In this document: piece after piece, positions 1-64,000 of the stretch
Layout: each line of letters begins with the position of its first letter
Position numbering within the stretch: position 1 is the stretch's first letter
Assembly: GCA_028866945.1 (NCBI GenBank)
Contig: JAGWHE010000001.1
Span: 1-64,000, forward strand
Reading direction: 5' to 3'
Source: Nitrososphaerota archaeon
GTDB taxonomy: Archaea; Thermoproteota; Nitrososphaeria; Nitrososphaerales; Gagatemarchaeaceae
DNA length: 64,000 nt
Position numbers and translations under genes: made by a program
The notes under the pieces: generated by a model
Databases searched by the model: none
What the model was told of the DNA's origin: nothing
Seen by the model: only the letters and a program-made list of their open reading frames with translations

Positions 1-517
1 CGAGGGACGGCGCCCTGCTGTCGGCCCTCGCCCTTTCGAGGGTCGCCGTGAAGTCGCAGGGGGCGGCTGCTCCGACCATCTTGAGGACCGCAAGCGCCGA
101 GAGGCTGAACGAGAGAATCCCCGGAGACCTCGGGGCATAGCTCAGCGGGAGCCGGACGACCTCGTCTGCGCCCCTCGCAAGCGGGCTCCCCTCCGCCGCT
201 GTGAGGACGGTCGTCTTCTTCGCGACGCGCTTCACCCTTGACATGGCGAGAGCGTTCGACGACGTCCTGCCCGAGACCGAGATGAAGAAGACCTCGACGC
301 CGCGGGCGGCCTCGGGCTCGCTCGCGAGGGTGTATGGGTCCAGCGCGATGCACCTCCCCCTGGAGGCGTAGAACCCCAGGAGGGAGGCGGCGTAGGAGTC
401 CCCCGCTCCGGCGAAGATGGACCCTGGGGAGGCAGACGGGAGTCTGGCCTTCGCGTAGCTCGCCAGGGCGCCGGGCTGCCCAGCCGCCTCCGACTCCAGC
501 CTCTGCATCGCCTTCAC
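1..517 (-). CDS. SIS-domain phosphosugar isomerase-like protein (partial, C-terminus outside window)
   Basis: The reverse strand stays open from a GTG at 517 (alternative ATG at 508) to the window edge, giving about 172 residues. The translation shows a SIS-type sugar-phosphate binding fold: a GAGDSYAAS loop near residue 40 and an FISVSGRTSSNA segment near 75, which resemble the Ser/Thr-rich phosphosugar loops of SIS isomerases and of the GlmS isomerase domain. There is no glutaminase domain at the N-terminus, so this is a stand-alone SIS protein. A TATA-like box at 541-549 lies about 27 bp before the GTG, which suggests a leaderless message. The substrate cannot be read from the sequence. 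Confidence 0.75.
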   Translation of the reverse strand, partial: MKAMQRLESEAAGQPGALASYAKARLPSASPGSIFAGAGDSYAASLLGFYASRGRCIALDPYTLASEPEAARGVEVFFISVSGRTSSNALAMSRVKRVAKKTTVLTAAEGSPLARGADEVVRLPLSYAPRSPGILSFSLSALAVLKMVGAAAPCDFTATLERARADSRAPSL

Positions 518-540
518 GCTGCCGTGAAGGCTCCCAGACT

Positions 541-549
541 CTATTAACG
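541..549. promoter_or_regulatory. Shared TATA-like element between two divergent genes
   Basis: The near-symmetric AT-rich box ctattaacg is centred about 27 bp from the GTG of the SIS gene (517, reverse) and about 27 bp from the ATG of sfsA (572, forward). In archaea TATA boxes are centred near -26, so one box could position transcription for both leaderless genes. Confidence 0.5.
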
Positions 550-571
550 GCAGGCCCGAATCCGCACCCCC

Positions 572-1312
572 GTGCGCTCCGCCCCGACCTTCATGTTCGC
601 CAGCCGCCTCGATGAGGGGACGATAGTCTCCCGTCCGAACAGGTTCGTCATGCTCGTCAGGGCAAAGGGGAAGACGCTCAGGTGCCACTGCCCCACCACT
701 GGGAGGCTCGGCGACCTCGAGCTCGAAGGCCTCCCATGCCTGTACTCGGCCTCGCAGGCCCCCGGGAGGAAGACTGCGTACACGGTAGAGGGCATCTCCA
801 CTTCCCCATCGGCGCACGGGTGGATCGGCATCAACCAGACGGCGGCCAACAGGTACTTCGAGTTCTTCCTCAGAAGCGGCTCGTTGACGAGGCTGGCCTC
901 AGGCGAAGTGAGGCGCGAGGTCAGGCTCGGCAGGTCGCGCATCGACTTCCTCGTCGGAGACGCCTACGTCGAAGTAAAGACGCCGCTGATAATGCTCCCT
1001 GCGGGACGAGGGGCCGCGAGGGTGCGGAGGAGCAGGTTCGACTCGTTCGACAGGCTGATCAGGCACATGGGCGAGCTGGAAGGGTCGCTCGCGAAGGGGA
1101 AGAAGGCGAAGATAGTGCTCTGCTTCCTCTACGACGCGAAGCCGTTCAAGCCCCCTCCCCCTGACGGCACCAATTCCCAAGTCCTGGCGGCAGCCCGCTC
1201 CGCGGAGAAGGCAGGAGTCGAGAGGTGGCAGGTCAACATGAAGCTGACGCCCGAGGGGGTCTCACTGACCAAATACTTCAGGAGCAGGCCCTACACCGGG
1301 ACAGGCGGCTGA
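572..1312 (+). CDS. sfsA: SfsA family protein
   Basis: 246 residues, full length for SfsA (sugar fermentation stimulation protein A). The family signature is clear: RPNRFVMLV at 21-29 followed by HCPTTGRL at 39-46, which is the N-terminal OB-like part. The C-terminal half has Asp125 in RIDFLVGD and E-V-K at 134-136, the acidic/lysine core of a PD-(D/E)XK nuclease-like fold. In E. coli SfsA was described as a nonspecific DNA-binding protein linked to maltose genes, and its nuclease-like fold suggests nucleic acid processing; the archaeal role is unknown. The start at 572 matches the TATA-like box 27 bp upstream. Confidence 0.9.
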   Translation: MRSAPTFMFASRLDEGTIVSRPNRFVMLVRAKGKTLRCHCPTTGRLGDLELEGLPCLYSASQAPGRKTAYTVEGISTSPSAHGWIGINQTAANRYFEFFLRSGSLTRLASGEVRREVRLGRSRIDFLVGDAYVEVKTPLIMLPAGRGAARVRRSRFDSFDRLIRHMGELEGSLAKGKKAKIVLCFLYDAKPFKPPPPDGTNSQVLAAARSAEKAGVERWQVNMKLTPEGVSLTKYFRSRPYTGTGG

Positions 1313-1321
1313 CTCCGCTCC

Positions 1322-1798
1322 TCACTGCGCGCCTGGCTTCAGGGCGTTGACATACTCTGTGACCACCTGGTGGGCCGGGTTCGACTGGAGGACCTCGAGC
1401 TTGACCGACGGGTTCTCGTCGAGGAGCCGCCGGAGCCTCTTCAGCAGGTCGCTCGGGTTCTTGACGTTGTCCTTGGTTGCCTCCGACACCACCGACTCGT
1501 GGTCGCAGACGACGGTGAAGCGCCCGAGCTGGACCTTCAGCTCTTCGATGGCGAACATGATGGCGAGGACTTCGGCGTCGTCGCTCTCCGCCGCTTCGAC
1601 CCTTTTGACCTCGCGCATCCCTTTCCCCTCCACGAGATAGCCGACATAGGCCTCCCTGGGAAGCCCCGGGTCGTGCATGTTCAGTATCTTCGCGTCTACG
1701 TAGACCCTGGCGGGCCTCGACCATCCGGGACACCTCACCTTGGCTCGGAGCAGGCGGCGCGCCGGCCCGCCTAAATACCCTCGGAGCTCCGTTCCCAC
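1322..1798 (-). CDS. RNase H-fold protein (RNase HI-like, divergent)
   Basis: 158 residues. The order of secondary structure and acidic residues resembles RNase HI: Asp35 in VYVDAK (strand 1), Glu76 in DDAEVLAI (helix A) and Asp99 in VVCDHESVV (strand 4). The fourth acidic residue near the C-terminus of true RNase HI is not obvious: the region reads NPAHQVVTEYVN. It could be a divergent RNA-DNA hybrid nuclease or an inactive relative. It ends 10 bp from the 3' end of sfsA, tail to tail. Confidence 0.55.
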   Translation of the reverse strand: MGTELRGYLGGPARRLLRAKVRCPGWSRPARVYVDAKILNMHDPGLPREAYVGYLVEGKGMREVKRVEAAESDDAEVLAIMFAIEELKVQLGRFTVVCDHESVVSEATKDNVKNPSDLLKRLRRLLDENPSVKLEVLQSNPAHQVVTEYVNALKPGAQ

Positions 1799-1880
1799 CC
1801 CGGGCCAGGCAGCCCCTGTCCCTCAAGCTGGGCCAGGTCGTGCACCCGCGCACGTCCCAGTGCGCTCGGGGAGGTCGCGC

Positions 1881-2501
1881 TCAGAGCCTGGAGGTTATCG
1901 CCCTGGAGAAGGCGATCAACGGCAGCGTCACCACCCAGATCACCACCCTGACGGGATATCCGCCGACCATGACGTCCCAGAAGACGGGGAGGGCGGAGAC
2001 GAAGAACACCGCCGACACCAGGAGGAGGAAGTCCCTGGTGTTCCTGAACCTGTGGACCAGCTCGCCCGGGATGAGCCTCTTCTCCTCCATGGTGAGCACG
2101 TGGGTGAAGTACGCGAGGATGAGATTCATCCCTCCCACGTCCGCCGCGTAGAACTGGCTGACATGAGACGCCAGGGCCGACGACAGCCCTTCCTGGGGGA
2201 TGACGAGCAGGTTGAACAGGAACGGCTCGATGGCCACCAGGAAGAGCAGCGCCATGTTGAGCCTGACGACCCAGCCCGTCTCGACGGGTATCACCGACAT
2301 CGTGGTCGTGTACCGGTTCCAGATGCTGATCAATATGAAGAAGCTGAAGGCGAAAGCCGACAGGTCCGCCACCAGCGTGCCGTAGTCTCTCGGAGCGCTC
2401 CCGACGAACTGGATCGCGCCGAGGGAAAGCGCGAGCCCGAATATCAGGTCCGAGATGCCTTGGATGCGGGGACGTGGCACCTGCGGTGTCGCTTCCGACA
2501 T
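1881..2501 (-). CDS. TMEM175/DUF1211-like membrane protein
   Basis: 206 residues with about six hydrophobic segments. The first segment begins RIQGISDLIFGLALSLGA, close to the hallmark of TMEM175 (RxxxFSDxxFxxxxT) in helix 1, which lines the potassium pore in characterised members. Here Phe of FSD is replaced by Ile and the residue after the second aromatic differs, so ion selectivity cannot be assumed. Prokaryotic TMEM175 channels are tetramers of a six-helix subunit, which fits this length. Neighbours give no functional clue. Confidence 0.6.
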   Translation of the reverse strand: MSEATPQVPRPRIQGISDLIFGLALSLGAIQFVGSAPRDYGTLVADLSAFAFSFFILISIWNRYTTTMSVIPVETGWVVRLNMALLFLVAIEPFLFNLLVIPQEGLSSALASHVSQFYAADVGGMNLILAYFTHVLTMEEKRLIPGELVHRFRNTRDFLLLVSAVFFVSALPVFWDVMVGGYPVRVVIWVVTLPLIAFSRAITSRL

Positions 2502-2600
2502 GGGCGCTGGGGTGCCGAGGCCTCTTGCGGTATTAAGCTTGGGCGTCTCATCGATGTCTACTGCTAACGTTAACTACCGAAGCGGTCGCGACACCAAGGG

Positions 2601-3290
2601 TTGCCCTACGTTGAGCTGGGCCGGAGGAAAATCGAATACGACGTGATAAAGGGAACCAGCCGGAGGTACACCTACTTCCGCATCCGCTCCGATCTCAAGC
2701 TGGAGGTGGTGCTCCCCCGCGGCGCGCGGGTCGACGTCGAGAAGGCAATCAGGGAGCGCGCTCCTTGGCTGAACAGGGAATACGACCGGGTCTCGATGAC
2801 GAAGAACGTCCTCGACGACGGGATGGTCATGCTGGGCGGCAGGCTGCTAAGGATCGTGTTCAGGGATGGGCCCGGCGAAACCCTGACGGCGGACCCGGAG
2901 AGGGGTCTGGTCGAGATCTGCACGGACGACAGGAGGAGGCTGAGGGAGCTGGTCCGCAGATGGTTCCTGAAGGAGAGCTCTGCGTACGCGGTGCGCAGGG
3001 TCGGGGAGCTGTCTGACCTGGTCGGGGCGAAGCCGCGCCGGGTCGATGTCAGGGAGATCGACAAGTGGGGATACTGCACCCGGAGCGGCAGGCTCTCGTT
3101 CAGCTGGCAGCTGATAGCCCTCCCCGAGCACCTGAGGGAGTACGTGGTGCTGCACGAGCTGACCCATCTCCTGGAGTTCAACCACTCCGCGCGGTTCAGG
3201 TCGAAGCTCGCCAGGGTCTGCCCCGACTTCAGGGACCGCGAGAAGGAGCTGGACCTCGTTGCGCCCTACGACAGGCTAGCGCCCCCCTAG
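2601..3290 (+). CDS. YgjP-like (DUF45/M48-type) metal-dependent hydrolase
   Basis: 229 residues with a TTG start that gives MPYVELGRRKIEYDV, the usual beginning of this family. The zincin motif HELTH is at 185-189, with the third ligand in FNHSARF at 193-199. WGYCTRSGRLSFSW at 156-169 matches the family's WGSC...lsfNwrL block. E. coli YgjP is reported as a UTP pyrophosphatase-type protein; many relatives sit in restriction or repair loci, but here the neighbours are unrelated. An AT-rich palindrome (2565-2572) lies just upstream and may be part of the promoter. Confidence 0.85.
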   Translation: MPYVELGRRKIEYDVIKGTSRRYTYFRIRSDLKLEVVLPRGARVDVEKAIRERAPWLNREYDRVSMTKNVLDDGMVMLGGRLLRIVFRDGPGETLTADPERGLVEICTDDRRRLRELVRRWFLKESSAYAVRRVGELSDLVGAKPRRVDVREIDKWGYCTRSGRLSFSWQLIALPEHLREYVVLHELTHLLEFNHSARFRSKLARVCPDFRDREKELDLVAPYDRLAPP

Positions 3291-3313
3291 GCGCACCCGG
3301 CCAGGGACGACCT

Positions 3314-3523
3314 CTAGCTCTGCCGGCCCTTGGGCTGCTTGCTGAACTTCCTTCGGTTCCTCAGGCTCACAGCAACGTAGAGGACGAGGATGAGCACTAT
3401 GACCGCCGGGTTGGTGAACAGCCGGTAGTACGCGAGCACGACTACCAAGGCTGCCACGCCCACGATGGCCAGTAGAAGCTTGTTCCTCGGGGTCAATTCG
3501 GCTCGCCCAGCCAGCCGAATCAT
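3314..3523 (-). CDS. Small two-TM membrane protein
   Basis: 69 residues. Two adjacent hydrophobic segments (about residues 15-32 and 38-54) are followed by a very basic tail (RNRRKFSKQPKGRQ). Convergent with the YgjP-like gene and divergent from the coiled-coil gene at 3557, with a short AT-rich interval (near 3524-3536) as likely promoter. No family recognised. Confidence 0.5.
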   Translation of the reverse strand: MIRLAGRAELTPRNKLLLAIVGVAALVVVLAYYRLFTNPAVIVLILVLYVAVSLRNRRKFSKQPKGRQS

Positions 3524-3556
3524 GGATAAATATCAAAGTGGAGGTGGGTCGAATGC

Positions 3557-3913
3557 GTGAGCTACCAGCTATCGGGAGCCCAGGAGAGGCGGAGGAACAA
3601 CGAGGCCAAGGCGAACGAGTACTACGAGCGGGTGAGGAGGCAGGAGCAGGAGCTCCGGGACCTTCAGACCCAGCTCGGGAACACCGAGAAGCAGTATGCC
3701 GACCTCCAGGCGCAGAAGGCTGACATGGACGCCAGGATGCGCGTCCTTACTACCGCCATGGACTCGGCCACCCGCTCCCTGAACGAGCTCAAGACCCAGA
3801 TAACGGGCAAGAAGCAGAGCATAGAACGCGACCAGGGAGAGATGGAGAGGTACCAGAACGAAGTGGTGCGGCTCGACCGAGAGATCGGCGAGCTGATGAA
3901 ACAGCGAAAGTAG
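3557..3913 (+). CDS. Coiled-coil protein
   Basis: 118 residues, almost entirely charged heptad-like coiled coil (Glu, Gln, Lys, Arg, Leu) with no membrane segment or cysteine. GTG start. It is probably a cytoplasmic rod-like structural or scaffolding protein. Its stop is immediately adjacent to the convergent stop of the cyclase gene. No family recognised. Confidence 0.6.
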   Translation: MSYQLSGAQERRRNNEAKANEYYERVRRQEQELRDLQTQLGNTEKQYADLQAQKADMDARMRVLTTAMDSATRSLNELKTQITGKKQSIERDQGEMERYQNEVVRLDREIGELMKQRK

Positions 3914-5857
3914 CTAGGGCCTCAGGTGGCCGGCCAGGCCTGACTTCTGCAGCATGGCGGCATATCTGGGGTCCGACCTGACTCCGTCCAAGTCCTTCTC
4001 GATGCCCATGAGTAGGAGGAACCTATCGTGCCTCTTGTACGCTTCCTCAAGCAGCTCGAACCCCCTGTCGTTGTCCCTCAGCGCGAAGCGGCAGACAGCG
4101 AGGAAGAAGGGGCTCACCCTGCTCCCCGCCGCCTCTGCCTCGAGCTGCTTCAGGATTTCCCGGGCCTCGTCGGCCCTGCCTAGGTGGGCGTAGGCTCCCG
4201 CCCTGGCAAGTTTTACTTCGGCCGGGTCGGCCAGCGCCGAATACTTCTCCAGGCATTCCAGGAGCTCCTCCTTCCTTCCTGCCTTCTGGTACAGACCCAT
4301 CAGGGTCGGGTACACCGTGGCGAAGTTCGGGTCCATTTCAAGCACCCTCTTGGCTTGCTCTATCCCGAGGTCGTACTCGCCCCTGTAGAAATGAGCGTCG
4401 GCCATGTTGGTGTTGATGATCAGAGAGAGGGGGCTGAGCTGCAGCGCCTTTCGCACCTCCACGTAAGATTCGTCCCATCTTCTCTCCATCGCCAGAAGCT
4501 GCGCGTACCACTGGTGCGCCGAGGGGTAGCTGGGGTTGAGCTCGATGGCGCGCTTGAACTCGAGCTCGGCCCTTCCAAGGTCCCTGTCGTATCCCTCGAA
4601 GAGCCCTGCGAGCACCGCGTGCGCCTCAGCTAGGTCATTGTCGATGGAGAGGGCATGGAGCGCGGCGTCCTTGGCTTTGGGATAGCATTCGTCGGGATCG
4701 AAATCAAAGTTGCTCGCCATCACGTTGTACGCCAGGGCCAGACCCGCGTGCGCCAGCGCAAATGTGGGGTCCTTGCCGATCGCCTGCTTGAAGAGCTCGA
4801 CCGCCTTCCTCAGCGCCTCAGGGGTCCGTTTGTTCCAGTAGAACGTCCCCTGCAGGTAGAGGTTGTGAGCCTCGGGGTCTGCCGTCGCCTCCCGCTCGAG
4901 CCTCGCCTTCTGCGACTCCACCAGCCTGACTTTGAGCGCCTCGGCGACCCTCTCCGCAACTTCGCTCTGCACCGTGAACACGTCGTCGAGCTGCTTGTCG
5001 TAGTTCTGGGCCCACAGGTGTCCCTCGTTCACGGCGTTGATCAGCTGGATTGTTATCCTGATCTTCGTCCCGGCCTTCCTGACGCTTCCTTCTACGACGG
5101 TCCCGACGCTCAGCTCTCTTCCTACCTCTGATACCCGCTTTGGTGCGGCCTTGTATTGCATAATCGAGGTCCTGGCGATCACAGTCAGCCCGCTCACCGA
5201 AGACAGCGCGGTGATGAGCTCCTCAGTCATGCCGTCTGCGAAGTACTCGTCGTTGGGGTCAGGGCTCATGTTCTTCAGGGGGAGGACGGCAACCCGCTTG
5301 CTGTCCAGTTCCATGACCTCTTCCTTGTTCGACTCCCACGGCATGACGATCCTGTAGACGTCCAGTGGCGCCCTGACGTTCTTTAGGTTCTTCCCTTCGA
5401 GCAGCTCCATCGGCTCCGCTATCTTGTTGCGGACGTGGTCGTAGACCTGTTCTGAGATGCAAACCCCATCTGGCGACGCCAGGGGTTCGATCCTGGATGA
5501 TACGTTGACCGCGTCTCCCAAGATGTCGCCGCCGCTGTGGACGACGTCTCCGACGTGAATCCCTACCCTGATGTGAAGCCTCCTGGAGTCGGGCAGGGTC
5601 GAGTTCCTCTGATGCATGGACTCTTGGATCTCCACCGCGCAGCGGACGGCCTCCAGTGCGCTGGGGAACTCGACCAGGAACGCGTCGCCGATGGTCTTGA
5701 CTTCCTTGCCCCCATGCCTCGCGACCAGAGGCCTCACCACCCCCCGGTGTTCCTCAAGGAGCTCGAGCGCAAGTTCCTCGTTGAGCTGCCCAAGCGAAGT
5801 GAATCCGACGACGTCTGTGAACATGATGGCGGCAAGTCTCCGCTCGCCTTCGGACAA
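3914..5857 (-). CDS. Class III adenylate cyclase fused to TolB-like domain and TPR repeats
   Basis: 647 residues, TTG start about 27 bp downstream of a TATA-like box (5881-5889). Residues 5-175 are a class III nucleotide cyclase homology domain: metal-binding Asp15 (FTDVVGFT) and Asp58 (KTIGDAF), adenine-selecting Lys54 and Asp115, and transition-state Asn118 and Arg122 (GDAVNVSSR). All key residues expected for cAMP synthesis are present. Residues about 185-330 match the TolB/FlgO-like domain often found after bacterial cyclase domains (VAVLPLKNMS start), and residues about 330-640 are TPR repeats. No membrane segment is seen, so it is probably soluble. The architecture is common in bacteria such as rhizobia; transfer into this lineage is plausible. 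Confidence 0.9.
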   Translation of the reverse strand: MSEGERRLAAIMFTDVVGFTSLGQLNEELALELLEEHRGVVRPLVARHGGKEVKTIGDAFLVEFPSALEAVRCAVEIQESMHQRNSTLPDSRRLHIRVGIHVGDVVHSGGDILGDAVNVSSRIEPLASPDGVCISEQVYDHVRNKIAEPMELLEGKNLKNVRAPLDVYRIVMPWESNKEEVMELDSKRVAVLPLKNMSPDPNDEYFADGMTEELITALSSVSGLTVIARTSIMQYKAAPKRVSEVGRELSVGTVVEGSVRKAGTKIRITIQLINAVNEGHLWAQNYDKQLDDVFTVQSEVAERVAEALKVRLVESQKARLEREATADPEAHNLYLQGTFYWNKRTPEALRKAVELFKQAIGKDPTFALAHAGLALAYNVMASNFDFDPDECYPKAKDAALHALSIDNDLAEAHAVLAGLFEGYDRDLGRAELEFKRAIELNPSYPSAHQWYAQLLAMERRWDESYVEVRKALQLSPLSLIINTNMADAHFYRGEYDLGIEQAKRVLEMDPNFATVYPTLMGLYQKAGRKEELLECLEKYSALADPAEVKLARAGAYAHLGRADEAREILKQLEAEAAGSRVSPFFLAVCRFALRDNDRGFELLEEAYKRHDRFLLLMGIEKDLDGVRSDPRYAAMLQKSGLAGHLRP

Positions 5858-5900
5858 GCAGGGCGCGACGGCGCAGGTTCGAGATAAGCCTATTCCGGAG

Positions 5901-6185
5901 TCAGATGGCGAGCCCGAACCCCTGCACGAAGGCCTCGGCCTTCCTCATCTCGATGAGGAACCCCACGCCCTTCGGGGTGATGCTGTACGTCCTGTTCTCC
6001 CCTTCCTGCTTCACTTCTATGAGCCCCTTGGCGGTAAGGTCGTCCAGGTACCTCACCAGCCTTTCATGCGAGAGGTTCGCCTTGTAGAGTATGTGGGTGG
6101 GCTTGGCGTCCACCTCCTCCCTCACCGCGTTGAGGATGTCCAGGTTAATCCGGAGGACGCTCCTCTGTTTCTCACCCTGGGCCAA
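5901..6185 (-). CDS. Winged-helix DNA-binding protein
   Basis: 94 residues. The sequence fits an ArnR1-like or HTH_45 winged helix: helix-turn-helix around residues 28-55 (HILYKANLSHERLVRYLDDL) and a wing with the typical YSITPKG turn near 67-72. Its first 14 bases overlap the end of the membrane protein gene, so the two are translated from one message. A pairing of membrane protein with small winged-helix protein suggests a membrane-linked regulator, but no ligand is evident. Confidence 0.75.
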   Translation of the reverse strand: MAQGEKQRSVLRINLDILNAVREEVDAKPTHILYKANLSHERLVRYLDDLTAKGLIEVKQEGENRTYSITPKGVGFLIEMRKAEAFVQGFGLAI

Positions 6186-6864
6186 CCACTTCGCTCCTGA
6201 CCACGAAGGCGAGCAGAGACAGGAACCCGAAGAACTGGACGCTCGTCCCTATGACGAACAACCCGGGCCCCAGCACCAGGACAGAGAAGAGGAGGACCAC
6301 ATGAGCGACGAGGACCAGCCCGAACGCGAGCAGCACCATGGCCGAGAACCTACTCTTCCCTCCCGATCGGAGGAGGAGCCCCTGGAAGACGATGAACGCC
6401 AGGAGGAGGACCGACACGAAGTAGCTGATCAGAGAAAATCGATACAGGCCGAGGGTCGCGGCTCCCGCAAGGACCACCGGCGCCAGGGCCCCGGGCCTGC
6501 CATAGGCCGCCCTGGCGTAACTCACGGCAACGACGAGGTACGCCGCCATCTGGAGCGCCAGGTACGAGAACGACGCGAGGAGCGTGAGCGTCCTCTCCGC
6601 CGGGAGCTCCACGAGCAGGCTCCCCGATACCAGCGAAGTGCCCGCGTCCACCGCGAGGCCGACGCCCAGGAGCATGAAGCCGACGTTGATCGCGCCGAGG
6701 ATGGGGCTCCCGACCAGCCTGTTGGACCTGTATGCATAGTAGCTCGTAAGCAGCGCCACGAACGCGCTGCAGATGTTGAGCGCGAAGGTGACCACCGCGC
6801 CGCTTGGCAACGAGTGCCCTTCTGGCCGAGTTTCCGGCTTTAACCTTTCGGAGCCTGCGTCCAT
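6172..6864 (-). CDS. Seven-TM integral membrane protein
   Basis: 230 residues with about seven hydrophobic helices and few charged loops. An N-terminal cytoplasmic stretch of about 20 residues precedes the first helix. It is the first gene of a two-gene unit with the winged-helix protein, with a 14-base overlap. The TATA-like element at 6895-6903 lies about 35 bp before the ATG. The topology resembles archaeal sensor-type 7-TM proteins without a fused output domain; the paired regulator may supply the output. That role is an inference. Confidence 0.7.
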   Translation of the reverse strand: MDAGSERLKPETRPEGHSLPSGAVVTFALNICSAFVALLTSYYAYRSNRLVGSPILGAINVGFMLLGVGLAVDAGTSLVSGSLLVELPAERTLTLLASFSYLALQMAAYLVVAVSYARAAYGRPGALAPVVLAGAATLGLYRFSLISYFVSVLLLAFIVFQGLLLRSGGKSRFSAMVLLAFGLVLVAHVVLLFSVLVLGPGLFVIGTSVQFFGFLSLLAFVVRSEVVGPG

Positions 6865-6894
6865 ACCGAAAGTCCAGACGCTCCTTTCCGCCCC

Positions 6895-6903
6895 GCTAAA
6901 TAC
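6895..6903. promoter_or_regulatory. Shared TATA-like element (membrane protein / secreted protein)
   Basis: gctaaatac lies in the 53-bp gap between divergent start codons at 6864 (reverse) and 6918 (forward). It is AT-rich in both directions and is the only such element in the gap. Confidence 0.45.
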
Positions 6904-6917
6904 TCCGGAACCCCAAA

Positions 6918-7478
6918 ATGAACATCACCGACATGAACACGAAGAAAATAGCAGTCGCGACGACGCTCGGGGCCTTTGCAGTCTTGGCCCTGCTCTTCGC
7001 CTACCCGGCGATGGCAGCGGCCTCCGGCACCCCACAGAACCCCAGCATCCAGCAGCTCTACATGCGCTCGGCCCACTCCCCTTCCCATAACATCCAGCTC
7101 TCCGTGGGCCAGACCATCACCCTGACCAGCGTGGCCGGGGGATACTGGGTGGTAGGCGAGCCGGGGAGCAACGGCACGGCTTCCGGGACCATGACCCTCC
7201 AGGTCACCGGCGCCCTCTCGGGAGGCTACACGGTCTCGGTCACAGGCGGCACGCTGACCATCAACGGGACCGCCTACACCATCACAGGGGGTTCGGCTGA
7301 GCTGGGACCGCACGGCCGCCTGGTCGTCGGCCAGGGCCAGGCAGGGAGCACAACCTTCCTCTTCCTGGACAGAAACCTGGGAAGCTTCGGCGGCGCGAGC
7401 TACGGGGTCCTCCGGGTCGACCTGCGGAGCGGATCCTCGGAGTTCGGAGCGCGGCTGCTCGTCACAACCTCGGCGTAA
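6918..7478 (+). CDS. Secreted protein with signal peptide, beta-rich
   Basis: 186 residues. A clear signal peptide (MNTKK, then a 20-residue hydrophobic core ending AYPAMAAA) is followed by a Gly/Thr/Ser-rich, probably beta-sandwich ectodomain with several N-glycosylation-type NGT sites. A second ATG at 6933 would give a more typical signal peptide and fits the TATA spacing better; both starts are possible. No C-terminal anchor is seen. Function unknown. Confidence 0.65.
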   Translation: MNITDMNTKKIAVATTLGAFAVLALLFAYPAMAAASGTPQNPSIQQLYMRSAHSPSHNIQLSVGQTITLTSVAGGYWVVGEPGSNGTASGTMTLQVTGALSGGYTVSVTGGTLTINGTAYTITGGSAELGPHGRLVVGQGQAGSTTFLFLDRNLGSFGGASYGVLRVDLRSGSSEFGARLLVTTSA

Positions 7479-7568
7479 GCGGGGAGCGGGACTGCCCGCC
7501 CCCACCCCTGTTTTTGATGGCTGACGGCAGATTAATACACGGCAGGCCCGGCGGTCTTTCCATCAGCC

Positions 7569-8549
7569 TTGAAGTACAAGAGACTCGGAAACGCAGGGAT
7601 CAAGCTCAGCGAGCTTTCGCTGGGGGCCTGGGTCACCTACGGTGGCCAAGTGGGAGAGGACATGGCGACGAAGTGTATGGCGAAGGCTTTCGAACTCGGG
7701 GTGAACTTCTACGACAACGCCGAGGCCTACGCCCACGGCAACGCGGAGCTTGTCATGGGGAACGTGATCAAGAAGCTCGGCTGGACTAGGTCTGACATCG
7801 TGGTCTCGAGCAAGGTCTTCTGGGGCGGAGAGGGCCCCAACGACCAGGGGCTCTCGAGGAAGCACGTCTACGAGGCGTGCAGGAGGTCCCTGAAGCGCCT
7901 GCAACTCGACTACCTCGACCTGTTCTTCTGTCACCGCCCAGACCCGAACACTCCTATCGAAGAGACGGTCCGGGCGATGGACGACCTGGTCCATCAGGGT
8001 CTCATACTCTACTGGGGAACCTCCGAGTGGACGGCCGCGGACATCATGAGGGCCCACGCCATAGCGAGGGAGCTCGGCTTGACCCCGCCCCAGATGGAGC
8101 AGCCCCAGTACAACATGTTCCACCGGGAGCGGGTGGAGAAGGAGTACCTCCCCCTCTACCGTGAGATAGGCCTGGGGACGACGATCTGGAGCCCCCTGGC
8201 CTCGGGGCTCCTGACTGGCAAGTACAACGGCGGAATCCCCTCAGGGAGCAGGGCGTCCCTCCCTGGCTACGAATGGATCAGGGACAGCGTGATAACCCCG
8301 GAGAAGGTGTCCAAGGTCAGGAAGCTCGAGCCCATCGCGAAGGAGCTCGGGTGCACCATGGCCCAGCTCGGACTCGCATGGACGCGGAGGAACGACGACG
8401 TAAGCACCGTCATCACCGGCGCCACCACCCCGGAGCAGGTCGGGGAGAACATGGCCTCTCTCGAGTACGTCTCAGCTCTTACGCCAGACGTCCTGGCCCG
8501 CATCGACGGGATCTTCGAGAACAAGCCCGACCTCGGGGTCGGCGACTGA
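7569..8549 (+). CDS. Aldo/keto reductase (KCAB/YghZ-type)
   Basis: 326 residues, TTG start. A TIM-barrel aldo/keto reductase with the full catalytic tetrad: Asp49, Tyr54 (YDNAEAYAHG), Lys82 (SSKVFW) and His122 (FCHRPDP). The C-terminal ITGATTPEQVGENM segment is the NADPH-binding loop. The sequence is closest in style to the voltage-gated potassium channel beta-subunit/YghZ group, which reduces aldehydes such as methylglyoxal. The following nitroreductase gene starts 1 bp after the stop codon, so the two are probably co-transcribed redox enzymes. Confidence 0.9.
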   Translation: MKYKRLGNAGIKLSELSLGAWVTYGGQVGEDMATKCMAKAFELGVNFYDNAEAYAHGNAELVMGNVIKKLGWTRSDIVVSSKVFWGGEGPNDQGLSRKHVYEACRRSLKRLQLDYLDLFFCHRPDPNTPIEETVRAMDDLVHQGLILYWGTSEWTAADIMRAHAIARELGLTPPQMEQPQYNMFHRERVEKEYLPLYREIGLGTTIWSPLASGLLTGKYNGGIPSGSRASLPGYEWIRDSVITPEKVSKVRKLEPIAKELGCTMAQLGLAWTRRNDDVSTVITGATTPEQVGENMASLEYVSALTPDVLARIDGIFENKPDLGVGD

Positions 8550-8550
8550 T

Positions 8551-9069
8551 TTGGACGCCTTCGACGCCATCCGGACGAAGCTCGACATCAGGGAGTTCTC
8601 GTCGAAGCAAGTAGGCGGCGAGATCAGAGCGAAGGTGCTCGAAGCCGCCAGGCTCACCGGCTCTTCCCGGAACACGCAGCACTGGAGGTTCGTGCTGGTT
8701 CAGGCCCCCGCGAACCTGGACGTCCTCGCCCGAGACAGCACCACAGGCTCATGGGTGAAAGGCGCCAACTTCGCGGTCATAGTGAGCATCGACTCGAAGG
8801 TCCCTGGTTCCACCATCGACGCCGGACGGGTCATCCAGGACATGCAGCTCGCAGCCTGGGAGCAGGGGGTCGCGTCCGGGGTCTACACGGGCATGAAGCC
8901 GGGCGATATCAGAAGGGACTTCGGGGTCCCCGAGGGCCTCGACCCCGCGGCCGTGGTGGGGTTCGGGTACCCGAAGAAGAGGCTCCTGGGACGCAAGAGC
9001 AGGAAGCCGCTCTCGGAGATAGCCTTCCTCGAGAAGTACGGGAACCCCCTGGGGTCCCTCGGGAAGTAG
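8551..9069 (+). CDS. Nitroreductase-family FMN oxidoreductase
   Basis: 172 residues with a TTG start directly after the aldo/keto reductase stop. The N-terminal part has the IREF and SSRNTQHWRFV segments that bind FMN phosphate in the nitroreductase family, and the C-terminal GFGYPKKR...RKPLSEI block is also typical. Such enzymes use NAD(P)H to reduce nitro compounds, quinones or enones. The substrate is unknown; co-transcription with an aldo/keto reductase suggests detoxification of electrophiles. Confidence 0.85.
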   Translation: MDAFDAIRTKLDIREFSSKQVGGEIRAKVLEAARLTGSSRNTQHWRFVLVQAPANLDVLARDSTTGSWVKGANFAVIVSIDSKVPGSTIDAGRVIQDMQLAAWEQGVASGVYTGMKPGDIRRDFGVPEGLDPAAVVGFGYPKKRLLGRKSRKPLSEIAFLEKYGNPLGSLGK

Positions 9070-9115
9070 CGCCCGGACGACAACGAAATAAGTCCCCGCC
9101 AAGGTCGTTGCAGGC

Positions 9116-9667
9116 ATGATGCCTTCGACCCTGACACTGGGTTCCCGGGCTCCGGACTTCGACCTCCCGGGCGTCGACGGGCGGAACCACTCCCTCGGCT
9201 CGTTCAAGGACAAGCCGGTCCTCGTGGTTATGTTCACCAGCAACCACTGTCCCTACGTGAAGGACTACGAGGAGAGGATGGTCGCGATCCAGAGGGACTA
9301 CGCATCCAGAGGCGTTCAGCTGGTGGCCGTCAACTCCAATGCCGAAGTCGCTTACCCCGAGGATAGCTTCCCTCTGATGGTCAAACGCGCCCGAGACAAG
9401 GGGTTCAACTTCCCATATCTGAGGGACGAGTCGCAGAGGGTGGTCGAAGCCTACGGCGGGGTGTGCACCCCTCACATCTTCGCGTTCGACAGGGGGAGGG
9501 TGCTGCGCTACAGAGGGAGGATCGACGACTCCAGGGACGCCTCCAAGATCACCACTCACGACCTGCGGAACGCCCTCGACGACCTGCTGGCAGGGAGGGA
9601 CGTCAGGGTGTCAGACACCAGGCCTTTCGGCTGCAGCATCAAATGGTACTCTGTCAAGCCCTCCTAG
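9116..9667 (+). CDS. Thioredoxin-fold redoxin (AhpC/TSA-like)
   Basis: 183 residues. The redoxin fold starts with APDFDLPGVDG and has the active-site segment FTSNHCPYVKDYEER near residues 41-55, with one catalytic-type Cys, as in the PRX-like1 subfamily whose motif is NHCPYV rather than CxxC. GVCTPHIFAFD near 115-125 supplies the cis-Pro. Probably a cytoplasmic thiol reductase or peroxidase-like protein. Its position after two other redox genes supports an oxidative-stress role. Confidence 0.8.
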   Translation: MMPSTLTLGSRAPDFDLPGVDGRNHSLGSFKDKPVLVVMFTSNHCPYVKDYEERMVAIQRDYASRGVQLVAVNSNAEVAYPEDSFPLMVKRARDKGFNFPYLRDESQRVVEAYGGVCTPHIFAFDRGRVLRYRGRIDDSRDASKITTHDLRNALDDLLAGRDVRVSDTRPFGCSIKWYSVKPS

Positions 9668-9677
9668 GCTGACCACG

Positions 9678-10145
9678 ATGACCATCGGCCGATTCCAGGT
9701 CATGTCCCTCCTGCAGGCGGCCAGGGCGTACGCGCTGGGCCTCCCGCTCGAGTCCGCATACTCATGGGGGCTCAACAGGGCAATCTTCATCGCCGCGGCC
9801 AAGCGGGGCTTCAAGGGCGGGTCCGGCGCGCCTGAGGGGTCAGCGAAGGGGGCAAAGGGCGGGAAGACCTACAGCCTCGGCGACGACATGGCTCACAAGG
9901 TGGAGGAGGGAGGGGTGGTCCTCTTTACGATAGGGGGGAAGGTGCAGACGAGGGTCGAGTTCGACAAGAGGGTGAAGGACAAGTTCGGGAAGAGCTTTCC
10001 CGCCGCCTGGAAGGAGGCCCTCGCCTACGTCAAGAGGTTCGACAGGAGCGCCCTTCTCTCGAGGGACGAGTTCTTCAACACCGTCTACAGGCCAGTGAGG
10101 GATGAATGGGCGGAGCGCTGGTCTGCCGTCTCAGATCAAGCGTAG
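9678..10145 (+). CDS. Conserved hypothetical protein
   Basis: 155 residues, no recognised family. It begins 10 bp after the redoxin gene on the same strand. The N-terminal third is helical and Ala-rich; a Gly/Lys-rich linker (about residues 45-62) separates it from a charged helical C-terminal domain. No cysteine, signal or membrane helix. The last 10 bases overlap the convergent parB-like gene. Confidence 0.5.
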   Translation: MTIGRFQVMSLLQAARAYALGLPLESAYSWGLNRAIFIAAAKRGFKGGSGAPEGSAKGAKGGKTYSLGDDMAHKVEEGGVVLFTIGGKVQTRVEFDKRVKDKFGKSFPAAWKEALAYVKRFDRSALLSRDEFFNTVYRPVRDEWAERWSAVSDQA

Positions 10146-11038
10146 CGCTGCTGCCGGAGCCAGGAGTGGATGGCCAGCGTCGCCACCGCCTCCATGGTCG
10201 TGTTCCTCTCCTCGGCTGCCCTCCTGAGGCCGTCGGCGACCCTTGGGTCCAGAAGGATCTCGAGCTTGACCGCATGCAGGTAAGTGGCCTCCTTCCTGAT
10301 GTCCTCCACGGGCCTCTGGGGGGCCATCACGAAGTGGCTGACCACGTTCTCTGCCTCGGGAGATGTGAGCGGGGCTATGGTCTCCGCCAGCTCCTTCAGC
10401 TGGGTCGCCCGTTCCTTCCTTGGGAGCTCCTGCACCGTCGGCGCCTCTTCGGCCCGATGGAGAAACGTCGCATGCCGCACCGGGAGCACCCCCTCCTTCC
10501 TCTCCTTGGGGAGAGGGGCCTGCTTGACTGAGATGTCTGCCTTGGACTCCTTTCTGATGGTCCGGACGGCTTCGACCGCGTTAATCCTGTCCTCCACGTA
10601 TCTCCTCGACTTGCCCAGCGCCTTCGCCAGCTGCTCCGGGGACCCGTAGGCGTGGGGGTTCACCTTCCTCAGGGCGACGATCGCGTCGTACTCTTCCTCC
10701 GGCTCCACGTCCTTCCTCTGTATGTTCTCGACAAGGGATACGATGATCGCCTCCTCGTCGGTCATGGGGCGGACGATGGCGGGGAGCTTCTTCAGCCCCA
10801 CTATCTTCGCTGCCTCGAACCTCCTCGACCCGACCACAAGCTCGTACCTCCCTCCGATTGGCCTGGCCAGGACCGGCTCCAGTATCCCTTTCTCTTTCAC
10901 CGAGTCGACAAGATCTCCGACGTCTCCGGGGGACTTCCTGACGTTGGTCTTGCCGACGAAGAGCTTCTGCACCTCGACCGCCATGATGCTCCCTGTCTGC
11001 TCCTTCCAGCTCTGCTGCGCCGAGGAGAACTTGGCCAA
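10136..11038 (-). CDS. Orphan ParB-like protein with C-terminal ribbon-helix-helix-like domain
   Basis: 300 residues, TTG start about 30 bp from a TATA-like box (11064-11073). Residues about 20-115 are a ParB/Srx domain: VVGSRRFEAAKI at 68-79 and SLVENIQRKDV at 101-111 are the two conserved boxes (the nucleotide-binding GxRR and ENxQR motifs). Residues about 125-160 form the helix-turn-helix expected in ParB. The C-terminus (about 258-300) reads like a ribbon-helix-helix: VKLEILLDP strand then two helices. No ParA gene is nearby, so a role in classical partition is not implied; transcription regulation is possible. Confidence 0.8.
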   Translation of the reverse strand: MAKFSSAQQSWKEQTGSIMAVEVQKLFVGKTNVRKSPGDVGDLVDSVKEKGILEPVLARPIGGRYELVVGSRRFEAAKIVGLKKLPAIVRPMTDEEAIIVSLVENIQRKDVEPEEEYDAIVALRKVNPHAYGSPEQLAKALGKSRRYVEDRINAVEAVRTIRKESKADISVKQAPLPKERKEGVLPVRHATFLHRAEEAPTVQELPRKERATQLKELAETIAPLTSPEAENVVSHFVMAPQRPVEDIRKEATYLHAVKLEILLDPRVADGLRRAAEERNTTMEAVATLAIHSWLRQQRYA

Positions 11039-11087
11039 GACTATGCGATGGAAGACTCAGTGGCTCTTAAGATTATCAGGGCGCCGC

Positions 11088-12398
11088 TCAGTCCTGCGTA
11101 ACCTTGCCTCTGTACGCGTCTAGGTCGAGGAAGCCGTGTCCGCTTATGTTCACGAGTATGCACTTCTTCTCGCTGGCCGACTCTGCCTTCTTCGCCTCGT
11201 CGATGGCTGCCCTTACGGCGTGGGCGGACTCCCCGGCTATCAGCCACCCCTCCGTCTCAAGGAACGTCTTCGCGGCTTCGAACACCGCCACCTCGTCGGC
11301 GGGGTAGGCCACCGCCCTGACGTACCCCTTGTTCCGGAGGGCGCTGACTATGGGGGCGGCTGCATGGTATCTGATCCCGTCCGACTTTATGGGGGTCATC
11401 GAGGTCTCGTGGCCAAGGGTGTACATCATCATGAGCGGTGTGTGCCCCGCCGTGTCCCCGAAATCGTACCTGTACTCTCCCTTGATCAGATTGGGAGCGG
11501 CCTCCGACTGCGCGGCCAGGAATTCGCACTCCATCTTTCCCCGCAGCACCTCCCCGAGGAAGGGGAGCGTTATCCCGCTGAAGTTGGAGCCTCCGCCCAG
11601 GCACGCGACGACAAGGTCGGGGGAGTCGCCCGCCTTCTCGAACTGCTTCATCGACTCGAGCCCGATTATTGACTGGTGAATCATCACATGGTTGAGCACC
11701 GAACCTAGGCAGTAGACCCTCCCCTTCCCCATGTCGGTGTACTCGAGCCCCTCGGAGACCGCTATCCCCAGCGAGCCCGGGTGCCGCGGGTCGGCCGCGA
11801 GCAGCCCCTTTCCGAACTTCGTCTCCTCGCTCGGGGATGCGTAGACCTTGGCCCCATACATCTGCATCAGCAGCTTGCGCTCCGTCTTCCAGTCGTGGAC
11901 AGCCCTCACCCAGAAGACTACGGTCTTGAGGCCCATGAGCGACGCAGCGTACGCCAGCGCGGTTCCCCACTGCCCGGCCCCGGTCTCGGTCACGAGGGTC
12001 TCTTTCCCTTCCTTGGCCGCGTAGTACGCCTGCGGAATCGCGGTGTTCACCTTGTGCGACCCGGTGGGGCTGAGGTCTTCCCGCTTGTAGTAGAGCCTGA
12101 CCTTCCGCAGCCCGAGCTTCTCTTCCAACCTCCTCGCCCTGTAGAGTGGCCTCGGACGACCCGCGTGGACGTAGAGGGCCCTCACCTCCTCGGGGATGTC
12201 TATCCACCGGGAGGTCGAAGTCTCCTGACGCAGGCACTCCCCGACGAGCCTCTTCCTGAGCCCTTCCATCCTCGACTCCCCGTCCCCCGGCTCCTTCGGA
12301 GGGGGGAGCCCTCCCGGGATGTCGGGGACGATGTTGTACCACTTGCTGGGGAGCTCGTCGGGAGTAAGGACCACCTGGTCGAAGTCCATCGACCTCAC
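11088..12398 (-). CDS. trpB: Tryptophan synthase beta chain, TrpB2 type
   Basis: 436 residues, longer at the N-terminus than TrpB1 and with the [13 protein letters not shown] opening typical of TrpB2. The PLP lysine is Lys116 in [20 protein letters not shown] follows, and [10 protein letters not shown] is the phosphate-binding loop. It joins indole and serine to form tryptophan. TrpB2 enzymes usually work without a TrpA partner, and no other trp gene is seen here, so it may serve as an indole-salvage enzyme. GTG start at 12398 or ATG at 12389; a TATA-like box lies at 12415-12424. Confidence 0.93.
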
Positions 12399-12488
12399 CA
12401 GGGTCGGTTTGTAGATAAGACCTCTTGCGAAGGGCTTAGGGAAAGAGGGTTCGAAACTTTATACCGCGCCGGAGTCTCCTTCACGCCG

Positions 12489-12878
12489 ATGCTTACAAGG
12501 GAAGAGATGGAGAAGAAGAAGGCGCAGCTCGACAGGGACGCGGTGAACGTCTGCTTCATGAAAGGGACCGAGGCCCCGTTCACGGGGAAGTACTGGGACA
12601 ACCACGAGAAGGGGACCTATGCCTGCGTCGTCTGCGGCACTCAGCTGTTCAGCTCGGACACGAAGTTCGAGTCCGGGACGGGGTGGCCGAGCTTCTTCCA
12701 GCCGGTGTCGAAGGGGACGATCAAAGAAGACGCCGACAGGAGCTTCGGGATGACCAGGACCGAGGTCAGCTGCGGGAACTGCGGGGTCCACCTGGGGCAC
12801 GTCTTCGAGGACGGTCCAAGGCCCACGGGCCTCCGGTACTGCATCAACTCTGCAGCCCTCGAATTCAGGAAGGCGTAG
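12489..12878 (+). CDS. msrB: Peptide-methionine (R)-S-oxide reductase
   Basis: 129 residues, full length for MsrB. Two zinc-binding pairs (Cys46/Cys49 and Cys95/Cys98) and the catalytic Cys118 in RYCINSAAL are all present, as is the GTGWPSF substrate loop. It reduces R-methionine sulfoxide in proteins. The ATG at 12489 lies 29 bp from the TATA-like box (12455-12463), so the message is probably leaderless. No MsrA is seen in the window. Confidence 0.95.
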
Positions 12879-13012
12879 CACCCCCCTCCGGCCGCCGCGG
12901 GGGCAGAGGGGCCCCTCACTGTCCCCTCTCATGTTTCCGCCCAGACCCTTAGATAAGCCAGAGAGGAACGCGGGGCATCCGGCCCCGGCCCGCCCCTTCT
13001 CATGCGGCTGAA

Positions 13013-13028
13013 TTTTGGTTTACCAAAA
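13013..13028. promoter_or_regulatory. 16-bp inverted repeat (candidate operator)
   Basis: ttttggt-tt-accaaaa is a perfect 7-bp inverted repeat with a 2-bp centre, ending 2 bp before the ATG at 13031. It is strikingly AT-rich in a GC-rich context. The position suggests a repressor site or a symmetric promoter element; no matching regulator is identifiable. Confidence 0.4.
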
Positions 13029-13030
13029 AG

Positions 13031-13630
13031 ATGTGCCGTTTTGACAGTCTATCCCTTAGGGGGCCCCGGCCCGCCTTTTTCCTGAACGATTTGTCGTCTC
13101 CAAGCTTCCGGCGTGCCCTCCCGCGGCCCGGCGCCGCCCCCAGGGGTCACTCCAACCTGCTCAGGCCCAGAGGGGTAGCCCGGAGGAGGGACCTCCAGCC
13201 TGTCTTCACTGTAGCCCAGCTGCCCCACAGGAAGCAGAGGTACGAGACGGTGGGCGACTGGATTCCTGGGAAGCCCGCCCAGATCAGGGTGAGCAGGATG
13301 AAGGACCAGAGATACGTCTTCCTCGTTGCACTCCATGAAATGATAGAGTACGAGCTCTGCAAGATGCACGGGATATCCGACGAGGAGGTGGTCGCCTTCG
13401 ACGTGAACTTCGAAGCCGAGCGGAGGTTGAACCTCCACCCCATGGACGCCGAGCCTGGGGACCATCCAAAGGCGCCCTATCGAAACGAGCACGAGTTCGC
13501 CACGATGATCGAGATGATGGTGGCTCAGAAGCTGGGGGTGAGCTGGTCCGACTACGAGAAGACAGTCCTTTCGCTAGGCCCCAAACCCAAGAAGATTCTC
13601 GTCCGACCCCAGGCGAAGAAGAGAGCCTAG
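13031..13630 (+). CDS. Conserved hypothetical protein with HEMIEY metal-site-like helix
   Basis: Open frame of 199 codons. The clearly conserved part starts near the QLPHRKQRYETVGDW segment (about residue 64). ALHEMIEYELCKMHGI and FDVNFE resemble an uncharacterised bacterial/archaeal family with a His-Glu-x-x-Glu helix, possibly a metal site. The first 60 residues are Pro/Arg-rich and look non-coding, and no good ATG, GTG or TTG exists closer to the conserved part. The true start is therefore uncertain: either the ATG at 13031 is used or an upstream frame change has occurred. Confidence 0.55.
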   Translation: MCRFDSLSLRGPRPAFFLNDLSSPSFRRALPRPGAAPRGHSNLLRPRGVARRRDLQPVFTVAQLPHRKQRYETVGDWIPGKPAQIRVSRMKDQRYVFLVALHEMIEYELCKMHGISDEEVVAFDVNFEAERRLNLHPMDAEPGDHPKAPYRNEHEFATMIEMMVAQKLGVSWSDYEKTVLSLGPKPKKILVRPQAKKRA

Positions 13631-13639
13631 GTCCGCCGG

Positions 13640-15178
13640 CTAGCGCGCGATCTGTACGAGGTCGAAGGGCTGCCTCCCCTTCGAGGCTGGCAGGCCCGTG
13701 ATGCCGCCCACAAGGCTCTCGGCGGCGACCCCCTTCCTCTCCAGCACCTTTGCGAGCATCAGCGAAGTGTTCCCTGCCATGCAGACCACGAGGACAGGCC
13801 TGTCATCGCTGGGCAGCAGCTTCTGGAACCCCGCCGACGGCTCCCTTCCGTTCAGGACCGCCTGGACGTCCCGGGCGTCGGCCACTCTGACTGAAGATTC
13901 CGGGCACCCAAGTGACGAAGCGATGGCCTGGATGCCCTCCGCCCTGGGTACGAACGTGTTGTGCGCCCAGAGCACCCCGGCATATTCGCCGATGGCGGAG
14001 ACGGCTTCATCCAGCCTGACCTGGTCCCGCTTCCCTCTCCTGGCGACGGCGGCCACTTCCCTGACATACTTCGAGGCCCCGTCGGCGACCATGACGAGGA
14101 ACCTCTTCCCCACCCCATAGTTGAGCAGCTGGATGGTGGCATAGAGGGCCAGCGCCCCGCTTTCACCGACGTCAAGCCCCTTCCTGTTGAAGTACTCGAA
14201 GACCCTGCTGGCCTCCTCGAAGTCAGCCTCGTGGACCCCTATGTACGAACCCGGGTCGTAGAACCTCAGGCCCGACGCCTTCTCCCTCGTCCTGATGCCG
14301 GCCACGTCCTGGCCCGCCAGGGGGAAGATGACCCTGACGCCCTTCTTGCCGTACCGCGACGAGATGTACGCCCCGACCCCGCTCGCCGTGCCTCCGGTGC
14401 CGAAAGTGCAGACGAACTCGACGTCGCCCAGCGAAGCGCCCTGGTCCGCCAGCTGCTGGTCGATCTCCGGCGCAGTCACCGACCGGTGCGCCTCCGCGTT
14501 CAGGCCGTTGTCGTATTGCTCGGTACAGAATCCCCCGTATGCCCGAGCGAGGAGCTTCGCCAGCCCAATGGCGTCCTGGGCGGCCAGGATCTCCTCTGCT
14601 TCGTCCCTGACCTGGTCGAACCTGGCCTGGTCGAAACCGAGCTCCCCCAGCCTTAGCCTTACGTTGGACGCGACCCCTTTCGCCACGATCTTGTCCGCAT
14701 CTCCTTTGAGCCCGGGCGCCGGGCAGATGTCGACGTCCAGGTCGATCAGCCTCACCCCGTCGGCCTTGAGCCTGTCGATGACTCCCTGCTGGAGTCTCCT
14801 CGATACGATCGCCACCACGTCCAGCCCCAGCCTCCCCAGCTGTCCGAGGGCCAGCCCGAAGTTGCCTGACGTCGCTTCGAAGACCGTCTGCCCCCGGGCG
14901 AGCTTCCCAGAAGATATCGCATCTCTTACTATGGTCACCGCCGGCCTGACCTTGACCGAGCCCCCCGCGATCTTCGAGTCGAGTTTGGCGTAGACCCTGA
15001 CCCCCTCGCGCGGGAGGTCCAGGCCGTATTCGTCGCGGGCACACTCGACCAGCTCCTGGGTCACCTCCACCAGCGGAGTGGGGTTGGCCACCTTCCCCCC
15101 TTCGAGGTGGGGGACCCTGGCCCAGATCTGCGAATCGAACGTCTCCAGGAGCTGACCGTCGGCTGCGGTATCCTGCAT
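13640..15178 (-). CDS. Cysteine synthase-like PLP enzyme fused to rhodanese domain
   Basis: 512 residues from the ATG at 15178, 29 bp from a TATA-like box. Residues about 30-385 are a fold-type II PLP enzyme like cysteine synthase/cystathionine beta-synthase: PLP lysine Lys76 in GGSVKVRPA, SGNFG at 104-108 and the phosphate loop FGTGGTASGVG. The last ~110 residues form a rhodanese-like domain with active-site loop CMAGNTS (Cys466). The fusion suggests that sulfur made or released by the PLP domain is passed to or from the rhodanese cysteine. The acceptor substrate (O-phosphoserine, O-acetylserine or other) is not evident. Confidence 0.8.
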   Translation of the reverse strand: MQDTAADGQLLETFDSQIWARVPHLEGGKVANPTPLVEVTQELVECARDEYGLDLPREGVRVYAKLDSKIAGGSVKVRPAVTIVRDAISSGKLARGQTVFEATSGNFGLALGQLGRLGLDVVAIVSRRLQQGVIDRLKADGVRLIDLDVDICPAPGLKGDADKIVAKGVASNVRLRLGELGFDQARFDQVRDEAEEILAAQDAIGLAKLLARAYGGFCTEQYDNGLNAEAHRSVTAPEIDQQLADQGASLGDVEFVCTFGTGGTASGVGAYISSRYGKKGVRVIFPLAGQDVAGIRTREKASGLRFYDPGSYIGVHEADFEEASRVFEYFNRKGLDVGESGALALYATIQLLNYGVGKRFLVMVADGASKYVREVAAVARRGKRDQVRLDEAVSAIGEYAGVLWAHNTFVPRAEGIQAIASSLGCPESSVRVADARDVQAVLNGREPSAGFQKLLPSDDRPVLVVCMAGNTSLMLAKVLERKGVAAESLVGGITGLPASKGRQPFDLVQIAR

Positions 15179-15200
15179 TCTGGACGGGCTCCGGGAGGCA

Positions 15201-15212
15201 CAAATATATAAC
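15201..15212. promoter_or_regulatory. Shared TATA-like element (PLP-rhodanese fusion / hypothetical)
   Basis: caaatatataac is centred about 29 bp from the reverse ATG at 15178 and about 29 bp from the forward ATG at 15236. Both genes have almost no room for a leader. Confidence 0.55.
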
Positions 15213-15235
15213 ATATGTGATAATGCCCTCTCACA

Positions 15236-15571
15236 ATGGGGACCTACAAGGCGCCCGAGGTGGGCGATGCCGAAGTCACTCCGACGTTCGTGAGGGACGA
15301 GCTCCTGAAGTGCTTCGAAAGCGCCAACGGGGAGTTCGCAGCTGCCATGCACCAACCTGTCGCCGACGAGCATCTTAGGCAGCAGGTCAGGGCCTTCGTC
15401 GAAGGCGCCTTCTCCAAGTGCGGCGTGAGCTACGTGCAGCCCACGAAGGAAGGCATCACCAGTGCCATCTCAGAATGCAAGGCCAACGCCGAGAAGATGA
15501 TGGGCACCAGAGGGGCAGAGATAATCGAGCACCACTACTCGGAGATGATGAAGCTCGTCGACCGTCTCTAG
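15236..15571 (+). CDS. Conserved hypothetical small helical protein
   Basis: 111 residues, probably all-helical, with two cysteines (KCF near 26 and KCG near 62) and no recognised motif. It is transcribed divergently from the PLP-rhodanese fusion through one TATA-like box, so it may be co-regulated with sulfur metabolism. It shares a CTAG stop with the next convergent gene. Confidence 0.55.
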   Translation: MGTYKAPEVGDAEVTPTFVRDELLKCFESANGEFAAAMHQPVADEHLRQQVRAFVEGAFSKCGVSYVQPTKEGITSAISECKANAEKMMGTRGAEIIEHHYSEMMKLVDRL

Positions 15572-16059
15572 GGGGTCTTTTCCGCGGCCCGGCTACCTCG
15601 CTTGAACTCCTCGGGCGGCCCGAGATAGAGGTTCGAGGGAGGGTCCTTAGGGAGGAGGTACCTGATGTGCGGGTACCCCCGCTTGTCGTGGTAGACGTCG
15701 GAGCCGTCTTCCCCCTTCCTGAACGCGGCCTCGAAGCGGCTCCAGTCCTGGTCGCGGATGGACTCGAAGATAGGCAGGAGGTACTCCTTGTCATAGGCGT
15801 CGAGGTCTTCCGCGAACTTCGGCCTCGTAGTCTTCGCCGTCCTGAACGACGCCCTGAGCTGGTTGAGGTGGTGTGCGGCGAGCTTCCAGTTGCCACCCTT
15901 GGCCGCGTAGTATGTGTGGGTGAACCTGTCGCCGGCTTCCTTCATGAGCGCCGCCATCCCTGGCTGTATCTCGGCCAGCTGGTCGATCGTCATCTCCCCG
16001 TGGCGGGTCTTGGCCCTGATCTCGCTCACGGAGTCCGCCTCCCGGTGCTTCCTAATCAA
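15568..16059 (-). CDS. Conserved hypothetical protein
   Basis: 163 residues. It begins with an SEIRAKTRHGEMTIDQLAEIQPGMA segment that I recall from uncharacterised bacterial proteins, then a helical AAKGGNWKLAAHHLNQLR block. TTG start at 16059; a GTG at the SEIR position is an alternative. No signal, membrane helix or known catalytic motif. Function unknown. Confidence 0.55.
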   Translation of the reverse strand: MIRKHREADSVSEIRAKTRHGEMTIDQLAEIQPGMAALMKEAGDRFTHTYYAAKGGNWKLAAHHLNQLRASFRTAKTTRPKFAEDLDAYDKEYLLPIFESIRDQDWSRFEAAFRKGEDGSDVYHDKRGYPHIRYLLPKDPPSNLYLGPPEEFKRGSRAAEKTP

Positions 16060-16174
16060 TCCAGCCCGGGCCCTGCTAGGCCGGAGGGCGGAGGGGCGGG
16101 AGAGGCTCCCGTGAGCTCCCGGGCTGCGGGAAGCCGGGCTCCCTGGGAAACGACGCCTCCGGTGGCTGGAACAT

Positions 16175-17110
16175 CTACTCCGCCTCTTTCGGCGTCACTT
16201 TCAGCTCTGCAGCCTTCTCAGCCCTGAGGACCTTCAGGGTCAGGGCTTTTCCGACGACCTCGCCGGAGAGGGCCCTGCGCAGTTCGTATTCGTCCGAAGC
16301 AGCGACGCCGCCGAGCTTCAGGATGATGTCGCCAATCGCCACCCCTGCCTCTCTCGCCGGCGACCCCGGTTCGACCGACCTCACGAGGAGCCCTTCTGCC
16401 TGGCCCACTTCAGAGGAGACCGCCAGCTCTTCGGGGAGCTGGATGGGTTCTACCACCACCCCAAGGAAACCCTGCTTCACCCTCCCGTCCCTGGAGATCT
16501 TGGACACCGTGTCCCTCAGGGACTCGGCGGACACTGCGACCCCCCTCCCCGCGAAATAGGCGACGTTCATCCCCAGCAGCCTCCCCGAGGCGTCCACCAG
16601 TGGTCCCCCCGAGTAGCCCGGGTTCAGCTTGGCGTCAGACACCACGGCGTCGTCGATCATCACCCCCCAGAACCCCCTCATGCTCCTCTTGGCGCTGGTG
16701 ACGATGCCCGAGGTCGCCGAAGCCTTCTTCCCCGAACTGTTCGCCAGGGCCAGCACGAACTGCCCGACCTTAATCTCGCCTGCGTCCTCGAGGTCGATTG
16801 GCGAAAGCCCCTGGGCTTCCACCCTGAGGAGCGCCACGTCGGAGTAGGGGTCAGCCCCCACCACCTTCGCGCTCAGCTCCCTGCCGTCTCCGAGCACAAC
16901 CGTCGGTGCCGCCGAGTGTCCGATGACGTGGTTGGCCGTCAGGACAAGCCCATCGCCGGACCAGACGATCCCGGTCCCGCTCCTTCTGCCATCGTTGACG
17001 CTCACCACAGAAGGCGAGACGCTGTCTGCCAGCTCGGTTACAGCGTTCGAAAAAGACTGTAGCAGCTGCATCCCCTCTGATCCTGTCATTGCTTCGAAAT
17101 CACCAGACAT
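16175..17110 (-). CDS. HtrA/DegP-type serine protease with one PDZ domain
   Basis: 311 residues. The trypsin-like triad is complete: His61 (TANHVIGH), Asp91 (YSDVALLRVE) and Ser167 (NPGYSGGPLVD). A single PDZ domain occupies about residues 215-305. Unlike most HtrA proteins it has no signal peptide or membrane anchor; the N-terminus is polar, so it appears cytoplasmic. It would degrade or hold misfolded proteins. A winged-helix gene lies just upstream on the same strand with a gap of about 47 bp. Confidence 0.9.
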   Translation of the reverse strand: MSGDFEAMTGSEGMQLLQSFSNAVTELADSVSPSVVSVNDGRRSGTGIVWSGDGLVLTANHVIGHSAAPTVVLGDGRELSAKVVGADPYSDVALLRVEAQGLSPIDLEDAGEIKVGQFVLALANSSGKKASATSGIVTSAKRSMRGFWGVMIDDAVVSDAKLNPGYSGGPLVDASGRLLGMNVAYFAGRGVAVSAESLRDTVSKISRDGRVKQGFLGVVVEPIQLPEELAVSSEVGQAEGLLVRSVEPGSPAREAGVAIGDIILKLGGVAASDEYELRRALSGEVVGKALTLKVLRAEKAAELKVTPKEAE

Positions 17111-17157
17111 GGCTTGCCTCGGCGATTACTTGTTGAGCGGGTTGGGGAACTACCTGC

Positions 17158-17757
17158 TCACATCGCGTGAGGCGAAAAGTGCCCTATCTGCATCAGGGCG
17201 ACCCTGCTGCCTGGCCTGGGGCTCGAGTACAGCCTCGAAATCCTCCCCACGAGTTGGTGCGCCGCTCGCACAGCCTTGGGCAAGTCCGAGTCGCTCGCCA
17301 CCCTCGCTTCGATGTCCAGCTGTCCCGCCGCGATCCTGGCGTCGATGATGGTGGTCCCGTCGTCGGTCACCCACTTCATGACTATCCCGTCGTCGCCGTT
17401 GGCCATGCCGACCCATCTGATGTTGTCGAACCATCTCCCCTTCAGGGCCCCGATCACCTTGGTCGCGCTGCCCGCGTACGGAAGGAAGGTGTGGAGTATC
17501 GGCACGCTCTTCGTCCCGCCGTTCGCCGGTCTGAGGCCCGACCCTGACCTGCTCCTGTCGGTCAGACTGTATCCCTCCGGGGACCTCACCACCAGCCCGC
17601 TGTCTTCCAGCCTCTCCAGGGTCCTGGAGAGCGTCTCCGGGTGAGACCCTGTAATGCGTCTTAGGCCGTCGAAAGTGAACAGTGACAGGCCCTCTTCCTC
17701 GATGGTCCGCACGACCTCGGCGTCCCGGGGGCTCAGCTCGCCGTCGATTCTGTCCAA
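17158..17757 (-). CDS. Winged-helix transcription regulator
   Basis: 199 residues. Residues about 8-70 form a winged helix (FTFDGLRRITGSHPETLSRTLERLEDSGLV, then the wing SPEGYSLTD). The C-terminal ~110 residues are a separate alpha/beta domain with no recognised ligand site. It is next to the HtrA-like gene on the same strand and could regulate it. A TATA-like tract (ctttttaaaac) lies about 27 bp upstream. Confidence 0.7.
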   Translation of the reverse strand: MDRIDGELSPRDAEVVRTIEEEGLSLFTFDGLRRITGSHPETLSRTLERLEDSGLVVRSPEGYSLTDRSRSGSGLRPANGGTKSVPILHTFLPYAGSATKVIGALKGRWFDNIRWVGMANGDDGIVMKWVTDDGTTIIDARIAAGQLDIEARVASDSDLPKAVRAAHQLVGRISRLYSSPRPGSRVALMQIGHFSPHAM

Positions 17758-17860
17758 GACAGAATCAACTTCGCTTGCTTCTTTTTAAAACCTGTTCCCG
17801 ATGAAACGACCCGACTCCCCTCTTCATCGTTAAATACAAACATCGAGACTGACACAGCGT

Positions 17861-18322
17861 ATGTCCGCCGACAAGCCGACAGCTGCGTACTACCTGTCCC
17901 TCATCGCTGGCGTGTTCGTCATCCTGGCCGGGCTGCTCATAGCTGTGTTCGGAGCGCTTGTGACCGTGTTCGTCGCCGGGATTGGCGGCCTGTTCGGGCT
18001 CCTCGGAGTGGTCTGGGGCATCCTGATAATCGTGTTTGCCAGCCGGCTCAACTCGGACCCTAGCAGTCACGCGACCTCGGGCGCGATGATAGTCGTGTTC
18101 TCCGTCCTTAGCTGGATCGGCTCCCTCGGAGGCTTCTTCATCGGGTTCCTCCTCGGCCTCATCGGGGGGATCCTCGCAATCGTATGGAACCCGTCCGCCC
18201 CTCAGCCGGCTCAGCCTCAGGGTCTTGCGGGCGCACAGGCCGGAACGAAATACTGCGTGTCCTGCGGGTCTCAGCTCGCAGTCGGGGCGTCCTTCTGCCC
18301 AAAGTGCGGCGCAAAGCAATAG
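17861..18322 (+). CDS. Membrane protein with C-terminal zinc ribbon
   Basis: 153 residues. Four hydrophobic segments (about 10-35, 38-60, 70-90, 92-108) resemble DUF4064-type small membrane proteins, followed by a Pro/Gln linker and a C-terminal four-cysteine zinc ribbon (CVSCG...CPKCG). The ribbon is probably cytoplasmic. A TATA-like element (cgttaaatac) is about 27 bp before the ATG. Confidence 0.7.
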   Translation: MSADKPTAAYYLSLIAGVFVILAGLLIAVFGALVTVFVAGIGGLFGLLGVVWGILIIVFASRLNSDPSSHATSGAMIVVFSVLSWIGSLGGFFIGFLLGLIGGILAIVWNPSAPQPAQPQGLAGAQAGTKYCVSCGSQLAVGASFCPKCGAKQ

Positions 18323-18392
18323 TCCCTGTCCTTCGGATCGCCGATTTCGCTCCTGGAACGGCAGAAATATCCCACGCTTCAGGGAACCGTCC

Positions 18393-18875
18393 TTGGTGTC
18401 CCTGTCGAAGCTCGTCGCCATTGCCGCGGCGGCTTTGGTCATACTCGCGTCCTACGAATTCTACGTCATGCAGGCGCAGCAGGGCGACTTCACCGGCTCT
18501 GTCCCGTCGGCGTTCACCGTAGACGGGAAGACCTACACTTTCACCTACTCGGCGACCACCCCGGCCGAAAGGCAGACAGGCTTGATGAACAAGATGATCA
18601 CGGACGCCACGACGATGCTCTTCGCCTTCCCTTCCTTCGGGCGGTGGTCCTTCTGGATGTATGACACGAACAGCAGCCTCGACATGGTCTGGCTGAACGC
18701 GACCGGGGCCTCGGCGAGGGTGGTCTTCGTGGTTACGTCGGCGCCCCCATGCTACGACTCGGCCGCCTGCGCGGTCTACACCCCGCCCTCCCCCGCGAAC
18801 TTCGTCATCGAAGCCAAGGCGGGGTTCGCCGCCGCGAACGGCGTGGCGGTCGGTTCCGCGGTCACGCTCAGCTAG
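18393..18875 (+). CDS. DUF192 family secreted/membrane-anchored protein
   Basis: 160 residues from the TTG at 18393 (GTG at 18396 is equally possible); a gaaatat box 27 bp upstream supports a leaderless start here. An N-terminal hydrophobic segment (about 5-20) is a signal anchor. The rest matches DUF192: TPAERQTGLMNK, then MLFAFPSFGRWSFWMYDT and LDMVWLNA, the usual RxxGLM, F-W-M and lDvvFld blocks. The family is extracytoplasmic and of unknown function. Confidence 0.8.
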   Translation: MVSLSKLVAIAAAALVILASYEFYVMQAQQGDFTGSVPSAFTVDGKTYTFTYSATTPAERQTGLMNKMITDATTMLFAFPSFGRWSFWMYDTNSSLDMVWLNATGASARVVFVVTSAPPCYDSAACAVYTPPSPANFVIEAKAGFAAANGVAVGSAVTLS

Positions 18876-18954
18876 ACGCTGCCCGCGGGTTCTCACCTTC
18901 GTCTAAGAAATATGACTCGGCCGTCTTTTGCCGCCTCCCTGCCCCTGCAGGTCC

Positions 18955-19248
18955 ATGCAGGCAGCGCCGAAGCCGGCTCCGAAGCAGCCGATGACCAGGG
19001 CCCAGAAGCTCAGGTGGTACGCCGAGCAACTGATGGCCGACGCCGCTTCGGACGAGAAGGCTGGGGCCTACGAGACCGCAGTGTCCCACTATCTCCAGGC
19101 CGCTGACATCCTCCTCCTGCTCGCCAAGGTCGAGGCGAATTACACGGCGTGGAAGTACTACGCCGACAACGCGTCCATGTGCCAGCAGAAGGCGAGGCGG
19201 CTCATCGCGCTGGCCCCGAAGGAAGGTTCTGCCCCCGGACCATCATAG
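18955..19248 (+). CDS. Stand-alone MIT-like helical domain protein
   Basis: 97 residues. After a short Pro/Lys tail the sequence forms a three-helix unit: QKLRWYAEQLMADAASDEKAGAYETAVSH-type helix 1-2 and a third helix ending QQKARRLIALA. This pattern (helix, D-x-x-G-x-Y-x-x-A, helix, then a basic third helix) is that of MIT domains, which bind ESCRT-III tails. A TPR-like helical repeat is the alternative reading. A CdvB-type ESCRT-III protein is encoded at 42661, which makes an MIT partner plausible. Confidence 0.5.
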   Translation: MQAAPKPAPKQPMTRAQKLRWYAEQLMADAASDEKAGAYETAVSHYLQAADILLLLAKVEANYTAWKYYADNASMCQQKARRLIALAPKEGSAPGPS

Positions 19249-19297
19249 CAGCAGCCCCACGTTCTTAATATACCACGGAGGCGCTTTTCATCGGGAC

Positions 19298-19810
19298 ATG
19301 ACGAGGTGGGAGTGCTACCGCTGTGGCCACGTGTTCGAGGGCGAAAGGACCCCTGAAGAGTGCCCCAGTTGCCACTACTCCCTCACCTTCTGGATCGAAG
19401 CTGCCGAGGCCAGCGCTCCAACGGTCAGGAACTTCGTCAAGACCGACCCCCTGATGATCGACGCCAACGAGTCCGTGCTCAGGGCCGCCCAGATGATGCG
19501 CGAGAGGCACGCCGGCAACATCCTGGTCCTCATCAAGGGCGAACCCAAGGGCATCCTCACGGAGAGGGACGTCCTCAACCGTGTCGCGGCCGACGATCTG
19601 ATAGCTTCCACCGTATCGGTGAGGAAGATCATGTCCTCCCCCATGGTCTCCATAGAAGCCGACGAGCCTCTTTCAGAGGGGGTCAAGCTCATGGCGAAGC
19701 ACGGCATCCGGACGGTCTTCGTGACCGACCACGGCAAGCCCCTGGGCCTCCTCAACATGAGGTCCATCGTCGGCGACCAGTTCCGGGTAGCCAAGAGCCT
19801 AGAGTCGTAG
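19298..19810 (+). CDS. Zinc-ribbon plus paired CBS domain protein
   Basis: 170 residues. A rubredoxin-like four-cysteine ribbon (CYRCG...CPSCH, residues 6-26) precedes two CBS domains (about 45-105 and 110-168) with the typical GILTERDVLNRV and MRSIVGD endings. CBS pairs bind adenosyl nucleotides and sense energy state. A TATA-like box (cttaatatacc) lies about 30 bp upstream. Likely cytoplasmic sensor; the target is unknown. Confidence 0.85.
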   Translation: MTRWECYRCGHVFEGERTPEECPSCHYSLTFWIEAAEASAPTVRNFVKTDPLMIDANESVLRAAQMMRERHAGNILVLIKGEPKGILTERDVLNRVAADDLIASTVSVRKIMSSPMVSIEADEPLSEGVKLMAKHGIRTVFVTDHGKPLGLLNMRSIVGDQFRVAKSLES

Positions 19811-19863
19811 CCCCCGGAGCAGTCATTAAATCCAAGGGCACCTCTCGCCGTCTCACGGGCACG

Positions 19864-20643
19864 ATACTGTTCGTCTGCGTCGAGAACACATTCAGGAGCG
19901 TCATGTCGGAGGAGATATTCAACTCGAGGGCCCCTTCCGGGTGGCATGCCGACAGTGCGGGGGTGAGCCCGGCGGCCGCGGTCAACCCTGACGTGCGCTG
20001 GCTGCTGACCGAGCTGGGAATCCGGCTCACCGAGCGGGCCCCGAGAATGGTGACGGGGCAGATGGTGGCGGGGGCCTCCAGAGTCATAACCTTCGGCTGT
20101 CTGGACCGGTGCCCCATAGGGGCGGAGGGGAAGGGGGAGGACTGGCCACTCCCGGGAGCCGCGGGGAAGACCCCGGACCAGCTCAGGGCGATCAGAGACG
20201 AGCTGTCGGAGCGCATCGACGGGCTGATCAGAGACTACTGCCTGGCCGGAGGAAGTGGGGCATCGAGCCCAGGCCCCGGCCCCGGGCCCGGACTGGAGGA
20301 GCTGAGGAAGGAGCTCGTCAAAGCGGCGAAGGCGCGCGGTACACTCACCTACGGCCAGCTGATGAAGATCATGGGCATCTCCAGAGGACACCCACTCTTC
20401 GAGGCGATAGCCGCCGTCGACAGGGGCGAATACGCCAGGGGCGCGCCTGGCTTTGCAGCCATAATCGTGCGGAAGGACACCGGGTTCCCGGGAGGCGGTT
20501 TCTTCTGCGACGACGACCTTCCTCCCTCACTCCGGAGGCCGTTCTCGCGGGCCTCCGACCCGAAGCTCTCCGCCGCAGAGATGAACTACGTCAAGGGCGC
20601 CCAGAAGAAGATCTGGGATTACTACTCGGCGAACATCCGCTAG
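19864..20643 (+). CDS. LMW phosphatase/arsenate-reductase-like domain fused to an uncharacterised domain (start unresolved)
   Basis: The N-terminal ~130 residues match low-molecular-weight phosphatase/ArsC: the P-loop CVENTFR (Cys at 19876) fits C-x5-R, and FGCLDRCP and the terminal IRDELSERIDGLI helix are typical. The general-acid Asp, normally in a DP motif after the Trp, is replaced: the sequence reads WPLPGAAGK. A Gly/Pro linker leads to a C-terminal domain with TYGQLMKIMGI and RKDTGFPGGGFF, family not recognised. The first ATG (19903) lies after the P-loop. No ATG, GTG or TTG precedes it in frame near the predicted transcript start, so the start is given at an in-frame ATA. Confidence 0.6.
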   Translation: MLFVCVENTFRSVMSEEIFNSRAPSGWHADSAGVSPAAAVNPDVRWLLTELGIRLTERAPRMVTGQMVAGASRVITFGCLDRCPIGAEGKGEDWPLPGAAGKTPDQLRAIRDELSERIDGLIRDYCLAGGSGASSPGPGPGPGLEELRKELVKAAKARGTLTYGQLMKIMGISRGHPLFEAIAAVDRGEYARGAPGFAAIIVRKDTGFPGGGFFCDDDLPPSLRRPFSRASDPKLSAAEMNYVKGAQKKIWDYYSANIR

Positions 20644-20747
20644 GCCCTTCGCGGTGGTCCATTGACGGGTCCGTCCCTCGGCCCCGGTCCGGCCCTGGGC
20701 AGACTCTTTCGATTCAGCTTAAGTGAGAACACCGTAAGACAAGGGCG

Positions 20748-21788
20748 TTGCGCCCCACTCGCGACAAGCTCTTCGACTGGATTCTGGGCCTCGGTCCCAG
20801 GTCAAGGTACAACCTCACCTCGAGCGGGCTCCCAGAGCCTGAGCTCCGCAGCATGGGGGTAGAAGCCTCCTTCGAGGAGTTCGCGTCCGAGGGGAAGACC
20901 GACACCGAGATCCTGGGGGGTTTCGCCGAGGAGGTCGCCAAACTCTACGGGGTGTCGCCCGAAAACGTAGTCGCCACCTCCGGGGCGTCTGAAGCGATCT
21001 TCCTCGTCTACGGCGTCCTCGGACATGGGTTGCGGGCGGTCGTTCCACTCCCGAACTATCCTGCCATGTTCACCATACCGAGGAGCTTGGACATGGGCGT
21101 GGGCGGGCTCGTCTCCCGGGCGGGGGGTGCCCGCCCTTCGATCCTGGGCTTGACCGACTCGAACAACCCCACGGGCAGGAGCTTGGGGGATGAGGCGCTC
21201 GATGAGCTGGCTGCTGCGAAGGGGAATGCCAGGGTCATCTTCATCAACGAAACCTACAGGGAGTTCGCCTTCTCCGGCAGGCCGCGGACCCACTTCGGGC
21301 GCTCGGCGAAGATCGTGACCTGCTCGACGATGACGAAGTTCTACGGCCTCGGCAGGCTCCGCGTCGGATGGATCTTGGCCGACGGACCGAAGGCACAGAG
21401 GCTGCTGAACGGGAAGTGGGCGATAAGCGGCCACGACTCTGAGTATTCCCTTTGGCTGGCTACCCAGGTGCTCAGGCAACGGCACAGGTTCGTCGAGCGT
21501 GCGCACGGGATCTATGACCGGAACGCCGCGCTGGTCCGCAGGTTCCTGGAGCGCACCGAAGGGGTGTCGTCGGAAATCGGTCCTGCCCCCTTCTGCCTGA
21601 TCCGGTACAAGAAGGGGCCGCCCTCTGTCGACTTCGCGCGAAGGTTGCTCGAGAAGACCGGAACCCTGGTGTCGCCGGGCGACTTCTTCGGGGCCCCCAG
21701 GGCGTTCAGGCTCTGCTTCACAGCCGACGAGCAGACTCTGCAGGGCGGCCTCGACGCACTGACCGACTACCTCGGCAGGTCTCCCTGA
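20748..21788 (+). CDS. Class I/II PLP aminotransferase
   Basis: 346 residues, TTG start. Fold-type I aminotransferase with TSGASEAIFLV near 84-94, the DSNNPTG segment near 138-144, and the PLP lysine in STMTKFYGLGRLRVGW near 196-211. It would move an amino group between an amino acid and a 2-oxo acid. It is shorter than AspAT and resembles archaeal capreomycidine-synthase/kynurenine-aminotransferase-like members. Neighbours (phosphatase fusion upstream, pyrimidine genes on the other strand) give no substrate. Confidence 0.85.
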   Translation: MRPTRDKLFDWILGLGPRSRYNLTSSGLPEPELRSMGVEASFEEFASEGKTDTEILGGFAEEVAKLYGVSPENVVATSGASEAIFLVYGVLGHGLRAVVPLPNYPAMFTIPRSLDMGVGGLVSRAGGARPSILGLTDSNNPTGRSLGDEALDELAAAKGNARVIFINETYREFAFSGRPRTHFGRSAKIVTCSTMTKFYGLGRLRVGWILADGPKAQRLLNGKWAISGHDSEYSLWLATQVLRQRHRFVERAHGIYDRNAALVRRFLERTEGVSSEIGPAPFCLIRYKKGPPSVDFARRLLEKTGTLVSPGDFFGAPRAFRLCFTADEQTLQGGLDALTDYLGRSP

Positions 21789-21824
21789 CCCCCAGAGAAG
21801 CACCGGCGGCTGGGCCGCGCCGCC

Positions 21825-22529
21825 TTACTTCCTCAGTCCAGCCAGGGCCTTCGCCGGGTCTTGGGACTCCGTTATCGTCCTCCCGACCAGCATGAAGTCT
21901 GCGCCTGCCGCCAGCCCTGCCGTCGCGTCTCCTCCCTGGGCCCCGACGCCGGGGGAGAAGATCAGACAGTTCTTCCCGACGATCTCCCTTGTCTCCCTTA
22001 TCCTGTCCACAGACTTGGCCGAAACTACGACCCCGTCGGCCCCCCACTCTCTCGCCCTCTCGGCGAAGACCCGGTAAAGAGGTTCCCCGTTTTCGAGCCG
22101 CAGGTCGTACCCTTCGCTCGCTCCCTTGTGGCTCATGTAGACCAAGAAGATGACCCCTCCCCCCTTCAAGTGCACCTGGTCCAGCACCCCCCCGAGCCCC
22201 TCTTCTCGTCCTACGAAGGGATTGACGATGACCGCGTCGAAGCCGAACGCGAAGAGCGAATCCACGATGTTCAGGTTGGTGGACTCGATGTCGTTCACCT
22301 TGAGGTCGGCGATCAGGGGGAGCTCTTCTGCGTGGCACACTTCGAGAATGCCGCCTATCCCTCGGAGGCCGTAGGGGAGGAGCAGGTGGTGGTTCAATTT
22401 CACCCCCGCCACGCCGTCCTTGACGACCCCGAGGACGCGCTCCGCCCTCGCGAGCCTAGAGTCGAAGGGGCCCCAGAGGTCTAGGTTGAGGACGATTCTG
22501 CTCTGCCTGGACGACGCGGACCGGAGCAT
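21825..22529 (-). CDS. pyrF: Orotidine 5'-phosphate decarboxylase
   Basis: 234 residues from the ATG at 22529. The barrel has the catalytic DxKxxD set at Asp75, Lys77 and Asp80 (ADLKVNDIE), and VSAKSVDRIRETREIV and SPGVGAQGGD blocks that bind phosphate. It converts OMP to UMP. It is the last gene of a pyrE-pyrD-pyrF unit read on the reverse strand; the pyrD stop is 18 bp upstream. An in-frame extension further upstream has no canonical start before the pyrD stop. Confidence 0.93.
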   Translation of the reverse strand: MLRSASSRQSRIVLNLDLWGPFDSRLARAERVLGVVKDGVAGVKLNHHLLLPYGLRGIGGILEVCHAEELPLIADLKVNDIESTNLNIVDSLFAFGFDAVIVNPFVGREEGLGGVLDQVHLKGGGVIFLVYMSHKGASEGYDLRLENGEPLYRVFAERAREWGADGVVVSAKSVDRIRETREIVGKNCLIFSPGVGAQGGDATAGLAAGADFMLVGRTITESQDPAKALAGLRK

Positions 22530-22546
22530 CTTGTCCCTGAACGCCG

Positions 22547-23482
22547 TCAGCCGGTCCCCCCTCTCAGCCCGCCTCTGTGCGCTGCCCCGACCAGGTCGCC
22601 CAGCCGGTGTAGCCCTTTCCTCTCCAGATATGCCAATATCCCCAGATTGATTTCGTTGAACCTGTCGAGCTTCCTGATCGTGGAAGTACCGACCTGCACG
22701 GCGTCTGCCCCGGCAAGGAAGAACTGGACGGCGTCTTCCCAGGTCGCCACCCCTCCACACCCCATTATGGGGACGTCGAGGGCCCCCCTCAGCTCGTAGA
22801 CGCAGCGGAGCGCGACCGGCCTTATCGCTCCCCCAGAGAGTCCTCCAAAGCCGTTCGACAAGGCCCTGCTTCCTGTTTCGATGTCAATCGGGAACGCCCT
22901 GACAGTGTTTATGGCCGTCAGGCCGTCCGCCCCGGCTTCGACCGCCGCCTTGGCGACCTCCACCAGCCTCTCTGTGTTCGGGGACAGCTTCGCGAAGACC
23001 GGCTTCCTGGTCCTCCTCTTCACGGCCTTGGTCACCCTGCTGACCTCCTCAGGGTAGTGCCCGACTTCTGTGCCCACTCCTGCTACATGCGGGCAGCTGA
23101 GGTTCAACTCATAGGCCCGGAAGTCCTCTCCATCCAGGGCATCTACCACCCGCGCGAACTCCTCCGAATCTCCCCCGAAGATGGACACGACGATCGGAAG
23201 CCCCTTCCCCCGCACCTGCGCCAGCTGCTCAGAGAACTTCTCCGCCCCGGGGTTCGGGAGCCCGGCGGCGTTCACCCACCCACCTTCCACCTCCACCAGC
23301 GTGGGCTCTGGGTATCCCTCTCTTGGGATGGGCCCGATCGACTTGGTGACCGCGGCTCCCGCCCCGAACTTCAGCGCCGCCAGCACCTTGTCTAGAGAGC
23401 TTCCGTGGACCCCAGAGGCGAGCACCGTGGGGTTTGACAGATGTAGGCTCCCCATCTCCACGGTGATGGCATCGACCCCCAT
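22547..23482 (-). CDS. pyrD: Dihydroorotate dehydrogenase (class 1)
   Basis: 311 residues. The FMN barrel has the class 1 active-site Cys130 in NLSCPHV, TKSIGPIPREGYPEP near 46-60 and INTVRAFPIDIETG. A class 1B enzyme normally pairs with PyrK for NAD, but no pyrK is in this window. Other GC-rich archaea also carry PyrD without a linked PyrK. Its ATG follows the pyrE stop directly, so translation is probably coupled. Confidence 0.93.
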   Translation of the reverse strand: MGVDAITVEMGSLHLSNPTVLASGVHGSSLDKVLAALKFGAGAAVTKSIGPIPREGYPEPTLVEVEGGWVNAAGLPNPGAEKFSEQLAQVRGKGLPIVVSIFGGDSEEFARVVDALDGEDFRAYELNLSCPHVAGVGTEVGHYPEEVSRVTKAVKRRTRKPVFAKLSPNTERLVEVAKAAVEAGADGLTAINTVRAFPIDIETGSRALSNGFGGLSGGAIRPVALRCVYELRGALDVPIMGCGGVATWEDAVQFFLAGADAVQVGTSTIRKLDRFNEINLGILAYLERKGLHRLGDLVGAAHRGGLRGGTG

Positions 23483-24100
23483 CTACTTGGCCTCCATCTG
23501 CCTCAGTACGGCCTCGTAGTCGCCCTTCGTCACTTTCTTCTGCTGGTGCAGTGTCACGACCAGATCTTTGACGTCGGCGAAGGAGCTGAGCTTGACCCCC
23601 AGCTTCGCGAGGTTGGCCTTCCCTCCTTCTAGCCTGTCCACCAGCACCAGGGCGTCGTTCACCGTGCACCCGGCCCTTCTGAGTGCCTCGACTGCCGAGA
23701 TGATGCTCCCGCCCGTCGTCGCCAGGTCGTCCACCACCAGGGCTCGCCACCCTGGCCTGACCATCCCCTCCACCTGCTTGCCGAGGCCGTGTCCCTTCTC
23801 CTCCTTCCTCACATAGACCATTGGCTTCCTCAGGATGTACGCCAGGGGAGACGAGATCGTAACGCCGGCGGTCGCGACCCCTGCGACCACGTCGAAGCTC
23901 CCCTCGCCCAACCCCTTCAGGACGGTGAGGTACGCCGTCACCGCGAGTTGGTATGCCTCTGGGTCGCTGGGGACCACTCTGAGGTCGACGTAGTAGGAGC
24001 TGGACTTTCCGCTGGCCAGTGTGAACTTTCCGAATCGCAGGGCGCCAATCCTGAAGAGGGCCTCGGCAAGGGCAACCCTGCCGCTCATCATGTCAGACAA
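23483..24100 (-). CDS. pyrE: Orotate phosphoribosyltransferase
   Basis: 205 residues. The PRPP-binding signature LVVDDLATTGGS is at 121-132, KFTLASGKSSSYYVDLR at 25-41 binds orotate and VRKEEKGHG at 97-105 is the flexible loop. It makes OMP from orotate and PRPP. It heads the pyrE-pyrD-pyrF run and its stop abuts the pyrD start. Confidence 0.95.
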   Translation of the reverse strand: MSDMMSGRVALAEALFRIGALRFGKFTLASGKSSSYYVDLRVVPSDPEAYQLAVTAYLTVLKGLGEGSFDVVAGVATAGVTISSPLAYILRKPMVYVRKEEKGHGLGKQVEGMVRPGWRALVVDDLATTGGSIISAVEALRRAGCTVNDALVLVDRLEGGKANLAKLGVKLSSFADVKDLVVTLHQQKKVTKGDYEAVLRQMEAK

Positions 24101-24174
24101 TGCCGATGCGACCTCCCGAACCGGGTTCTTTCAGGCTGCCGATTTTCGAAGTTGAACCCGCGCAAGATTTCGTC

Positions 24175-24849
24175 CTACCGCGGATTTAAGCCTTGAACGA
24201 TTCTCCGCCAGTCCAAGAGAGTCCTGGACGCTCTGACGTAGGTGTCCGGATCCAGCTCCTGGGTGGTGGCGTTGTCCACGTCGATCAGGAAGACCATGTG
24301 AAGCCTCGCCTGCATCAGCTCGTCTACCGATATCGCGGGCTTGTTGTAGCGGACGTCGGTGAGCGCCTTGATCTTCTCCGCCTCTCCCCTCGCCCGCTCC
24401 CTCGGCGGCCTTACGAAGAATTCAGGGATGTCGAGAACATAGGAGGGCGTCGTACCGAGCGCGAACTCCCCCGCGAACCCACTGTACCTCGCAATCTTGC
24501 TCGCTATCCTGCTCCGTGCGAAGGCGGACGGTCCGAGTGCCTCCTCCGGAGGGATGAAGCCGGTCTCAATCTCCACAATGAGTTTCCCGTCCCCCCGCGT
24601 CCCCAGGACGTCGCAGACTAGACCCCTATCCAGCTTGTGTTCCACCTTCACTTCGTATCCCTGCCTGATGAGGCTCCTCGCGCAGACCAGCTCGAGGGCG
24701 GAGTGGTTGATCTTCACGAGGTTCTTCCTGTACAGGTTCACCAGGATGTCTGCTACCCCGAAGACCTCGGTCCTTACCTCCTGGGTGTCTTCCGCGCAGG
24801 CCTTTGCCGCCAGCTTGTGGAGGTCCGCCCTGAACCTGCGTACGTCCAA
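24175..24849 (-). CDS. Uncharacterised protein with nuclease-like (PD-(D/E)XK) core
   Basis: 224 residues. After an N-terminal helical region, ALELVCARSLIRQGYEVKVEHKLDRGLVCDVLG followed by KLIVEIETG gives an alpha-beta-beta core with Asp (CDVLG) and Glu-x-Glu (VEIET), as in restriction-endonuclease-like folds, though the usual Lys is replaced. A TATA-like box (ctttaatacg) is about 28 bp upstream of the start. The gene is separated from the pyr operon by about 75 bp. A related core is seen in the protein at 25897. Confidence 0.5.
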   Translation of the reverse strand: MDVRRFRADLHKLAAKACAEDTQEVRTEVFGVADILVNLYRKNLVKINHSALELVCARSLIRQGYEVKVEHKLDRGLVCDVLGTRGDGKLIVEIETGFIPPEEALGPSAFARSRIASKIARYSGFAGEFALGTTPSYVLDIPEFFVRPPRERARGEAEKIKALTDVRYNKPAISVDELMQARLHMVFLIDVDNATTQELDPDTYVRASRTLLDWRRIVQGLNPR

Positions 24850-24892
24850 CCTCCAGCTCCGAAGGGTCCGCTCGTATTAAAGCGGCCGAGCG

Positions 24893-25534
24893 TCAGCGGG
24901 CCTTCGCTTCATTGAGGATGCGCTTGACTTCCAGGTCTTCCACCTGCTCAAAGTCACCGTAGAACTCGCCTATGGCGAGGAAGGCGCCGGGGGTCGCAAG
25001 GCAGACCACCTTCGTCCCGTCCTCGGCGAGAGACTGGACCGCGTCCGCAGGTGCCACCGGGACCGCCACCACGACCTCCCTGGGGCGCCGTTTCTTGACC
25101 GACATCACCGCGGCGCTGATCGAGCTTCCTGTCGCTATGCCGTCGTCGACTATCACCACTACCTTCCCCTCGAGCGCAGGGTAAGGGGAGTCTCCCCTGA
25201 GCCTGTCCATCCTGTCCTTCACCTCTTCCCTCTTCAGGCGGATCTGCTCCTCGAGATATGCCGCGCTGGCGCCGAGCGACTCGGCCGCCGCCCTGTCCAT
25301 GATCACGTCTCCTTCCTGGGTCACCGCTCCCAAGGCGAACTCTGGCTCGCCGGGTGCCTCTATCTTCTTGGTCACCACCACGTCCAGTGGCGCCCCGAGT
25401 GCCTCGGCCACCTCATTGGCGACCACCACCCCGCCACGCGGGATGCCAAGAACAACCACATCCTTCCCCCTCAGGTGAGAGAGCGCCTGGGCCAGCTTCT
25501 TCCCAGCTTCGGTGCGATCCTTGAAGAGCGTCAT
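24893..25534 (-). CDS. Phosphoribosyltransferase-family protein
   Basis: 213 residues. PRTase fold with LGIPRGGVVVANEVA near 29-43 and the PRPP loop VVVIVDDGIATGSS near 125-138. Unlike most PRTases it has a long insertion (about 78-115) with a charged helix. Members of this group are annotated as predicted phosphoribosyltransferases of unknown substrate. A TATA-like box (about 25560-25567) is about 28 bp before the ATG. Confidence 0.85.
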   Translation of the reverse strand: MTLFKDRTEAGKKLAQALSHLRGKDVVVLGIPRGGVVVANEVAEALGAPLDVVVTKKIEAPGEPEFALGAVTQEGDVIMDRAAAESLGASAAYLEEQIRLKREEVKDRMDRLRGDSPYPALEGKVVVIVDDGIATGSSISAAVMSVKKRRPREVVVAVPVAPADAVQSLAEDGTKVVCLATPGAFLAIGEFYGDFEQVEDLEVKRILNEAKAR

Positions 25535-25896
25535 TTCCCCGCTCCGGCTGCAGGAGGGTGATATTTGGTTGCCTCGCCCGGCTCTCAGGAGGGATGTGGC
25601 TTTCCTCCGACGGCGGCCTCGTAGCGTTCCTTCATTGCCGCCGCCCCGGTTTGCCCTCGGCATGGCCTTCGTGAAGTCCGGGAGTTCCCGGCTCTACGCG
25701 CCACCATCCCGCTCGCAGACAGGTACCTGACGCCAAGGCTTTCCCCGGCGCCTCTTCTTGTCCGCGAATCCATCCTTTTCCTGGCCGGACGAGTGGTTGG
25801 TTTAATCGGTAGAGCGATATAAAATTACAGCGTTCGATTACCGGTTTTGAGAAACGTCCCGTCGACCCCGGCCAGTCTCCTCCCGGGGCATTCCGC
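25535..25896. other. Intergenic region with no convincing protein gene; possible small reverse-strand transcript
   Basis: About 360 bp. A strong AT-rich promoter-like tract (gatataaaattac, near 25816-25828) is followed on the reverse strand by about 200 bp before the separate promoter of the phosphoribosyltransferase gene. One reverse frame (ATG 25773 to 25585, 62 codons) is open but Arg/Gly-rich and unlike its neighbours. Reverse-strand hairpins include a 7-bp CGGCGGC/GCCGCCG stem. A small RNA or a short protein are both possible. Confidence 0.3.
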
Positions 25897-26295
25897 CTAT
25901 CGCCTCAGAGAAGGGTACTTCTCAAGGGAAGCCGACGATCCGATTACCCATACCTCCCAGACGCTCCTCACTCTCATGTCCACCGCTTTCAGCTTCCCCT
26001 GGGGCACCGCAAGGACGCGTCTCATCGACCCCTGCCCCAGCACCTGGGGCTGGAACCACGCGCTCCTCGAGTTCTTTGCCTCCAGCCTCCGCATGTTCGG
26101 ATGTGTCTCGCACTCCACGAGGACCACCTCTTCCCTCCCGCCCTCCGACCTGTAGCCCAGGAGGTCCGGCCGGTACGAGGTCCAGGAGACCCTCCCTGGC
26201 GGATATGGGGGCTCCTCTACCACCCGGTATCCTTCCAACTCGAGTTCCCTCCTGACTACCGACTTCATGGACCTGTGGGTCTCCGACTCTGCCAC
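25897..26295 (-). CDS. Small nuclease-fold-like protein
   Basis: 132 residues, GTG start. SMKSVVRRELELEGYRVVEE, then YRPDLLGYR and EVVLVECETHPN, gives the helix-strand-Asp-strand-Glu-x-Glu order of PD-(D/E)XK folds. The Glu-x-Glu-Thr signature is shared with the protein at 24175, suggesting related domains on both sides of the phosphoribosyltransferase gene. No catalytic Lys is evident. Function unknown. Confidence 0.5.
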   Translation of the reverse strand: MAESETHRSMKSVVRRELELEGYRVVEEPPYPPGRVSWTSYRPDLLGYRSEGGREEVVLVECETHPNMRRLEAKNSRSAWFQPQVLGQGSMRRVLAVPQGKLKAVDMRVRSVWEVWVIGSSASLEKYPSLRR

Positions 26296-26915
26296 ACCTG
26301 TCTTTGTCTGGCCGGAGATTTCACCATTCGCCCTGCGCAGCCGCGGACCGCCTGGCCCCAGGCGAGGGAATCTGTCGCCGCGACGCGATGGTCAACAGAA
26401 AATCTGTTCTTTGTCAGCAATAAGCGCCCAGCCAGGATAACAGCAACTCGAACCAACACGATGGTAGCTCTCTCGCTGTTGGCCCTGCCGATGGCCGGGG
26501 GTGCAGTCCGAGTCGACGCCGGTTACGCGCGAGGTCGGGAATATTCCGGGCTGCCCTCCTGTCCGAGACAGGGTCTTGTGCTCGCCAGAGCCCGGCGTGG
26601 TTCAACGACCGCGCTCCGGGAAGGCTGAGGGGCGCAAGCGAGGGCCGAAACGTAAGAGAATGGAGGTACGCAGGAAGGAGGAGAACCCTTCTCCGACCGA
26701 GCGAGGTGTGGAGCTCCATGCTTAGCACCGGACTCGACCGACGATGGGTTCGAATCACGAATGCGGACCGAAGTCCTGTTATGGTTCGGCGCTCGGTTGC
26801 GACTCGAAGCCGGAACGAAGCGCGGGAGGAGAATCCCGTCGAGACTGACGGGCAGACGAAGACAGCGAGGGGCGGCTTTGCCCTTTAATTACAGCTCCGC
26901 GGTGCCAGATACCAC
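26296..26915. other. 620-bp divergent spacer, structured, no convincing gene
   Basis: No frame in either strand has neighbour-like codon use. Several hairpins are visible: CCTGTC-cga-GACAGG near 26559-26575, CCCGTC-gagact-GACGGG near 26835-26852, and a GGAATATTCC palindrome near 26540. The last 40 bp hold the FKBP promoter (ctttaattac). It could encode a structured RNA, but I found neither RNase P nor SRP motifs, and a decayed gene is also possible. Confidence 0.35.
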
Positions 26916-27248
26916 ATGAGCGCAGTTTCTGCCCAGAACGGAGACACCATCTCCGTGCATTACCTCGGCAAGTTCCCCGGCGGCAAGGTCTTCGACACCA
27001 GCATGAAGGCGGAAGCCGTCAAGGCTGGGCTGTTCAGCCCCGCCCGGGATTACAAGCCCCTCCAGGTCGTCCTCGGCCAGCACCAGGTGATCAGCGGCTT
27101 CGAGGAGGCCCTCGTCGGGATGAAGGTGAATGAGACCAAGGAGATCACCCTCCCCCCTGAGAAGGCCTACGGGAAGACAGGGAGGCATCCGATGGCTGGC
27201 AAGACCCTCCAGTTCAAGCTGCTCGTGACAAACATCAAGCGGCCCTAG
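26916..27248 (+). CDS. FKBP-type peptidyl-prolyl isomerase
   Basis: 110 residues, the short FKBP type. VHYLGKFPGGKVFDTS, VLGQHQVISGFEEALVGMKVNE and ITLPPEKAYG are the three family blocks. Catalytic-pocket aromatic and acidic residues (Tyr in VHYLG, Phe and Asp in VFDTS) are present, but the insert-in-flap chaperone domain of longer archaeal FKBPs is absent. Cytoplasmic foldase. TATA-like box about 27 bp before the ATG. Confidence 0.9.
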   Translation: MSAVSAQNGDTISVHYLGKFPGGKVFDTSMKAEAVKAGLFSPARDYKPLQVVLGQHQVISGFEEALVGMKVNETKEITLPPEKAYGKTGRHPMAGKTLQFKLLVTNIKRP

Positions 27249-27370
27249 CTCACCGGGCGGACGACGGCCGCCGGGAAAGCCGGACCCCCCTGCTCCGTAT
27301 TCGAGTTCCTTGTATATTCGCCTTGACCCCGAACCTATTTACCACCGGACCCCCACCCGGGAGACCGACA

Positions 27371-27652
27371 ATGGCAAAGAGGGCATTCACCATAGACGTA
27401 GGCACCGAGAAGATCCCTGTCGAAGGGCACGCGCACCAGAACGTAGCCGTGAAGTACCTGATGAAGCGGCGGAGGAGCCTGATTTTCACAAAAGACCCGG
27501 CCAAGGTGGAGAAGCTCTTCTCTGAAGTTCCCAAGAAGATAAGCATCATCGGAGCCAACGTGACCAAGACCTACAAGGTGGCTTGGGAGCGGGTCAGCAC
27601 GGGCGAGTTCGCCGGCGCGAGGTTCACCTTCACCCTCGAAGAAGTCCAGTAA
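27371..27652 (+). CDS. Conserved hypothetical small basic protein
   Basis: 93 residues from the ATG at 27371. Predicted alpha/beta, rich in Lys and Arg (KYLMKRRRSLIF), no cysteine, no membrane segment. A TATA-like tract (cctatttacc) lies about 33 bp upstream. No family recognised. The next zinc-ribbon gene begins 36 bp downstream on the same strand and may be co-transcribed. Confidence 0.55.
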   Translation: MAKRAFTIDVGTEKIPVEGHAHQNVAVKYLMKRRRSLIFTKDPAKVEKLFSEVPKKISIIGANVTKTYKVAWERVSTGEFAGARFTFTLEEVQ

Positions 27653-27688
27653 GGCAACTTTTTCTTCCAGCGTTCCCCTCCTGGCGCC

Positions 27689-27883
27689 ATGCCTCGAGGG
27701 TACAGGCGCGACGCCTACAGCGACGCCATAGACAAGGTCAGGTCGGAACATTCCGGCTCGATAAAGCACGCGAACCTCACGGTCGAATGCCCCAGGTGCC
27801 GGACGAAGCAGGTGATCTCGGATACGCCGGGGATGAGGGTCTGCGTCAAGTGCGGCTTCGAGTTCAGGCCCATGGGGCGCTAG
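27689..27883 (+). CDS. Small zinc-ribbon protein
   Basis: 64 residues. One four-cysteine ribbon, CPRC at about 34-37 and CVKCG at about 52-56, preceded by a basic N-terminal tail. Likely nucleic-acid binding. A T-rich stretch (actttttctt) between it and the preceding stop could be a weak terminator or part of a promoter. Confidence 0.65.
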   Translation: MPRGYRRDAYSDAIDKVRSEHSGSIKHANLTVECPRCRTKQVISDTPGMRVCVKCGFEFRPMGR

Positions 27884-27962
27884 CCCCACCTCGTCCTGGT
27901 CCGGGTCCCGCCTCCGCCGTCGCTTCCTGGCCGGCCCTTTCCTTCGGCCGCTGCCCTCGCAA

Positions 27963-28421
27963 TCAGCTTCTGACGGAGAAGAACCCTTGCAGGGGTCTCC
28001 AGTAGTACTCCTGCCACCCTTCGGCGTACCTGTCGGCCTGCTCCGCCGGGACCCTAGAATGTATCATCGTCAACTCGGTCTTCCTCCCCTTCGGCTGCAG
28101 CCTGAGCTCCATCAACGACGGGGGGTATCCCCCTGGCCACTCGGTGGTGGTCCACCAGTGGACGATCTTCCTGCCTCTCACGAGCTCAACATACTCGCCT
28201 TTGATGTAGCCGCTGGAAGCGGTGAACTTTCCTCCCACCTTTGGCGTCCCCGAAGCCTCGTCTCCGGTGAACGCCGCGTGCTTCCTGGGGTCGGTGTAGG
28301 CGTCATAGACTTCTGCCGGGGTGGCGTCGATCATCACTTTCTGCTTGATCGTTTTGAACTTGAAGTCAGACCCGCCAACCTTCCCCCTGGGTCCGCGCCG
28401 CTCCCTTGCGCCTGGTGCCAA
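27963..28421 (-). CDS. AHSA1/SRPBCC-domain protein
   Basis: 152 residues with a TTG start at 28421. VMIDATPAEVYDAYTDPRKHAAFTG and the Trp-rich WWTTTEWPGGYPPSLMEL, then WQEYYWRPLQGFF, are the family blocks of AHSA1-type START-like domains, which bind hydrophobic ligands. The region before the domain is basic and may not all be translated. Co-directional with the small gene just upstream (10-bp gap). Confidence 0.8.
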   Translation of the reverse strand: MAPGARERRGPRGKVGGSDFKFKTIKQKVMIDATPAEVYDAYTDPRKHAAFTGDEASGTPKVGGKFTASSGYIKGEYVELVRGRKIVHWWTTTEWPGGYPPSLMELRLQPKGRKTELTMIHSRVPAEQADRYAEGWQEYYWRPLQGFFSVRS

Positions 28422-28430
28422 GCGTTCTGC

Positions 28431-28649
28431 TCAGCGCTTCTTCCAGGCCTGGGCCCTCTTGCAGAAGTCCTCCGCTTCTTCTGCAGCTCCGTCGCACCGC
28501 TCGTAGTGGGCTACGACCTCCCGCAGCACCTCCTCGATTGGGGTCGGCGCGCCCGGGCACTCGGAGTCGAGCTGAGAGCGAACCTCCATCAGGGGCTTCC
28601 AGACGTCGCTCGGTATCACGACCGGGACGCCCTGCTTGCTCGTGGTCAT
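28431..28649 (-). CDS. Small ribbon-helix-helix-like protein
   Basis: 72 residues. VPVVIPSDVWKPLMEV then TPIEEVLREVVAHYER reads like the strand-helix-helix of RHH proteins, although the spacing is longer than usual. Two cysteines near the C-terminus. The ATG is about 28 bp from a TATA-like agaaatagc box, so it heads a two-gene unit with the AHSA1-type gene. Confidence 0.5.
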   Translation of the reverse strand: MTTSKQGVPVVIPSDVWKPLMEVRSQLDSECPGAPTPIEEVLREVVAHYERCDGAAEEAEDFCKRAQAWKKR

Positions 28650-28693
28650 GGCAGGGGTGGCGTCGCTTTCGCTATTTCTGGGTTAGCACTAAT

Positions 28694-29698
28694 TCACAGT
28701 CCGATGCTGTTGATGACCCCGCCGGAGTTCCCGTCTATGACAAGGACGATCTTGCCGTTCTTGTGATCATAGCGCGCGAACCAGACCGGGGCGTGCAGGA
28801 GCTCCGCCTCTCCCACATCAGACTCGGTGTTCAGCTGCTGTATCATGTGGTGCGCTTCATGCGCCTTCTGCGACTGCAGCTGATCCACCAGGGTCTTGGC
28901 CTGCATCTTCGCGATGTCCTCCCCCACGTCGCCGTTGAGCACCTTCATCCCCTTCACCTTCGCTTCGTCGAAGAGCACCCTGTCCGCGAGGTTGAACTGG
29001 TAGTCCTTGGGCTGGTATTCGGTAAGCGCCTTCAGCCCCACTATGGGGAAGTTGTAGTCGTTGTCCATCTGGTAGGACCTGCGGTTCCCCTGGCCGCCCC
29101 CGATTCCTCCCCCTCCCATCATGGTCCCGAGCATCATTCCTGTCACCAGGCCCCCGCCTCCGAAGCCTCGGTCCCTCCCTCCTCCGATGGCGCCTCCCAT
29201 GATTCCGGCCAACACGGCGGTCGTGGCGATCTGACCCGCCTCCGCAGCCATATCGACGGCGACGAGCGATGTCCTGGCCGACGCCGGGATCAGCCAGTAG
29301 GGCACCATCGCAAGGTTGACCTCCTCCAGCGTGGACGACTCCTGAAGGTGCCTGTGGAGGAGCCCTCTATCCATTAGCCCGTGGATCTCCTTAATGACGT
29401 CGTCCTGCTGGATGATCTTGGCGGGGAGCATGGTGTGCTTGTTGATGCTCTTCCATCCGGCGTTCCCCAACGAGACGCTGCTCCCGCAGTACTCGCAGGT
29501 CACGAACATCTCGCCGAACTTCGGGCTGATGGGAGCTCCGCAGCTGGGGCACTTCAGTGTAGTCGCCCCCGATGGGGCGATCACACTCTGTCCAGGGCTC
29601 GCAGCCGGCTGCGCCGCGGGCTGCCCAATCCTCACACCACACTTGTAGCAGAAACCGGCATCGTCAGGAAGCTGGGCTCCGCACTTTGGGCAAAACAA
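28694..29698 (-). CDS. Double zinc-ribbon protein with Gly-rich membrane segment
   Basis: 334 residues from the TTG at 29698. Two zinc ribbons come first: CPKCG...CYKCG (residues 3-20) and CPSCG...CEYCG (about 50-72). A middle region has a Gly-rich hydrophobic stretch (MGGAIGGG... to MMGGGGIGGG, about 175-210) that could insert in or lie on a membrane. The C-terminal 130 residues are alpha/beta with a final IVLVIDGNSGGV. It is the third gene of a unit with the SPFH gene (10-bp gap). No enzymatic motif. Confidence 0.65.
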   Translation of the reverse strand: MFCPKCGAQLPDDAGFCYKCGVRIGQPAAQPAASPGQSVIAPSGATTLKCPSCGAPISPKFGEMFVTCEYCGSSVSLGNAGWKSINKHTMLPAKIIQQDDVIKEIHGLMDRGLLHRHLQESSTLEEVNLAMVPYWLIPASARTSLVAVDMAAEAGQIATTAVLAGIMGGAIGGGRDRGFGGGGLVTGMMLGTMMGGGGIGGGQGNRRSYQMDNDYNFPIVGLKALTEYQPKDYQFNLADRVLFDEAKVKGMKVLNGDVGEDIAKMQAKTLVDQLQSQKAHEAHHMIQQLNTESDVGEAELLHAPVWFARYDHKNGKIVLVIDGNSGGVINSIGL

Positions 29699-29708
29699 CC
29701 TTCGTCGC

Positions 29709-30791
29709 CTACAGCTTCGCACCGCAGCTATTACAGAATTTCGCTCCGGCGGCCGCCGGGCTCCCGCAGCTGGGGCAGAACTTGCTCCCACCGGCGGGGG
29801 TGGGCGCCCCCTGGGAAGCGGGGAAGTTGAAGCCGCAGTTGGGACAGAACTTCGCAGCCGAGGGGACAAGGCTGGCGCAGTTCGGGCAGCTCTTCGACTG
29901 GGTCGCCTGGCCCATCCCGGCCGCCATCTGCCCCCCTATCACCCCTCCGACCCCGATCCCGGCGCCAAGGCCGGCGAACGTCCCCGCACCTCCGCTGGGG
30001 TTCTTGGCAGCGTCGTCGATCGCCTTGCCCGTCTGGTACTGCATGTAGCTGACCCCGAGCACCTGCATCTCCGACCGGGTGTCGATTGCCTTCTGTACCT
30101 CATCTGGGAGGCTGACGGTCAGCCCCGACAACTTGTTGATCTCGATCCCATACTGCCCGAGGTGGTCCGGCGCGGCCGCGAGCAGCTCCTGCTCGATGTT
30201 CGTGAGATTGGCGGCGAGGTCCGTCACCTTGAGCCCTTGCTGCTTCATCTTGCCGAGGGCGTTGTACACCAGGATCACGAGCTGCTCCTTCAACCTGTCC
30301 TCGACCTCATCGGAGGTCTGGGCGCTGAACGTCCCTACGAACTGGTTGATGTAGAGCTCCGGCGAAGAGATCTTCCATCTGTACTCCCCGAAGACCCGCA
30401 GGTTGACAATCCCGAACGTGGGGTCGGTGAACTGGTACGGCTGCGTGCTCCCGAACTTGCCGTCCATGTATCTCTTCGGGATGTAGTAGACCTCGGCCCA
30501 CTGCGTGACCCCCGTGAAGAACTTCAGTAGCTTCCCGACTATGGGGGCGTTGAAGTCGGTCAGGGCGTACCTGTTGGGCTGGTCAAAGTACGCGAGCGCC
30601 TTTCCGTCCCTGTAGAACACGGCTGTCTCGTCCTCCCTCACCACGATGTTGTCGTTCAGTCTGATCTGACGCGGCGCCTTCCACAGCGCGCTGTTGACCT
30701 TCTGGTCGTCGGGCCAGGCGAAGGTGGTCGAACCGAACACGCTCCCCCCGGTCGCCGGCACTTCAGGGCTGCTCTTCTTTCCGAATACCAT
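29709..30791 (-). CDS. SPFH-domain protein with C-terminal double zinc ribbon
   Basis: 360 residues from the ATG at 30791 (in-frame GTGs lie just upstream). Residues about 35-255 form an SPFH/band-7-like domain of the virion-core/YdjI type, without the usual N-terminal membrane anchor. A Gly-rich hairpin-like segment (about 275-300) precedes two zinc ribbons: CPNCA...CPNCG and CPSCG...CNSCG. SPFH proteins form oligomeric membrane scaffolds. It is flanked by a coiled-coil gene upstream and a zinc-ribbon membrane-type gene downstream in one apparent operon. Confidence 0.8.
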   Translation of the reverse strand: MVFGKKSSPEVPATGGSVFGSTTFAWPDDQKVNSALWKAPRQIRLNDNIVVREDETAVFYRDGKALAYFDQPNRYALTDFNAPIVGKLLKFFTGVTQWAEVYYIPKRYMDGKFGSTQPYQFTDPTFGIVNLRVFGEYRWKISSPELYINQFVGTFSAQTSDEVEDRLKEQLVILVYNALGKMKQQGLKVTDLAANLTNIEQELLAAAPDHLGQYGIEINKLSGLTVSLPDEVQKAIDTRSEMQVLGVSYMQYQTGKAIDDAAKNPSGGAGTFAGLGAGIGVGGVIGGQMAAGMGQATQSKSCPNCASLVPSAAKFCPNCGFNFPASQGAPTPAGGSKFCPSCGSPAAAGAKFCNSCGAKL

Positions 30792-30796
30792 CACAA

Positions 30797-31345
30797 TCAC
30801 TGTCCGAGGGCGATTCCCTCGATGGCTTCCATCCTCTGCGACCACTTCTGCCTTATGTCGGCCACCGTCCTCGCGAATCCGTTGATCGGGCCCTGGATCG
30901 AGTTGGGGGCGGAGCCGTCGTAGATGAGCTTGCCCGGCGACGTGGCATCGTCAAACTGAAACACAGCGCTCACGAACGAATAGTCGTAGTCGTACAGCCT
31001 GTTCAGCTTCGACTCGTTGATCTGAATCGGGGCGACCCAGCCCGCGTACCCCTGGGCGGCGTGCCTCACCTCCCCGCTCAGCGCCTGCACCTGGGAGATC
31101 AGCGAGCCGACGACCGTCAGGTTGGTCAGGTCGTTGCTCGCGGCAACCTGTTTCCTGAGCTGCTGAAGGTTGTCCTTGGCATGGTCCAGCTTGTCGGCGA
31201 CCTGGTTCCTGAGCAGAGAGTCCGACGCCCTGAGGTCTTCCTTCGTCCTGTACCCCCGGAGCCCCGGTATGAGGAGCTCTAGCTTCTTCGCCATGCCCCT
31301 GTTCGCCTCCACCTGCTGCCTGATATCCGGGTTGCCCTGAGACAA
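30797..31345 (-). CDS. Helical protein in SPFH operon
   Basis: 182 residues, mostly helical with a coiled-coil-like section at about 45-75 (VADKLDHAKDNLQQLRKQV). No cysteine, signal or membrane helix. First gene of the three-gene unit; its TGA is 5 bp from the SPFH start. The TATA-like tract at 31375-31388 is about 30 bp upstream. Probably a soluble partner of the SPFH scaffold. Confidence 0.6.
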   Translation of the reverse strand: MSQGNPDIRQQVEANRGMAKKLELLIPGLRGYRTKEDLRASDSLLRNQVADKLDHAKDNLQQLRKQVAASNDLTNLTVVGSLISQVQALSGEVRHAAQGYAGWVAPIQINESKLNRLYDYDYSFVSAVFQFDDATSPGKLIYDGSAPNSIQGPINGFARTVADIRQKWSQRMEAIEGIALGQ

Positions 31346-31374
31346 GCCCTTACGAAATTCGCGGCTCCCTCCAT

Positions 31375-31388
31375 CTAAATAAATATGG
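31375..31388. promoter_or_regulatory. Shared AT-rich promoter element (SPFH operon / DUF72)
   Basis: ctaaataaatatgg is the only AT-rich tract between divergent starts at 31345 and 31405 (60 bp apart) and can be read as a TATA box in either direction at 24-31 bp spacing. Confidence 0.5.
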
Positions 31389-31404
31389 CGAACGTTTACC
31401 GACT

Positions 31405-32229
31405 TTGGGAAGGGCTCGGCTCTCGTTGGACCTTGACAAGCTGAGAATAGGCTGCAGCGGCTGGTCCTACAAGGACTGGGCTGGGATATTCTACCCCAAG
31501 GGCCTGGCCGCCAGGGATTACCTCTCCTACTACTCGAAGGTCTTCAACTGCGTCGAGGTCGACTCGAGCTTCTACAGGGTCCCCAACCAGTTCATGGTCA
31601 ACCAGTGGAGGAACAACACCCCGGCCGACTTCGTCTTCTCCCCGAAGCTCCCGAAGAAGATAACCCACGAGCAGAAGCTCAAAGGGTCAGAGTCGAACTT
31701 GGTATACTTCTACAGCGTCCTGGGCAAGCTCAAGGACAAGCTCGGCCCCATTGCCGTCCAGCTCCCGCCCTCGGTCAAGCTCAGCACTCATCAGGAGACC
31801 ATGAAGGAGTTCATCTCCCAGCTCAGCCCTGAGTTCAAGCACGCCGTAGAGTTCCGGCACAAGTCATGGTTCACCCCGGAGGTCTACTCCATCCTAAGGA
31901 AGAACAACATCGCCATGGTCTGGTCCCTGAACCAGTACGTGGAGACCCCGCCCGAGGTCACGGCCGACTTCATCTACGTCAGGATGGTCGGGGACCGGGA
32001 GATCACCGAATTCACAGGCGTCCAGAAGGACAGGTCGGACGACATGAAACGCTGGGCAGAGTCGGTGAAGGACAACGCGGGCAAGTTCGAGTCCGGCTAC
32101 GTGTTCTTCAACAACCACTTCGCAGGCTTCAGCCCAGAGTCCGCCAACGAGTTCCGCAGGCTCCTGGGACTCATGGAGATGGACTGGAAGACCCAGGGGG
32201 CCCAGCAGCAGACGCTCTTCGGGTCGTAG
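31405..32229 (+). CDS. DUF72 (YecE-like) TIM-barrel protein
   Basis: 274 residues. RIGCSGWSYKDWAGIFYP is the family opening, followed by FNCVEVDSSFYRVP and AVEFRHKSWF and the closing YVFFNNHFAGFSPESA. The family is a TIM barrel of unknown activity. The TTG at 31405 fits the promoter distance; a second TTG at 31426 would remove seven residues. The dinB gene begins 7 bp later, suggesting co-transcription with a translesion polymerase. Confidence 0.9.
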   Translation: MGRARLSLDLDKLRIGCSGWSYKDWAGIFYPKGLAARDYLSYYSKVFNCVEVDSSFYRVPNQFMVNQWRNNTPADFVFSPKLPKKITHEQKLKGSESNLVYFYSVLGKLKDKLGPIAVQLPPSVKLSTHQETMKEFISQLSPEFKHAVEFRHKSWFTPEVYSILRKNNIAMVWSLNQYVETPPEVTADFIYVRMVGDREITEFTGVQKDRSDDMKRWAESVKDNAGKFESGYVFFNNHFAGFSPESANEFRRLLGLMEMDWKTQGAQQQTLFGS

Positions 32230-32236
32230 CTGACAG

Positions 32237-33328
32237 ATGCAGCCCCAGCGCAGGACGATACTTCACGTAGACCTGGACGCCTTCTACGTGTCGGCAGAGG
32301 TGCGGGAGCGCCCGGAGCTGAAGGGGATTCCCGTGGTGGTCGGGGCGGACCCCGAGGGGGGCAAAGGAAGGGGGGTGGTCATCGCCTGCTCCTACGAGGC
32401 GAGGAAGTTCGGCCTCAGGTCCGGGATGCCGATCTCCCAGGCATACAGGATTTGTCCCCAGGCGAAGTACATCCCTCCGAGCTGGGGGCTCTACGAGCGC
32501 ACGTCTGAAGAGGTGATGGCGACCCTCAGGGGGTTCGCGGACAAGTTCGAGCAGGGGAGCATCGACGAGGCCTACCTCGACGTGACGAGCGGGGCCGCTG
32601 ACGAGCAGACGGCGGTCAAGGTCGCGACCGCGGTCAAGTCGGCCGTCAGGCAGAAGCATGGGCTGACCTGCTCGATCGGCATCGGTCCGAACAAGTCCTC
32701 CGCGAAGATAGCGTCCGACAGGAACAAACCCGACGGCATGACCGTAGTGCCCTTCCGGGGCGTCAGGGGTTTCCTATCTCCCCTCCCGGTGGGAGTCGTC
32801 CCCGGCATCGGCAGGAAGACCGGCGACTTCCTTCACGAAAAAGGGATCTCGACCATCGGACAGCTCCAGGCCCTCGACGGCAAGCAGCTGCTGACCTGGT
32901 TCGGAAAGAACGGGGTCTGGCTCTGGGGGGTCATCCACGGAGAGGAGAACGTCGAGGTGAGGCAGCAGGAGATGCCGAAGTCTCTGAGCGTGGAGAGGAC
33001 GTTCAAGGACGACGCCACAGATTTCCGCCTTGTGCGCAAGGAGGCCGCGGACGGGGCGGCCGAGCTGATGAGGAGGGTGAAGTCAGGGGGGTATGCCTAC
33101 CGGGTCGCGGGGATCAAGATCCGTTTCCGTGGCTTCGAGACGCACACCAGGGAGAAGACCCTCGTCAGCCACGTCGACGACGAAGAGCCACTGAAGGAAG
33201 CCGTCGAGGGGCTTCTTGACGAATTCGAGGCGAGCGGGAAACCAGTGCGCCTGATAGGGGTCCGCGTCGCCGATATTCAGCGCTCAGCTTCCGGCCCGTC
33301 CAGGCTGGACGACTGGACTGTGACCTGA
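32237..33328 (+). CDS. dinB: Y-family DNA polymerase IV
   Basis: 363 residues, the usual length for archaeal Dpo4/Dbh. Metal-binding residues are Asp12 (HVDLDAFY) and Asp110-Glu111 (SIDEAYLD). IACSYEARKFGLRSGM is the fingers motif, and the little-finger domain follows at about 245-350. It copies past DNA lesions. There is no clear PCNA-binding C-terminus (it ends LDDWTVT). The last 52 bases overlap the convergent MFS gene. Confidence 0.95.
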   Translation: MQPQRRTILHVDLDAFYVSAEVRERPELKGIPVVVGADPEGGKGRGVVIACSYEARKFGLRSGMPISQAYRICPQAKYIPPSWGLYERTSEEVMATLRGFADKFEQGSIDEAYLDVTSGAADEQTAVKVATAVKSAVRQKHGLTCSIGIGPNKSSAKIASDRNKPDGMTVVPFRGVRGFLSPLPVGVVPGIGRKTGDFLHEKGISTIGQLQALDGKQLLTWFGKNGVWLWGVIHGEENVEVRQQEMPKSLSVERTFKDDATDFRLVRKEAADGAAELMRRVKSGGYAYRVAGIKIRFRGFETHTREKTLVSHVDDEEPLKEAVEGLLDEFEASGKPVRLIGVRVADIQRSASGPSRLDDWTVT

Positions 33329-34533
33329 GGCTTGGCCTCCTCGGGGAGCCTTGCGTCCTTGAACACGAACCAGAACACGCTGATGCCCACCGCGTACAGG
33401 CCGGTGGCGATGTAGAATGGCAGTGCGAGGAGCCCCAGCCCTATGAGGTAGTAGCCCGCAATCTGAGACAGGGAGTTGGGGAGCCTCCACAAGGAGGCGG
33501 TTATCCCAGACGCCATCCCTCTCTCCTCCGGGGAGACGAGCCCCATTATCAGCGACTGGGTGAGTGGGTTGGAGAGGTTCATGAGGAATACCCGCACCAG
33601 GTAGAGCGAAGCCGCCACGGCGAAGGTGGGGGACGACGGTATCGCGAGCATGAATGCCATGGACGAGGCCTGCGTCATCACTGTCGCCTTCACGAGCCCG
33701 AACCTCCTCGCGAGCCTGGGGGACATGAAGACCACCGCCGCTGTAAGGAGGTTCGTCACCCCGAGGACGGGCCCGCTGACCGCGTCAGTCACCGCGTAGG
33801 CCTTGTAGAACCAGAAGCTCATCAGGGGGACGAAAAGTCCGGCGCCCACCGCGATGGCGATGCTGTAGGCGATGTACTTCTTCAGCACGTCCCCGGACTT
33901 GCGGGGGAGGATCCCCTTCCTGACCTGGGAGACGGGGCTCTCGGTTATCTTGAAGAGCAGGGGGGTGATCGAAAGGTTGAGCAGGCCTACCACCACGTAG
34001 AGCACGACGTGGGCCTCCCTCGCATCGAGACCCAGCCCCTGGAGGGCGAGGACGGAGGAGATGATGAACCCCCCCAGGGCCCCTGCCACCCATCCCAAGA
34101 ACGCCAGCAGTGAGAACGCGGCCGTCCTCTTTTGGTCTCCGGCCTTGTCCGCTATCAGCGCGCTCACGGACACGGCGTAGGCAGCCTCGCCGGTGCCCTC
34201 CAGGAACGCTATCACCAGGTAGAGGGCGAAGTTCGTCGTGAGGGCGAAGCCGATCAGGCTCAGGCTGGCGCAAACGTTCCCAAGGAGCAGCATCTTCCTC
34301 CTCCCATGCCTGTCGGCGAGGATCCCGAGGGGGATGCTCAGGGCGACCAGGGTGATCCCCATCGCGGAACCCACCACCCCGGTCAGCGTCGGCGCCAGGC
34401 CCTGGACGTTCGGAAGGAAATACGAGAGGTCGGTATAGATGAACCCTATCGCTACGTTCGGGATGAAGCTGAGGTAGATCAGCAGCTTCGCCTGGTCGGG
34501 GATCCCCCTGTACTCGCTGAACAACCGCGCCAA
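33277..34533 (-). CDS. Major facilitator superfamily transporter
   Basis: 418 residues from the TTG at 34533. Twelve hydrophobic helices with the MFS loop 2-3 motif GILADRHGRRKMLLLG. A longer in-frame start at 34566 overlaps the TATA-like box (34553-34560), so the shorter start is preferred. It is divergent from hyuA across 57 bp and shares its promoter region, so it may import the substrate of the HyuAB enzyme or export its product. No substrate specificity can be read. Confidence 0.88.
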   Translation of the reverse strand: MARLFSEYRGIPDQAKLLIYLSFIPNVAIGFIYTDLSYFLPNVQGLAPTLTGVVGSAMGITLVALSIPLGILADRHGRRKMLLLGNVCASLSLIGFALTTNFALYLVIAFLEGTGEAAYAVSVSALIADKAGDQKRTAAFSLLAFLGWVAGALGGFIISSVLALQGLGLDAREAHVVLYVVVGLLNLSITPLLFKITESPVSQVRKGILPRKSGDVLKKYIAYSIAIAVGAGLFVPLMSFWFYKAYAVTDAVSGPVLGVTNLLTAAVVFMSPRLARRFGLVKATVMTQASSMAFMLAIPSSPTFAVAASLYLVRVFLMNLSNPLTQSLIMGLVSPEERGMASGITASLWRLPNSLSQIAGYYLIGLGLLALPFYIATGLYAVGISVFWFVFKDARLPEEAKPQVTVQSSSLDGPEAER

Positions 34534-34552
34534 GCACCCGGCTCGGAGAATC

Positions 34553-34560
34553 GGTATAAA
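34553..34560. promoter_or_regulatory. Shared TATA-like element (MFS transporter / hyuA)
   Basis: ggtataaa is about 24 bp from the reverse TTG at 34533 and about 33 bp from the forward TTG at 34590. It is the only TATA-like sequence in the divergent gap. Confidence 0.5.
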
Positions 34561-34589
34561 CACCAAGGGTGGCGCCGGGAACCGCGTCT

Positions 34590-36599
34590 TTGCCTGCGAG
34601 ACAAGGTGGCCTGACCTTAGGGGTGGACGTCGGCGGCACGTTCACCGACGTCGTGGTCGCGGGGCCACATGGGCTCGAAGTCCTGAAGCTCCCAACGACG
34701 GCCAACCCGGCCGCCGCCGTGCTGGAAGGGCTGAGGAGGCTGGGGCCAAGGGCGAGAGAGGCGGGTCTGATTTCACACGCGACGACCCTCGCCACCAACG
34801 CCCTTCTCACCCACGCTGGGTTGGCCCGGTCGGCGCTCGTCACCAACGAGGGGTTCAGGGACGTCCTTGAGATAGGGCGGCAAAGGCGCCCAGAGCTCTA
34901 CGACCTGTCGACGAGGAGACCGAGTCCCCTCGTCAGGAGGCGCGACAGGCTCACAGTACGCTGCAGGATTGACTCGACGGGCTCCGAGCTCGAGCCTCTA
35001 TCCGGCGCCGACGTCCTCGCCAAACTGGTGGTCAAGCGGAGATACGAGTCGGTCGCAGTCTCCTTCCTCAACTCCTACCTTAATGGCAAGCACGAACGAG
35101 AGATGCGCGAAGCCCTCCGTGCCGCAGGCTTCGGCGGGCACGTCAGCATCTCCAGCGAGGTCGACAACGAGTATCGAGAGTACGAGCGGACTAGCACCAC
35201 CGTGGTCAACGCCGCGCTGTCTCCCCTCGTGGGGGGCTACCTTTCCTCGCTGCGCACTTCCCTTCGCAGGAGGAAGATCACTGCCCCCGTCTACATCATG
35301 AACTCGGACGGGGGTGCTAGCACCGCGGCCTTCGCCTCATCCAGGCCGGTCTCGATAATCGAGTCAGGGCCAGCCGCCGGAGTCGTCGCATCGACGCACC
35401 TCGCAAAGGCGCTTTCCCTGGACGCGGTGCTGACCTTCGACATGGGCGGCACCACAGCCAAGGCGGCGACCGTCATCGGATACGAGCCCGAGGTCATCGA
35501 GGAGTTCGAGGCCGCCGGGAAGACCCACAGCGGGAGATCGATCAAGGGGAGCGGATACCCGGTCAGGGGGCAGTTCATCGACCTCGCCGAGGTCAGCGCA
35601 GGGGGCGGAACCGTCGCCTGGGTGGACGAAGCAGGGGAGCTGAAGGCAGGGCCCGAGAGCGCCGGGTCAGTTCCAGGGCCCGCATGCTACGGGACGGGCG
35701 GGGTGGACCCGACGGTGACCGACGCCAACGTCCTGCTAGGCAGGTTGAATCCGACCGCCCTCCTCGGCGGGACCATGCCGATCAGGCGAGACCTGGCTCT
35801 GCTCTCCATGAAGAGACTCTCCAGGGGCCTCCGAGCCAGCCCGCTCGGAACGGCGAAGGGAGTCGTGCGGCTGGTGAACGACGGCATGGCCAGGGCCATG
35901 GCGCTCGTGACCGTCGAGCGCGGCAGGGACCCGCGGGAGTTCGTGATGTTCGCCTTCGGGGGGGCCGGCCCAGTGCATGCCTGCGACCTCGCCGAGGAGA
36001 TGGGAGTCACAGACGTGGTCGTCCCACAGCACGCCGGGCTCTTCTCCGCATACGGCCTCGTCGCCGGGGAACTCACCCGGACCTTCGTGGCTCCGGTGAT
36101 GGAGGTCGATCCACCCATGGCCGAGCGCTTCCGTCTCCTCGAGTCGGCCGCGGCCGAATCGATGAAGGAAGAAGGGTTCCACAGCTATAGGCTCTCACGC
36201 TACTTCGAAGGCAGATACGTGGGCCAGTCCCACGAGCTCCTCCTCCCCTTCCACTCCGACTCCGGCTCCCGCGCTGCCTTCGACGCGCGCCACGAGGCCC
36301 TCTACGGCTATGCGCTGCCGGACAGGATGGAGGTGGTGAACATCAGGGTGAAGGCGACCGTCCCTCGGCATGTCCCGGCGCTCTCGCGCTCCGCCGGTGC
36401 TCCTTCTCACCCCGTCAAGGAAAGGCTGGCATGGATCAGCGGGACCAGCGCCGTTGCTCCCGTCCTTCTCCGCGACGCCCTGCCTTCGGGGACCGACGGG
36501 CACGGCCCCTGCATAATCGAAGACTACGACTCCACACTCGTGGTGAACCGGGCCTGGCGCTGGAGAGCCGAAGACTACGGCATGAGGTTGACAAGATGA
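34590..36599 (+). CDS. hyuA: Hydantoinase/oxoprolinase subunit A
   Basis: 669 residues from the TTG at 34590 (GTG at 34569 would add seven residues but lies very close to the TATA box). GVDVGGTFTDVVV opens an actin-like ATPase fold; DMGGTTAKA and SAGGGTVAWVD are the other phosphate loops. HyuA proteins use ATP to open the ring of hydantoins or 5-oxoproline. The stop overlaps the hyuB ATG in an ATGA junction, so the two subunits are made together. Confidence 0.92.
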   Translation: MPARQGGLTLGVDVGGTFTDVVVAGPHGLEVLKLPTTANPAAAVLEGLRRLGPRAREAGLISHATTLATNALLTHAGLARSALVTNEGFRDVLEIGRQRRPELYDLSTRRPSPLVRRRDRLTVRCRIDSTGSELEPLSGADVLAKLVVKRRYESVAVSFLNSYLNGKHEREMREALRAAGFGGHVSISSEVDNEYREYERTSTTVVNAALSPLVGGYLSSLRTSLRRRKITAPVYIMNSDGGASTAAFASSRPVSIIESGPAAGVVASTHLAKALSLDAVLTFDMGGTTAKAATVIGYEPEVIEEFEAAGKTHSGRSIKGSGYPVRGQFIDLAEVSAGGGTVAWVDEAGELKAGPESAGSVPGPACYGTGGVDPTVTDANVLLGRLNPTALLGGTMPIRRDLALLSMKRLSRGLRASPLGTAKGVVRLVNDGMARAMALVTVERGRDPREFVMFAFGGAGPVHACDLAEEMGVTDVVVPQHAGLFSAYGLVAGELTRTFVAPVMEVDPPMAERFRLLESAAAESMKEEGFHSYRLSRYFEGRYVGQSHELLLPFHSDSGSRAAFDARHEALYGYALPDRMEVVNIRVKATVPRHVPALSRSAGAPSHPVKERLAWISGTSAVAPVLLRDALPSGTDGHGPCIIEDYDSTLVVNRAWRWRAEDYGMRLTR

Positions 36600-38266
36600 A
36601 GACGGACCAGGTCTCGCTCCAGATCATCAGCAACTCCCTGCTGTACGCCAGCGAGGAGATGGGGCTGGCCCTTCGCAACTCAGCCTATTCGCCCAACATC
36701 AAAGAAAGGATGGACCACTCCGCTGCGGTCTTCGACGCGGGCGGCAGGCTCCTCGCGCAGGCGGAGCACATCCCGGTTCACCTCGGCTCCCTTCCGTGGG
36801 GGCTCGAGAACCTGATCCGCCACTTCTCCCAGAAGGGGATGAAGTTGGACGAGGGGTCCATGGCGGTGGCGAACGACCCCTACATCACCGGGACTCATCT
36901 GAACGACGTGACAGTCGTCGCCCCCATCTACGAACGGGGAGAGGCCGTGGCCTTCGTGGCGAACAAGGCCCACCACGCCGATGTCGGAGGCCTCGTCCCT
37001 GGGAGCATCTCCATGGGCGCCCACACTCTCTCGGAAGAAGGATTCGTCCTCGAGCCCACCCTCCTCTGGAAGGGCGGAAGCTTCGTCGAGTCGACGGTGA
37101 GAGAGTTCTCGGCAGCCTCCCGGACGCCGGCAGAACGGAAGGGAGACCTGAAGGCCCAGGTGGCGGCAAACCTCACCGGGGTCAGAAGGGTCAGGGAGCT
37201 CCTGGCGAAGTACGGCCCCGACCCCTTCGGGCTCGCGGCCCGAAACGCTTTCAGGCATTCTGACGTGCTCACCAGGAAGAGGCTCTCGACGTTCCGCCAG
37301 GGGAGCTACGAGGCGACGGACTTCCTCGAGGGGCCCTCGGGGGAGGACCTGAAGCTCAGGGTGAAGGTGACTCTGTCGAAGTCAGGCATCTCGCTGGACT
37401 ACTCCGGCACGGCGACCGAGGTGGACTACCCCCTCAACGCAGTCCTCGGGGTGACGATCTCCGGGGCGTACTTCGTCCTCCGGTGCCTCCTGGGGGACGA
37501 CATCCCGGCCAACTACGGGGCCTTTGCCCGGGTCAAAGTGAGCGTCCCTCCAGGCACGGTCCTGAACCCTACTCCTCCTCATCCCGTGGGAGGGGGGAAC
37601 GTCGAGACCAGTCAGAGGAACGCCGACGTGCTCTTCAGGGCGCTCGCGCCTGCAGCCCCTGGCAGGGTCCCTGCGGCAGCCGGAGGCTCGATGAACAATG
37701 TAATGATGGGTGGCACCTTCCGGGGCTCGCCCTGGGCCTTCTACGAAACGATAGGAGTGGGGCTAGGAGGGCGAAGGCAGATGGACGGGGTGGACGGCAT
37801 ACAGGCCAACATGACGAACACCATGAACACCCCGATAGAAGAAATCGAGCGAACGATCCCGGTCAGGATGGTCGCCTACGAATTCAGGCCGGACAGCTCG
37901 GGGGCAGGGAGATGCAGGGGAGGCTCGGGGCTGGTGAGGGCGTATCAGTCCCTGGAAGACGGTACAACCTTCACCATCCTGGCGGAGAGAGGGAGGCACG
38001 CACCTTGGGGCCTCGCAGGCGGGTCCGCCGGCGCGGAGACCGAGGTCCTCCTCGTGAAGGGCGGAGAGAAGGCGAGGATCCCGTCCAAGTCCACGCTCAA
38101 CCTGAAGGCAGGGGACGTCATCGAAGTGAGGACCGCGGGAGGGGGCGGCTACGGGCGTCCCTCGGCGAGGCCGTCTTCCAAGGTCGCCGAGGATGTCGCA
38201 GACGGCATCCTCACGTTGGGGAAAGCAGAATCCGAATACCGCTACAGAGGCCACACCTCACCCTAA
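36596..38266 (+). CDS. hyuB: Hydantoinase/oxoprolinase subunit B
   Basis: 556 residues from the ATG at 36596. The HyuB family blocks include SNSLLYASEEMGLALRNSAYSPNIKERMD, NDPYITGTHLNDV, KAHHADVGG with metal-ligand-like His pair, and GGGNVETSQR. With HyuA it forms an ATP-dependent hydantoinase, N-methylhydantoinase or 5-oxoprolinase. A sarcosine-oxidase-like flavoenzyme at 38850 would fit an N-methylhydantoin to sarcosine to glycine route, but the carbamoylase step is not seen. Confidence 0.92.
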   Translation: MKTDQVSLQIISNSLLYASEEMGLALRNSAYSPNIKERMDHSAAVFDAGGRLLAQAEHIPVHLGSLPWGLENLIRHFSQKGMKLDEGSMAVANDPYITGTHLNDVTVVAPIYERGEAVAFVANKAHHADVGGLVPGSISMGAHTLSEEGFVLEPTLLWKGGSFVESTVREFSAASRTPAERKGDLKAQVAANLTGVRRVRELLAKYGPDPFGLAARNAFRHSDVLTRKRLSTFRQGSYEATDFLEGPSGEDLKLRVKVTLSKSGISLDYSGTATEVDYPLNAVLGVTISGAYFVLRCLLGDDIPANYGAFARVKVSVPPGTVLNPTPPHPVGGGNVETSQRNADVLFRALAPAAPGRVPAAAGGSMNNVMMGGTFRGSPWAFYETIGVGLGGRRQMDGVDGIQANMTNTMNTPIEEIERTIPVRMVAYEFRPDSSGAGRCRGGSGLVRAYQSLEDGTTFTILAERGRHAPWGLAGGSAGAETEVLLVKGGEKARIPSKSTLNLKAGDVIEVRTAGGGGYGRPSARPSSKVAEDVADGILTLGKAESEYRYRGHTSP

Positions 38267-38291
38267 AGTAGCCCGTCTCTTCCGGAACCCC

Positions 38292-38804
38292 ATGCGGCCT
38301 GCCCTTGGCGCGTCCCTGGAACTTGCAGCCCTCGCTCTGATCTTTTCCCTCGCGCCAGCCGTGCCTGGAGGGGTAGTCTTCGCCATCTACATCCTGCTCG
38401 CAGAGTTCGCCGCGACCTTCCTGATACATTGCCCCGCCCATTACGCCGTCGGCATGGCGCTGGGGATCAGGTTCACGGAAATGAGGGCCGGCCGGACGAC
38501 CTTGGCCCGGGCCCTGCCGCCCAGATTCGGGCGGTACGCCCGCCTTATGCCGATCCTGACCCTCAGGGCTGACAGGCCCTCCTTGGCCAAGGCGTCAAGG
38601 GGGAGGGCATCGGCGATGTTCGCCTCAGGGACGGTCGCCTCTACATCGGCTGCCTTTCTCGTCGCAGGAGGCAGTACGCTGGTCCAGCCTTTGCTGTACG
38701 CCTCATTCGCTTGGGCCCTGGCGCTGCTCTACCTCGCCTTCGACCTGTGGTTCTCTCCTCGGGGCGGCGACCTCAGGAGGGCCAAGGCTGCGTCCGGCCG
38801 GTAG
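38292..38804 (+). CDS. Small polytopic membrane protein
   Basis: 170 residues from the ATG at 38292. About four hydrophobic helices with basic loops (ARALPPRFGRYARL; SKASRGRASA-type). It follows hyuB after 25 bp on the same strand and may belong to the same unit. A longer in-frame reading would overlap hyuB by 74 bp, so the internal ATG is preferred. No family recognised. Confidence 0.55.
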   Translation: MRPALGASLELAALALIFSLAPAVPGGVVFAIYILLAEFAATFLIHCPAHYAVGMALGIRFTEMRAGRTTLARALPPRFGRYARLMPILTLRADRPSLAKASRGRASAMFASGTVASTSAAFLVAGGSTLVQPLLYASFAWALALLYLAFDLWFSPRGGDLRRAKAASGR

Positions 38805-38849
38805 TTCGACGGAGACCCGGAACGCGTCGGCTGGACCGGAGGTGCGGTT

Positions 38850-40022
38850 TTACTTCGTCCTGAACCTGTCGGGGCTCAGGAATGCGATGTCGTACCCTGC
38901 CTTCTCTCCCGCCGACAGGTTGGCGGCGATTTCGCCCATCACGCTGGCGAACTTGAACCCGTGCCCCGAGCAGGCGCTTACTACGGTGACCTTCGGCTCC
39001 CCGGGAAGGGGGCCCACCACGAAGTTGAGGTCTGGGGTGTTGGTGTACAGGCAGGTAGTCGACGCGATGGGCACGTTGTCCAGTCCCGCGAGCCGCTTCG
39101 CCACGAAGTCTCTGACCGGGGCAGCATCTTCGTCTGTGACCTCGCGTCGGACCTTGTCCGGGTCGCCCATCTCGCCTCCGTGGGTCCGGGCGACCTTGAC
39201 TCCATGGCCGAGCTCAGGGATGCCGTAGTAGTAGGAGTCTGCCTTTTCTTCCATGATGAAGATTGGCATCTTCGGTGCCGTGAACACGTCCCTCCCTCCA
39301 GAAGAGAACCAGAACGGGACCTGTCTCTCGCACTGGAGGGGAATGGCCCCGCCCAGAAGGCGGCCATTCCATGCACCTGCACAGAGGATCAGCCTCGGCG
39401 CGGTCTGCCTCCCGAGGCTCGTCTCGACCTCGACCGAGTCTGCCCCAGCCTTCCACCCCCTCACCTCTTCGGAGAACCTGAACTCGGCCCCGGCCTCGCT
39501 CCCCAGCCCTACGAACGCCCTCACGCTCTCTTCAGCGAACAGGACCCCGGCGTTGCGCTCGTAAACCGCCTCGAACTCGTCGGTCAGAGAGAACGCCCTG
39601 AACCGATCCTGTGCCTCTCGCGCCGATAACACCTCGTGGGGGACCTCGTGGGCCGCGGCGCTCTTCAGCACCCCCTTCACCAGCGCCCCGTCGCTTCGGC
39701 CCACCATCAGCCCCCCGGTCATCAACAGCAACTTCTTGCCCGACCTCGACTCGACCTCCCTCCAGGATTCGAATGCTCTCCGGAGCAGCGGAATGTACCT
39801 CGCGTCCTCGTAGTACGCCAGCCGGATTATCCTCGTCTGACCGTGGGACGACCCGAGCTCATGGTTCACCCCGAACCTCTCTATGTTGAGCGTCCTGAGG
39901 CCCTTCCTGGCAAGGTTGTAGGTCACAGAGGCTCCCATGACCCCGCAGCCCACCACGATGGCGTCCCATCGGCCCCGCCCATTGAACAGACCCGGCCGCC
40001 TGACTTCCTGGCTAAGGGCCAA
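38850..40022 (-). CDS. Monomeric sarcosine oxidase / N-methyl-amino-acid oxidase-like flavoprotein
   Basis: 390 residues. An FAD Rossmann fold (DAIVVGCGVMGASVTYNLARKG) is followed by FGVNHELGSSHGQTRIIR, the MSOX/MTOX signature. The cysteine that binds FAD covalently in MSOX and SolA is present in TTCLYTNTPDLNF, and SACSGHGFKFASVMGE closes the domain. It would oxidise an N-methyl amino acid such as sarcosine, giving formaldehyde, H2O2 and the amine. It faces the hyuAB unit tail to tail. Confidence 0.88.
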   Translation of the reverse strand: MALSQEVRRPGLFNGRGRWDAIVVGCGVMGASVTYNLARKGLRTLNIERFGVNHELGSSHGQTRIIRLAYYEDARYIPLLRRAFESWREVESRSGKKLLLMTGGLMVGRSDGALVKGVLKSAAAHEVPHEVLSAREAQDRFRAFSLTDEFEAVYERNAGVLFAEESVRAFVGLGSEAGAEFRFSEEVRGWKAGADSVEVETSLGRQTAPRLILCAGAWNGRLLGGAIPLQCERQVPFWFSSGGRDVFTAPKMPIFIMEEKADSYYYGIPELGHGVKVARTHGGEMGDPDKVRREVTDEDAAPVRDFVAKRLAGLDNVPIASTTCLYTNTPDLNFVVGPLPGEPKVTVVSACSGHGFKFASVMGEIAANLSAGEKAGYDIAFLSPDRFRTK

Positions 40023-40143
40023 CTGTGGACACCGCCAACGCCCGGTCTTGGCTCTGGGAGGGGATATCCGTTTCCTGGCGCGGTGCGAGTATTATAATTA
40101 ACGTTAAATACGCTCGGAGGCGCGCCTTATACTGCTCACCAGT

Positions 40144-40674
40144 TTGGTGAATACAAAGAAGCTGATCACGGCCACGCTCTTCGGCGTTCTGATTGGCGTC
40201 GTATACGGGGCCCTTCCTTTCGAGGTCGGCGACACGCTAATCGTTTTCGAGGCCATCATCCTCTCCCTCAGCTTCATCCTTCTCGGGCCAGGAGGTGCGA
40301 CCTACACCGGTCTAATCAACGGGCTGGTCGAGACTCCGTTCCAGCTCGCGTTCGGGCCCTTCGCGCTGGCAGTGGCCCTCTTCTATGGAGTGCTCGTAGA
40401 CGTGTTCAGCGTCCTATTCAGGGTCAGGTCGGAAGGCAAGGTCCGGCCCAAGAGGCTGGTCGCGGCCCTGAGCCTGAGCTCGATCATCACGGGCGTGTCC
40501 GCGACCTACGCGTTCATCACCTTGGGTTTCGGGACGACCGCGCCGTTCGTGGAGGTGTATCTACCGGTCCTGATCGTCGGGGCGCTCAGCGGGACGATAG
40601 GAGGTTACCTCGCCGCGAGGATCTGGGATCGGAACCTGAAGCACAGGTTCTCTCCCACCCAGCCTGCGTCCTAG
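40144..40674 (+). CDS. Multi-spanning membrane protein, ECF S-component-like
   Basis: 176 residues with five or six hydrophobic segments, small and Gly-rich as in ECF-type S components, but no substrate signature is clear. TTG start at 40144. An AT-rich tract with a perfect TTAACGTTAA palindrome (40098-40107) lies upstream. No ECF ATPase or T component is nearby, so any transport role would depend on a shared module elsewhere. Shares a CTAG stop with the next gene. Confidence 0.55.
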   Translation: MVNTKKLITATLFGVLIGVVYGALPFEVGDTLIVFEAIILSLSFILLGPGGATYTGLINGLVETPFQLAFGPFALAVALFYGVLVDVFSVLFRVRSEGKVRPKRLVAALSLSSIITGVSATYAFITLGFGTTAPFVEVYLPVLIVGALSGTIGGYLAARIWDRNLKHRFSPTQPAS

Positions 40675-40880
40675 CGGGTCGCTCCTGAGACCTCAGACCT
40701 GAGCTTCCGGGCGAACCTGAGCAGCATCGCATAGAGGACCACCCCCAGGAGTATGAAGGCGGCCCCAGCCACTTCGTTAACCAGAACCCCCGCGACGAGC
40801 CCTGTCAAGAGCACGAACGCTCCGATGACGATGATCAGGATTGCCGCCGTCTTGGAGATCGGGCTTACCTTAACCGACAA
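40671..40880 (-). CDS. Small two-TM membrane protein
   Basis: 69 residues. Two hydrophobic helices (about 12-33 and 36-52) and a basic tail (RFARKLRSEVSGATR). Convergent with the S-component-like gene, sharing one CTAG as both stop codons. No family recognised. Confidence 0.5.
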   Translation of the reverse strand: MSVKVSPISKTAAILIIVIGAFVLLTGLVAGVLVNEVAGAAFILLGVVLYAMLLRFARKLRSEVSGATR

Positions 40881-40962
40881 CCCGAGGACGCGTGCCGGCA
40901 GCAGGTTAAACGGTTGCGGTATTCAGACGCGCTTATCTCCAGCCCGGCCCCGCCCAACACCG

Positions 40963-41601
40963 TTGGACAGGGAAACCACCGGGATTTCATGCTGCTTCGA
41001 CCGCCAGTCCCAGAGGATGTTCCGGGGCTACGAGAAGAGGGGGTTAGGCGCGTCCGCTCTCTCTATTGCGGAGGCACTGACGGAGAACGGGCTGAAGGGG
41101 TCGACCGTACTGGAGGTGGGATGCGGCTTCGGCGCACTGGCGCTCGAGCTTCTCCGCCGCGGCGCCTCGGGGGCGGTGGGCATCGACCTTTCACCCAGGA
41201 TGATTCAGATGGCAGGCAGCCTGGCGGCTGCCAAAGGCCTCTCCGGGTCGGTTTCGTTCCAGGTCGGCGACGGAGCCTCCTCGAAGCTGCCGAGCTCCAA
41301 GATGGTAATCCTTGACGGCGTCCTCTGTTGCTATCCAGACTTGGACGCGCTAATCGACAACTCCAGCTCGGCCGCGGAGGCTCTCTACGCCATCGCCGTG
41401 CCTGACGATACCCGCTTCGCCACGAAGGTGGTGAGACTCTTCCTCCCGCTGCAGGGACTGGCCTTCGGGCGCGACGGATTCAGGTTCTTCGTGCATCCGA
41501 CTAGGAGAATCAGAGGGGCGCTGCAGGCAAAGGGATTCAGGCTGGTGTCGAGGTCCCCGGCCGGATGGGTCTGGTCAGTCTTCGTCTTCAGAAGATCCTA
41601 G
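40963..41601 (+). CDS. SAM-dependent methyltransferase
   Basis: 212 residues from the TTG at 40963. VLEVGCGFGALALELLRRGA near 49-68 is the SAM-binding loop and VGIDLSPRMI is the second motif. The opening (CCFDRQSQRMFRGYEKRGL) resembles a UbiE/Mg-protoporphyrin methyltransferase-like group. The acceptor is unknown. A TATA-like gcttatct lies about 30 bp upstream. Shares a CTAG stop with the convergent zinc-ribbon gene. Confidence 0.8.
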   Translation: MDRETTGISCCFDRQSQRMFRGYEKRGLGASALSIAEALTENGLKGSTVLEVGCGFGALALELLRRGASGAVGIDLSPRMIQMAGSLAAAKGLSGSVSFQVGDGASSKLPSSKMVILDGVLCCYPDLDALIDNSSSAAEALYAIAVPDDTRFATKVVRLFLPLQGLAFGRDGFRFFVHPTRRIRGALQAKGFRLVSRSPAGWVWSVFVFRRS

Positions 41602-41813
41602 GGGCGCTTTGTTCCCTTCTCCTCTTCCTTCAGGAGCTTGTAGAGCCTGAACCTGTCGCCTTCCCCCGGCGATAGGGTATAGCCGCAGACCCGGCAGGAT
41701 ATGCCCTTGTCCGTCTCCTTCAGGTCGAAGCGACCGCACTTCGGGCACTTCATCTGGTCGGCTTGGCTCTTCACGTTCCAGGTTCTCCCCTGGTCGCTTG
41801 AAAAGCGTTCCAT
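41598..41813 (-). CDS. Small zinc-ribbon protein
   Basis: 71 residues. One four-cysteine ribbon, CPKCG...CRVCG (about 23-44), then a charged helical tail. Possible transcription- or translation-associated factor. Eight bases separate its start from the stop of nnrE upstream, so it is probably co-transcribed with nnrE. Confidence 0.65.
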   Translation of the reverse strand: MERFSSDQGRTWNVKSQADQMKCPKCGRFDLKETDKGISCRVCGYTLSPGEGDRFRLYKLLKEEEKGTKRP

Positions 41814-41821
41814 GCTCCTTC

Positions 41822-42589
41822 CTACCAGACCCTGATCAGCCCTCTTCGTGAGAACACGCCCGGACAGGAGTACTTCTCGTAGATTGTCTTCGGGAGCGAG
41901 ATGTCAGCCACGTATAGGTCTCCGAGGTGTCCCTTCGCCCTGGCGTCGAGGAAGCCGGTTTTCGGGAACCCGAAGGTCACCGTCGCCCTCGCCGTCACGC
42001 AGGGCTCCCCAGGCTCCCCCGTCGTCGCGTCGAGCCCCGACGGGACGTCCACCGCAAGGATGGGCAACTTCGAAGCAGTCGCCCTCCTGATCAGTCCGGC
42101 AAGGGGCTCCCTGGGGCTCCCCCTGGCCCCGTACCCGAGGAGCGCGTCGACAATCAGCTCCCCCTCGAGCTCCTCGTCCGGCGCCTTCTCCCTGACTCCC
42201 ATCTTCTCAACTGTGGCGAACTGCTTCGCGGCAGAGTCCCGCAGTGCGGCACTGCCGTCTCCGAGGATTACTGTGACATCTCCGCCCCAGTTGTGGATGT
42301 GCCTGGCGGCCACCAGCCCGTCTCCTCCGTTGTTGCCCTTCCCCACCAGAATCTCTATCTTCTTGCCGGCGACGTCACCCCCGAGAAGGCGCAGCGCCAT
42401 CTCCGCCGTCTTCACTCCTGCGTTCTCCATCAGCGAGTCCACCCCTGTCCCCAGCGTGTCGATCGCGAACCTGTCCGCCTCAGCCATCTCGCCAGCCGTC
42501 AGGAATGCCAGCCCATCTTGGAACTTCAACGGAGTTGCGCCGCCGCCCTTCTGTATTTCAGGATGAGCGACCGGCGCCGCTGTCAACAT
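41822..42589 (-). CDS. nnrE: NAD(P)H-hydrate epimerase (YjeF_N)
   Basis: 255 residues. The YjeF_N domain shows the VGKGNNGGDGLVAARHL-type loop (here at about 81-96) and VDVPSGLDATTG at about 179-190. It epimerises damaged NAD(P)H hydrate so a dehydratase can repair it. The C-terminal kinase/dehydratase half of the bifunctional Nnr protein is absent, so the dehydratase must be elsewhere. ATG about 26 bp from a TATA-like tctaatcgg. Confidence 0.9.
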   Translation of the reverse strand: MLTAAPVAHPEIQKGGGATPLKFQDGLAFLTAGEMAEADRFAIDTLGTGVDSLMENAGVKTAEMALRLLGGDVAGKKIEILVGKGNNGGDGLVAARHIHNWGGDVTVILGDGSAALRDSAAKQFATVEKMGVREKAPDEELEGELIVDALLGYGARGSPREPLAGLIRRATASKLPILAVDVPSGLDATTGEPGEPCVTARATVTFGFPKTGFLDARAKGHLGDLYVADISLPKTIYEKYSCPGVFSRRGLIRVW

Positions 42590-42660
42590 TAATTCTTCAA
42601 ACTGGCACGCCGATTAGAGCCCGCCGTATATTGGAGCCATGAAGGCCCTGATGACTACGC

Positions 42661-43308
42661 ATGAGCTTCTCTTCCAGATGGGATAGGAAGGACCAGGGGC
42701 CCGGCCTCGTGGACAGGCTCAAGGGGACGGTGCGACAGGCGGCACCCCTGAAGCCACAGCTCGAGCAAGCAAACAGGCAGGTCAAGCTTCTCATATCGCA
42801 GCTCGACAGCACAGTCAACAGGATCAAGCAGCGAGACGCCACCATCTTCAAGAACGTGGTGTCTTCTCTCGCGAAGCACGACACGCAGCACGCGGCGGTC
42901 TACGCCAACGAGCTCACGGAGGTGAGGAAGATGGGGAAGATGGTCACGCAGGCTCAGCTCGCCCTGGAGCAGATTTCCCTGAGGCTGGGGACCATCAACG
43001 ACCTCGGCGAAATCGCCAACACGCTCGCTCCGGCTGTGTCCGTCATCAGGAACATGAAGGAGGACCTCCGCATGGCGCTCCCAGAGGCCGACAAGGAGAT
43101 CGGCGAGCTCTCGGGCCTCCTCAGCAGCGTCTTGGTGGACGCAGGCACCACGGGAGGCATCTCTCTCAACTTCGACGCAGCCAACGAGGATGCCCAGAAG
43201 GTTCTCGAAGAGGCATCGGTGGTCGCCGAGCAGAGGATGAGGGAAAGCTTCCCCGAGATACCCGCCAGCGTGTTCGCCCAGGACGAAAGAGAAGGCCTCA
43301 CGGCGTAG
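42661..43308 (+). CDS. cdvB: CdvB-type ESCRT-III (Snf7-like) protein
   Basis: 215 residues. A long amphipathic helical core from about residue 18 to 160 has the Snf7 pattern (basic N-terminal helices, acidic C-terminal part) typical of thaumarchaeal CdvB paralogs. There is no C-terminal winged helix for CdvA binding and no evident Pro-rich MIM2 motif; the tail is short and acidic. Such proteins form membrane-remodelling filaments in cell division. A TATA-like cgtatattgg is about 30 bp before the ATG. An MIT-like protein is encoded at 18955. Confidence 0.78.
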   Translation: MSFSSRWDRKDQGPGLVDRLKGTVRQAAPLKPQLEQANRQVKLLISQLDSTVNRIKQRDATIFKNVVSSLAKHDTQHAAVYANELTEVRKMGKMVTQAQLALEQISLRLGTINDLGEIANTLAPAVSVIRNMKEDLRMALPEADKEIGELSGLLSSVLVDAGTTGGISLNFDAANEDAQKVLEEASVVAEQRMRESFPEIPASVFAQDEREGLTA

Positions 43309-43406
43309 CCGACCTCTCCAGCAGAGAAACCACCGCGCCTGCACGCGGTTGAACAGCGAAGAAATTCAGTTGGCTTATAATCGAGGGGCGCGACCAGAAC
43401 CCCAAG

Positions 43407-44594
43407 ATGAAGCTCGGCACCCGGGCCGCCACGGAGGGCTCCGCGATCGAGGCGCCTGCGGCCCCCGAACGGAGGGGACGGAGGGCAGCGGCGATGATCG
43501 TCGCGGCTCTGATCTTGCTTTCAGCCTTCGTCGCCGCGGCCCCGTACCTCTCTGAGGGTCTCAGGCGGGGCTATTCACTAGTCTCCGGACTGGAGGGCGG
43601 CGGAACGACGAACGGCAGCACGGTTACCGGGGGCGCGAACGGCGGGTTCGTCACCTCGACCAACTGCTCGAGCGTCGTGTCGGTCCGTCCTCTCGCCTCG
43701 CCCAACATCAACGGAAGCGAGGCCGCGATTTCATATCCCAGCGACTACTGTGCCCTGGCCGAATATGCCCTCGGCCAGATCAACGCGGACCGGGCGGCGA
43801 ACGGCTCCGGACCCGTCTCCCTGGGCTTCAACCAGGCAGCCCAGCAGCACGCCGACTCGATGCTGTACTACGGCTACTTCGGTCACTATGACGTCCAGGG
43901 ATACAAGCCCTACATGAGGTACTCGCTGCTGGGAGGCAGGGGAGCCGACTCCGAGACCGCCGCCTACCTGTCCTACTCGCTCCCGCACTACACCACGACC
44001 TCTGCCGTCGAGCAGGCGATCCAGTTCTTGGAACACTCCATGGTGTACAACGACGTGGCCTGCTGCAACAACGGCCACAGGTACAACATCCTCGACCCGC
44101 TCCACAACTTCGTCTCCATCGGCGTCGCCTACAACAGCACCCGCGTCTTCCCCTCCGACGAGGAGTTCGAGAACGATTACATTGCGCTCAACTTCACGAC
44201 CACAGGTTCGTCAGGTTCAAACCCATACTACGTCACCATGAGAGGGACGCCAATCCCGGGCACCCCCAAGGCGGACTCGATCTACATAGGGTTCGACGGA
44301 ACCCCCACGGCCCAGACAAGGAGCCAGCTCGACAGCGCGCCGCACGACTACGGCCCCGGCACCCTCGTCGGGGGCGTGCTCCCTCCCTCTGGCGTCTTCG
44401 GGGGGTGCGGCCAGTTCACCAGCGGGACCACCGTGTGCGCCGACGGATGGACCATCAACCAGAGCACCGTGAACATATCCTTCTCGCTCGAGCCCTTCAT
44501 CCGGAACTACGGGCCAGGGGTCTACACCGTCTACCTGATCACGGGATCGAGCACCGACTCCGCTCTCACGACGATCTCGGTGTTCGTCCCCTAG
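43407..44594 (+). CDS. Secreted CAP-domain (SCP/PR1) protein
   Basis: 395 residues. A cytoplasmic stretch and one hydrophobic helix (about 29-48) anchor or export the protein. A CAP domain spans about 115-260, with ALGQINADRAANG, LGFNQAAQQHADSM and YYGYFGHYDVQG as family blocks; His residues of the CAP cavity are present. The C-terminal ~130 residues are beta-rich with a disulfide-type Cys pair (GGCGQ, TVCADG). Many NxS/T sites suggest surface glycosylation. Function outside the cell is unknown. Confidence 0.82.
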   Translation: MKLGTRAATEGSAIEAPAAPERRGRRAAAMIVAALILLSAFVAAAPYLSEGLRRGYSLVSGLEGGGTTNGSTVTGGANGGFVTSTNCSSVVSVRPLASPNINGSEAAISYPSDYCALAEYALGQINADRAANGSGPVSLGFNQAAQQHADSMLYYGYFGHYDVQGYKPYMRYSLLGGRGADSETAAYLSYSLPHYTTTSAVEQAIQFLEHSMVYNDVACCNNGHRYNILDPLHNFVSIGVAYNSTRVFPSDEEFENDYIALNFTTTGSSGSNPYYVTMRGTPIPGTPKADSIYIGFDGTPTAQTRSQLDSAPHDYGPGTLVGGVLPPSGVFGGCGQFTSGTTVCADGWTINQSTVNISFSLEPFIRNYGPGVYTVYLITGSSTDSALTTISVFVP

Positions 44595-45052
44595 GCTCTG
44601 GCCATCTCTGTCCTGATCAGGCGCGCGGTCTCATCCATCTCCGCCGGGGCGAACTTCCTGCGGTCGGAGAACCTCCCTTTGTCCTCCATCTTGACCGGGA
44701 TTACATGGACGTGCACGTGGGCCACCACCTGGTTGGCCGCTTCGCCGTTGTTCTGGACGAACCTGAACCCGTCCGCCTCGACGGCGGTTACCACTGCCTT
44801 TGAGACCTTGTAAGCCACCTGGAACAGGTCTGCGATGTCTGCCTCCTTCATGTCCCAGATGGTCTCACCGTGCTCCTTGGGACAGACCAGTGTGTGCCCC
44901 CTCGAGAACGGATAGATGTCGAGGAATGCTATGTACCTGGCATCTTCATAGACGACGTTGGAGGGCGCCTTCCGGGTAACTATCTGGCAGAAGATGCAGC
45001 TCTCGGGTCCCTCGTTGGGCGTTGACAGAGGCAGCCGCCTCATCGGTCTCAT
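44591..45052 (-). CDS. HIT-family nucleotide hydrolase
   Basis: 153 residues. CIFCQIVTRKAPSNVVYED and the histidine triad AHVHVHVIP at 111-119 identify a HIT protein, a nucleotide-phosphate hydrolase or transferase. SRGHTLVCPKEH is the other block. The ATG at 45052 is about 29 bp from a TATA-like gtttacg. Shares a CTAG stop with the convergent CAP gene. Confidence 0.92.
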   Translation of the reverse strand: MRPMRRLPLSTPNEGPESCIFCQIVTRKAPSNVVYEDARYIAFLDIYPFSRGHTLVCPKEHGETIWDMKEADIADLFQVAYKVSKAVVTAVEADGFRFVQNNGEAANQVVAHVHVHVIPVKMEDKGRFSDRRKFAPAEMDETARLIRTEMARA

Positions 45053-45136
45053 CCCGAGATTCCGTGCAGCAACTTCACGTAAACCTTTCCGCGGGGGCCC
45101 TTCTTATTACACATGCGGGGACGCGGATGCAGTTTG

Positions 45137-45286
45137 ATGTGCGAGAGGTGCCACGCAGGCCAGATGCTCGAGTACGAGAAGCGGCTCGGCCGCAGTGGCA
45201 AGGAGACCGTCATCAGGGGGCTCAGATGCGAGCGATGCGGGTACGTCCAGCTCTCGGACGACGACGCGGTCTGGTCAGCCGTCTGA
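45137..45286 (+). CDS. Very small zinc-ribbon protein
   Basis: 49 residues from the ATG at 45137; a TTG at 45134 and an ATG at 45113 are in-frame alternatives. The translation has CERCH near the start and CERCGYVQL near the end, a four-cysteine ribbon. A TATA-like tcttattac (45102-45110) is about 30 bp from the ATG at 45137, which favours the short form. Its stop is two bases from the convergent metallopeptidase gene. Confidence 0.65.
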   Translation: MCERCHAGQMLEYEKRLGRSGKETVIRGLRCERCGYVQLSDDDAVWSAV

Positions 45287-45288
45287 CG

Positions 45289-45690
45289 TCAGACGGCGCC
45301 GCCTGCGGCCTTCCGGTGGGCTGCTATGAAGTCCAGGGCGAACCTGTCCGCCTGCTTCTCTGTGCCCCGGTGTCTCCCGCTCACTGACCTGAGGTGATGG
45401 TAGTACTCGTGTATCATGACGAACGGGTCGAAAAGGTACTCCCGCTTGGCGGCGAGTATCTCCTTCCTGTTCTGAGAATACACCGCGGCGACTCGTTTCG
45501 TCTTCCCTTTGACCACTCCCACCCCGAGCTTGGGGACCGAGATCCCATACCACTTTGAGAGGAGCTTGATCGCCTCCTCCGGGTTCGAGTCGAGAATCAG
45601 CGCGACGACATAGACTTTCACTTCGTCCGGCGTCGTGTCCAATGGACTTTCGGCAGTTCCAGGGCACTTAAGGCATCGCGCCTTGTGCAC
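45289..45690 (-). CDS. Putative zinc metallopeptidase-like protein
   Basis: 133 residues. HEYYH at 94-98 is an HExxH zincin motif, and GTEKQADRFALDFI about 15 residues later offers the third ligand and a conserved E. An N-terminal CLKC pair may bind metal. It is small, so it may be a minimal SprT- or ImmA-like hydrolase. Substrate unknown. Confidence 0.65.
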   Translation of the reverse strand: MHKARCLKCPGTAESPLDTTPDEVKVYVVALILDSNPEEAIKLLSKWYGISVPKLGVGVVKGKTKRVAAVYSQNRKEILAAKREYLFDPFVMIHEYYHHLRSVSGRHRGTEKQADRFALDFIAAHRKAAGGAV

Positions 45691-45883
45691 GCAGTTGAGC
45701 CTTTGGTCAGCAATCGTTGATTCCCCTGTTCAACTGCCGCCGGCACCGTCACAGGGACATGAACAGGCGCAGCAGGCACATCAGGCTCGACGGACCGAAG
45801 GGTATGAGGTTCAGGGGACCGCCCTCTCTGTTTTCCGTCGGCTGATCGGGATATCGGGAACTGCGCTCGCGGGCGTCCGTGCC

Positions 45884-46570
45884 CTAGGGCGTGCATGCCG
45901 GGTTGAAGCTGGCATCGTAGCCGCACAGGGTCCACGCCAATACCGTCCCATTGACCACCTGTAGCTGGTCGGAACCGCTTACGGAGGGGGTCCACCCGCC
46001 GTTGGCGAACTCCCAGACGAACCAAGCGCTGTTCGAAGTCTGGTTGACGCCGTCGATCCCGGTCACGAAGTGCTCTCCGTACTGAGGATACCAAGTCGCC
46101 TGGACGTCTCCTCGCAGCAGCACCAGGCTGACGACGTAGCCGTTCCACCCTGGCTGGGCCGTGGAGTCGTTGTACCACCTGCTCGTCCCATTGCCGTAGT
46201 CGACCACCATGCGCACGTTGTAGACCAGCGCCCGGTGGCCGTTCCCGTTCGCAAGGGTCTGGTACGACAACCAGAGCGAGGCGAGGTCGGCCGCAGCGGC
46301 GCGATAGGCGGGGGTGCTCGTGTTCAGGCTCGACACCGCGCCGGCGAGCAGGGAGAGCGTCTCGTTGTAATAGCCAAGGCTGTAGTTGTAGAGCGAAGTG
46401 AGGGAGTTGTAGTTGGCGAGCGCCAGGGACAGCTCGGTCTGGTGCTTCATGTCGAGCGACCTCTCCTGCTGGTATTCGCCATAGTACACCGCCGCCAGGG
46501 CAGAAGTGACCAGAAGGAAAGCGACGAGCACCACGGCCACCCCGTAGAAGACCGGCTTGGTGACGGTCAA
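45884..46570 (-). CDS. Membrane-anchored DUF4430-like protein
   Basis: 228 residues from the TTG at 46570. One N-terminal hydrophobic anchor (about 8-30), a helical stalk (about 35-110) and a C-terminal domain with YGEHFVTGIDGV and AWFVWEFANGGW, which matches DUF4430, related to the corrinoid-binding domain of transcobalamin. It overlaps the upstream S-component gene in a TTGA junction, so the pair is translated together. Most likely an extracellular ligand-binding partner of the S component, possibly for cobalamin-type ligands. Confidence 0.7.
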   Translation of the reverse strand: MTVTKPVFYGVAVVLVAFLLVTSALAAVYYGEYQQERSLDMKHQTELSLALANYNSLTSLYNYSLGYYNETLSLLAGAVSSLNTSTPAYRAAAADLASLWLSYQTLANGNGHRALVYNVRMVVDYGNGTSRWYNDSTAQPGWNGYVVSLVLLRGDVQATWYPQYGEHFVTGIDGVNQTSNSAWFVWEFANGGWTPSVSGSDQLQVVNGTVLAWTLCGYDASFNPACTP

Positions 46571-47115
46571 GTGATCTTCCTGAGCCTTGGCATTATCAGA
46601 AGGGACGCGGGCGCAAGAAACATGCCGAGGGCGAAGTCCGCCAGCTCGTGTGCCATGGGGACTGGGAAGACGAAGCCAGCCAGCTCGACCGTGAGGAGCT
46701 GCGCCAGACTCAAGCCAGGCCCGAACCAAATCAGAGCGGTCATCGCATTGGCTGCGAAGTCCCACACGAAGGCGCAGATGGCAAGCGTCGCGCCGATGAA
46801 GACCGCCACCGGATAGGGGCTGGCTCCACCCGTCCGCCACACCCTCGACGCCCCCCACCCGGCTAGGGCGAAGAGCAGTTCCCCTCCGACAAGAAACGGG
46901 GTGATCGCGCCTGCGGCGCCCCAGGGGCTCACGACGCTCCACACCGCTTCTGACACCACCGCCACGGCGGCCCCTTGCCTGAAGCCGTAGACGAAGGCCA
47001 CCATGAAGACGACGGTGTCGAGAAGCTTGAAGCTAGCGAAGGGTGCCAGCGCGAAGTCTGTCCCTATGACGAGGGCGCTGAAGACGGCGACAATTGCGAC
47101 GTCGGTCTTTCGCAT
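46567..47115 (-). CDS. ECF transporter S component-like membrane protein
   Basis: 182 residues with six hydrophobic segments, Ala-rich loops and an N-terminal MRKTDVAIVAVFSALVIG, typical of ECF S components. AVVSEAVWSVVSPWG resembles the segment found in cobalamin-type (CbrT/DUF-like) S components, but this is not decisive. The linked DUF4430 protein supports a corrinoid substrate. No energising module (EcfA/EcfT) is in the window. Confidence 0.7.
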   Translation of the reverse strand: MRKTDVAIVAVFSALVIGTDFALAPFASFKLLDTVVFMVAFVYGFRQGAAVAVVSEAVWSVVSPWGAAGAITPFLVGGELLFALAGWGASRVWRTGGASPYPVAVFIGATLAICAFVWDFAANAMTALIWFGPGLSLAQLLTVELAGFVFPVPMAHELADFALGMFLAPASLLIMPRLRKIT

Positions 47116-47218
47116 GGCTGGTTGGATTATCCAGCCAGATGAGATATAAGCTCTATGTAGCCAAGTTTCTTGACAAGACGGAACGGGTTAAAGAGAGCCC
47201 CAATCAAGACCGCTCACG

Positions 47219-47839
47219 TTGACCGGGGTCAACGACGTGCTGAGGGTCGTCGAAAGGCGGGAGCAGGGACCGTCCCCGGGCTTCACCAGGGAGCACACGC
47301 TCCTCGCATTCCTGACTCTTGGCGCTTCGAAGTCGGTGGGGAGGCAGACCCTGGCCGCCGAGTCCGGCCTTGGGGAGGGGTCCATGCGGACGATACTGAA
47401 GAAGTTCCGAAGGGCCCGCCTAATCGAGATTGGCTCGGCCGGGATAAGGCTCGCCGACGCCGGCGTTCGCGCCAATCAGGCGATCCTGAAGTCGCTCACC
47501 CTGCCGGTGGTCCTGCACGGCTCGACGCTCACCCTGGGGAAGAAGCAGGCGGGTACCCTAGTCAGATCGGCCGGGGGATCGATTTCAAGCGGAATCCAAC
47601 AGCGAGACGCCGCCATCAGGTTCGGTGCCGACGGAGCCACGACTTACGTGTACAGAGGGGACAAGTTCACCGTGCCGGGCGAGTCGTCCGACTGCGAGAA
47701 GGACTTTCCAGGCAAGACATGGTCAACCCTCCGTGGGGAGTTCGGGCCCCGTAGCGGAGACGCCATCATCGTCTGCGGTGCAAGGGATGAAACGACGGCC
47801 AAGCTAGGTGCCCTTTCAGCAGCCCTTACGCTGCTGTAG
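47219..47839 (+). CDS. Winged-helix regulator with DUF4443 domain
   Basis: 206 residues, TTG start. Residues about 25-80 form a winged helix. The C-terminal part (about 100-205) matches DUF4443: GIQQRDAAIRFGADGATTYVYRGDKFTVPG and SGDAIIVCGARDE. The family is archaeal and probably senses a small ligand. A ggttaaag box is about 30 bp upstream. It could control the divergent S-component/DUF4430 unit, but that is inference only. Stop adjoins the convergent MIP18 gene. Confidence 0.72.
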   Translation: MTGVNDVLRVVERREQGPSPGFTREHTLLAFLTLGASKSVGRQTLAAESGLGEGSMRTILKKFRRARLIEIGSAGIRLADAGVRANQAILKSLTLPVVLHGSTLTLGKKQAGTLVRSAGGSISSGIQQRDAAIRFGADGATTYVYRGDKFTVPGESSDCEKDFPGKTWSTLRGEFGPRSGDAIIVCGARDETTAKLGALSAALTLL

Positions 47840-48184
47840 TCACGCCTTCTGGGTCTGCTGCGCCGTCGAGCCTTCGGGACCAGCTGCCGCCTTGTTCACT
47901 TGCCTGTTGATGGCGTCAGCGAAATAGTGTCCAGTGACGACGACCTTCACCGACTTCACTCCTTTGACCTGAGCTAGGCCGTCCTTGAGGTCCTGCGAAA
48001 TCTTGAGGGCGAACACCGGCGGGCAGAACTGGGTCGTGGCATGATACTCCACGTTGATGTCCCCATCCTTGATGTCCAGCTTGTCGATCAGGTTCATCTC
48101 CACTATGGGCATCCCGATCTCAGGGTCTACTACTTTCGAGACCGTCCTCTGTACCTCCCTCACATCGACCTGTTCGGCTGACAT
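47840..48184 (-). CDS. MIP18/DUF59 family protein
   Basis: 114 residues from the ATG at 48184. VSKVVDPEIGMPIVEMNLI is the DUF59 block and CPPVFALKI places the conserved Cys. The family helps Fe-S cluster assembly (SufT, Cia2/MIP18). The C-terminal tail is rich in Gln and Ala, likely disordered. TATA-like ctttta is about 30 bp upstream. No other Suf gene is nearby. Confidence 0.83.
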   Translation of the reverse strand: MSAEQVDVREVQRTVSKVVDPEIGMPIVEMNLIDKLDIKDGDINVEYHATTQFCPPVFALKISQDLKDGLAQVKGVKSVKVVVTGHYFADAINRQVNKAAAGPEGSTAQQTQKA

Positions 48185-48277
48185 GAAACGACCATCAACA
48201 CGAGTTTCCGCTACTAAAAGATTGTCCCCCCGACTCCGACCGACAGCTTTACAGCGCGTGATGGTGTTCGACGTCGG

Positions 48278-48847
48278 ATGAAGCCTGAAGAGGTGCTGGC
48301 CTCGATCGAGTCTGCCGCCCCCGGCCGGGGTTGGCCGATCATCGGTCCCAAACGCGGGATGATCCTGGACGACGTCATCAGAGAGCACCGACCTGCGAGA
48401 ATCCTGGAGGTCGGGACCAACGTGGGCTACAGCGCCATCAGGATGGCAAGGCACCTGAAGGCGGGCGAGAAGGTCACATGCGTCGAGATCAGCGAGGAAA
48501 TTGCCGCGCTGGCCCGCTCCAACTTCGCGAAGGCTGGGGTCTCCGACCGTGTGGACGTCGTCGTCGGCGACGCCCTGCATGTCCTCCCGACCCTCGGCGG
48601 CTCATTCGATATGGTCTTCCTGGACGCGGTCAAAGTCGACTACCTTGCCTACCTCAAGTCAGTCGAACGCCTGCTGCACAAGGGGAGCGTCGTGGTGGCA
48701 GACAACGTGAAATCGTTCGGGAGCGAGATGAAACCCTACCTGGACTACGTCAGGCGCTCCGGAGCATACTCCAGCGCCTATAGGGAAGCGCCACCGAACT
48801 GGGGGATGGGCGCCGGGGATGCGGTCGAGATAAGCGTCAGGCTCTGA
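48278..48847 (+). CDS. O-methyltransferase (COMT-like family 3)
   Basis: 189 residues. ILEVGTNVGYSAIRMA near 42-57, VTCVEISEEIAALAR near 65-80 and FDMVFLDAVKVDYLAYL near 108-125 are typical of cation-dependent O-methyltransferases. SAM binding is clear; the acceptor is unknown. Its last 11 bases overlap the convergent LLM oxidoreductase gene. Confidence 0.85.
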   Translation: MKPEEVLASIESAAPGRGWPIIGPKRGMILDDVIREHRPARILEVGTNVGYSAIRMARHLKAGEKVTCVEISEEIAALARSNFAKAGVSDRVDVVVGDALHVLPTLGGSFDMVFLDAVKVDYLAYLKSVERLLHKGSVVVADNVKSFGSEMKPYLDYVRRSGAYSSAYREAPPNWGMGAGDAVEISVRL

Positions 48848-49844
48848 ACCCGGCGACCAGGGCGCGCCACCTCTCATCCCCGTCGAAGGGGAGGTAGAGC
48901 CGCGCGCGGTCGATCAGTCCGCCATATCTGGCGGTGATCAGGCCCCCGATTTCTTCCCAGGTCCCTACTACGACGAACTCGTCAAGGACCTCGTCTGGAA
49001 TCTCCGAGGACATCCCTTTCCAGTCCCCCGCGATGGAGCGCCCGCGGAGCCGGTCTGCGATGTCTCCCCACCCGTGGAGCTCCATCACCTTCCTATAGCT
49101 CCGGGTGGAAGCGTAGAACGCGATCTGTTCCCTGTACGCCTCCCTGACGTTGCCTGTCTCCTTCGCAGAGTCGCCCGCGGCCACGAAGATCGAGGCGGCC
49201 ACGGCGACCTCCCCTCGCTTTCTCTTCGCCCTTGCTGCCCCTTCGTCCACCGAAGGGACGACGACTTCCTTGAGGTATCTTACCGTATGCAGCGGATGCA
49301 CGTGGAGCCCATCGGCGACTTCTCCCGCGACTCTGCACATCCCGGGGTTCACGGCAGCGACATAGATTGGGATTCTCGGGTTGGGGATGGGGCCGGGGTC
49401 GAAGAACGGGCTCATCAGGTCAAGATGGAAGTACCTCCCGTCGTAGTTGAGCCTCGTCCCATCCTGCCAGGCCTTCCAGACGGCTCTGATGGCGAGGACC
49501 TCGTCTCTCATCTTCGGCGCCGGAGGGTCCCACTTCATCCCGAACCTTCGCTCGATGTGCCCCTTCACCTGGCTTCCGAGCCCGAGGATCATCCTTCCCT
49601 TCGAGAGGCTCTGGAGATCCCACGAAGAGTATGCCAGCGTGGTGGGGCTCCTTGAGAACGCGACCGCGATCGAGGATCCCACCTGTATCTTCTTGGTCGA
49701 GCTCGCGGCTATCGCCAGCTGCACGAAGGGGTCGTGCTTGGTCTCGTTGACCCAGAAACAGTCGAACCCGAACTCCTCGGCCCTCCTGGCGAGCTCTGCA
49801 GACTCCGCGGGGTCGCCCACTGCGACCTCGGCGTCTATCTTCAT
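48837..49844 (-). CDS. LLM-class (F420-dependent) flavin oxidoreductase
   Basis: 335 residues. FGFDCFWVNETKHDPF, SSIAVAFSRSPTTLAYSSWDLQSLSKGRMILGLGSQ and a C-terminal VVGTWEEIGGLI are family blocks of bacterial luciferase-like oxidoreductases that use F420 or FMN. Similar proteins in archaea and actinobacteria prefer F420, but the cofactor cannot be told from this sequence. A ctttaag box is about 30 bp upstream. Confidence 0.85.
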   Translation of the reverse strand: MKIDAEVAVGDPAESAELARRAEEFGFDCFWVNETKHDPFVQLAIAASSTKKIQVGSSIAVAFSRSPTTLAYSSWDLQSLSKGRMILGLGSQVKGHIERRFGMKWDPPAPKMRDEVLAIRAVWKAWQDGTRLNYDGRYFHLDLMSPFFDPGPIPNPRIPIYVAAVNPGMCRVAGEVADGLHVHPLHTVRYLKEVVVPSVDEGAARAKRKRGEVAVAASIFVAAGDSAKETGNVREAYREQIAFYASTRSYRKVMELHGWGDIADRLRGRSIAGDWKGMSSEIPDEVLDEFVVVGTWEEIGGLITARYGGLIDRARLYLPFDGDERWRALVAGFRA

Positions 49845-49891
49845 TCTGTCCGGCTACCTTCAGCACGCCTCTTAAAGCCGAACCAGGAGGG

Positions 49892-50791
49892 ATGGAACCA
49901 GAACACTTGGTGTACCAGTCCGTATTCGCTGGCCTGGTGACTGCCCTCTGCTGGGGGACCGCCGACTTCACGTCGAGGAGCCAGTCCGAGAGGATAGGCT
50001 ACTACAAGACGATCGTCTACTCGATGCTCTTCACCCTGGTGGTCCTTATCCCGATGACGCCGCTCGTCAGCCCGAACTTCGTCGCCCCTCTCGTCCCCCT
50101 GCTCGTGCTCGCGGTCGCGGGGGTGCTGAACTTCGTGGCTTTCACCTTCCTTTACCGCGCGTTCCACAAGGGGGTCGTCTCCGTGGTCGCGCCCGTGGCC
50201 TACACATATCCGGCGATCACGGCCGCGCTCTCCATCGTCCTGCTGGGTGCCTTCCTCTCGCCCGTCCAGGCCCTCGCCATCGCCGGCATCATCATCGGCG
50301 TGATCCTCACTTCTGCCAGACTGTCTGAACTGAGGAAGTCGGTCTCCGGCCGGGCCCCCAACCTGGCCGCAGGTTTCACCTCCGCTCTGCTTGCCGCAGT
50401 CTTCTTCGGCGCGGTGTACGTCGGGGTGGGCTACGCCGCCCCCATGGTGAGCGTCATCGTCCCGGTGCTGGTCCTCCGGGTGGTGGGGATCTCGATGGGC
50501 GTGTTCCTCGCGCCGGCGCTCAAGCAGGATGTCCGTCCCTCCAGGGCGGTCCTCTCGAAGGGGCTCGTGGTGATCGGCGTCCTGGAAGCCGTCGGCTTCG
50601 TCACCCTGACCTACGGAATCTCGGTGCCCGGTGGCTCGCTCCCTGTCGTGACCGCGATCTCCGGGATGGGGGGAGCGGTTGCGGCCAGCTTTGGCCTGGC
50701 GCTGCTGAAGGAAAGGCTCGAGCTCAACCAGGTAATCGGGGTGGCCCTTTCTCTCCTCGGCGTCTTCACCCTGCTGTATCTGGGGAGCTAG
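49892..50791 (+). CDS. EamA/DMT-family transporter
   Basis: 299 residues with ten hydrophobic helices in two five-helix halves, each an EamA repeat (LYRAFHKGVVSVVAPV and GLALLKERLELNQVIGVALSLLGV are typical ends). It probably exports a metabolite such as an amino acid. The ATG at 49892 is unusually close (about 19 bp) to the nearest TATA-like box, so an in-frame TTG at 49907 is a possible start. The next gene begins 1 bp after its stop. Confidence 0.85.
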   Translation: MEPEHLVYQSVFAGLVTALCWGTADFTSRSQSERIGYYKTIVYSMLFTLVVLIPMTPLVSPNFVAPLVPLLVLAVAGVLNFVAFTFLYRAFHKGVVSVVAPVAYTYPAITAALSIVLLGAFLSPVQALAIAGIIIGVILTSARLSELRKSVSGRAPNLAAGFTSALLAAVFFGAVYVGVGYAAPMVSVIVPVLVLRVVGISMGVFLAPALKQDVRPSRAVLSKGLVVIGVLEAVGFVTLTYGISVPGGSLPVVTAISGMGGAVAASFGLALLKERLELNQVIGVALSLLGVFTLLYLGS

Positions 50792-50792
50792 G

Positions 50793-51113
50793 ATGGACTA
50801 CTTTACAGCTGTCCAGGAAGGGAGGAAGAGGGTGACCGGGGCCCTGGCGGCGCTCCAGGAGGTCGCCGGCCCGAGCTACCCGATGCTCCTGCTGAAGCTT
50901 GGCGTGAAGGAGTGGACCCCGGTGGGAGAAGAGATGATGCACAAAGTGGTGCGCGGGAAGGATGACACCGCGGCCCTCGTGATCTGCGACGCCGACGGAA
51001 ACTCCAAAGCGATGAGCGGCTGGACCGCGAGTTCAAGGGCGGCCGAATACTCCCGGGTCCTCGAACTCAAGGGCGTCCCCGTCTTCCCGGGCGAGGTCAA
51101 ACTCCCAATCTAG
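50793..51113 (+). CDS. Conserved hypothetical protein
   Basis: 106 residues. N-terminal helix (YFTAVQEGRKRVTGALAAL), central region with Asp-rich ICDADGNSKAM, no cysteine or membrane helix. Directly follows the EamA gene with 1 bp between stop and start, so translation is likely coupled. No family recognised. Confidence 0.55.
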   Translation: MDYFTAVQEGRKRVTGALAALQEVAGPSYPMLLLKLGVKEWTPVGEEMMHKVVRGKDDTAALVICDADGNSKAMSGWTASSRAAEYSRVLELKGVPVFPGEVKLPI

Positions 51114-51251
51114 CCGTCCTGTTTATTAGGGAGCCGGGCACCCTAAGCTCTGCGCCTTACCTGTACTTCGCCGGAAGACCAAGAACTCAGCGAGGTCGAA
51201 GTTGTTTCGGTCCGTGCAGCGTACGTCGCAGAGAAAATTGGGGGTGAACGA

Positions 51252-51428
51252 ATGGCAAGATGTTCGGTCTGCAAGGGTCACGCCGTTGCTTCGTGTGCGG
51301 AATGCGGAGTCCAAGTGTGTATGTCGCATTCTACTACCATCTTCGATGAAACTAGCAGGGCTATGAAGACCTACTGCGGCAACTGCACGGCAAAGAGGAT
51401 GCCGCTCTGGGTAGCTCGGAGAAGGTAG
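51252..51428 (+). CDS. Small Cys/His-rich zinc-finger protein
   Basis: 58 residues from the ATG at 51252. CSVCKGH, CAECGVQVCMSH and CGNC give a Cys/His pattern like a B-box or treble-clef finger. A Shine-Dalgarno-like gggggtga is 6-14 bases upstream, unlike most genes here. The frame stays open upstream to 51147, with protein-like codons (SPEDQELSEVEVVSVR and so on) but no canonical start; a longer form is possible. Confidence 0.6.
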   Translation: MARCSVCKGHAVASCAECGVQVCMSHSTTIFDETSRAMKTYCGNCTAKRMPLWVARRR

Positions 51429-51450
51429 CTCACTAATCGGGGACGCGCGC

Positions 51451-52152
51451 CTATGGTCTGACTGTGAAGTGGAGCCTTCTGTTGCTCTTCCCTTTGTTCT
51501 CGGTTCCCAGGGCAACCACCGTCCCGATTTCCTTCGTGTTTGACACGTGCACTCCGCCGTCCGCCTGGGTATCCGCATCGCCGATCTTCACTATCCGCAG
51601 CTCAGCGAGAGTGGGCGGCATGGCGTTCGCGAGCTTCACGAAGCCAGGGTTCGACAGGGCTTCCTCCCTCTTCATGAAGAAGGTGGTGACCTCGAGCCCC
51701 CTCCCAGCCTCTCGGTTCACCCTATCGACGTAGGCTGACATCTTCTCCTTGTCGAAGTTCTCCAAGTTGAAGTCGACCCGAGACTCGTCCGGGCTGATCT
51801 GGTTTCCCGTTATGAGCGCCCCGGTCTCCGAGTTCACCACGGCGCTCAACAGGTGGGCGGCCGTGTGCATCCTCATGATCCTGTGCCTCTTCTCCCAGTC
51901 GATGGCGCAGTGGACGGGCTGGCCCGGCGCCCAGCTCCCCTCCGCCTTCATGACGTGAACTATCTCGTCACCCTCTTTCACGACCTCGCCCACTTCGACT
52001 CGGTCGATGGTTCCGACGTCTGATACGAGCCCTCCTCCCCTCGGATTGAATGCCGTCTGGTCGAGTACGAGTCTGGAGGCGTCCGCCGAGACGACCCGGG
52101 CATCGAACTCCTTCAGATACATATCCTCCCAGAACAGCTTCCTCGTCATCGG
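51451..52152 (-). CDS. alaX: Alanyl-tRNA editing protein AlaX
   Basis: 233 residues from the ATG at 52152. FNPRGGGLVSDVGTI is the beta-barrel block of AlaX-M type, and MHTAAHLL (His95, His99) with ADGGVHVSNTKEIG supplies the zinc site; the GG near 37-40 matches the AlaX-M Gly-rich motif. It removes serine or glycine wrongly attached to tRNA-Ala. It lies 48 bp downstream of nreA on the same strand. Confidence 0.9.
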   Translation of the reverse strand, partial: PMTRKLFWEDMYLKEFDARVVSADASRLVLDQTAFNPRGGGLVSDVGTIDRVEVGEVVKEGDEIVHVMKAEGSWAPGQPVHCAIDWEKRHRIMRMHTAAHLLSAVVNSETGALITGNQISPDESRVDFNLENFDKEKMSAYVDRVNREAGRGLEVTTFFMKREEALSNPGFVKLANAMPPTLAELRIVKIGDADTQADGGVHVSNTKEIGTVVALGTENKGKSNRRLHFTVRP

Positions 52153-52200
52153 CAATTCGGTCCTCGCTCCGCGCTTTAAGAATGCGAGGGGGCCCACCGC

Positions 52201-53517
52201 TCAGAACTTTGTGATCTTGGTCTGGGTGAGCTCCCTCGAGATGAGGACGCTCTCCCTCGTCCACTTCGACCTTCCAATCCTCATCTTCAACAGCGCGGAC
52301 CCGAGGGCGCCAGCGAAAGTGTCGTGCCTTTCGAAAGGCTGCTTCATCAGCCGCCTTATGCTCTCCCTGACGTTCCAGACCCCGAGGGGGATGATGAACC
52401 CGGGGTACGTCTCCCGGAGCACCACCGCCGCAGCCTGCCTCCTCTCCCTGTCCAGGGCTTCGGTGACCGCGAGCCGGGTCGAGTAGTAGCACCCCCCGAC
52501 CCTGGCATACTTCGTCCTCCCGAAGTATTCCTCGTAGTCACCGATCATATACGGGGTGGTGGTGAACTGGTTCCAGGTCGTGTTGGGGAACCAGGCTTCT
52601 ATCCACTCGAACCTCCACGGCTCTGGGAGGAGCATGGCCACGTACTGGTTGTCGTAGACCCCGAAGCTGTACACCCTGTACTCGTCGATGGTCGGATGAT
52701 GTTTGACCCTCTCTACCAGCTCCAGGCTGATGGCGCTGTCGACTGCCGTTATGCTCCACCTCGTCGGGACTATCCTGCGTCTCGGCCCCATCCCAAACAT
52801 CCCGAGCGAGAACGCCTTCTGGATCCGCGTCACAAGGACCCCCTTCCTGTAGAGGTCGCCCACCGCTCCCGCGGCGTCCAGGTCCCGGTCGTAGTAGGCC
52901 GTCTGGACTCTCCGGTCGACCGAGGGGTTGTCGATCCTGAAGTGGTCGAGGGGGCCCGATGGGCCGTAGGGCTGCGTGTCTTCGCTGAGCGTGAGTATCT
53001 TGCGCGGGGCCTTCGTCAGCTTGAGCTCGGTGTCCACAGGCCTCGCCGCCATCGCCAGCTCCTGCAGGGAGGCGAGCATCCGCCCAGGGTCTCTGGCATC
53101 CTCTACCTTTGCCTTCGAGTTCCCTCTGACGAGCGCATACCGGTAGTCGACTATCTGGTCCACCGGGCGTCCCAGCCACTCTTCCGGCGTGTCAAGGATC
53201 GCAGTGTCGCCGTACTGGGGCGGGACCATCGGACCGATGGAGACCTTGGGGTACCCCAGCCTTCCGACGAACACCCCAGGGGGCGACGAGCCCTGGATTT
53301 CGTTTGTCTCCAGTGCGTCACCCTGCTTCGCCATCGCCTGGGCCTTCACTATTATGGGGCACCTCGGCTTCCCGCAGAGCAGCTTCGCCCCTCTGCACGC
53401 GAGGCACATCCATGCAGGCGGCGTCTCCACTACTTCGATGGACCTGGCGACGTCGTCCTCGAGGCCGGTCACCGAGGCCTCCATCACGTTGGACAGCCAC
53501 GTTATCCTCCGCGGCAT
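52201..53517 (-). CDS. nreA: DNA repair protein NreA
   Basis: 438 residues. An N-terminal zinc finger with Cys38, Cys41, Cys48 and Cys53 (CLACRG...CGKPRC) and SIGPMVPPQYGDTAILDTPEEW are Nre family blocks. The C-terminus ends QTKITKF, close to a PCNA-binding PIP motif (Q-x-x-I-x-x-F), as in characterised NreA. It works in DNA damage response, with PCNA. It follows rad50 after about 49 bp on the same strand. Confidence 0.9.
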   Translation of the reverse strand: MPRRITWLSNVMEASVTGLEDDVARSIEVVETPPAWMCLACRGAKLLCGKPRCPIIVKAQAMAKQGDALETNEIQGSSPPGVFVGRLGYPKVSIGPMVPPQYGDTAILDTPEEWLGRPVDQIVDYRYALVRGNSKAKVEDARDPGRMLASLQELAMAARPVDTELKLTKAPRKILTLSEDTQPYGPSGPLDHFRIDNPSVDRRVQTAYYDRDLDAAGAVGDLYRKGVLVTRIQKAFSLGMFGMGPRRRIVPTRWSITAVDSAISLELVERVKHHPTIDEYRVYSFGVYDNQYVAMLLPEPWRFEWIEAWFPNTTWNQFTTTPYMIGDYEEYFGRTKYARVGGCYYSTRLAVTEALDRERRQAAAVVLRETYPGFIIPLGVWNVRESIRRLMKQPFERHDTFAGALGSALLKMRIGRSKWTRESVLISRELTQTKITKF

Positions 53518-53566
53518 GGGCCTTCTGGCCCCCTTCGGCTCTTAAACTCGGTGGCTGGCAGGCGAC

Positions 53567-55591
53567 TCAGGGCGCCGCGATCGACGACTCGTCTCCGGAC
53601 TTCACGACCCGGAATATCTGGTCCGCGAAGCTCTCGAGCTCCTTGTCATGAGACACTATGATCACCTGGGGGCAGGCTACTTCGTCCAGCACTTCTCGGA
53701 CGCTCCCCAGCTGCTCCCTGCTGAACCCGTCGGTAGGCTCGTCGAGGATGAGGAGGTTCGACTTCATCCCCACCGAGACCCGCTGGGCGAGGAGGTTGAG
53801 GGCCAGGCGGTAAGCGAGGGCCACGCTGGTCCGCTCCCCTCCGCTCAGATATTTCACGTCCTGCTCATACCCACCCTGCATCACAGCGGGGGTGAAGTCC
53901 TCGTCCACGCTGACCTCCTTCTCGGGGTCGGCGACGAGCATCGCGAACCACCGCTTGAACATCGAATCGAACTCCTGGTTGATCGTGGCGAGCACCGACT
54001 TCTCAATGGTCCTGACCGTCGGCACGAAGTAGTCCGAGAGCCAAATCTCCCTTTCTTTCAGCTTCCTCCCCCTGTTCGAAGCGTCTTCCTTGGCCACTAT
54101 CTGGATGGCGATCTCCGTCTGCCTCTTCTGGACCCCTTCGAGCCTCTCCTTCGCCTTGACGAGGCCCTCCCTTACCCGCCGGAGGGTTACCTCGGTCTGG
54201 TCGAGCTTCTTCTCAGTCACCCTCTTCTGCTGCACCACCTCCTCCAGAACCTTCGTCTGCACGCCGATCTGCTTCAGGCTGTCTTTGGCGAAGGCGACCC
54301 TCTTCTCGAGCTTCCTCATTGCGACCTCCTTCCTGTCCAATTCGTCCTTCAGGCGAGACGCCTCCGACCTGCCCGCGGCGAGCTCCTTCCGCGCCTCCTG
54401 AAACTCCATCATCTCCTCGACCTTCCCCCTTAGCTCCTCGAGCTCAGACTCCGCCCCGGCGAGCTCCTCGTTGATGTGTTCCCTCTCGGCCTCCTTCCTT
54501 GACCGCTTCTCATCGAAGTCGTGCGCCTCGACCGGCCGCTCGCACACCGGGCAGACTCCCTCCTCGGTCATCGACCGGTACTCTGACAGCTTGGCGTCGG
54601 TCGCTCCCTTCAGCCCTTCAAGCTTCTTCACCCTGGCGTCCAGGCTCCGCTCCCTCCGCTTGAGCTCGGCCAGGGGAATCGTGGTCGGCGCCTTCCTGCT
54701 GCTGGCCTCGTCGACGGCGGCCTCTGTCTTCTTCAGCCTCCCCCGGACGTCCTTGATTTCGCCTGCCAGTTCGGCCGCATCTTTCGAGGCGTCCGACCCT
54801 AGCCGCTCGTAGTAATCCCTCTCGGTCTTTGTGCTCTGAAGGTCCAGCTCGCGCTTCTGCGCCTCCGCCAGCTCTGCCTTGAGTGCCAGCGCCTGCTCCT
54901 CCCCCTTCACCTCCTCGGCCTCGAACCCCGCCAGCTCGCCCCTGTGCCTCTCCTCTTCCTGCAGCAGCCGCTCGGTCTGCGCCCTTAGGTCCCCCACCCC
55001 CACCGACATCCCTTCGAGCTTGGTCGCTTCGAGTCGTATGGCGCGCGCCGCCTCCTCGGCGTTGCTGGTCGCGGTCTTGTAGTCCTCTACTCTGAACGCC
55101 CGCCTGAGTATCTGGAGCCTCTGGTCGGGGGCCAGCACTAGTATGCTCTTCATCTCTTCCTGAGGGGTGTACACGGCGTACCTGTAGATCCAGCTCTGGG
55201 CCTTGGGGTCAGGCGCCTCGTTGAACTCGAGGACCTCCAACACCTTCTCCTTGAGCTCGCTGGGGGAGAGGTTCAGGGTCTCCGCCGGGGTCCTGAGCTC
55301 TCCGTCGATTTGCTGCACGCGCCCGGCCTTCCTCTGAAGCCTCCGCTTCACCTCGTACTCCGACCCGTCCACGTCGAAGACCATCCGCACCTCCCCCTCG
55401 TCCGCGCCCAGCTTGAGCACGGCGTTCCCCGACTCCGATCCGAGGCCGAACAACGCGAACTCGACCCCCATCAGCACGCTGGATTTCCCCGATCCGATGT
55501 CCCCTTCGAGCAGCGTCCTGCCCTCGGGGAACCGGACGACGGAGTGCCCGTGGCTCCTGAAGTTCCTCAGTTCGAGCTCCCGTATGATCAA
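53567..55591 (-). CDS. rad50: DNA double-strand break repair ATPase Rad50 (compact)
   Basis: 674 residues from a TTG that overlaps the mre11 stop (TTGA). Walker A GDIGSGKSS is at 30-38, the zinc hook CPVC near 345-348, signature LSGGERTSVALAYRLA and Walker B LLILDEPTDGF in the C-terminal lobe. Coiled coils flank the hook. At 674 residues it is shorter than typical archaeal Rad50 (about 850-900), so the coiled-coil arms are short. It acts with Mre11 in DNA end processing. Confidence 0.92.
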   Translation of the reverse strand: MIIRELELRNFRSHGHSVVRFPEGRTLLEGDIGSGKSSVLMGVEFALFGLGSESGNAVLKLGADEGEVRMVFDVDGSEYEVKRRLQRKAGRVQQIDGELRTPAETLNLSPSELKEKVLEVLEFNEAPDPKAQSWIYRYAVYTPQEEMKSILVLAPDQRLQILRRAFRVEDYKTATSNAEEAARAIRLEATKLEGMSVGVGDLRAQTERLLQEEERHRGELAGFEAEEVKGEEQALALKAELAEAQKRELDLQSTKTERDYYERLGSDASKDAAELAGEIKDVRGRLKKTEAAVDEASSRKAPTTIPLAELKRRERSLDARVKKLEGLKGATDAKLSEYRSMTEEGVCPVCERPVEAHDFDEKRSRKEAEREHINEELAGAESELEELRGKVEEMMEFQEARKELAAGRSEASRLKDELDRKEVAMRKLEKRVAFAKDSLKQIGVQTKVLEEVVQQKRVTEKKLDQTEVTLRRVREGLVKAKERLEGVQKRQTEIAIQIVAKEDASNRGRKLKEREIWLSDYFVPTVRTIEKSVLATINQEFDSMFKRWFAMLVADPEKEVSVDEDFTPAVMQGGYEQDVKYLSGGERTSVALAYRLALNLLAQRVSVGMKSNLLILDEPTDGFSREQLGSVREVLDEVACPQVIIVSHDKELESFADQIFRVVKSGDESSIAAP

Positions 55592-56847
55592 TCCTTCTCC
55601 TCTCCTTTCTCCAGGGCGGCTATCCCTTCCCTGACCATCCTTGCAGCGTAGTCCTTCTTCGCCTCCCCGAGCTTGGAAGGCTGACGCCACAGCCTGAGCA
55701 GCTCGAGCCCTCTCTGGGCTCCGTCCCTGCCGCGGAGGTGCTCGTCCCCGACTTTCACCTTGGACGCCTCCCTCTCGAAGAGCTGCTTCTCTATCGAGGC
55801 AGGCTCTTCCCCTGAGAAGACGGCCACGGCCGCCTCCCTCGACTTCAGCCCGCTCCTGTTCAGATAGACGTGGACCGCGCCCCGCTCGGCAAGGTTCGTC
55901 CTGATTCCGGCAAGCCCCACGTCGGCGACCTTCCCACCTGCGAGCTCTCCGTGCGCCTTGACGACCACCAGCTTCCCCTGCACGTCCACCTTGCCCAGGT
56001 CGTCGGCGACCAGCCTCCCCGCCTCCGGGGCGCCCTTGCCGGTCAGGTCGTATTCCCTGAAGACTCCCTTGAACGTGTCGACGGGGACGAAGGTCTTGCT
56101 GGAGATGCGCTCTTCGAACTCGACCACGTAGAACCCCCTCTTCTCACCCTTGGCCGTGGCTTCGAGGTCTCGCCCATACCCCGTGAAAAGGGGCCCCGGG
56201 AACACGATGTTCCGGCGGCCTGGGAGATCGAACTCCCCCCTCTCATGGATATGCCCTCCGGCGTAGTAGTCGAACCCCTTCGGGAGCAGGTCCGCATCTA
56301 CGGTCTCCATGGCGCTCAGGTATTCCGGTTTCAGCTGAGTGAGCCCGCTGTGGAACGCGAAGATCCTGAACCCCTGCTCCTGCTCGAGGGATGCTCTGTC
56401 CAGCACGTCGAAGTAGCGGCTCTCAAGACCTATCTTCCGGGCGGACATTCCGACGATCTTCGCCCCGGTCTTTTCGTCGACAGTCACCCCGAGCCTGAGC
56501 GAGTCTCCTTCGAAGCTCGGCTTGAACACATTGTTCACCACCCCTGCCGTGTTGAGGATATCGATGACCGAGGTCCCGTTGGGGGTGTAGTCATGGCTCC
56601 CGTAGATGGCGTAGATCGGAATCCCCTGCCTCTGGAGTTCCATCATGCTCTTGAGAGCAGAGTTGACCACGCCCAGGTCAGGGATGCCCACGTGGAAGAG
56701 GTCCCCGCACACGAGGATGAAGTCCACGTCCATCTCCGCGCACTTCTTCATGGCCGCGTCGAAGGTCTGAAGTTCCAGCTTCTGCAGGCTGGGCTCCCTA
56801 TGGGCGCCCAGGTGCGCGTCTGCAAGGTGGGCGAATCTGTGCAACAT
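55588..56847 (-). CDS. mre11: DNA double-strand break repair nuclease Mre11
   Basis: 419 residues from the ATG at 56847, because a TATA-like gcataaaac lies about 24 bp upstream and overlaps the longer in-frame ATG at 56877. The calcineurin-like phosphoesterase shows HLADAHLG (7-14), VCGDLFHVG (46-54), YGSHDYTPN (82-90, with His86), and GGHIHERGEF. It has manganese-dependent nuclease activity and forms a complex with Rad50, encoded just downstream. Confidence 0.93.
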   Translation of the reverse strand: MLHRFAHLADAHLGAHREPSLQKLELQTFDAAMKKCAEMDVDFILVCGDLFHVGIPDLGVVNSALKSMMELQRQGIPIYAIYGSHDYTPNGTSVIDILNTAGVVNNVFKPSFEGDSLRLGVTVDEKTGAKIVGMSARKIGLESRYFDVLDRASLEQEQGFRIFAFHSGLTQLKPEYLSAMETVDADLLPKGFDYYAGGHIHERGEFDLPGRRNIVFPGPLFTGYGRDLEATAKGEKRGFYVVEFEERISSKTFVPVDTFKGVFREYDLTGKGAPEAGRLVADDLGKVDVQGKLVVVKAHGELAGGKVADVGLAGIRTNLAERGAVHVYLNRSGLKSREAAVAVFSGEEPASIEKQLFEREASKVKVGDEHLRGRDGAQRGLELLRLWRQPSKLGEAKKDYAARMVREGIAALEKGEEKD

Positions 56848-56934
56848 CGGGCGCTCCTCGGCGGTCGTTTTATGCATGTTTCGGGCAAGCGCTCGCTGAA
56901 GAGGCCCCCAGCGGAAGGGTCTCCCCCTCCGCCG

Positions 56935-57240
56935 AGGAATCCGACTCGTGCCGGCCGTAGTCCTCCTTCTGTTCTCGACGGGATTCCGCTTAGCGGCCTA
57001 CCCTGGCCTCCTGCAGGCCTCTCATCGGCCACGTTTGGCCTTGCTCCGCACGGGTCAGCCGTTTCATCCCGCGTCCCACCGACCTCAGGGTCGCCCCATC
57101 ACCGCCTTTGGTGGGCCGGGTCTCGTTTCTGTTCTGGAGCCGGCCGTCTCCGGCCGCGCCTCCTGGCGCCGTGCGTCCTGCTCCGAGGGAGGAACTTCCC
57201 CAGGAGATCCCCGTGGCCCGTCCACCGGCTCGGGTCGAAG
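56935..57240 (-). ncRNA. rnpB: RNase P RNA
   Basis: On the reverse strand this interval has the RNase P core. The 5' P4 strand ggggaagttcctccc (57187-57201) pairs with ggagga next to the conserved ACAGAA (56967-56972). The ends form P1: 57225-57237 with 56942-56954, 13 positions with two mismatches. Length is about 305 nt, normal for archaea. A TATA-like attaattg (about 57258-57266) lies about 26 bp before the 5' end and overlaps the tsr3 stop codon. It cleaves 5' leaders from pre-tRNA. Exact ends are not certain. Confidence 0.82.
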
Positions 57241-57257
57241 CGGCCGCCAGGCCGCCA

Positions 57258-57266
57258 CAATTAATC
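57258..57266 (-). promoter_or_regulatory. Likely rnpB TATA box
   Basis: attaattg (reverse strand) is centred about 26 bp upstream of the predicted RNase P RNA 5' end and covers the last codon and stop of tsr3. Confidence 0.5.
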
Positions 57267-57782
57267 GTTTGCTCTCTCGAAGAGATGCGGGAAGTACTCC
57301 CGCTGCGCCTGAAGCACCCTACCTTCGGTCCGCGACCTCCGGTACGCCTCCAGTGGCTCCTGGTTCAGGGTGAGGAAGGTCGGCCCCCACTTGTATATCG
57401 AAAGGTACCGTTCTGCTTCCTCCACCTCCCCGAGAATGTACATGGTGGCGGCTACCGCCTCCAGGGAGCTGAGCGTCCCCGCCCTGGCATAGTTGGTGGG
57501 GTTTGCCGCCAGGAGCACTGGGAGCCTCCTGTGCTTCCCCCCGAGCCGCCTGAAGAAGACTTCCTGGGCCTGGTTCCACGAGCAGTCTATCACCAGGACC
57601 GACTTTGCACCCTTGTCGGGGGGCGAGAGCACCCGGTGCGCGTACGGGTTGAGCACTATCACCTTGTCGGAGGCGTGGAACTTCCTGCTTACCCCCCTGG
57701 CCAGGTCCATGTGGACCATCTTCTTGGCGGTGCACTTCGTCGGGTCGTCCTGGCCCATCTCAAGGGCGAACACACCTAGCAT
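57261..57782 (-). CDS. tsr3: rRNA aminocarboxypropyltransferase Tsr3 (DUF367)
   Basis: 173 residues from the ATG at 57782 (an in-frame start at 57812 is less likely given the TATA-like cattaagg near 57820). MGQDDPTKCTAKKM and VIDCSWNQAQEVFFRRLGGKHRRLPVLLAANPTNYA are the Tsr3 blocks. It adds the acp group to the small-subunit rRNA pseudouridine. The RNase P RNA gene lies directly downstream on the same strand. Confidence 0.9.
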   Translation of the reverse strand: MLGVFALEMGQDDPTKCTAKKMVHMDLARGVSRKFHASDKVIVLNPYAHRVLSPPDKGAKSVLVIDCSWNQAQEVFFRRLGGKHRRLPVLLAANPTNYARAGTLSSLEAVAATMYILGEVEEAERYLSIYKWGPTFLTLNQEPLEAYRRSRTEGRVLQAQREYFPHLFERAND

Positions 57783-57900
57783 CCTCGGAGCCTCGGGAGA
57801 GCGCCCTCCCACCCCTTAATGTCTGTTCAGTCTGGGCTTTCGTCAGACAGGAGCAACGGTTATTACGGAACGCTTGCGTAGAAGGAGGTTAGGTATAGAA

Positions 57901-58134
57901 ATGCCCCAAGCCTTCGTACTCGTAAACGCCGACCTCGGCGCGGAAGAAGACCTCCTCAAGAAGCTCAGAGACATCCCCAACGTCAAGGAGGTATACGTGG
58001 TCTACGGGGTCTACGACATCGTAGCCAGGGTCGAGGCCGACACCATGGAGAAGGTCAAGGAGACCATCACCTGGAACATACGCCGCCTCGACAAGGTGAG
58101 GAGCACCCTCACGATGATCGTGGTCGACGCCTAG
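57901..58134 (+). CDS. Stand-alone Lrp/AsnC ligand-binding (RAM) domain
   Basis: 77 residues. QAFVLVNADLGAEEDLLKKLRDIPNVKEVYVVYGVYDIVARVE is the RAM/ACT-like fold of Lrp regulators; no DNA-binding domain is present. A strong Shine-Dalgarno-like aaggaggtt lies 12-20 bases before the ATG, and a TATA-like ggttattac lies further upstream, so this gene has a short leader. It probably binds an amino acid or modulates an Lrp regulator. Confidence 0.82.
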   Translation: MPQAFVLVNADLGAEEDLLKKLRDIPNVKEVYVVYGVYDIVARVEADTMEKVKETITWNIRRLDKVRSTLTMIVVDA

Positions 58135-58182
58135 TAGCTCGGCCCTTCCACGTTAAAATAATCCGGGACCGGTTCTTTCACG

Positions 58183-59373
58183 ATGCGCTTCCTGGTGGGA
58201 TTGGACGACACCGACTCGTCCCGAGGATACTGTACCACCTACCTTGCCTACCGAATCGCCGTCGACCTCCAGCCGGACGTCCGGGTTCTTCCGTTTCCCC
58301 GGCTCGTGAGGCTCAACCCCAACATCCCGTTCAAGACCCGGGGGAACGCGGCGGTATGCCTTCAGATTGAAGCGCGCGACCAGGCTCTGGCCTTCGAGCG
58401 GATTTCCGCGAAGGTGGAGGAGCTGTCCGACGTGCGTGGCGGCGCCAACTCCGGGATGGTCCTGGTCCAGGGGACGTCGGCCGGGGCGTTCCAAGCGCTC
58501 TACCTCGACGCACTGCACGGGGTCGTGAGCCCTCACAGAGCAAGGAGACTCATAGCCGAGGCGGGCGCGAAATCATTCGAGCTCGGGAACGGCATGGGCC
58601 TGGTCGGCGCTGCGGCCTGCCTGGGCTTCGACGAGACCTTTGATCACACCTTCGAGCTTATCGCCTATCGCAAGCGAGACAACTGGGGGACCGCGCGGGC
58701 GGTAGAAAGTCTGTCCGTGAGGGACATGGATGCGAAGATGTTCCCGCACCTCTACAACAACTACGACTACCAGAAGAGGAAGGTCCTGGTCGCCCCACAC
58801 GGGCCCGACCCAGTCTTCGTCGGGGTCAGGGGGGACTCACCAACGAACGTGCACAAGGCCTTCGAGATGCTCAGATACGACGAGGAGCTCGACGGGCAGA
58901 TGGTGTACGTCTCAAACCAGCACACGGACGCCCACCTCGCGCTGCAACTGGACTGGAAGGTCTACTCGTCAGGGTGGGCCGAGGGGACCGTCCAGGGGCT
59001 CCGGATAGGAGAGGGCGGTCATGTCTACATCTCCATCGACACTGCGGGGCTGACCCGCTCCGTCGCAGCCTACGAGCCGACCGGAGACCTCACAAGGACT
59101 GCCAGGCGACTGAAGGCGGGTGACAGGGTCAGGGTCTTTGGCGGCATCCGGAGGGGGACGGCGAAGCACCCCAAGGTCCTCAACCTGGAGAAGATCGAGG
59201 TGCTATCATCAAAGAAGGGCGGGCTGCCTAGGGGCGCATACGTCTCGTCTCCAAGGGCCAACAGGCACCTCACCAAACCACTGATCCGCTACGGGATGGA
59301 GGACTTCTCGAGCCCGCGCCCAGTCGGCCGCTGGGTCGTGGCCCGGCTCATACAGCCGCGAGTGCGCGCCTGA
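58183..59373 (+). CDS. tiaS: tRNA(Ile2) 2-agmatinylcytidine synthetase TiaS
   Basis: 396 residues. VGLDDTDSSRGYCTTYLA opens the kinase-like domain, NPNIPFKTRGNAAV and GNGMGLVGAAA follow, and an OB-fold is at about 285-345. The terminal RANRHLTKPLIR motif is present. The C-terminal zinc ribbon of characterised TiaS is missing: there is no Cys pair after the OB fold. TiaS uses ATP to add agmatine to C34 of tRNA-Ile2 so that it reads AUA. The start is about 28 bp from a TATA-like gttaaaataat. Confidence 0.9.
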   Translation: MRFLVGLDDTDSSRGYCTTYLAYRIAVDLQPDVRVLPFPRLVRLNPNIPFKTRGNAAVCLQIEARDQALAFERISAKVEELSDVRGGANSGMVLVQGTSAGAFQALYLDALHGVVSPHRARRLIAEAGAKSFELGNGMGLVGAAACLGFDETFDHTFELIAYRKRDNWGTARAVESLSVRDMDAKMFPHLYNNYDYQKRKVLVAPHGPDPVFVGVRGDSPTNVHKAFEMLRYDEELDGQMVYVSNQHTDAHLALQLDWKVYSSGWAEGTVQGLRIGEGGHVYISIDTAGLTRSVAAYEPTGDLTRTARRLKAGDRVRVFGGIRRGTAKHPKVLNLEKIEVLSSKKGGLPRGAYVSSPRANRHLTKPLIRYGMEDFSSPRPVGRWVVARLIQPRVRA

Positions 59374-60520
59374 AGTCTTCGATAAGGTCGTCGACGTCTT
59401 CTATCCCCACCGACACCCTGACCAGCGTCTCCGGGATGCCGGTGCTGGCCCTCTCCTTGGCCGACATCTGCGTGTGGGTCATGTTGTAGGGCTGAGAGAC
59501 CAGGGTCTCCACGCCCCCCAGACTTGCCGCAAGCGTGGCGACCTTCACCGACTCGGTGAACTTCATGGCGTCTCTGGTAGTCCCCTTGAGCTCGAAACTC
59601 AACATCCCTCCGAACCCCTTCATCTGCTTCCTGGCGAGCTGGTGCTGTGGGTGGTCCTTGAGCCCAGGGTAGTGCACTGTCGCGACCTTCTTGTGAGTCG
59701 AGAGGAACTCTGCCAGCGCCATCGCGTTGGCGTTCTGCTGCCTGACGCGGATCGCCATTGTCTTCATCCCCCGGAGTATCAGCCAGGCGGGGAGGGGGTC
59801 GAGGGTGCCGCCGAACTCCCTGCGCATCATCTTGATCTTGTGAGCCCTAGCCTGGCTTGCGACCGCAGCTCCTGCTATGAGGTCGGCGTGGCCGTTAAGG
59901 TACTTGGTGACGCTGTGGAGGACGACGTCCGCTCCCAGTTCCAGCGGGGTCTGGTTGATGGGGGACGCGAATGTGTTGTCCACCAGGAGGAGGGCGTCGT
60001 TGGCATGGGCAAGCTTCGCCGCCTTGGCGATGTCGACCAGCTTCATGGTGGGGTTGGTGGGGCTCTCGATGTAGACTATCCCTGTGCTCTTCCTGACCCC
60101 CCTCTCCAGGGCGCCGAAGTCCGTGGTGTCGACCAGGTCCGTGCTGAACCCCAGCTCCGGGAGCAGGTCGTGGAGGAGGCCGTAAGTGCCGCCGTAGAGA
60201 TCTTTGATCGCCAGGATGTGCGTCCCCTTCTTCAGGAAGGCGAATATCGACGTGGTTATCGCGGCCATCCCCGAAGAGAACCCCGCGCCGTCTCCGCCAC
60301 GCTCGAAGGCGGCCAGCTTCTTCTCGAGCCTGTTCACGGTGGGGTTGTCCCACCTCGAGTAGGTGTATCCCTTCGCCCCTGAGTCGGCTACGGCTATCGG
60401 GACGTCCTCTGCCTTGGAGAAGCCGAAGGTCGAGGTCTCGTAGATGGGGGTAGTCAGCGAGCCGGTGTGCTCATCGAACGGCTCGGCCTCATGGACTGAT
60501 TTCGTCGAGTCCCCGGGCAA
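59348..60520 (-). CDS. Cystathionine gamma-synthase/lyase-family PLP enzyme
   Basis: 390 residues, TTG start. The Cys/Met metabolism PLP family is clear: YSRWDNPTVNRLEKKLA, GFSSGMAAITT, VDNTFASPINQTPLELGADVVLHSVTKYLNGHADLI with the PLP lysine, and SLGGVETLVSQPYNMTH. The family includes cystathionine gamma-synthase, gamma-lyase and methionine gamma-lyase, which cannot be separated here. A TATA-like tatttacc (about 60550) fits a leaderless TTG. The last 26 bases overlap tiaS, convergent. Confidence 0.9.
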   Translation of the reverse strand: MPGDSTKSVHEAEPFDEHTGSLTTPIYETSTFGFSKAEDVPIAVADSGAKGYTYSRWDNPTVNRLEKKLAAFERGGDGAGFSSGMAAITTSIFAFLKKGTHILAIKDLYGGTYGLLHDLLPELGFSTDLVDTTDFGALERGVRKSTGIVYIESPTNPTMKLVDIAKAAKLAHANDALLLVDNTFASPINQTPLELGADVVLHSVTKYLNGHADLIAGAAVASQARAHKIKMMRREFGGTLDPLPAWLILRGMKTMAIRVRQQNANAMALAEFLSTHKKVATVHYPGLKDHPQHQLARKQMKGFGGMLSFELKGTTRDAMKFTESVKVATLAASLGGVETLVSQPYNMTHTQMSAKERASTGIPETLVRVSVGIEDVDDLIEDFRRALAAV

Positions 60521-60575
60521 CTCTGCTGACCCCGGCTGGGGCGTGGTAAATACGTAGTGCGCTCGATGCTGGAAG

Positions 60576-60685
60576 TAGCGAGGGGAGGATTTGAACCTCC
60601 GCTCTGCGGGTTTCTCAGTCCGAGTCTTATGAGCCCGCCGGGATGATCCTTACCCCCACGGGGGGTCTGGCTTCCCCACCTCGCT
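60576..60685 (-). tRNA. Initiator tRNA-Met (CAT) with two insertions
   Basis: The reverse strand gives acceptor AGCGAGG/CCTCGCT, discriminator A at 60576, T-arm GGAGG-TTCAAAT-CCTCC, and anticodon arm GCGGG-CTCATA(A)-CCCGC, matching archaeal initiator tRNA (the A1-T72 pair and CAT anticodon). A 16-nt intron follows A37 and has a canonical bulge-helix-bulge: CTCA/TGAG with 3-nt bulges TAA and AAA. A second 18-nt insertion lies in the D-loop and folds as ACCCCC-cgt-GGGGGT. The spliced 76-nt form has a normal 11-nt D-loop. No CCA is encoded. A TATA-like cttaagg (60708-60716) is about 27 bp upstream. Confidence 0.9.
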
Positions 60686-60707
60686 GAAGAGACCTCCCTA
60701 CCATTCG

Positions 60708-60716
60708 GCCTTAAGT
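60708..60716 (-). promoter_or_regulatory. Likely tRNA promoter (TATA-like)
   Basis: The reverse-strand acttaaggc element is centred about 27 bp from the tRNA 5' end at 60685. Confidence 0.4.
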
Positions 60717-60729
60717 CTTGCCCGGAGAA

Positions 60730-60840
60730 TCACTCAACTGCGACCTGCATACAAGCCGCCCTCTGATACTTGCAGCAGGTGCACTTCGTGCAGCTCTCGT
60801 AGTCCTTGTGCTTGCAAACCCTGCAGATGCACGACGCCAC
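60730..60840 (-). CDS. 36-residue cysteine-rich protein
   Basis: A 36-residue frame from a GTG at 60840 to a TGA at 60730. The translation is MASCICRVCKHKDYESCTKC followed by a CxCC motif and a final Cys: nine cysteines in 36 residues. This spacing (CxCxxC...CxxCxCC) looks like a compact zinc or iron-sulfur binding domain. It starts 14 bp after the HD gene stop, so it is likely the last gene of the trm56-tfe-HD unit. No family recognised. Confidence 0.6.
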   Translation of the reverse strand: MASCICRVCKHKDYESCTKCTCCKYQRAACMQVAVE

Positions 60841-60853
60841 GTTTTGGCGCCCT

Positions 60854-61405
60854 TCAGTGAGTTTCTTTAATCTTATCGAAGATGAGCTTCTCGGGGTCTC
60901 CGCCCAGCTCCTCCTGCACTCCGCGTTTCAGGGCGAGAAGCCTCTCCACATCGTGCTTCTTGACCTTGAACCTGTACACCTCGCCGTCGAAGGGTCTGAC
61001 CAGGTCGCCGTCCACCATCTTGTCTGCGAAGCACACGATCCTCTCCTCCAGCGTCCGGGGGACATAGTCGAGGTCAGGGAGCCCCAGGGTCCTCGCTTCC
61101 TCCGGAGAGATTCCGGCTCCCACATGTCTCCTCACGATCTCCACCACCTTCCCGTCTGCTCCCTCCTTCTCGACAATGTCCGCCCCCTCGACTCCATGTC
61201 TCACGGTCTGGACCCTGGACCTCCCGATGTCGTGAAGCAGGGCACCTGCGACCACCGCCCTGGTGTCCACCGGCCGCCCGCGGTGCTCGAACTCGTCGGC
61301 CAGGATCTTCGCGACTTTCGCCACCGTCTCACAGTGCCTGACTGTCTTCTCGTTGCTTCCGTGCCTCCGATGGAGCGCCATGGCCTCTCCTTCGGAAGGA
61401 ATCAC
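60854..61405 (-). CDS. HD-domain phosphohydrolase
   Basis: 183 residues, GTG start overlapping the tfe stop (GTGA). His in VRHCETVAKV, then LLHDIGR (HD pair), then RHVGAG and a late Asp (ADKMVDGD) form the HD metal site. It resembles the archaeal TIGR00295-type group of predicted nucleotide or metabolite phosphohydrolases. The linkage to tfe suggests co-expression, not necessarily a shared function. Confidence 0.88.
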   Translation of the reverse strand: MIPSEGEAMALHRRHGSNEKTVRHCETVAKVAKILADEFEHRGRPVDTRAVVAGALLHDIGRSRVQTVRHGVEGADIVEKEGADGKVVEIVRRHVGAGISPEEARTLGLPDLDYVPRTLEERIVCFADKMVDGDLVRPFDGEVYRFKVKKHDVERLLALKRGVQEELGGDPEKLIFDKIKETH

Positions 61406-61911
61406 TTGGCCAGTTCCTCTTCCAGCTGTCTAATCTTCCACCGCAGCGCTTCTTTCAGCTCCGCGTTGTCAAGGCGGTTGAGGGGTTTCCCGCAGGTCGG
61501 GCACTTGAAGAAGTTCTCCATGGCATCCTCGAACGTCCTCGTCAGACACGTGGAGGTCCCACAATGGTAGAACTCGTGCATCTCTTCGAAGTCGAGCCTC
61601 TGCTTCAGCCTGTTGACCACCTTCTTCCTCTGTGTCTGGATGAACCCATCGGTCTGGTCCCTCTGGGCTTTCCATCTGTAGACGAACCAGCCGCGCTTGG
61701 GGTCCCTGACCCTGACCCCGGTGATCAGGCTCCGGCCGAAGAGGTCGTAGAGCGCCTTCCTCACTGTCTTGATTTTGAGCCCGGTCGCCGACGCGATCTC
61801 CTCGTCAGTCGCATTTTCGTTGTTGAGGAGTGCTCTCGCGACCCGCACATAGTCCGGCCCTCCAATGAGGCCGGCGACCTTTACAAAGGTGTCTTCGTAT
61901 TCAATCTTCAA
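61402..61911 (-). CDS. tfe: Transcription factor E subunit alpha
   Basis: 169 residues, TTG start overlapping the trm56 stop (TTGA). The N-terminal winged helix (ATDEEIASATGLKIKTVRKALYDLF) is followed by a linker and a zinc ribbon (CGTST...CPTCGKPL). It stimulates open-complex formation by archaeal RNA polymerase. It is the second gene of the trm56-tfe-HD-small-Cys unit. Confidence 0.93.
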   Translation of the reverse strand: MKIEYEDTFVKVAGLIGGPDYVRVARALLNNENATDEEIASATGLKIKTVRKALYDLFGRSLITGVRVRDPKRGWFVYRWKAQRDQTDGFIQTQRKKVVNRLKQRLDFEEMHEFYHCGTSTCLTRTFEDAMENFFKCPTCGKPLNRLDNAELKEALRWKIRQLEEELAK

Positions 61912-62444
61912 TTTTCTACAACTCTCTTGCCGTGGGAGGTCGGCAAGATTCTGAGACGACTTTTCTGAAACGTCCTCTTAAGCTCTTCCCCACCCTGTAT
62001 CTCATGCAGCACTATGGCCAGGGCCGCCACCTCCGAGTGGGGCTGGGAGGTCACCGCCACGTTGTAGTCAGCCTCATGGTAGACTTTGCCGGGGACCTTG
62101 GGCCCTCCTACGACTATAAGCAGCTTGTCGAGCTTCTTCAGGTCGGGGACGACCTCCTGTATCGGCATCCCATACATCGTCAGGTGGACGACGCTCCTGC
62201 CTTCCTTCTTCGCCTCCCGGATCACGCCCCTCCACGAGGCCCCCAGCTCGGCGTGGAAGTCCCCGCCCCAGGTCCTGTTCACTTCTTCCAGTGTCCTGAG
62301 CACGTCCTTCTCGGCGTCCTCTAGATAGATCGACTCTGCCCCCAGCGCCCTCGAGACCAGGCACAGGTGGGTCAGTGTCCTTTCATCCCTCACATATCTC
62401 TGGCCCACGCGGAGAACTCTGATGCTTGTCGGGATGCCTTCCAC
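61908..62444 (-). CDS. trm56: tRNA 2'-O-methyltransferase Trm56
   Basis: 178 residues from the GTG at 62444. RVLRVGQRYVRDERTLTHL, VHLTMYGMPIQEV, VVGGPKVPGKVY and VTSQPHSEVAALAIVL are the archaeal Trm56 (SPOUT) blocks. It methylates the ribose of C56 in the tRNA T-loop. First gene of the unit with tfe. Longer in-frame starts exist upstream but would add a non-conserved Arg-rich tail. Confidence 0.92.
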   Translation of the reverse strand: MEGIPTSIRVLRVGQRYVRDERTLTHLCLVSRALGAESIYLEDAEKDVLRTLEEVNRTWGGDFHAELGASWRGVIREAKKEGRSVVHLTMYGMPIQEVVPDLKKLDKLLIVVGGPKVPGKVYHEADYNVAVTSQPHSEVAALAIVLHEIQGGEELKRTFQKSRLRILPTSHGKRVVEN

Positions 62445-62565
62445 CGTGGCACCGCCCAGCGGTCGAATAGATGAACGATTCCGACCCCTCCACGTCCGTC
62501 GCAATCGGTCGATTGGTCCGCGCCAGACCGCCGCCTCTTTATCGGGCCTGCCCTGCGCCCAGCCG

Positions 62566-63033
62566 TTGAAGCCGTCGGACGACCTGAGGACAGTCTCCCT
62601 CATGGTCGACTATCTCTTCGGTAGGGGGGTCAGCAGGGCGCTCCCAACATCGGGGTTCCAGCTCTATCATTCCCGGAGGTCCGGCCGGGTTAAGCTCGTC
62701 AACCTCGACGGCAGGATCTTTGCGACGGTCAAGCCGAACGGCTCCATGGCCCTTTCCGTCTACGGGGCCACGGTCCTCTCGAAGAGCCCCAAGTTCCGGG
62801 AGAACTGCGTCCGAGTCTCCGATGACGCCGTCCCCTTCGTGAAGGGAGGCAAGTCGGTCTTCTGCAGGTTCGTGATTCAGGCCGGGAAGAACATACAGCC
62901 CAAGGGCGAGGTAGCGGTGACCGACGTCCGCGGTCGCATCCTGGGGGTCGGGATGGCGGTGCTGAGTGGGAGTGTCATGCGACAGTTTAAACACGGGGTG
63001 GCGGTGAAGGTCAGAGCAGGTCTGCCGGCATGA
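62566..63033 (+). CDS. PUA-domain RNA-binding protein
   Basis: 155 residues from the TTG at 62566, about 27 bp from a TATA-like ctttatcg. The N-terminal half has beta strands; a C-terminal PUA domain (about 75-150) contains FVKGGKSVFCRFVIQAG and VTDVRGRILGVGMAVLSG. It is the archaeal PUA protein that often precedes NAC, and its stop overlaps the NAC ATG (ATGA), so it may act on ribosomes or tRNA. Confidence 0.85.
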   Translation: MKPSDDLRTVSLMVDYLFGRGVSRALPTSGFQLYHSRRSGRVKLVNLDGRIFATVKPNGSMALSVYGATVLSKSPKFRENCVRVSDDAVPFVKGGKSVFCRFVIQAGKNIQPKGEVAVTDVRGRILGVGMAVLSGSVMRQFKHGVAVKVRAGLPA

Positions 63034-63362
63034 AGATGGACAACAGGAACGCCAGGCGCATGATGGACAGGATGGGTATCAACATGAAAGAGATTCCCAA
63101 CGTGGAGGAGGTAATCATAAGGACGGCCGACAAGGAGCTGCACATCACCAACGCTTCCGTGTCCGAAGTCAACGCCCAGGGGAACCGCATCTTCCAGGTG
63201 GCGGGGGAGGTCGAGGAGGTCGAGGTCGAGAAGAAGGCCTTCAGCGACGAAGACATACTCCTAGTCCAGCAGCAGACCGGGTCCAGCAGGGAGAAGGCGG
63301 TCGCAGCCCTGGAACAGTCGGAGGGCGAAGTGGCCAGGGCGATCCTGAAGCTCACCTCATAG
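63030..63362 (+). CDS. nac: Nascent polypeptide-associated complex protein (NAC)
   Basis: 110 residues. The N-terminal NAC domain (NARRMMDRMGINMKEIPNVEEVIIRTADKELHI) is followed by a C-terminal UBA domain (SDEDILLVQQQTGSSREKAVAALEQSEG). It binds nascent chains at the ribosome exit. Translationally coupled to the PUA gene. Length is typical for archaeal NAC-alpha. Confidence 0.95.
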   Translation: MKMDNRNARRMMDRMGINMKEIPNVEEVIIRTADKELHITNASVSEVNAQGNRIFQVAGEVEEVEVEKKAFSDEDILLVQQQTGSSREKAVAALEQSEGEVARAILKLTS

Positions 63363-63410
63363 TCTGAACGTTTAATTACAGAACTCGGAGGCAGACGAAT
63401 CGAGGCTTAC

Positions 63411-63740
63411 ATGACTTCGGCCGTCGAAGAGACTGTGAAGGCCCTGGTGCAGTTCGAGTCGGAGCTCGACAGGGCTAAGGCCGACGCAGCCGAAGCAAAG
63501 AGGAGGGCGACGAAGGACGCGGCCGACTGGGCCGAAGGGGCGAGGGCCACGGCGGTCTCGAGGGCCCAAGAGATAGCGTCTCAGAGGGTCGCCAAGGCGA
63601 AGAAGGACGCCGAGGCCGACGCAGACAAGATCGTGAAGAAGGGGGAGGCGGAACTCAGGACGTTCGAGGGCTCCATTTCGAAGCACAGGTCCGAGGCGGC
63701 CAAGATGGTGGCGGCCAGGCTCCTGGGTGAGGGCGCATGA
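63411..63740 (+). CDS. A-type ATP synthase subunit H
   Basis: 109 residues. A long, Ala/Lys/Glu-rich helix with coiled-coil heptads typical of AhaH (peripheral stalk). A TATA-like gtttaattac lies about 35-40 bp before the ATG. It heads the A-type ATPase operon at the right edge of the window and overlaps the subunit F gene (ATGA). Confidence 0.82.
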   Translation: MTSAVEETVKALVQFESELDRAKADAAEAKRRATKDAADWAEGARATAVSRAQEIASQRVAKAKKDAEADADKIVKKGEAELRTFEGSISKHRSEAAKMVAARLLGEGA

Positions 63741-64000
63741 AGGTGGTCGCGGTCGGTGGCAAGGCGTTCGTCACGGGGTTCGTGCTTTCTGGCGTCAGCG
63801 GGGAATACGTGTCCAGCGCGGACGCTGCGCTCGGGAAGATCGAGTCTCTCTCCAAAGACCCTACCGTGGGTCTGATCATGGTGAGCGACGACGTGGCCAA
63901 GCCGATCTCCGACAAGCTCACCGCCATGAGGGCGAAGAAGGCGATACCCTTGATCTATGAGGTGCCGGGCCCGGGGAGCAAGAAGGAGAAGGTCGAGTAC
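63737..64000 (+). CDS. atpF: A-type ATP synthase subunit F (partial, 3' end outside window)
   Basis: The first 88 codons are in the window. MKVVAVGGKAFVTGFVLSGV and KDPTVGLIMVSDDVAKPI, then IPLIYEVPGPGS, are the V/A-type subunit F Rossmann-like blocks. Subunit F links the central stalk. The rest of the operon lies beyond the window edge. Confidence 0.88.
   Translation, partial: MKVVAVGGKAFVTGFVLSGVSGEYVSSADAALGKIESLSKDPTVGLIMVSDDVAKPISDKLTAMRAKKAIPLIYEVPGPGSKKEKVEY

Follow-up and report, generated by a model that had tools for sequence, protein, structure and literature searches.

Introns at noncanonical positions, and several introns within one tRNA gene, are well described in the Crenarchaeota and Thaumarchaeota (PMC8450103, PMC3218864, PMC4390854, PMC4033280). 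tRNAscan-SE 2.0 contains a dedicated thaumarchaeal model of the bulge-helix-bulge (BHB) splice motif, and three is the largest number of introns given for one gene (PMC8450103). The endonuclease known in Thaumarchaea is of the alpha2-beta2 type (PMC3218864, PMC4090602), and a loop lysine, K44, is required for broad endonuclease specificity (PMC6379350). The bulge-helix-loop is cut by some archaeal endonucleases, and it is cut poorly or not at all by the (alpha-beta)2 enzyme of Methanopyrus, which is without this loop (PMC6379350, PMC12397907).

The initiator tRNA-Met gene described here is ordinary in kind for its order, the Nitrososphaerales, since noncanonical and multiple archaeal introns are well described. 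Similar to the noncanonical tRNA introns of Thermoproteales and Thaumarchaeota (PMC8450103, PMC3218864, PMC4033280), it has a probable intron site outside the anticodon loop with a putative relaxed BHB, and it is found together with a predicted (alpha-beta)2 endonuclease containing a broad-specificity loop. In contrast to these introns, the site is the 18/19 position of the initiator D-loop, and in the genus of this organism a more stable hairpin competes with the motif. The multi-intron tRNAs of Pyrobaculum and Thermofilum, which hold up to three introns (PMC3218864, PMC4390854, PMC8450103), likewise have several BHB introns per gene; the distinction lies in the number, which is two in the gene studied here and apparently four in the genes L042, L051, L072 and L228 of its relatives. 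No archaeal tRNA gene with four introns was found in the literature searched, and with four each these genes would surpass the three that have been published as the maximum. D-loop introns may already have been described in the initiator tRNA of marine relatives. The order-wide pattern is more interesting than the single gene from which the analysis started.

Identity and Copy Number of the Gene

The gene lies in a 64,000-nt stretch of DNA (the window; contig C48) from an uncultivated member of the Nitrososphaerales, whose draft assembly of 73 contigs and 1.27 Mb is 92% complete. It occupies 60576..60685 of the minus strand and is 110 nt long with two introns and 76 nt long when spliced, with no encoded CCA. 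Read from 60685 to 60576, the minus strand is AGCGAGGTGGGGAAGCCAG [ACCCCCCGTGGGGGTAAG] GATCATCCCGGCGGGCTCATA [AGACTCGGACTGAGAA] ACCCGCAGAGCGGAGGTTCAAATCCTCCCCTCGCTA, where the outer brackets enclose the inserts. On this strand, exon 1 (positions 1–18, 60667..60685) has the 3' end AGCCAG, exon 2 (positions 19–37, 60628..60648) contains the anticodon (60631..60629), and exon 3 comprises positions 38–73 (60576..60611). The exons are separated by an 18-nt insert between G18 and G19 in the D-loop (60649..60666) and by a 16-nt insert at the canonical 37/38 site (60612..60627). The preliminary description had assigned an initiator tRNA-Met(CAT) to the reverse strand at 60576-60685, with a 16-nt insertion after A37 and an 18-nt insertion in the D-loop whose removal leaves 76 nt. 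The coordinates proved exact, both insertions were confirmed to the base, and the length after removal is the same. The archaeal, thaumarchaeal (Nitrososphaerota) origin suggested for the gene is also supported.

The call of tRNA-Met(CAT) is made by ARAGORN solely after both inserts are removed, while removal of one insert leads to miscalls as Tyr or Pro. Without its intron option, ARAGORN reports no tRNA in the window and none in the unspliced gene; with introns on, it calls a tRNA-Ser, which was rejected as a miscall. With both inserts in place, the gene reaches 25.3 bits in Rfam RF00005, short of the cut-off of 29. Because scans without intron handling miss or misname such genes, genomes of this kind may be recorded as having no initiator tRNA. 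Once spliced, the tRNA has an acceptor stem of AGCGAGG/CCTCGCT with an A1-U72 pair and an anticodon arm of GGG-CTCATAA-CCC, which we take to be traits of archaeal initiator tRNAs.

The initiator tRNA-Met gene is very probably functional and present in a single copy, with two introns of the archaeal protein-spliced class in its transcript. A 5'-part initiator pattern has one perfect match in the genome, the window gene, and a second match with one mismatch that begins GGCG instead of AGCG. An anticodon-arm pattern recovers the window gene and one chance match that is without tRNA context. Another intact initiator gene, which would make this copy a decayed duplicate as the preliminary description had considered, was looked for with these two patterns and among the genome's Rfam tRNA matches, and none was recognised in the 92%-complete assembly. 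A decayed or non-functional duplicate would fit with a gene that standard scans miss; however, the gene is the sole initiator gene found, all of its stems are intact after splicing, and an initiator gene with the D-loop insert is present in 22 of the 23 same-genus genomes where the gene was found, such that decay is very improbable. A sequencing or assembly artefact might be suspected in a draft of 73 contigs, but the identical 18-nt insert is present in independently assembled relatives (L058, L061, L062, L063, L071), which already contradicts this explanation and makes it exceedingly improbable.

The neighboring gene (60520..59348) encodes a cystathionine gamma-lyase-like protein with 78-84% identity to proteins of Nitrososphaerales and Nitrososphaerota MAGs, and its closest matches include no cultured organism. 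Further along the minus strand of the window, genes for a Mre11-like nuclease (55588-56877) and a Rad50-like ATPase (53567-55690), recognised from their translations, adjoin as an ordinary archaeal repair gene pair.

Probable Splice Motifs of the Two Inserts

The anticodon-loop intron, which is missing in many relatives, has a CTCA/TGAG central helix of four pairs with predicted cuts at TA|A and AA|A, and its removal restores CTCATAA as a 7-nt anticodon loop. It resembles archaeal BHB introns at 37/38 in its site after A37, its CTCA/TGAG helix, its short length, and its membership in the protein-spliced class. In contrast to these introns, its 5' bulge (TAA) is without a closing inner helix, as one further pair is possible at most and the fold leaves a 12-nt loop. 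The strict hBHBh' form, with both 3-nt bulges closed by helices, is consequently absent from this insert. The preliminary description had called the motif a textbook BHB. The CTCA/TGAG pairing is retained here, whereas the textbook assignment is not, since the 5' bulge is left unclosed on its inner side and the motif is instead a relaxed bulge-helix-loop.

The D-loop insert is best read, from comparison with relatives, as an intron with a relaxed BHB that is visible only through this comparison. In the window gene, exon AGCC is opposed to intron GGTA, giving three pairs (GCC/GGU) and an A-A mismatch, with bulges of AG|A on the 5' side and AG|G on the 3' side. An inner CCC/GGG helix closes off the 5' bulge. 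On the 3' side, the bulge is expanded to 7 nt (AG|GATCA) ahead of the D-stem, and the motif is therefore relaxed and not strict. As AG is repeated at both ends, the intron boundary may slide by 1-2 nt. A strict BHB drawn from the window sequence alone was rejected, as it differs from the predicted fold, in which ACCCCC/GGGGGU forms a 6-bp hairpin bordered by a 2x2 internal loop. This prediction matches the tight 6-bp hairpin noted in the preliminary description, which had also stated that no canonical BHB could be drawn around it; that statement is correct for the strict form, while a relaxed BHB emerges upon comparison.

Initiator genes of relatives were collected with the 5' pattern, which matches 102 of the 121 genomes of the order at ≤1 mismatch, a few of these matches being false; 97 complete initiator genes were read, and the same gene is present in >95 relatives. 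An insert is present at the same D-loop site in 52 of the 97 genes and absent from 45. These inserts are 13-26 nt long and variable in sequence, and they follow the same splice logic. In 50 of the 52, exon AG[C/T]C (positions 14-17) pairs with intron GG[C/T]N or GAC[A/T], where the paired intron bases are those six to three before the intron end and the bulges are AG|N and AN|G. The central helix has four pairs in many relatives, as compared with three in the window gene, and L040 and L042 have the motif in a shifted version. Over 37 distinct introns, the paired fraction at the three inner positions is 0.946, compared with a mean of 0.36 and a maximum of 0.53 in 1000 shuffle trials and with 0.09-0.63 in shifted registers. 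Furthermore, five genes (family f10) have exon AGTC, and the intron sequence is GAC in three of them (L094, L186, L190), with a G-U pair kept in the other two, whereas the 45 AGCC genes that keep the register all lack GAC. At the level of sequence, this pattern is a compensatory change across the exon-intron boundary.

Comparison with the same gene in relatives had been proposed as a check, and it also identifies a member of the same genus without the insert. The D-arm of L053, CCAGGATCATCCC, is uninterrupted and equals the window sequence minus exactly 18 nt. In the RpoB tree, the genome that contains L053 (G025) is sister to a carrier of the D-loop insert (G006) with 95% support; given this nested position, exact loss of the intron is the best reading of the L053 state.

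The main alternative is that the anticodon intron is spliced while the D-loop hairpin is kept, which would leave an initiator tRNA of 94 nt whose D-loop is enlarged. Nearest-neighbor energies strongly favor the hairpin over the BHB register in the window intron (-18.2 vs -6.5 kcal/mol), and this gap of 11.7 kcal/mol is among the largest for D-loop introns in the order (median 5.5). The inner-helix energies were calculated greedily and the D-loop values alone were used; those for T-loop introns were left out, as they are partly script artefacts. The insert is also shared almost unchanged by about a dozen genomes in the genus and is more constant than the anticodon-loop introns. However, G18 and G19 normally pair with the T-loop, and the insert comes between them. 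The hairpin register is confined to the genus-level subtype of the window gene, whereas the BHB register is conserved across the order with the compensatory changes described above; in addition, the variable length of the inserts is unlike that of a functional arm, and L053 and the 45 insert-free genes have no such element. Retention of the hairpin is consequently unlikely. The preliminary description had left open whether both inserts are spliced or the hairpin is retained. Splicing of the D-loop insert at an unusual site now appears better supported and is ranked well above retention because the hairpin is found only at the genus level and the BHB register is order-wide. The D-loop intron offers a clean test of how far a broad-specificity endonuclease tolerates an energy-disfavoured motif.

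No further copy of the D-loop insert, as expected for a transposed intron, was found elsewhere in the genome at ≤3 mismatches. The same splice logic is seen in an 18-nt D-arm insert of a tRNA-Gly(TCC)-like gene elsewhere in this genome (L023; G000:C19:3656-3705 and just upstream, minus strand), where GTCC AG|T ... GGAC AG|C gives four pairs. Insertions also appear to be present in many further tRNA genes of the genome (L014, L016, L017, L019, L021, L025, L026, L029), several of them outside the anticodon loop, and ARAGORN misnames a number of these genes.

Predicted Splicing Machinery

The source genome contains two tRNA_int_endo genes. The product of L180 (185 aa), the catalytic alpha subunit, aligns over its full length with Aeropyrum pernix EndA (3p1z; E 1.3e-44). 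No gap interrupts the alignment in the crenarchaea-specific loop, where a lysine stands opposite K44, and the catalytic Tyr, His, and Lys residues are kept. The product of L181 (181 aa), the second subunit, matches PF01974 at 78.9 bits; here KKAAKY replaces the His motif and the catalytic His is absent, as expected if this protein is a structural beta subunit. Together, the two proteins are predicted to form an (alpha-beta)2 EndA with a broad-specificity loop that would cut relaxed motifs. An RtcB ligase is also encoded (E 2.6e-170).

These components suggest a mechanism in which the (alpha-beta)2 endonuclease would cut both introns by virtue of its broad-specificity loop. At the 37/38 site, the CTCA/TGAG bulge-helix-loop would be cut at TA|A and AA|A. 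At the D-loop site, the relaxed BHB (GCC/GGU) would be cut at AG|A and AG|G, between G18 and G19. RtcB would then join the exons to yield the 76-nt initiator tRNA. The cutting and ligation, the exact position of the D-loop boundary, and the order in which the two introns are removed are inferred. The endonuclease and ligase would be indispensable, because the only initiator gene found depends on two splicing events.

Probable Intron Sites and Turnover across Nitrososphaerales

The initiator tRNA-Met gene of Nitrososphaerales is likely a five-site intron hot spot with up to four introns, in which introns repeatedly come and go within one genus. Of the 97 genes, 6 have no insertion, 20 have one, 45 have two, 23 have three, and 3 have four; L185 is an example of an intron-free, 75-nt initiator gene. 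The insertions are located in the D-loop (18/19), the anticodon loop (37/38), the T-stem (52/53), and the T-loop (59/60), and in family f4 (L083-L086, L211) the third insertion lies nearer the variable loop, with an approximate boundary. The fifth site is in the acceptor stem (4/5) and is found in families f2 and f3 (L222-L226 and L228, near position 1500), which the 5' pattern missed. These insertions form a BHB with the 5' leader (GTAG/CTAC), as in L225, where the motif is GTAG CG|A ... CTAC AA|G and the exon strand takes in the 5' leader. The pattern search gave no convincing initiator gene in G005, G014, G016, G017, G019, G030, G037, and others, and these genomes may be incomplete assemblies or may have further introns.

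Three of the apparent four-intron genes, L042, L051, and L072 (from G036, G027, and G011, respectively), have insertions at 18/19, 37/38, 52/53, and 59/60. Their T-stem and T-loop insertions form BHB helices of four pairs, which in L051 are GCGG/CCGT for the T-stem intron and TTCA/TGAA for the T-loop intron. L228 appears to have four introns as well, at 4/5, 37/38, 52/53, and 59/60. The T-stem and T-loop introns are probably removed in order, since the T-stem intron splits the stem that closes the T-loop motif.

Mapping of the sites on an RpoB tree built from 23 genomes of the family requires at least 4 changes for the D-loop intron, 6 for the anticodon-loop intron, 7 for that of the T-stem, and 8 for that of the T-loop; support at some inner nodes of this tree is weak (31-48%). 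On this sequence tree, introns of the initiator tRNA are repeatedly gained or lost at fixed sites. With 97 genes that contain zero to four introns at fixed sites, and many combinations within one genus, intron gain and loss are directly traceable.

An RtcB tree was rejected as a species tree and the RpoB tree was used in its place, because the RtcB tree places genus g7 within g1 and because intein-sized insertions occur in several of the RtcB genes. The disagreement between the RtcB and RpoB trees suggests transfer. The RtcB insertion is ~500 aa long, lies near profile position 50, and is present in up to 7 of 30 genomes (L254-L260, from G040, G006, G001, G011, G026, G025, and G023); it is probably an intein.
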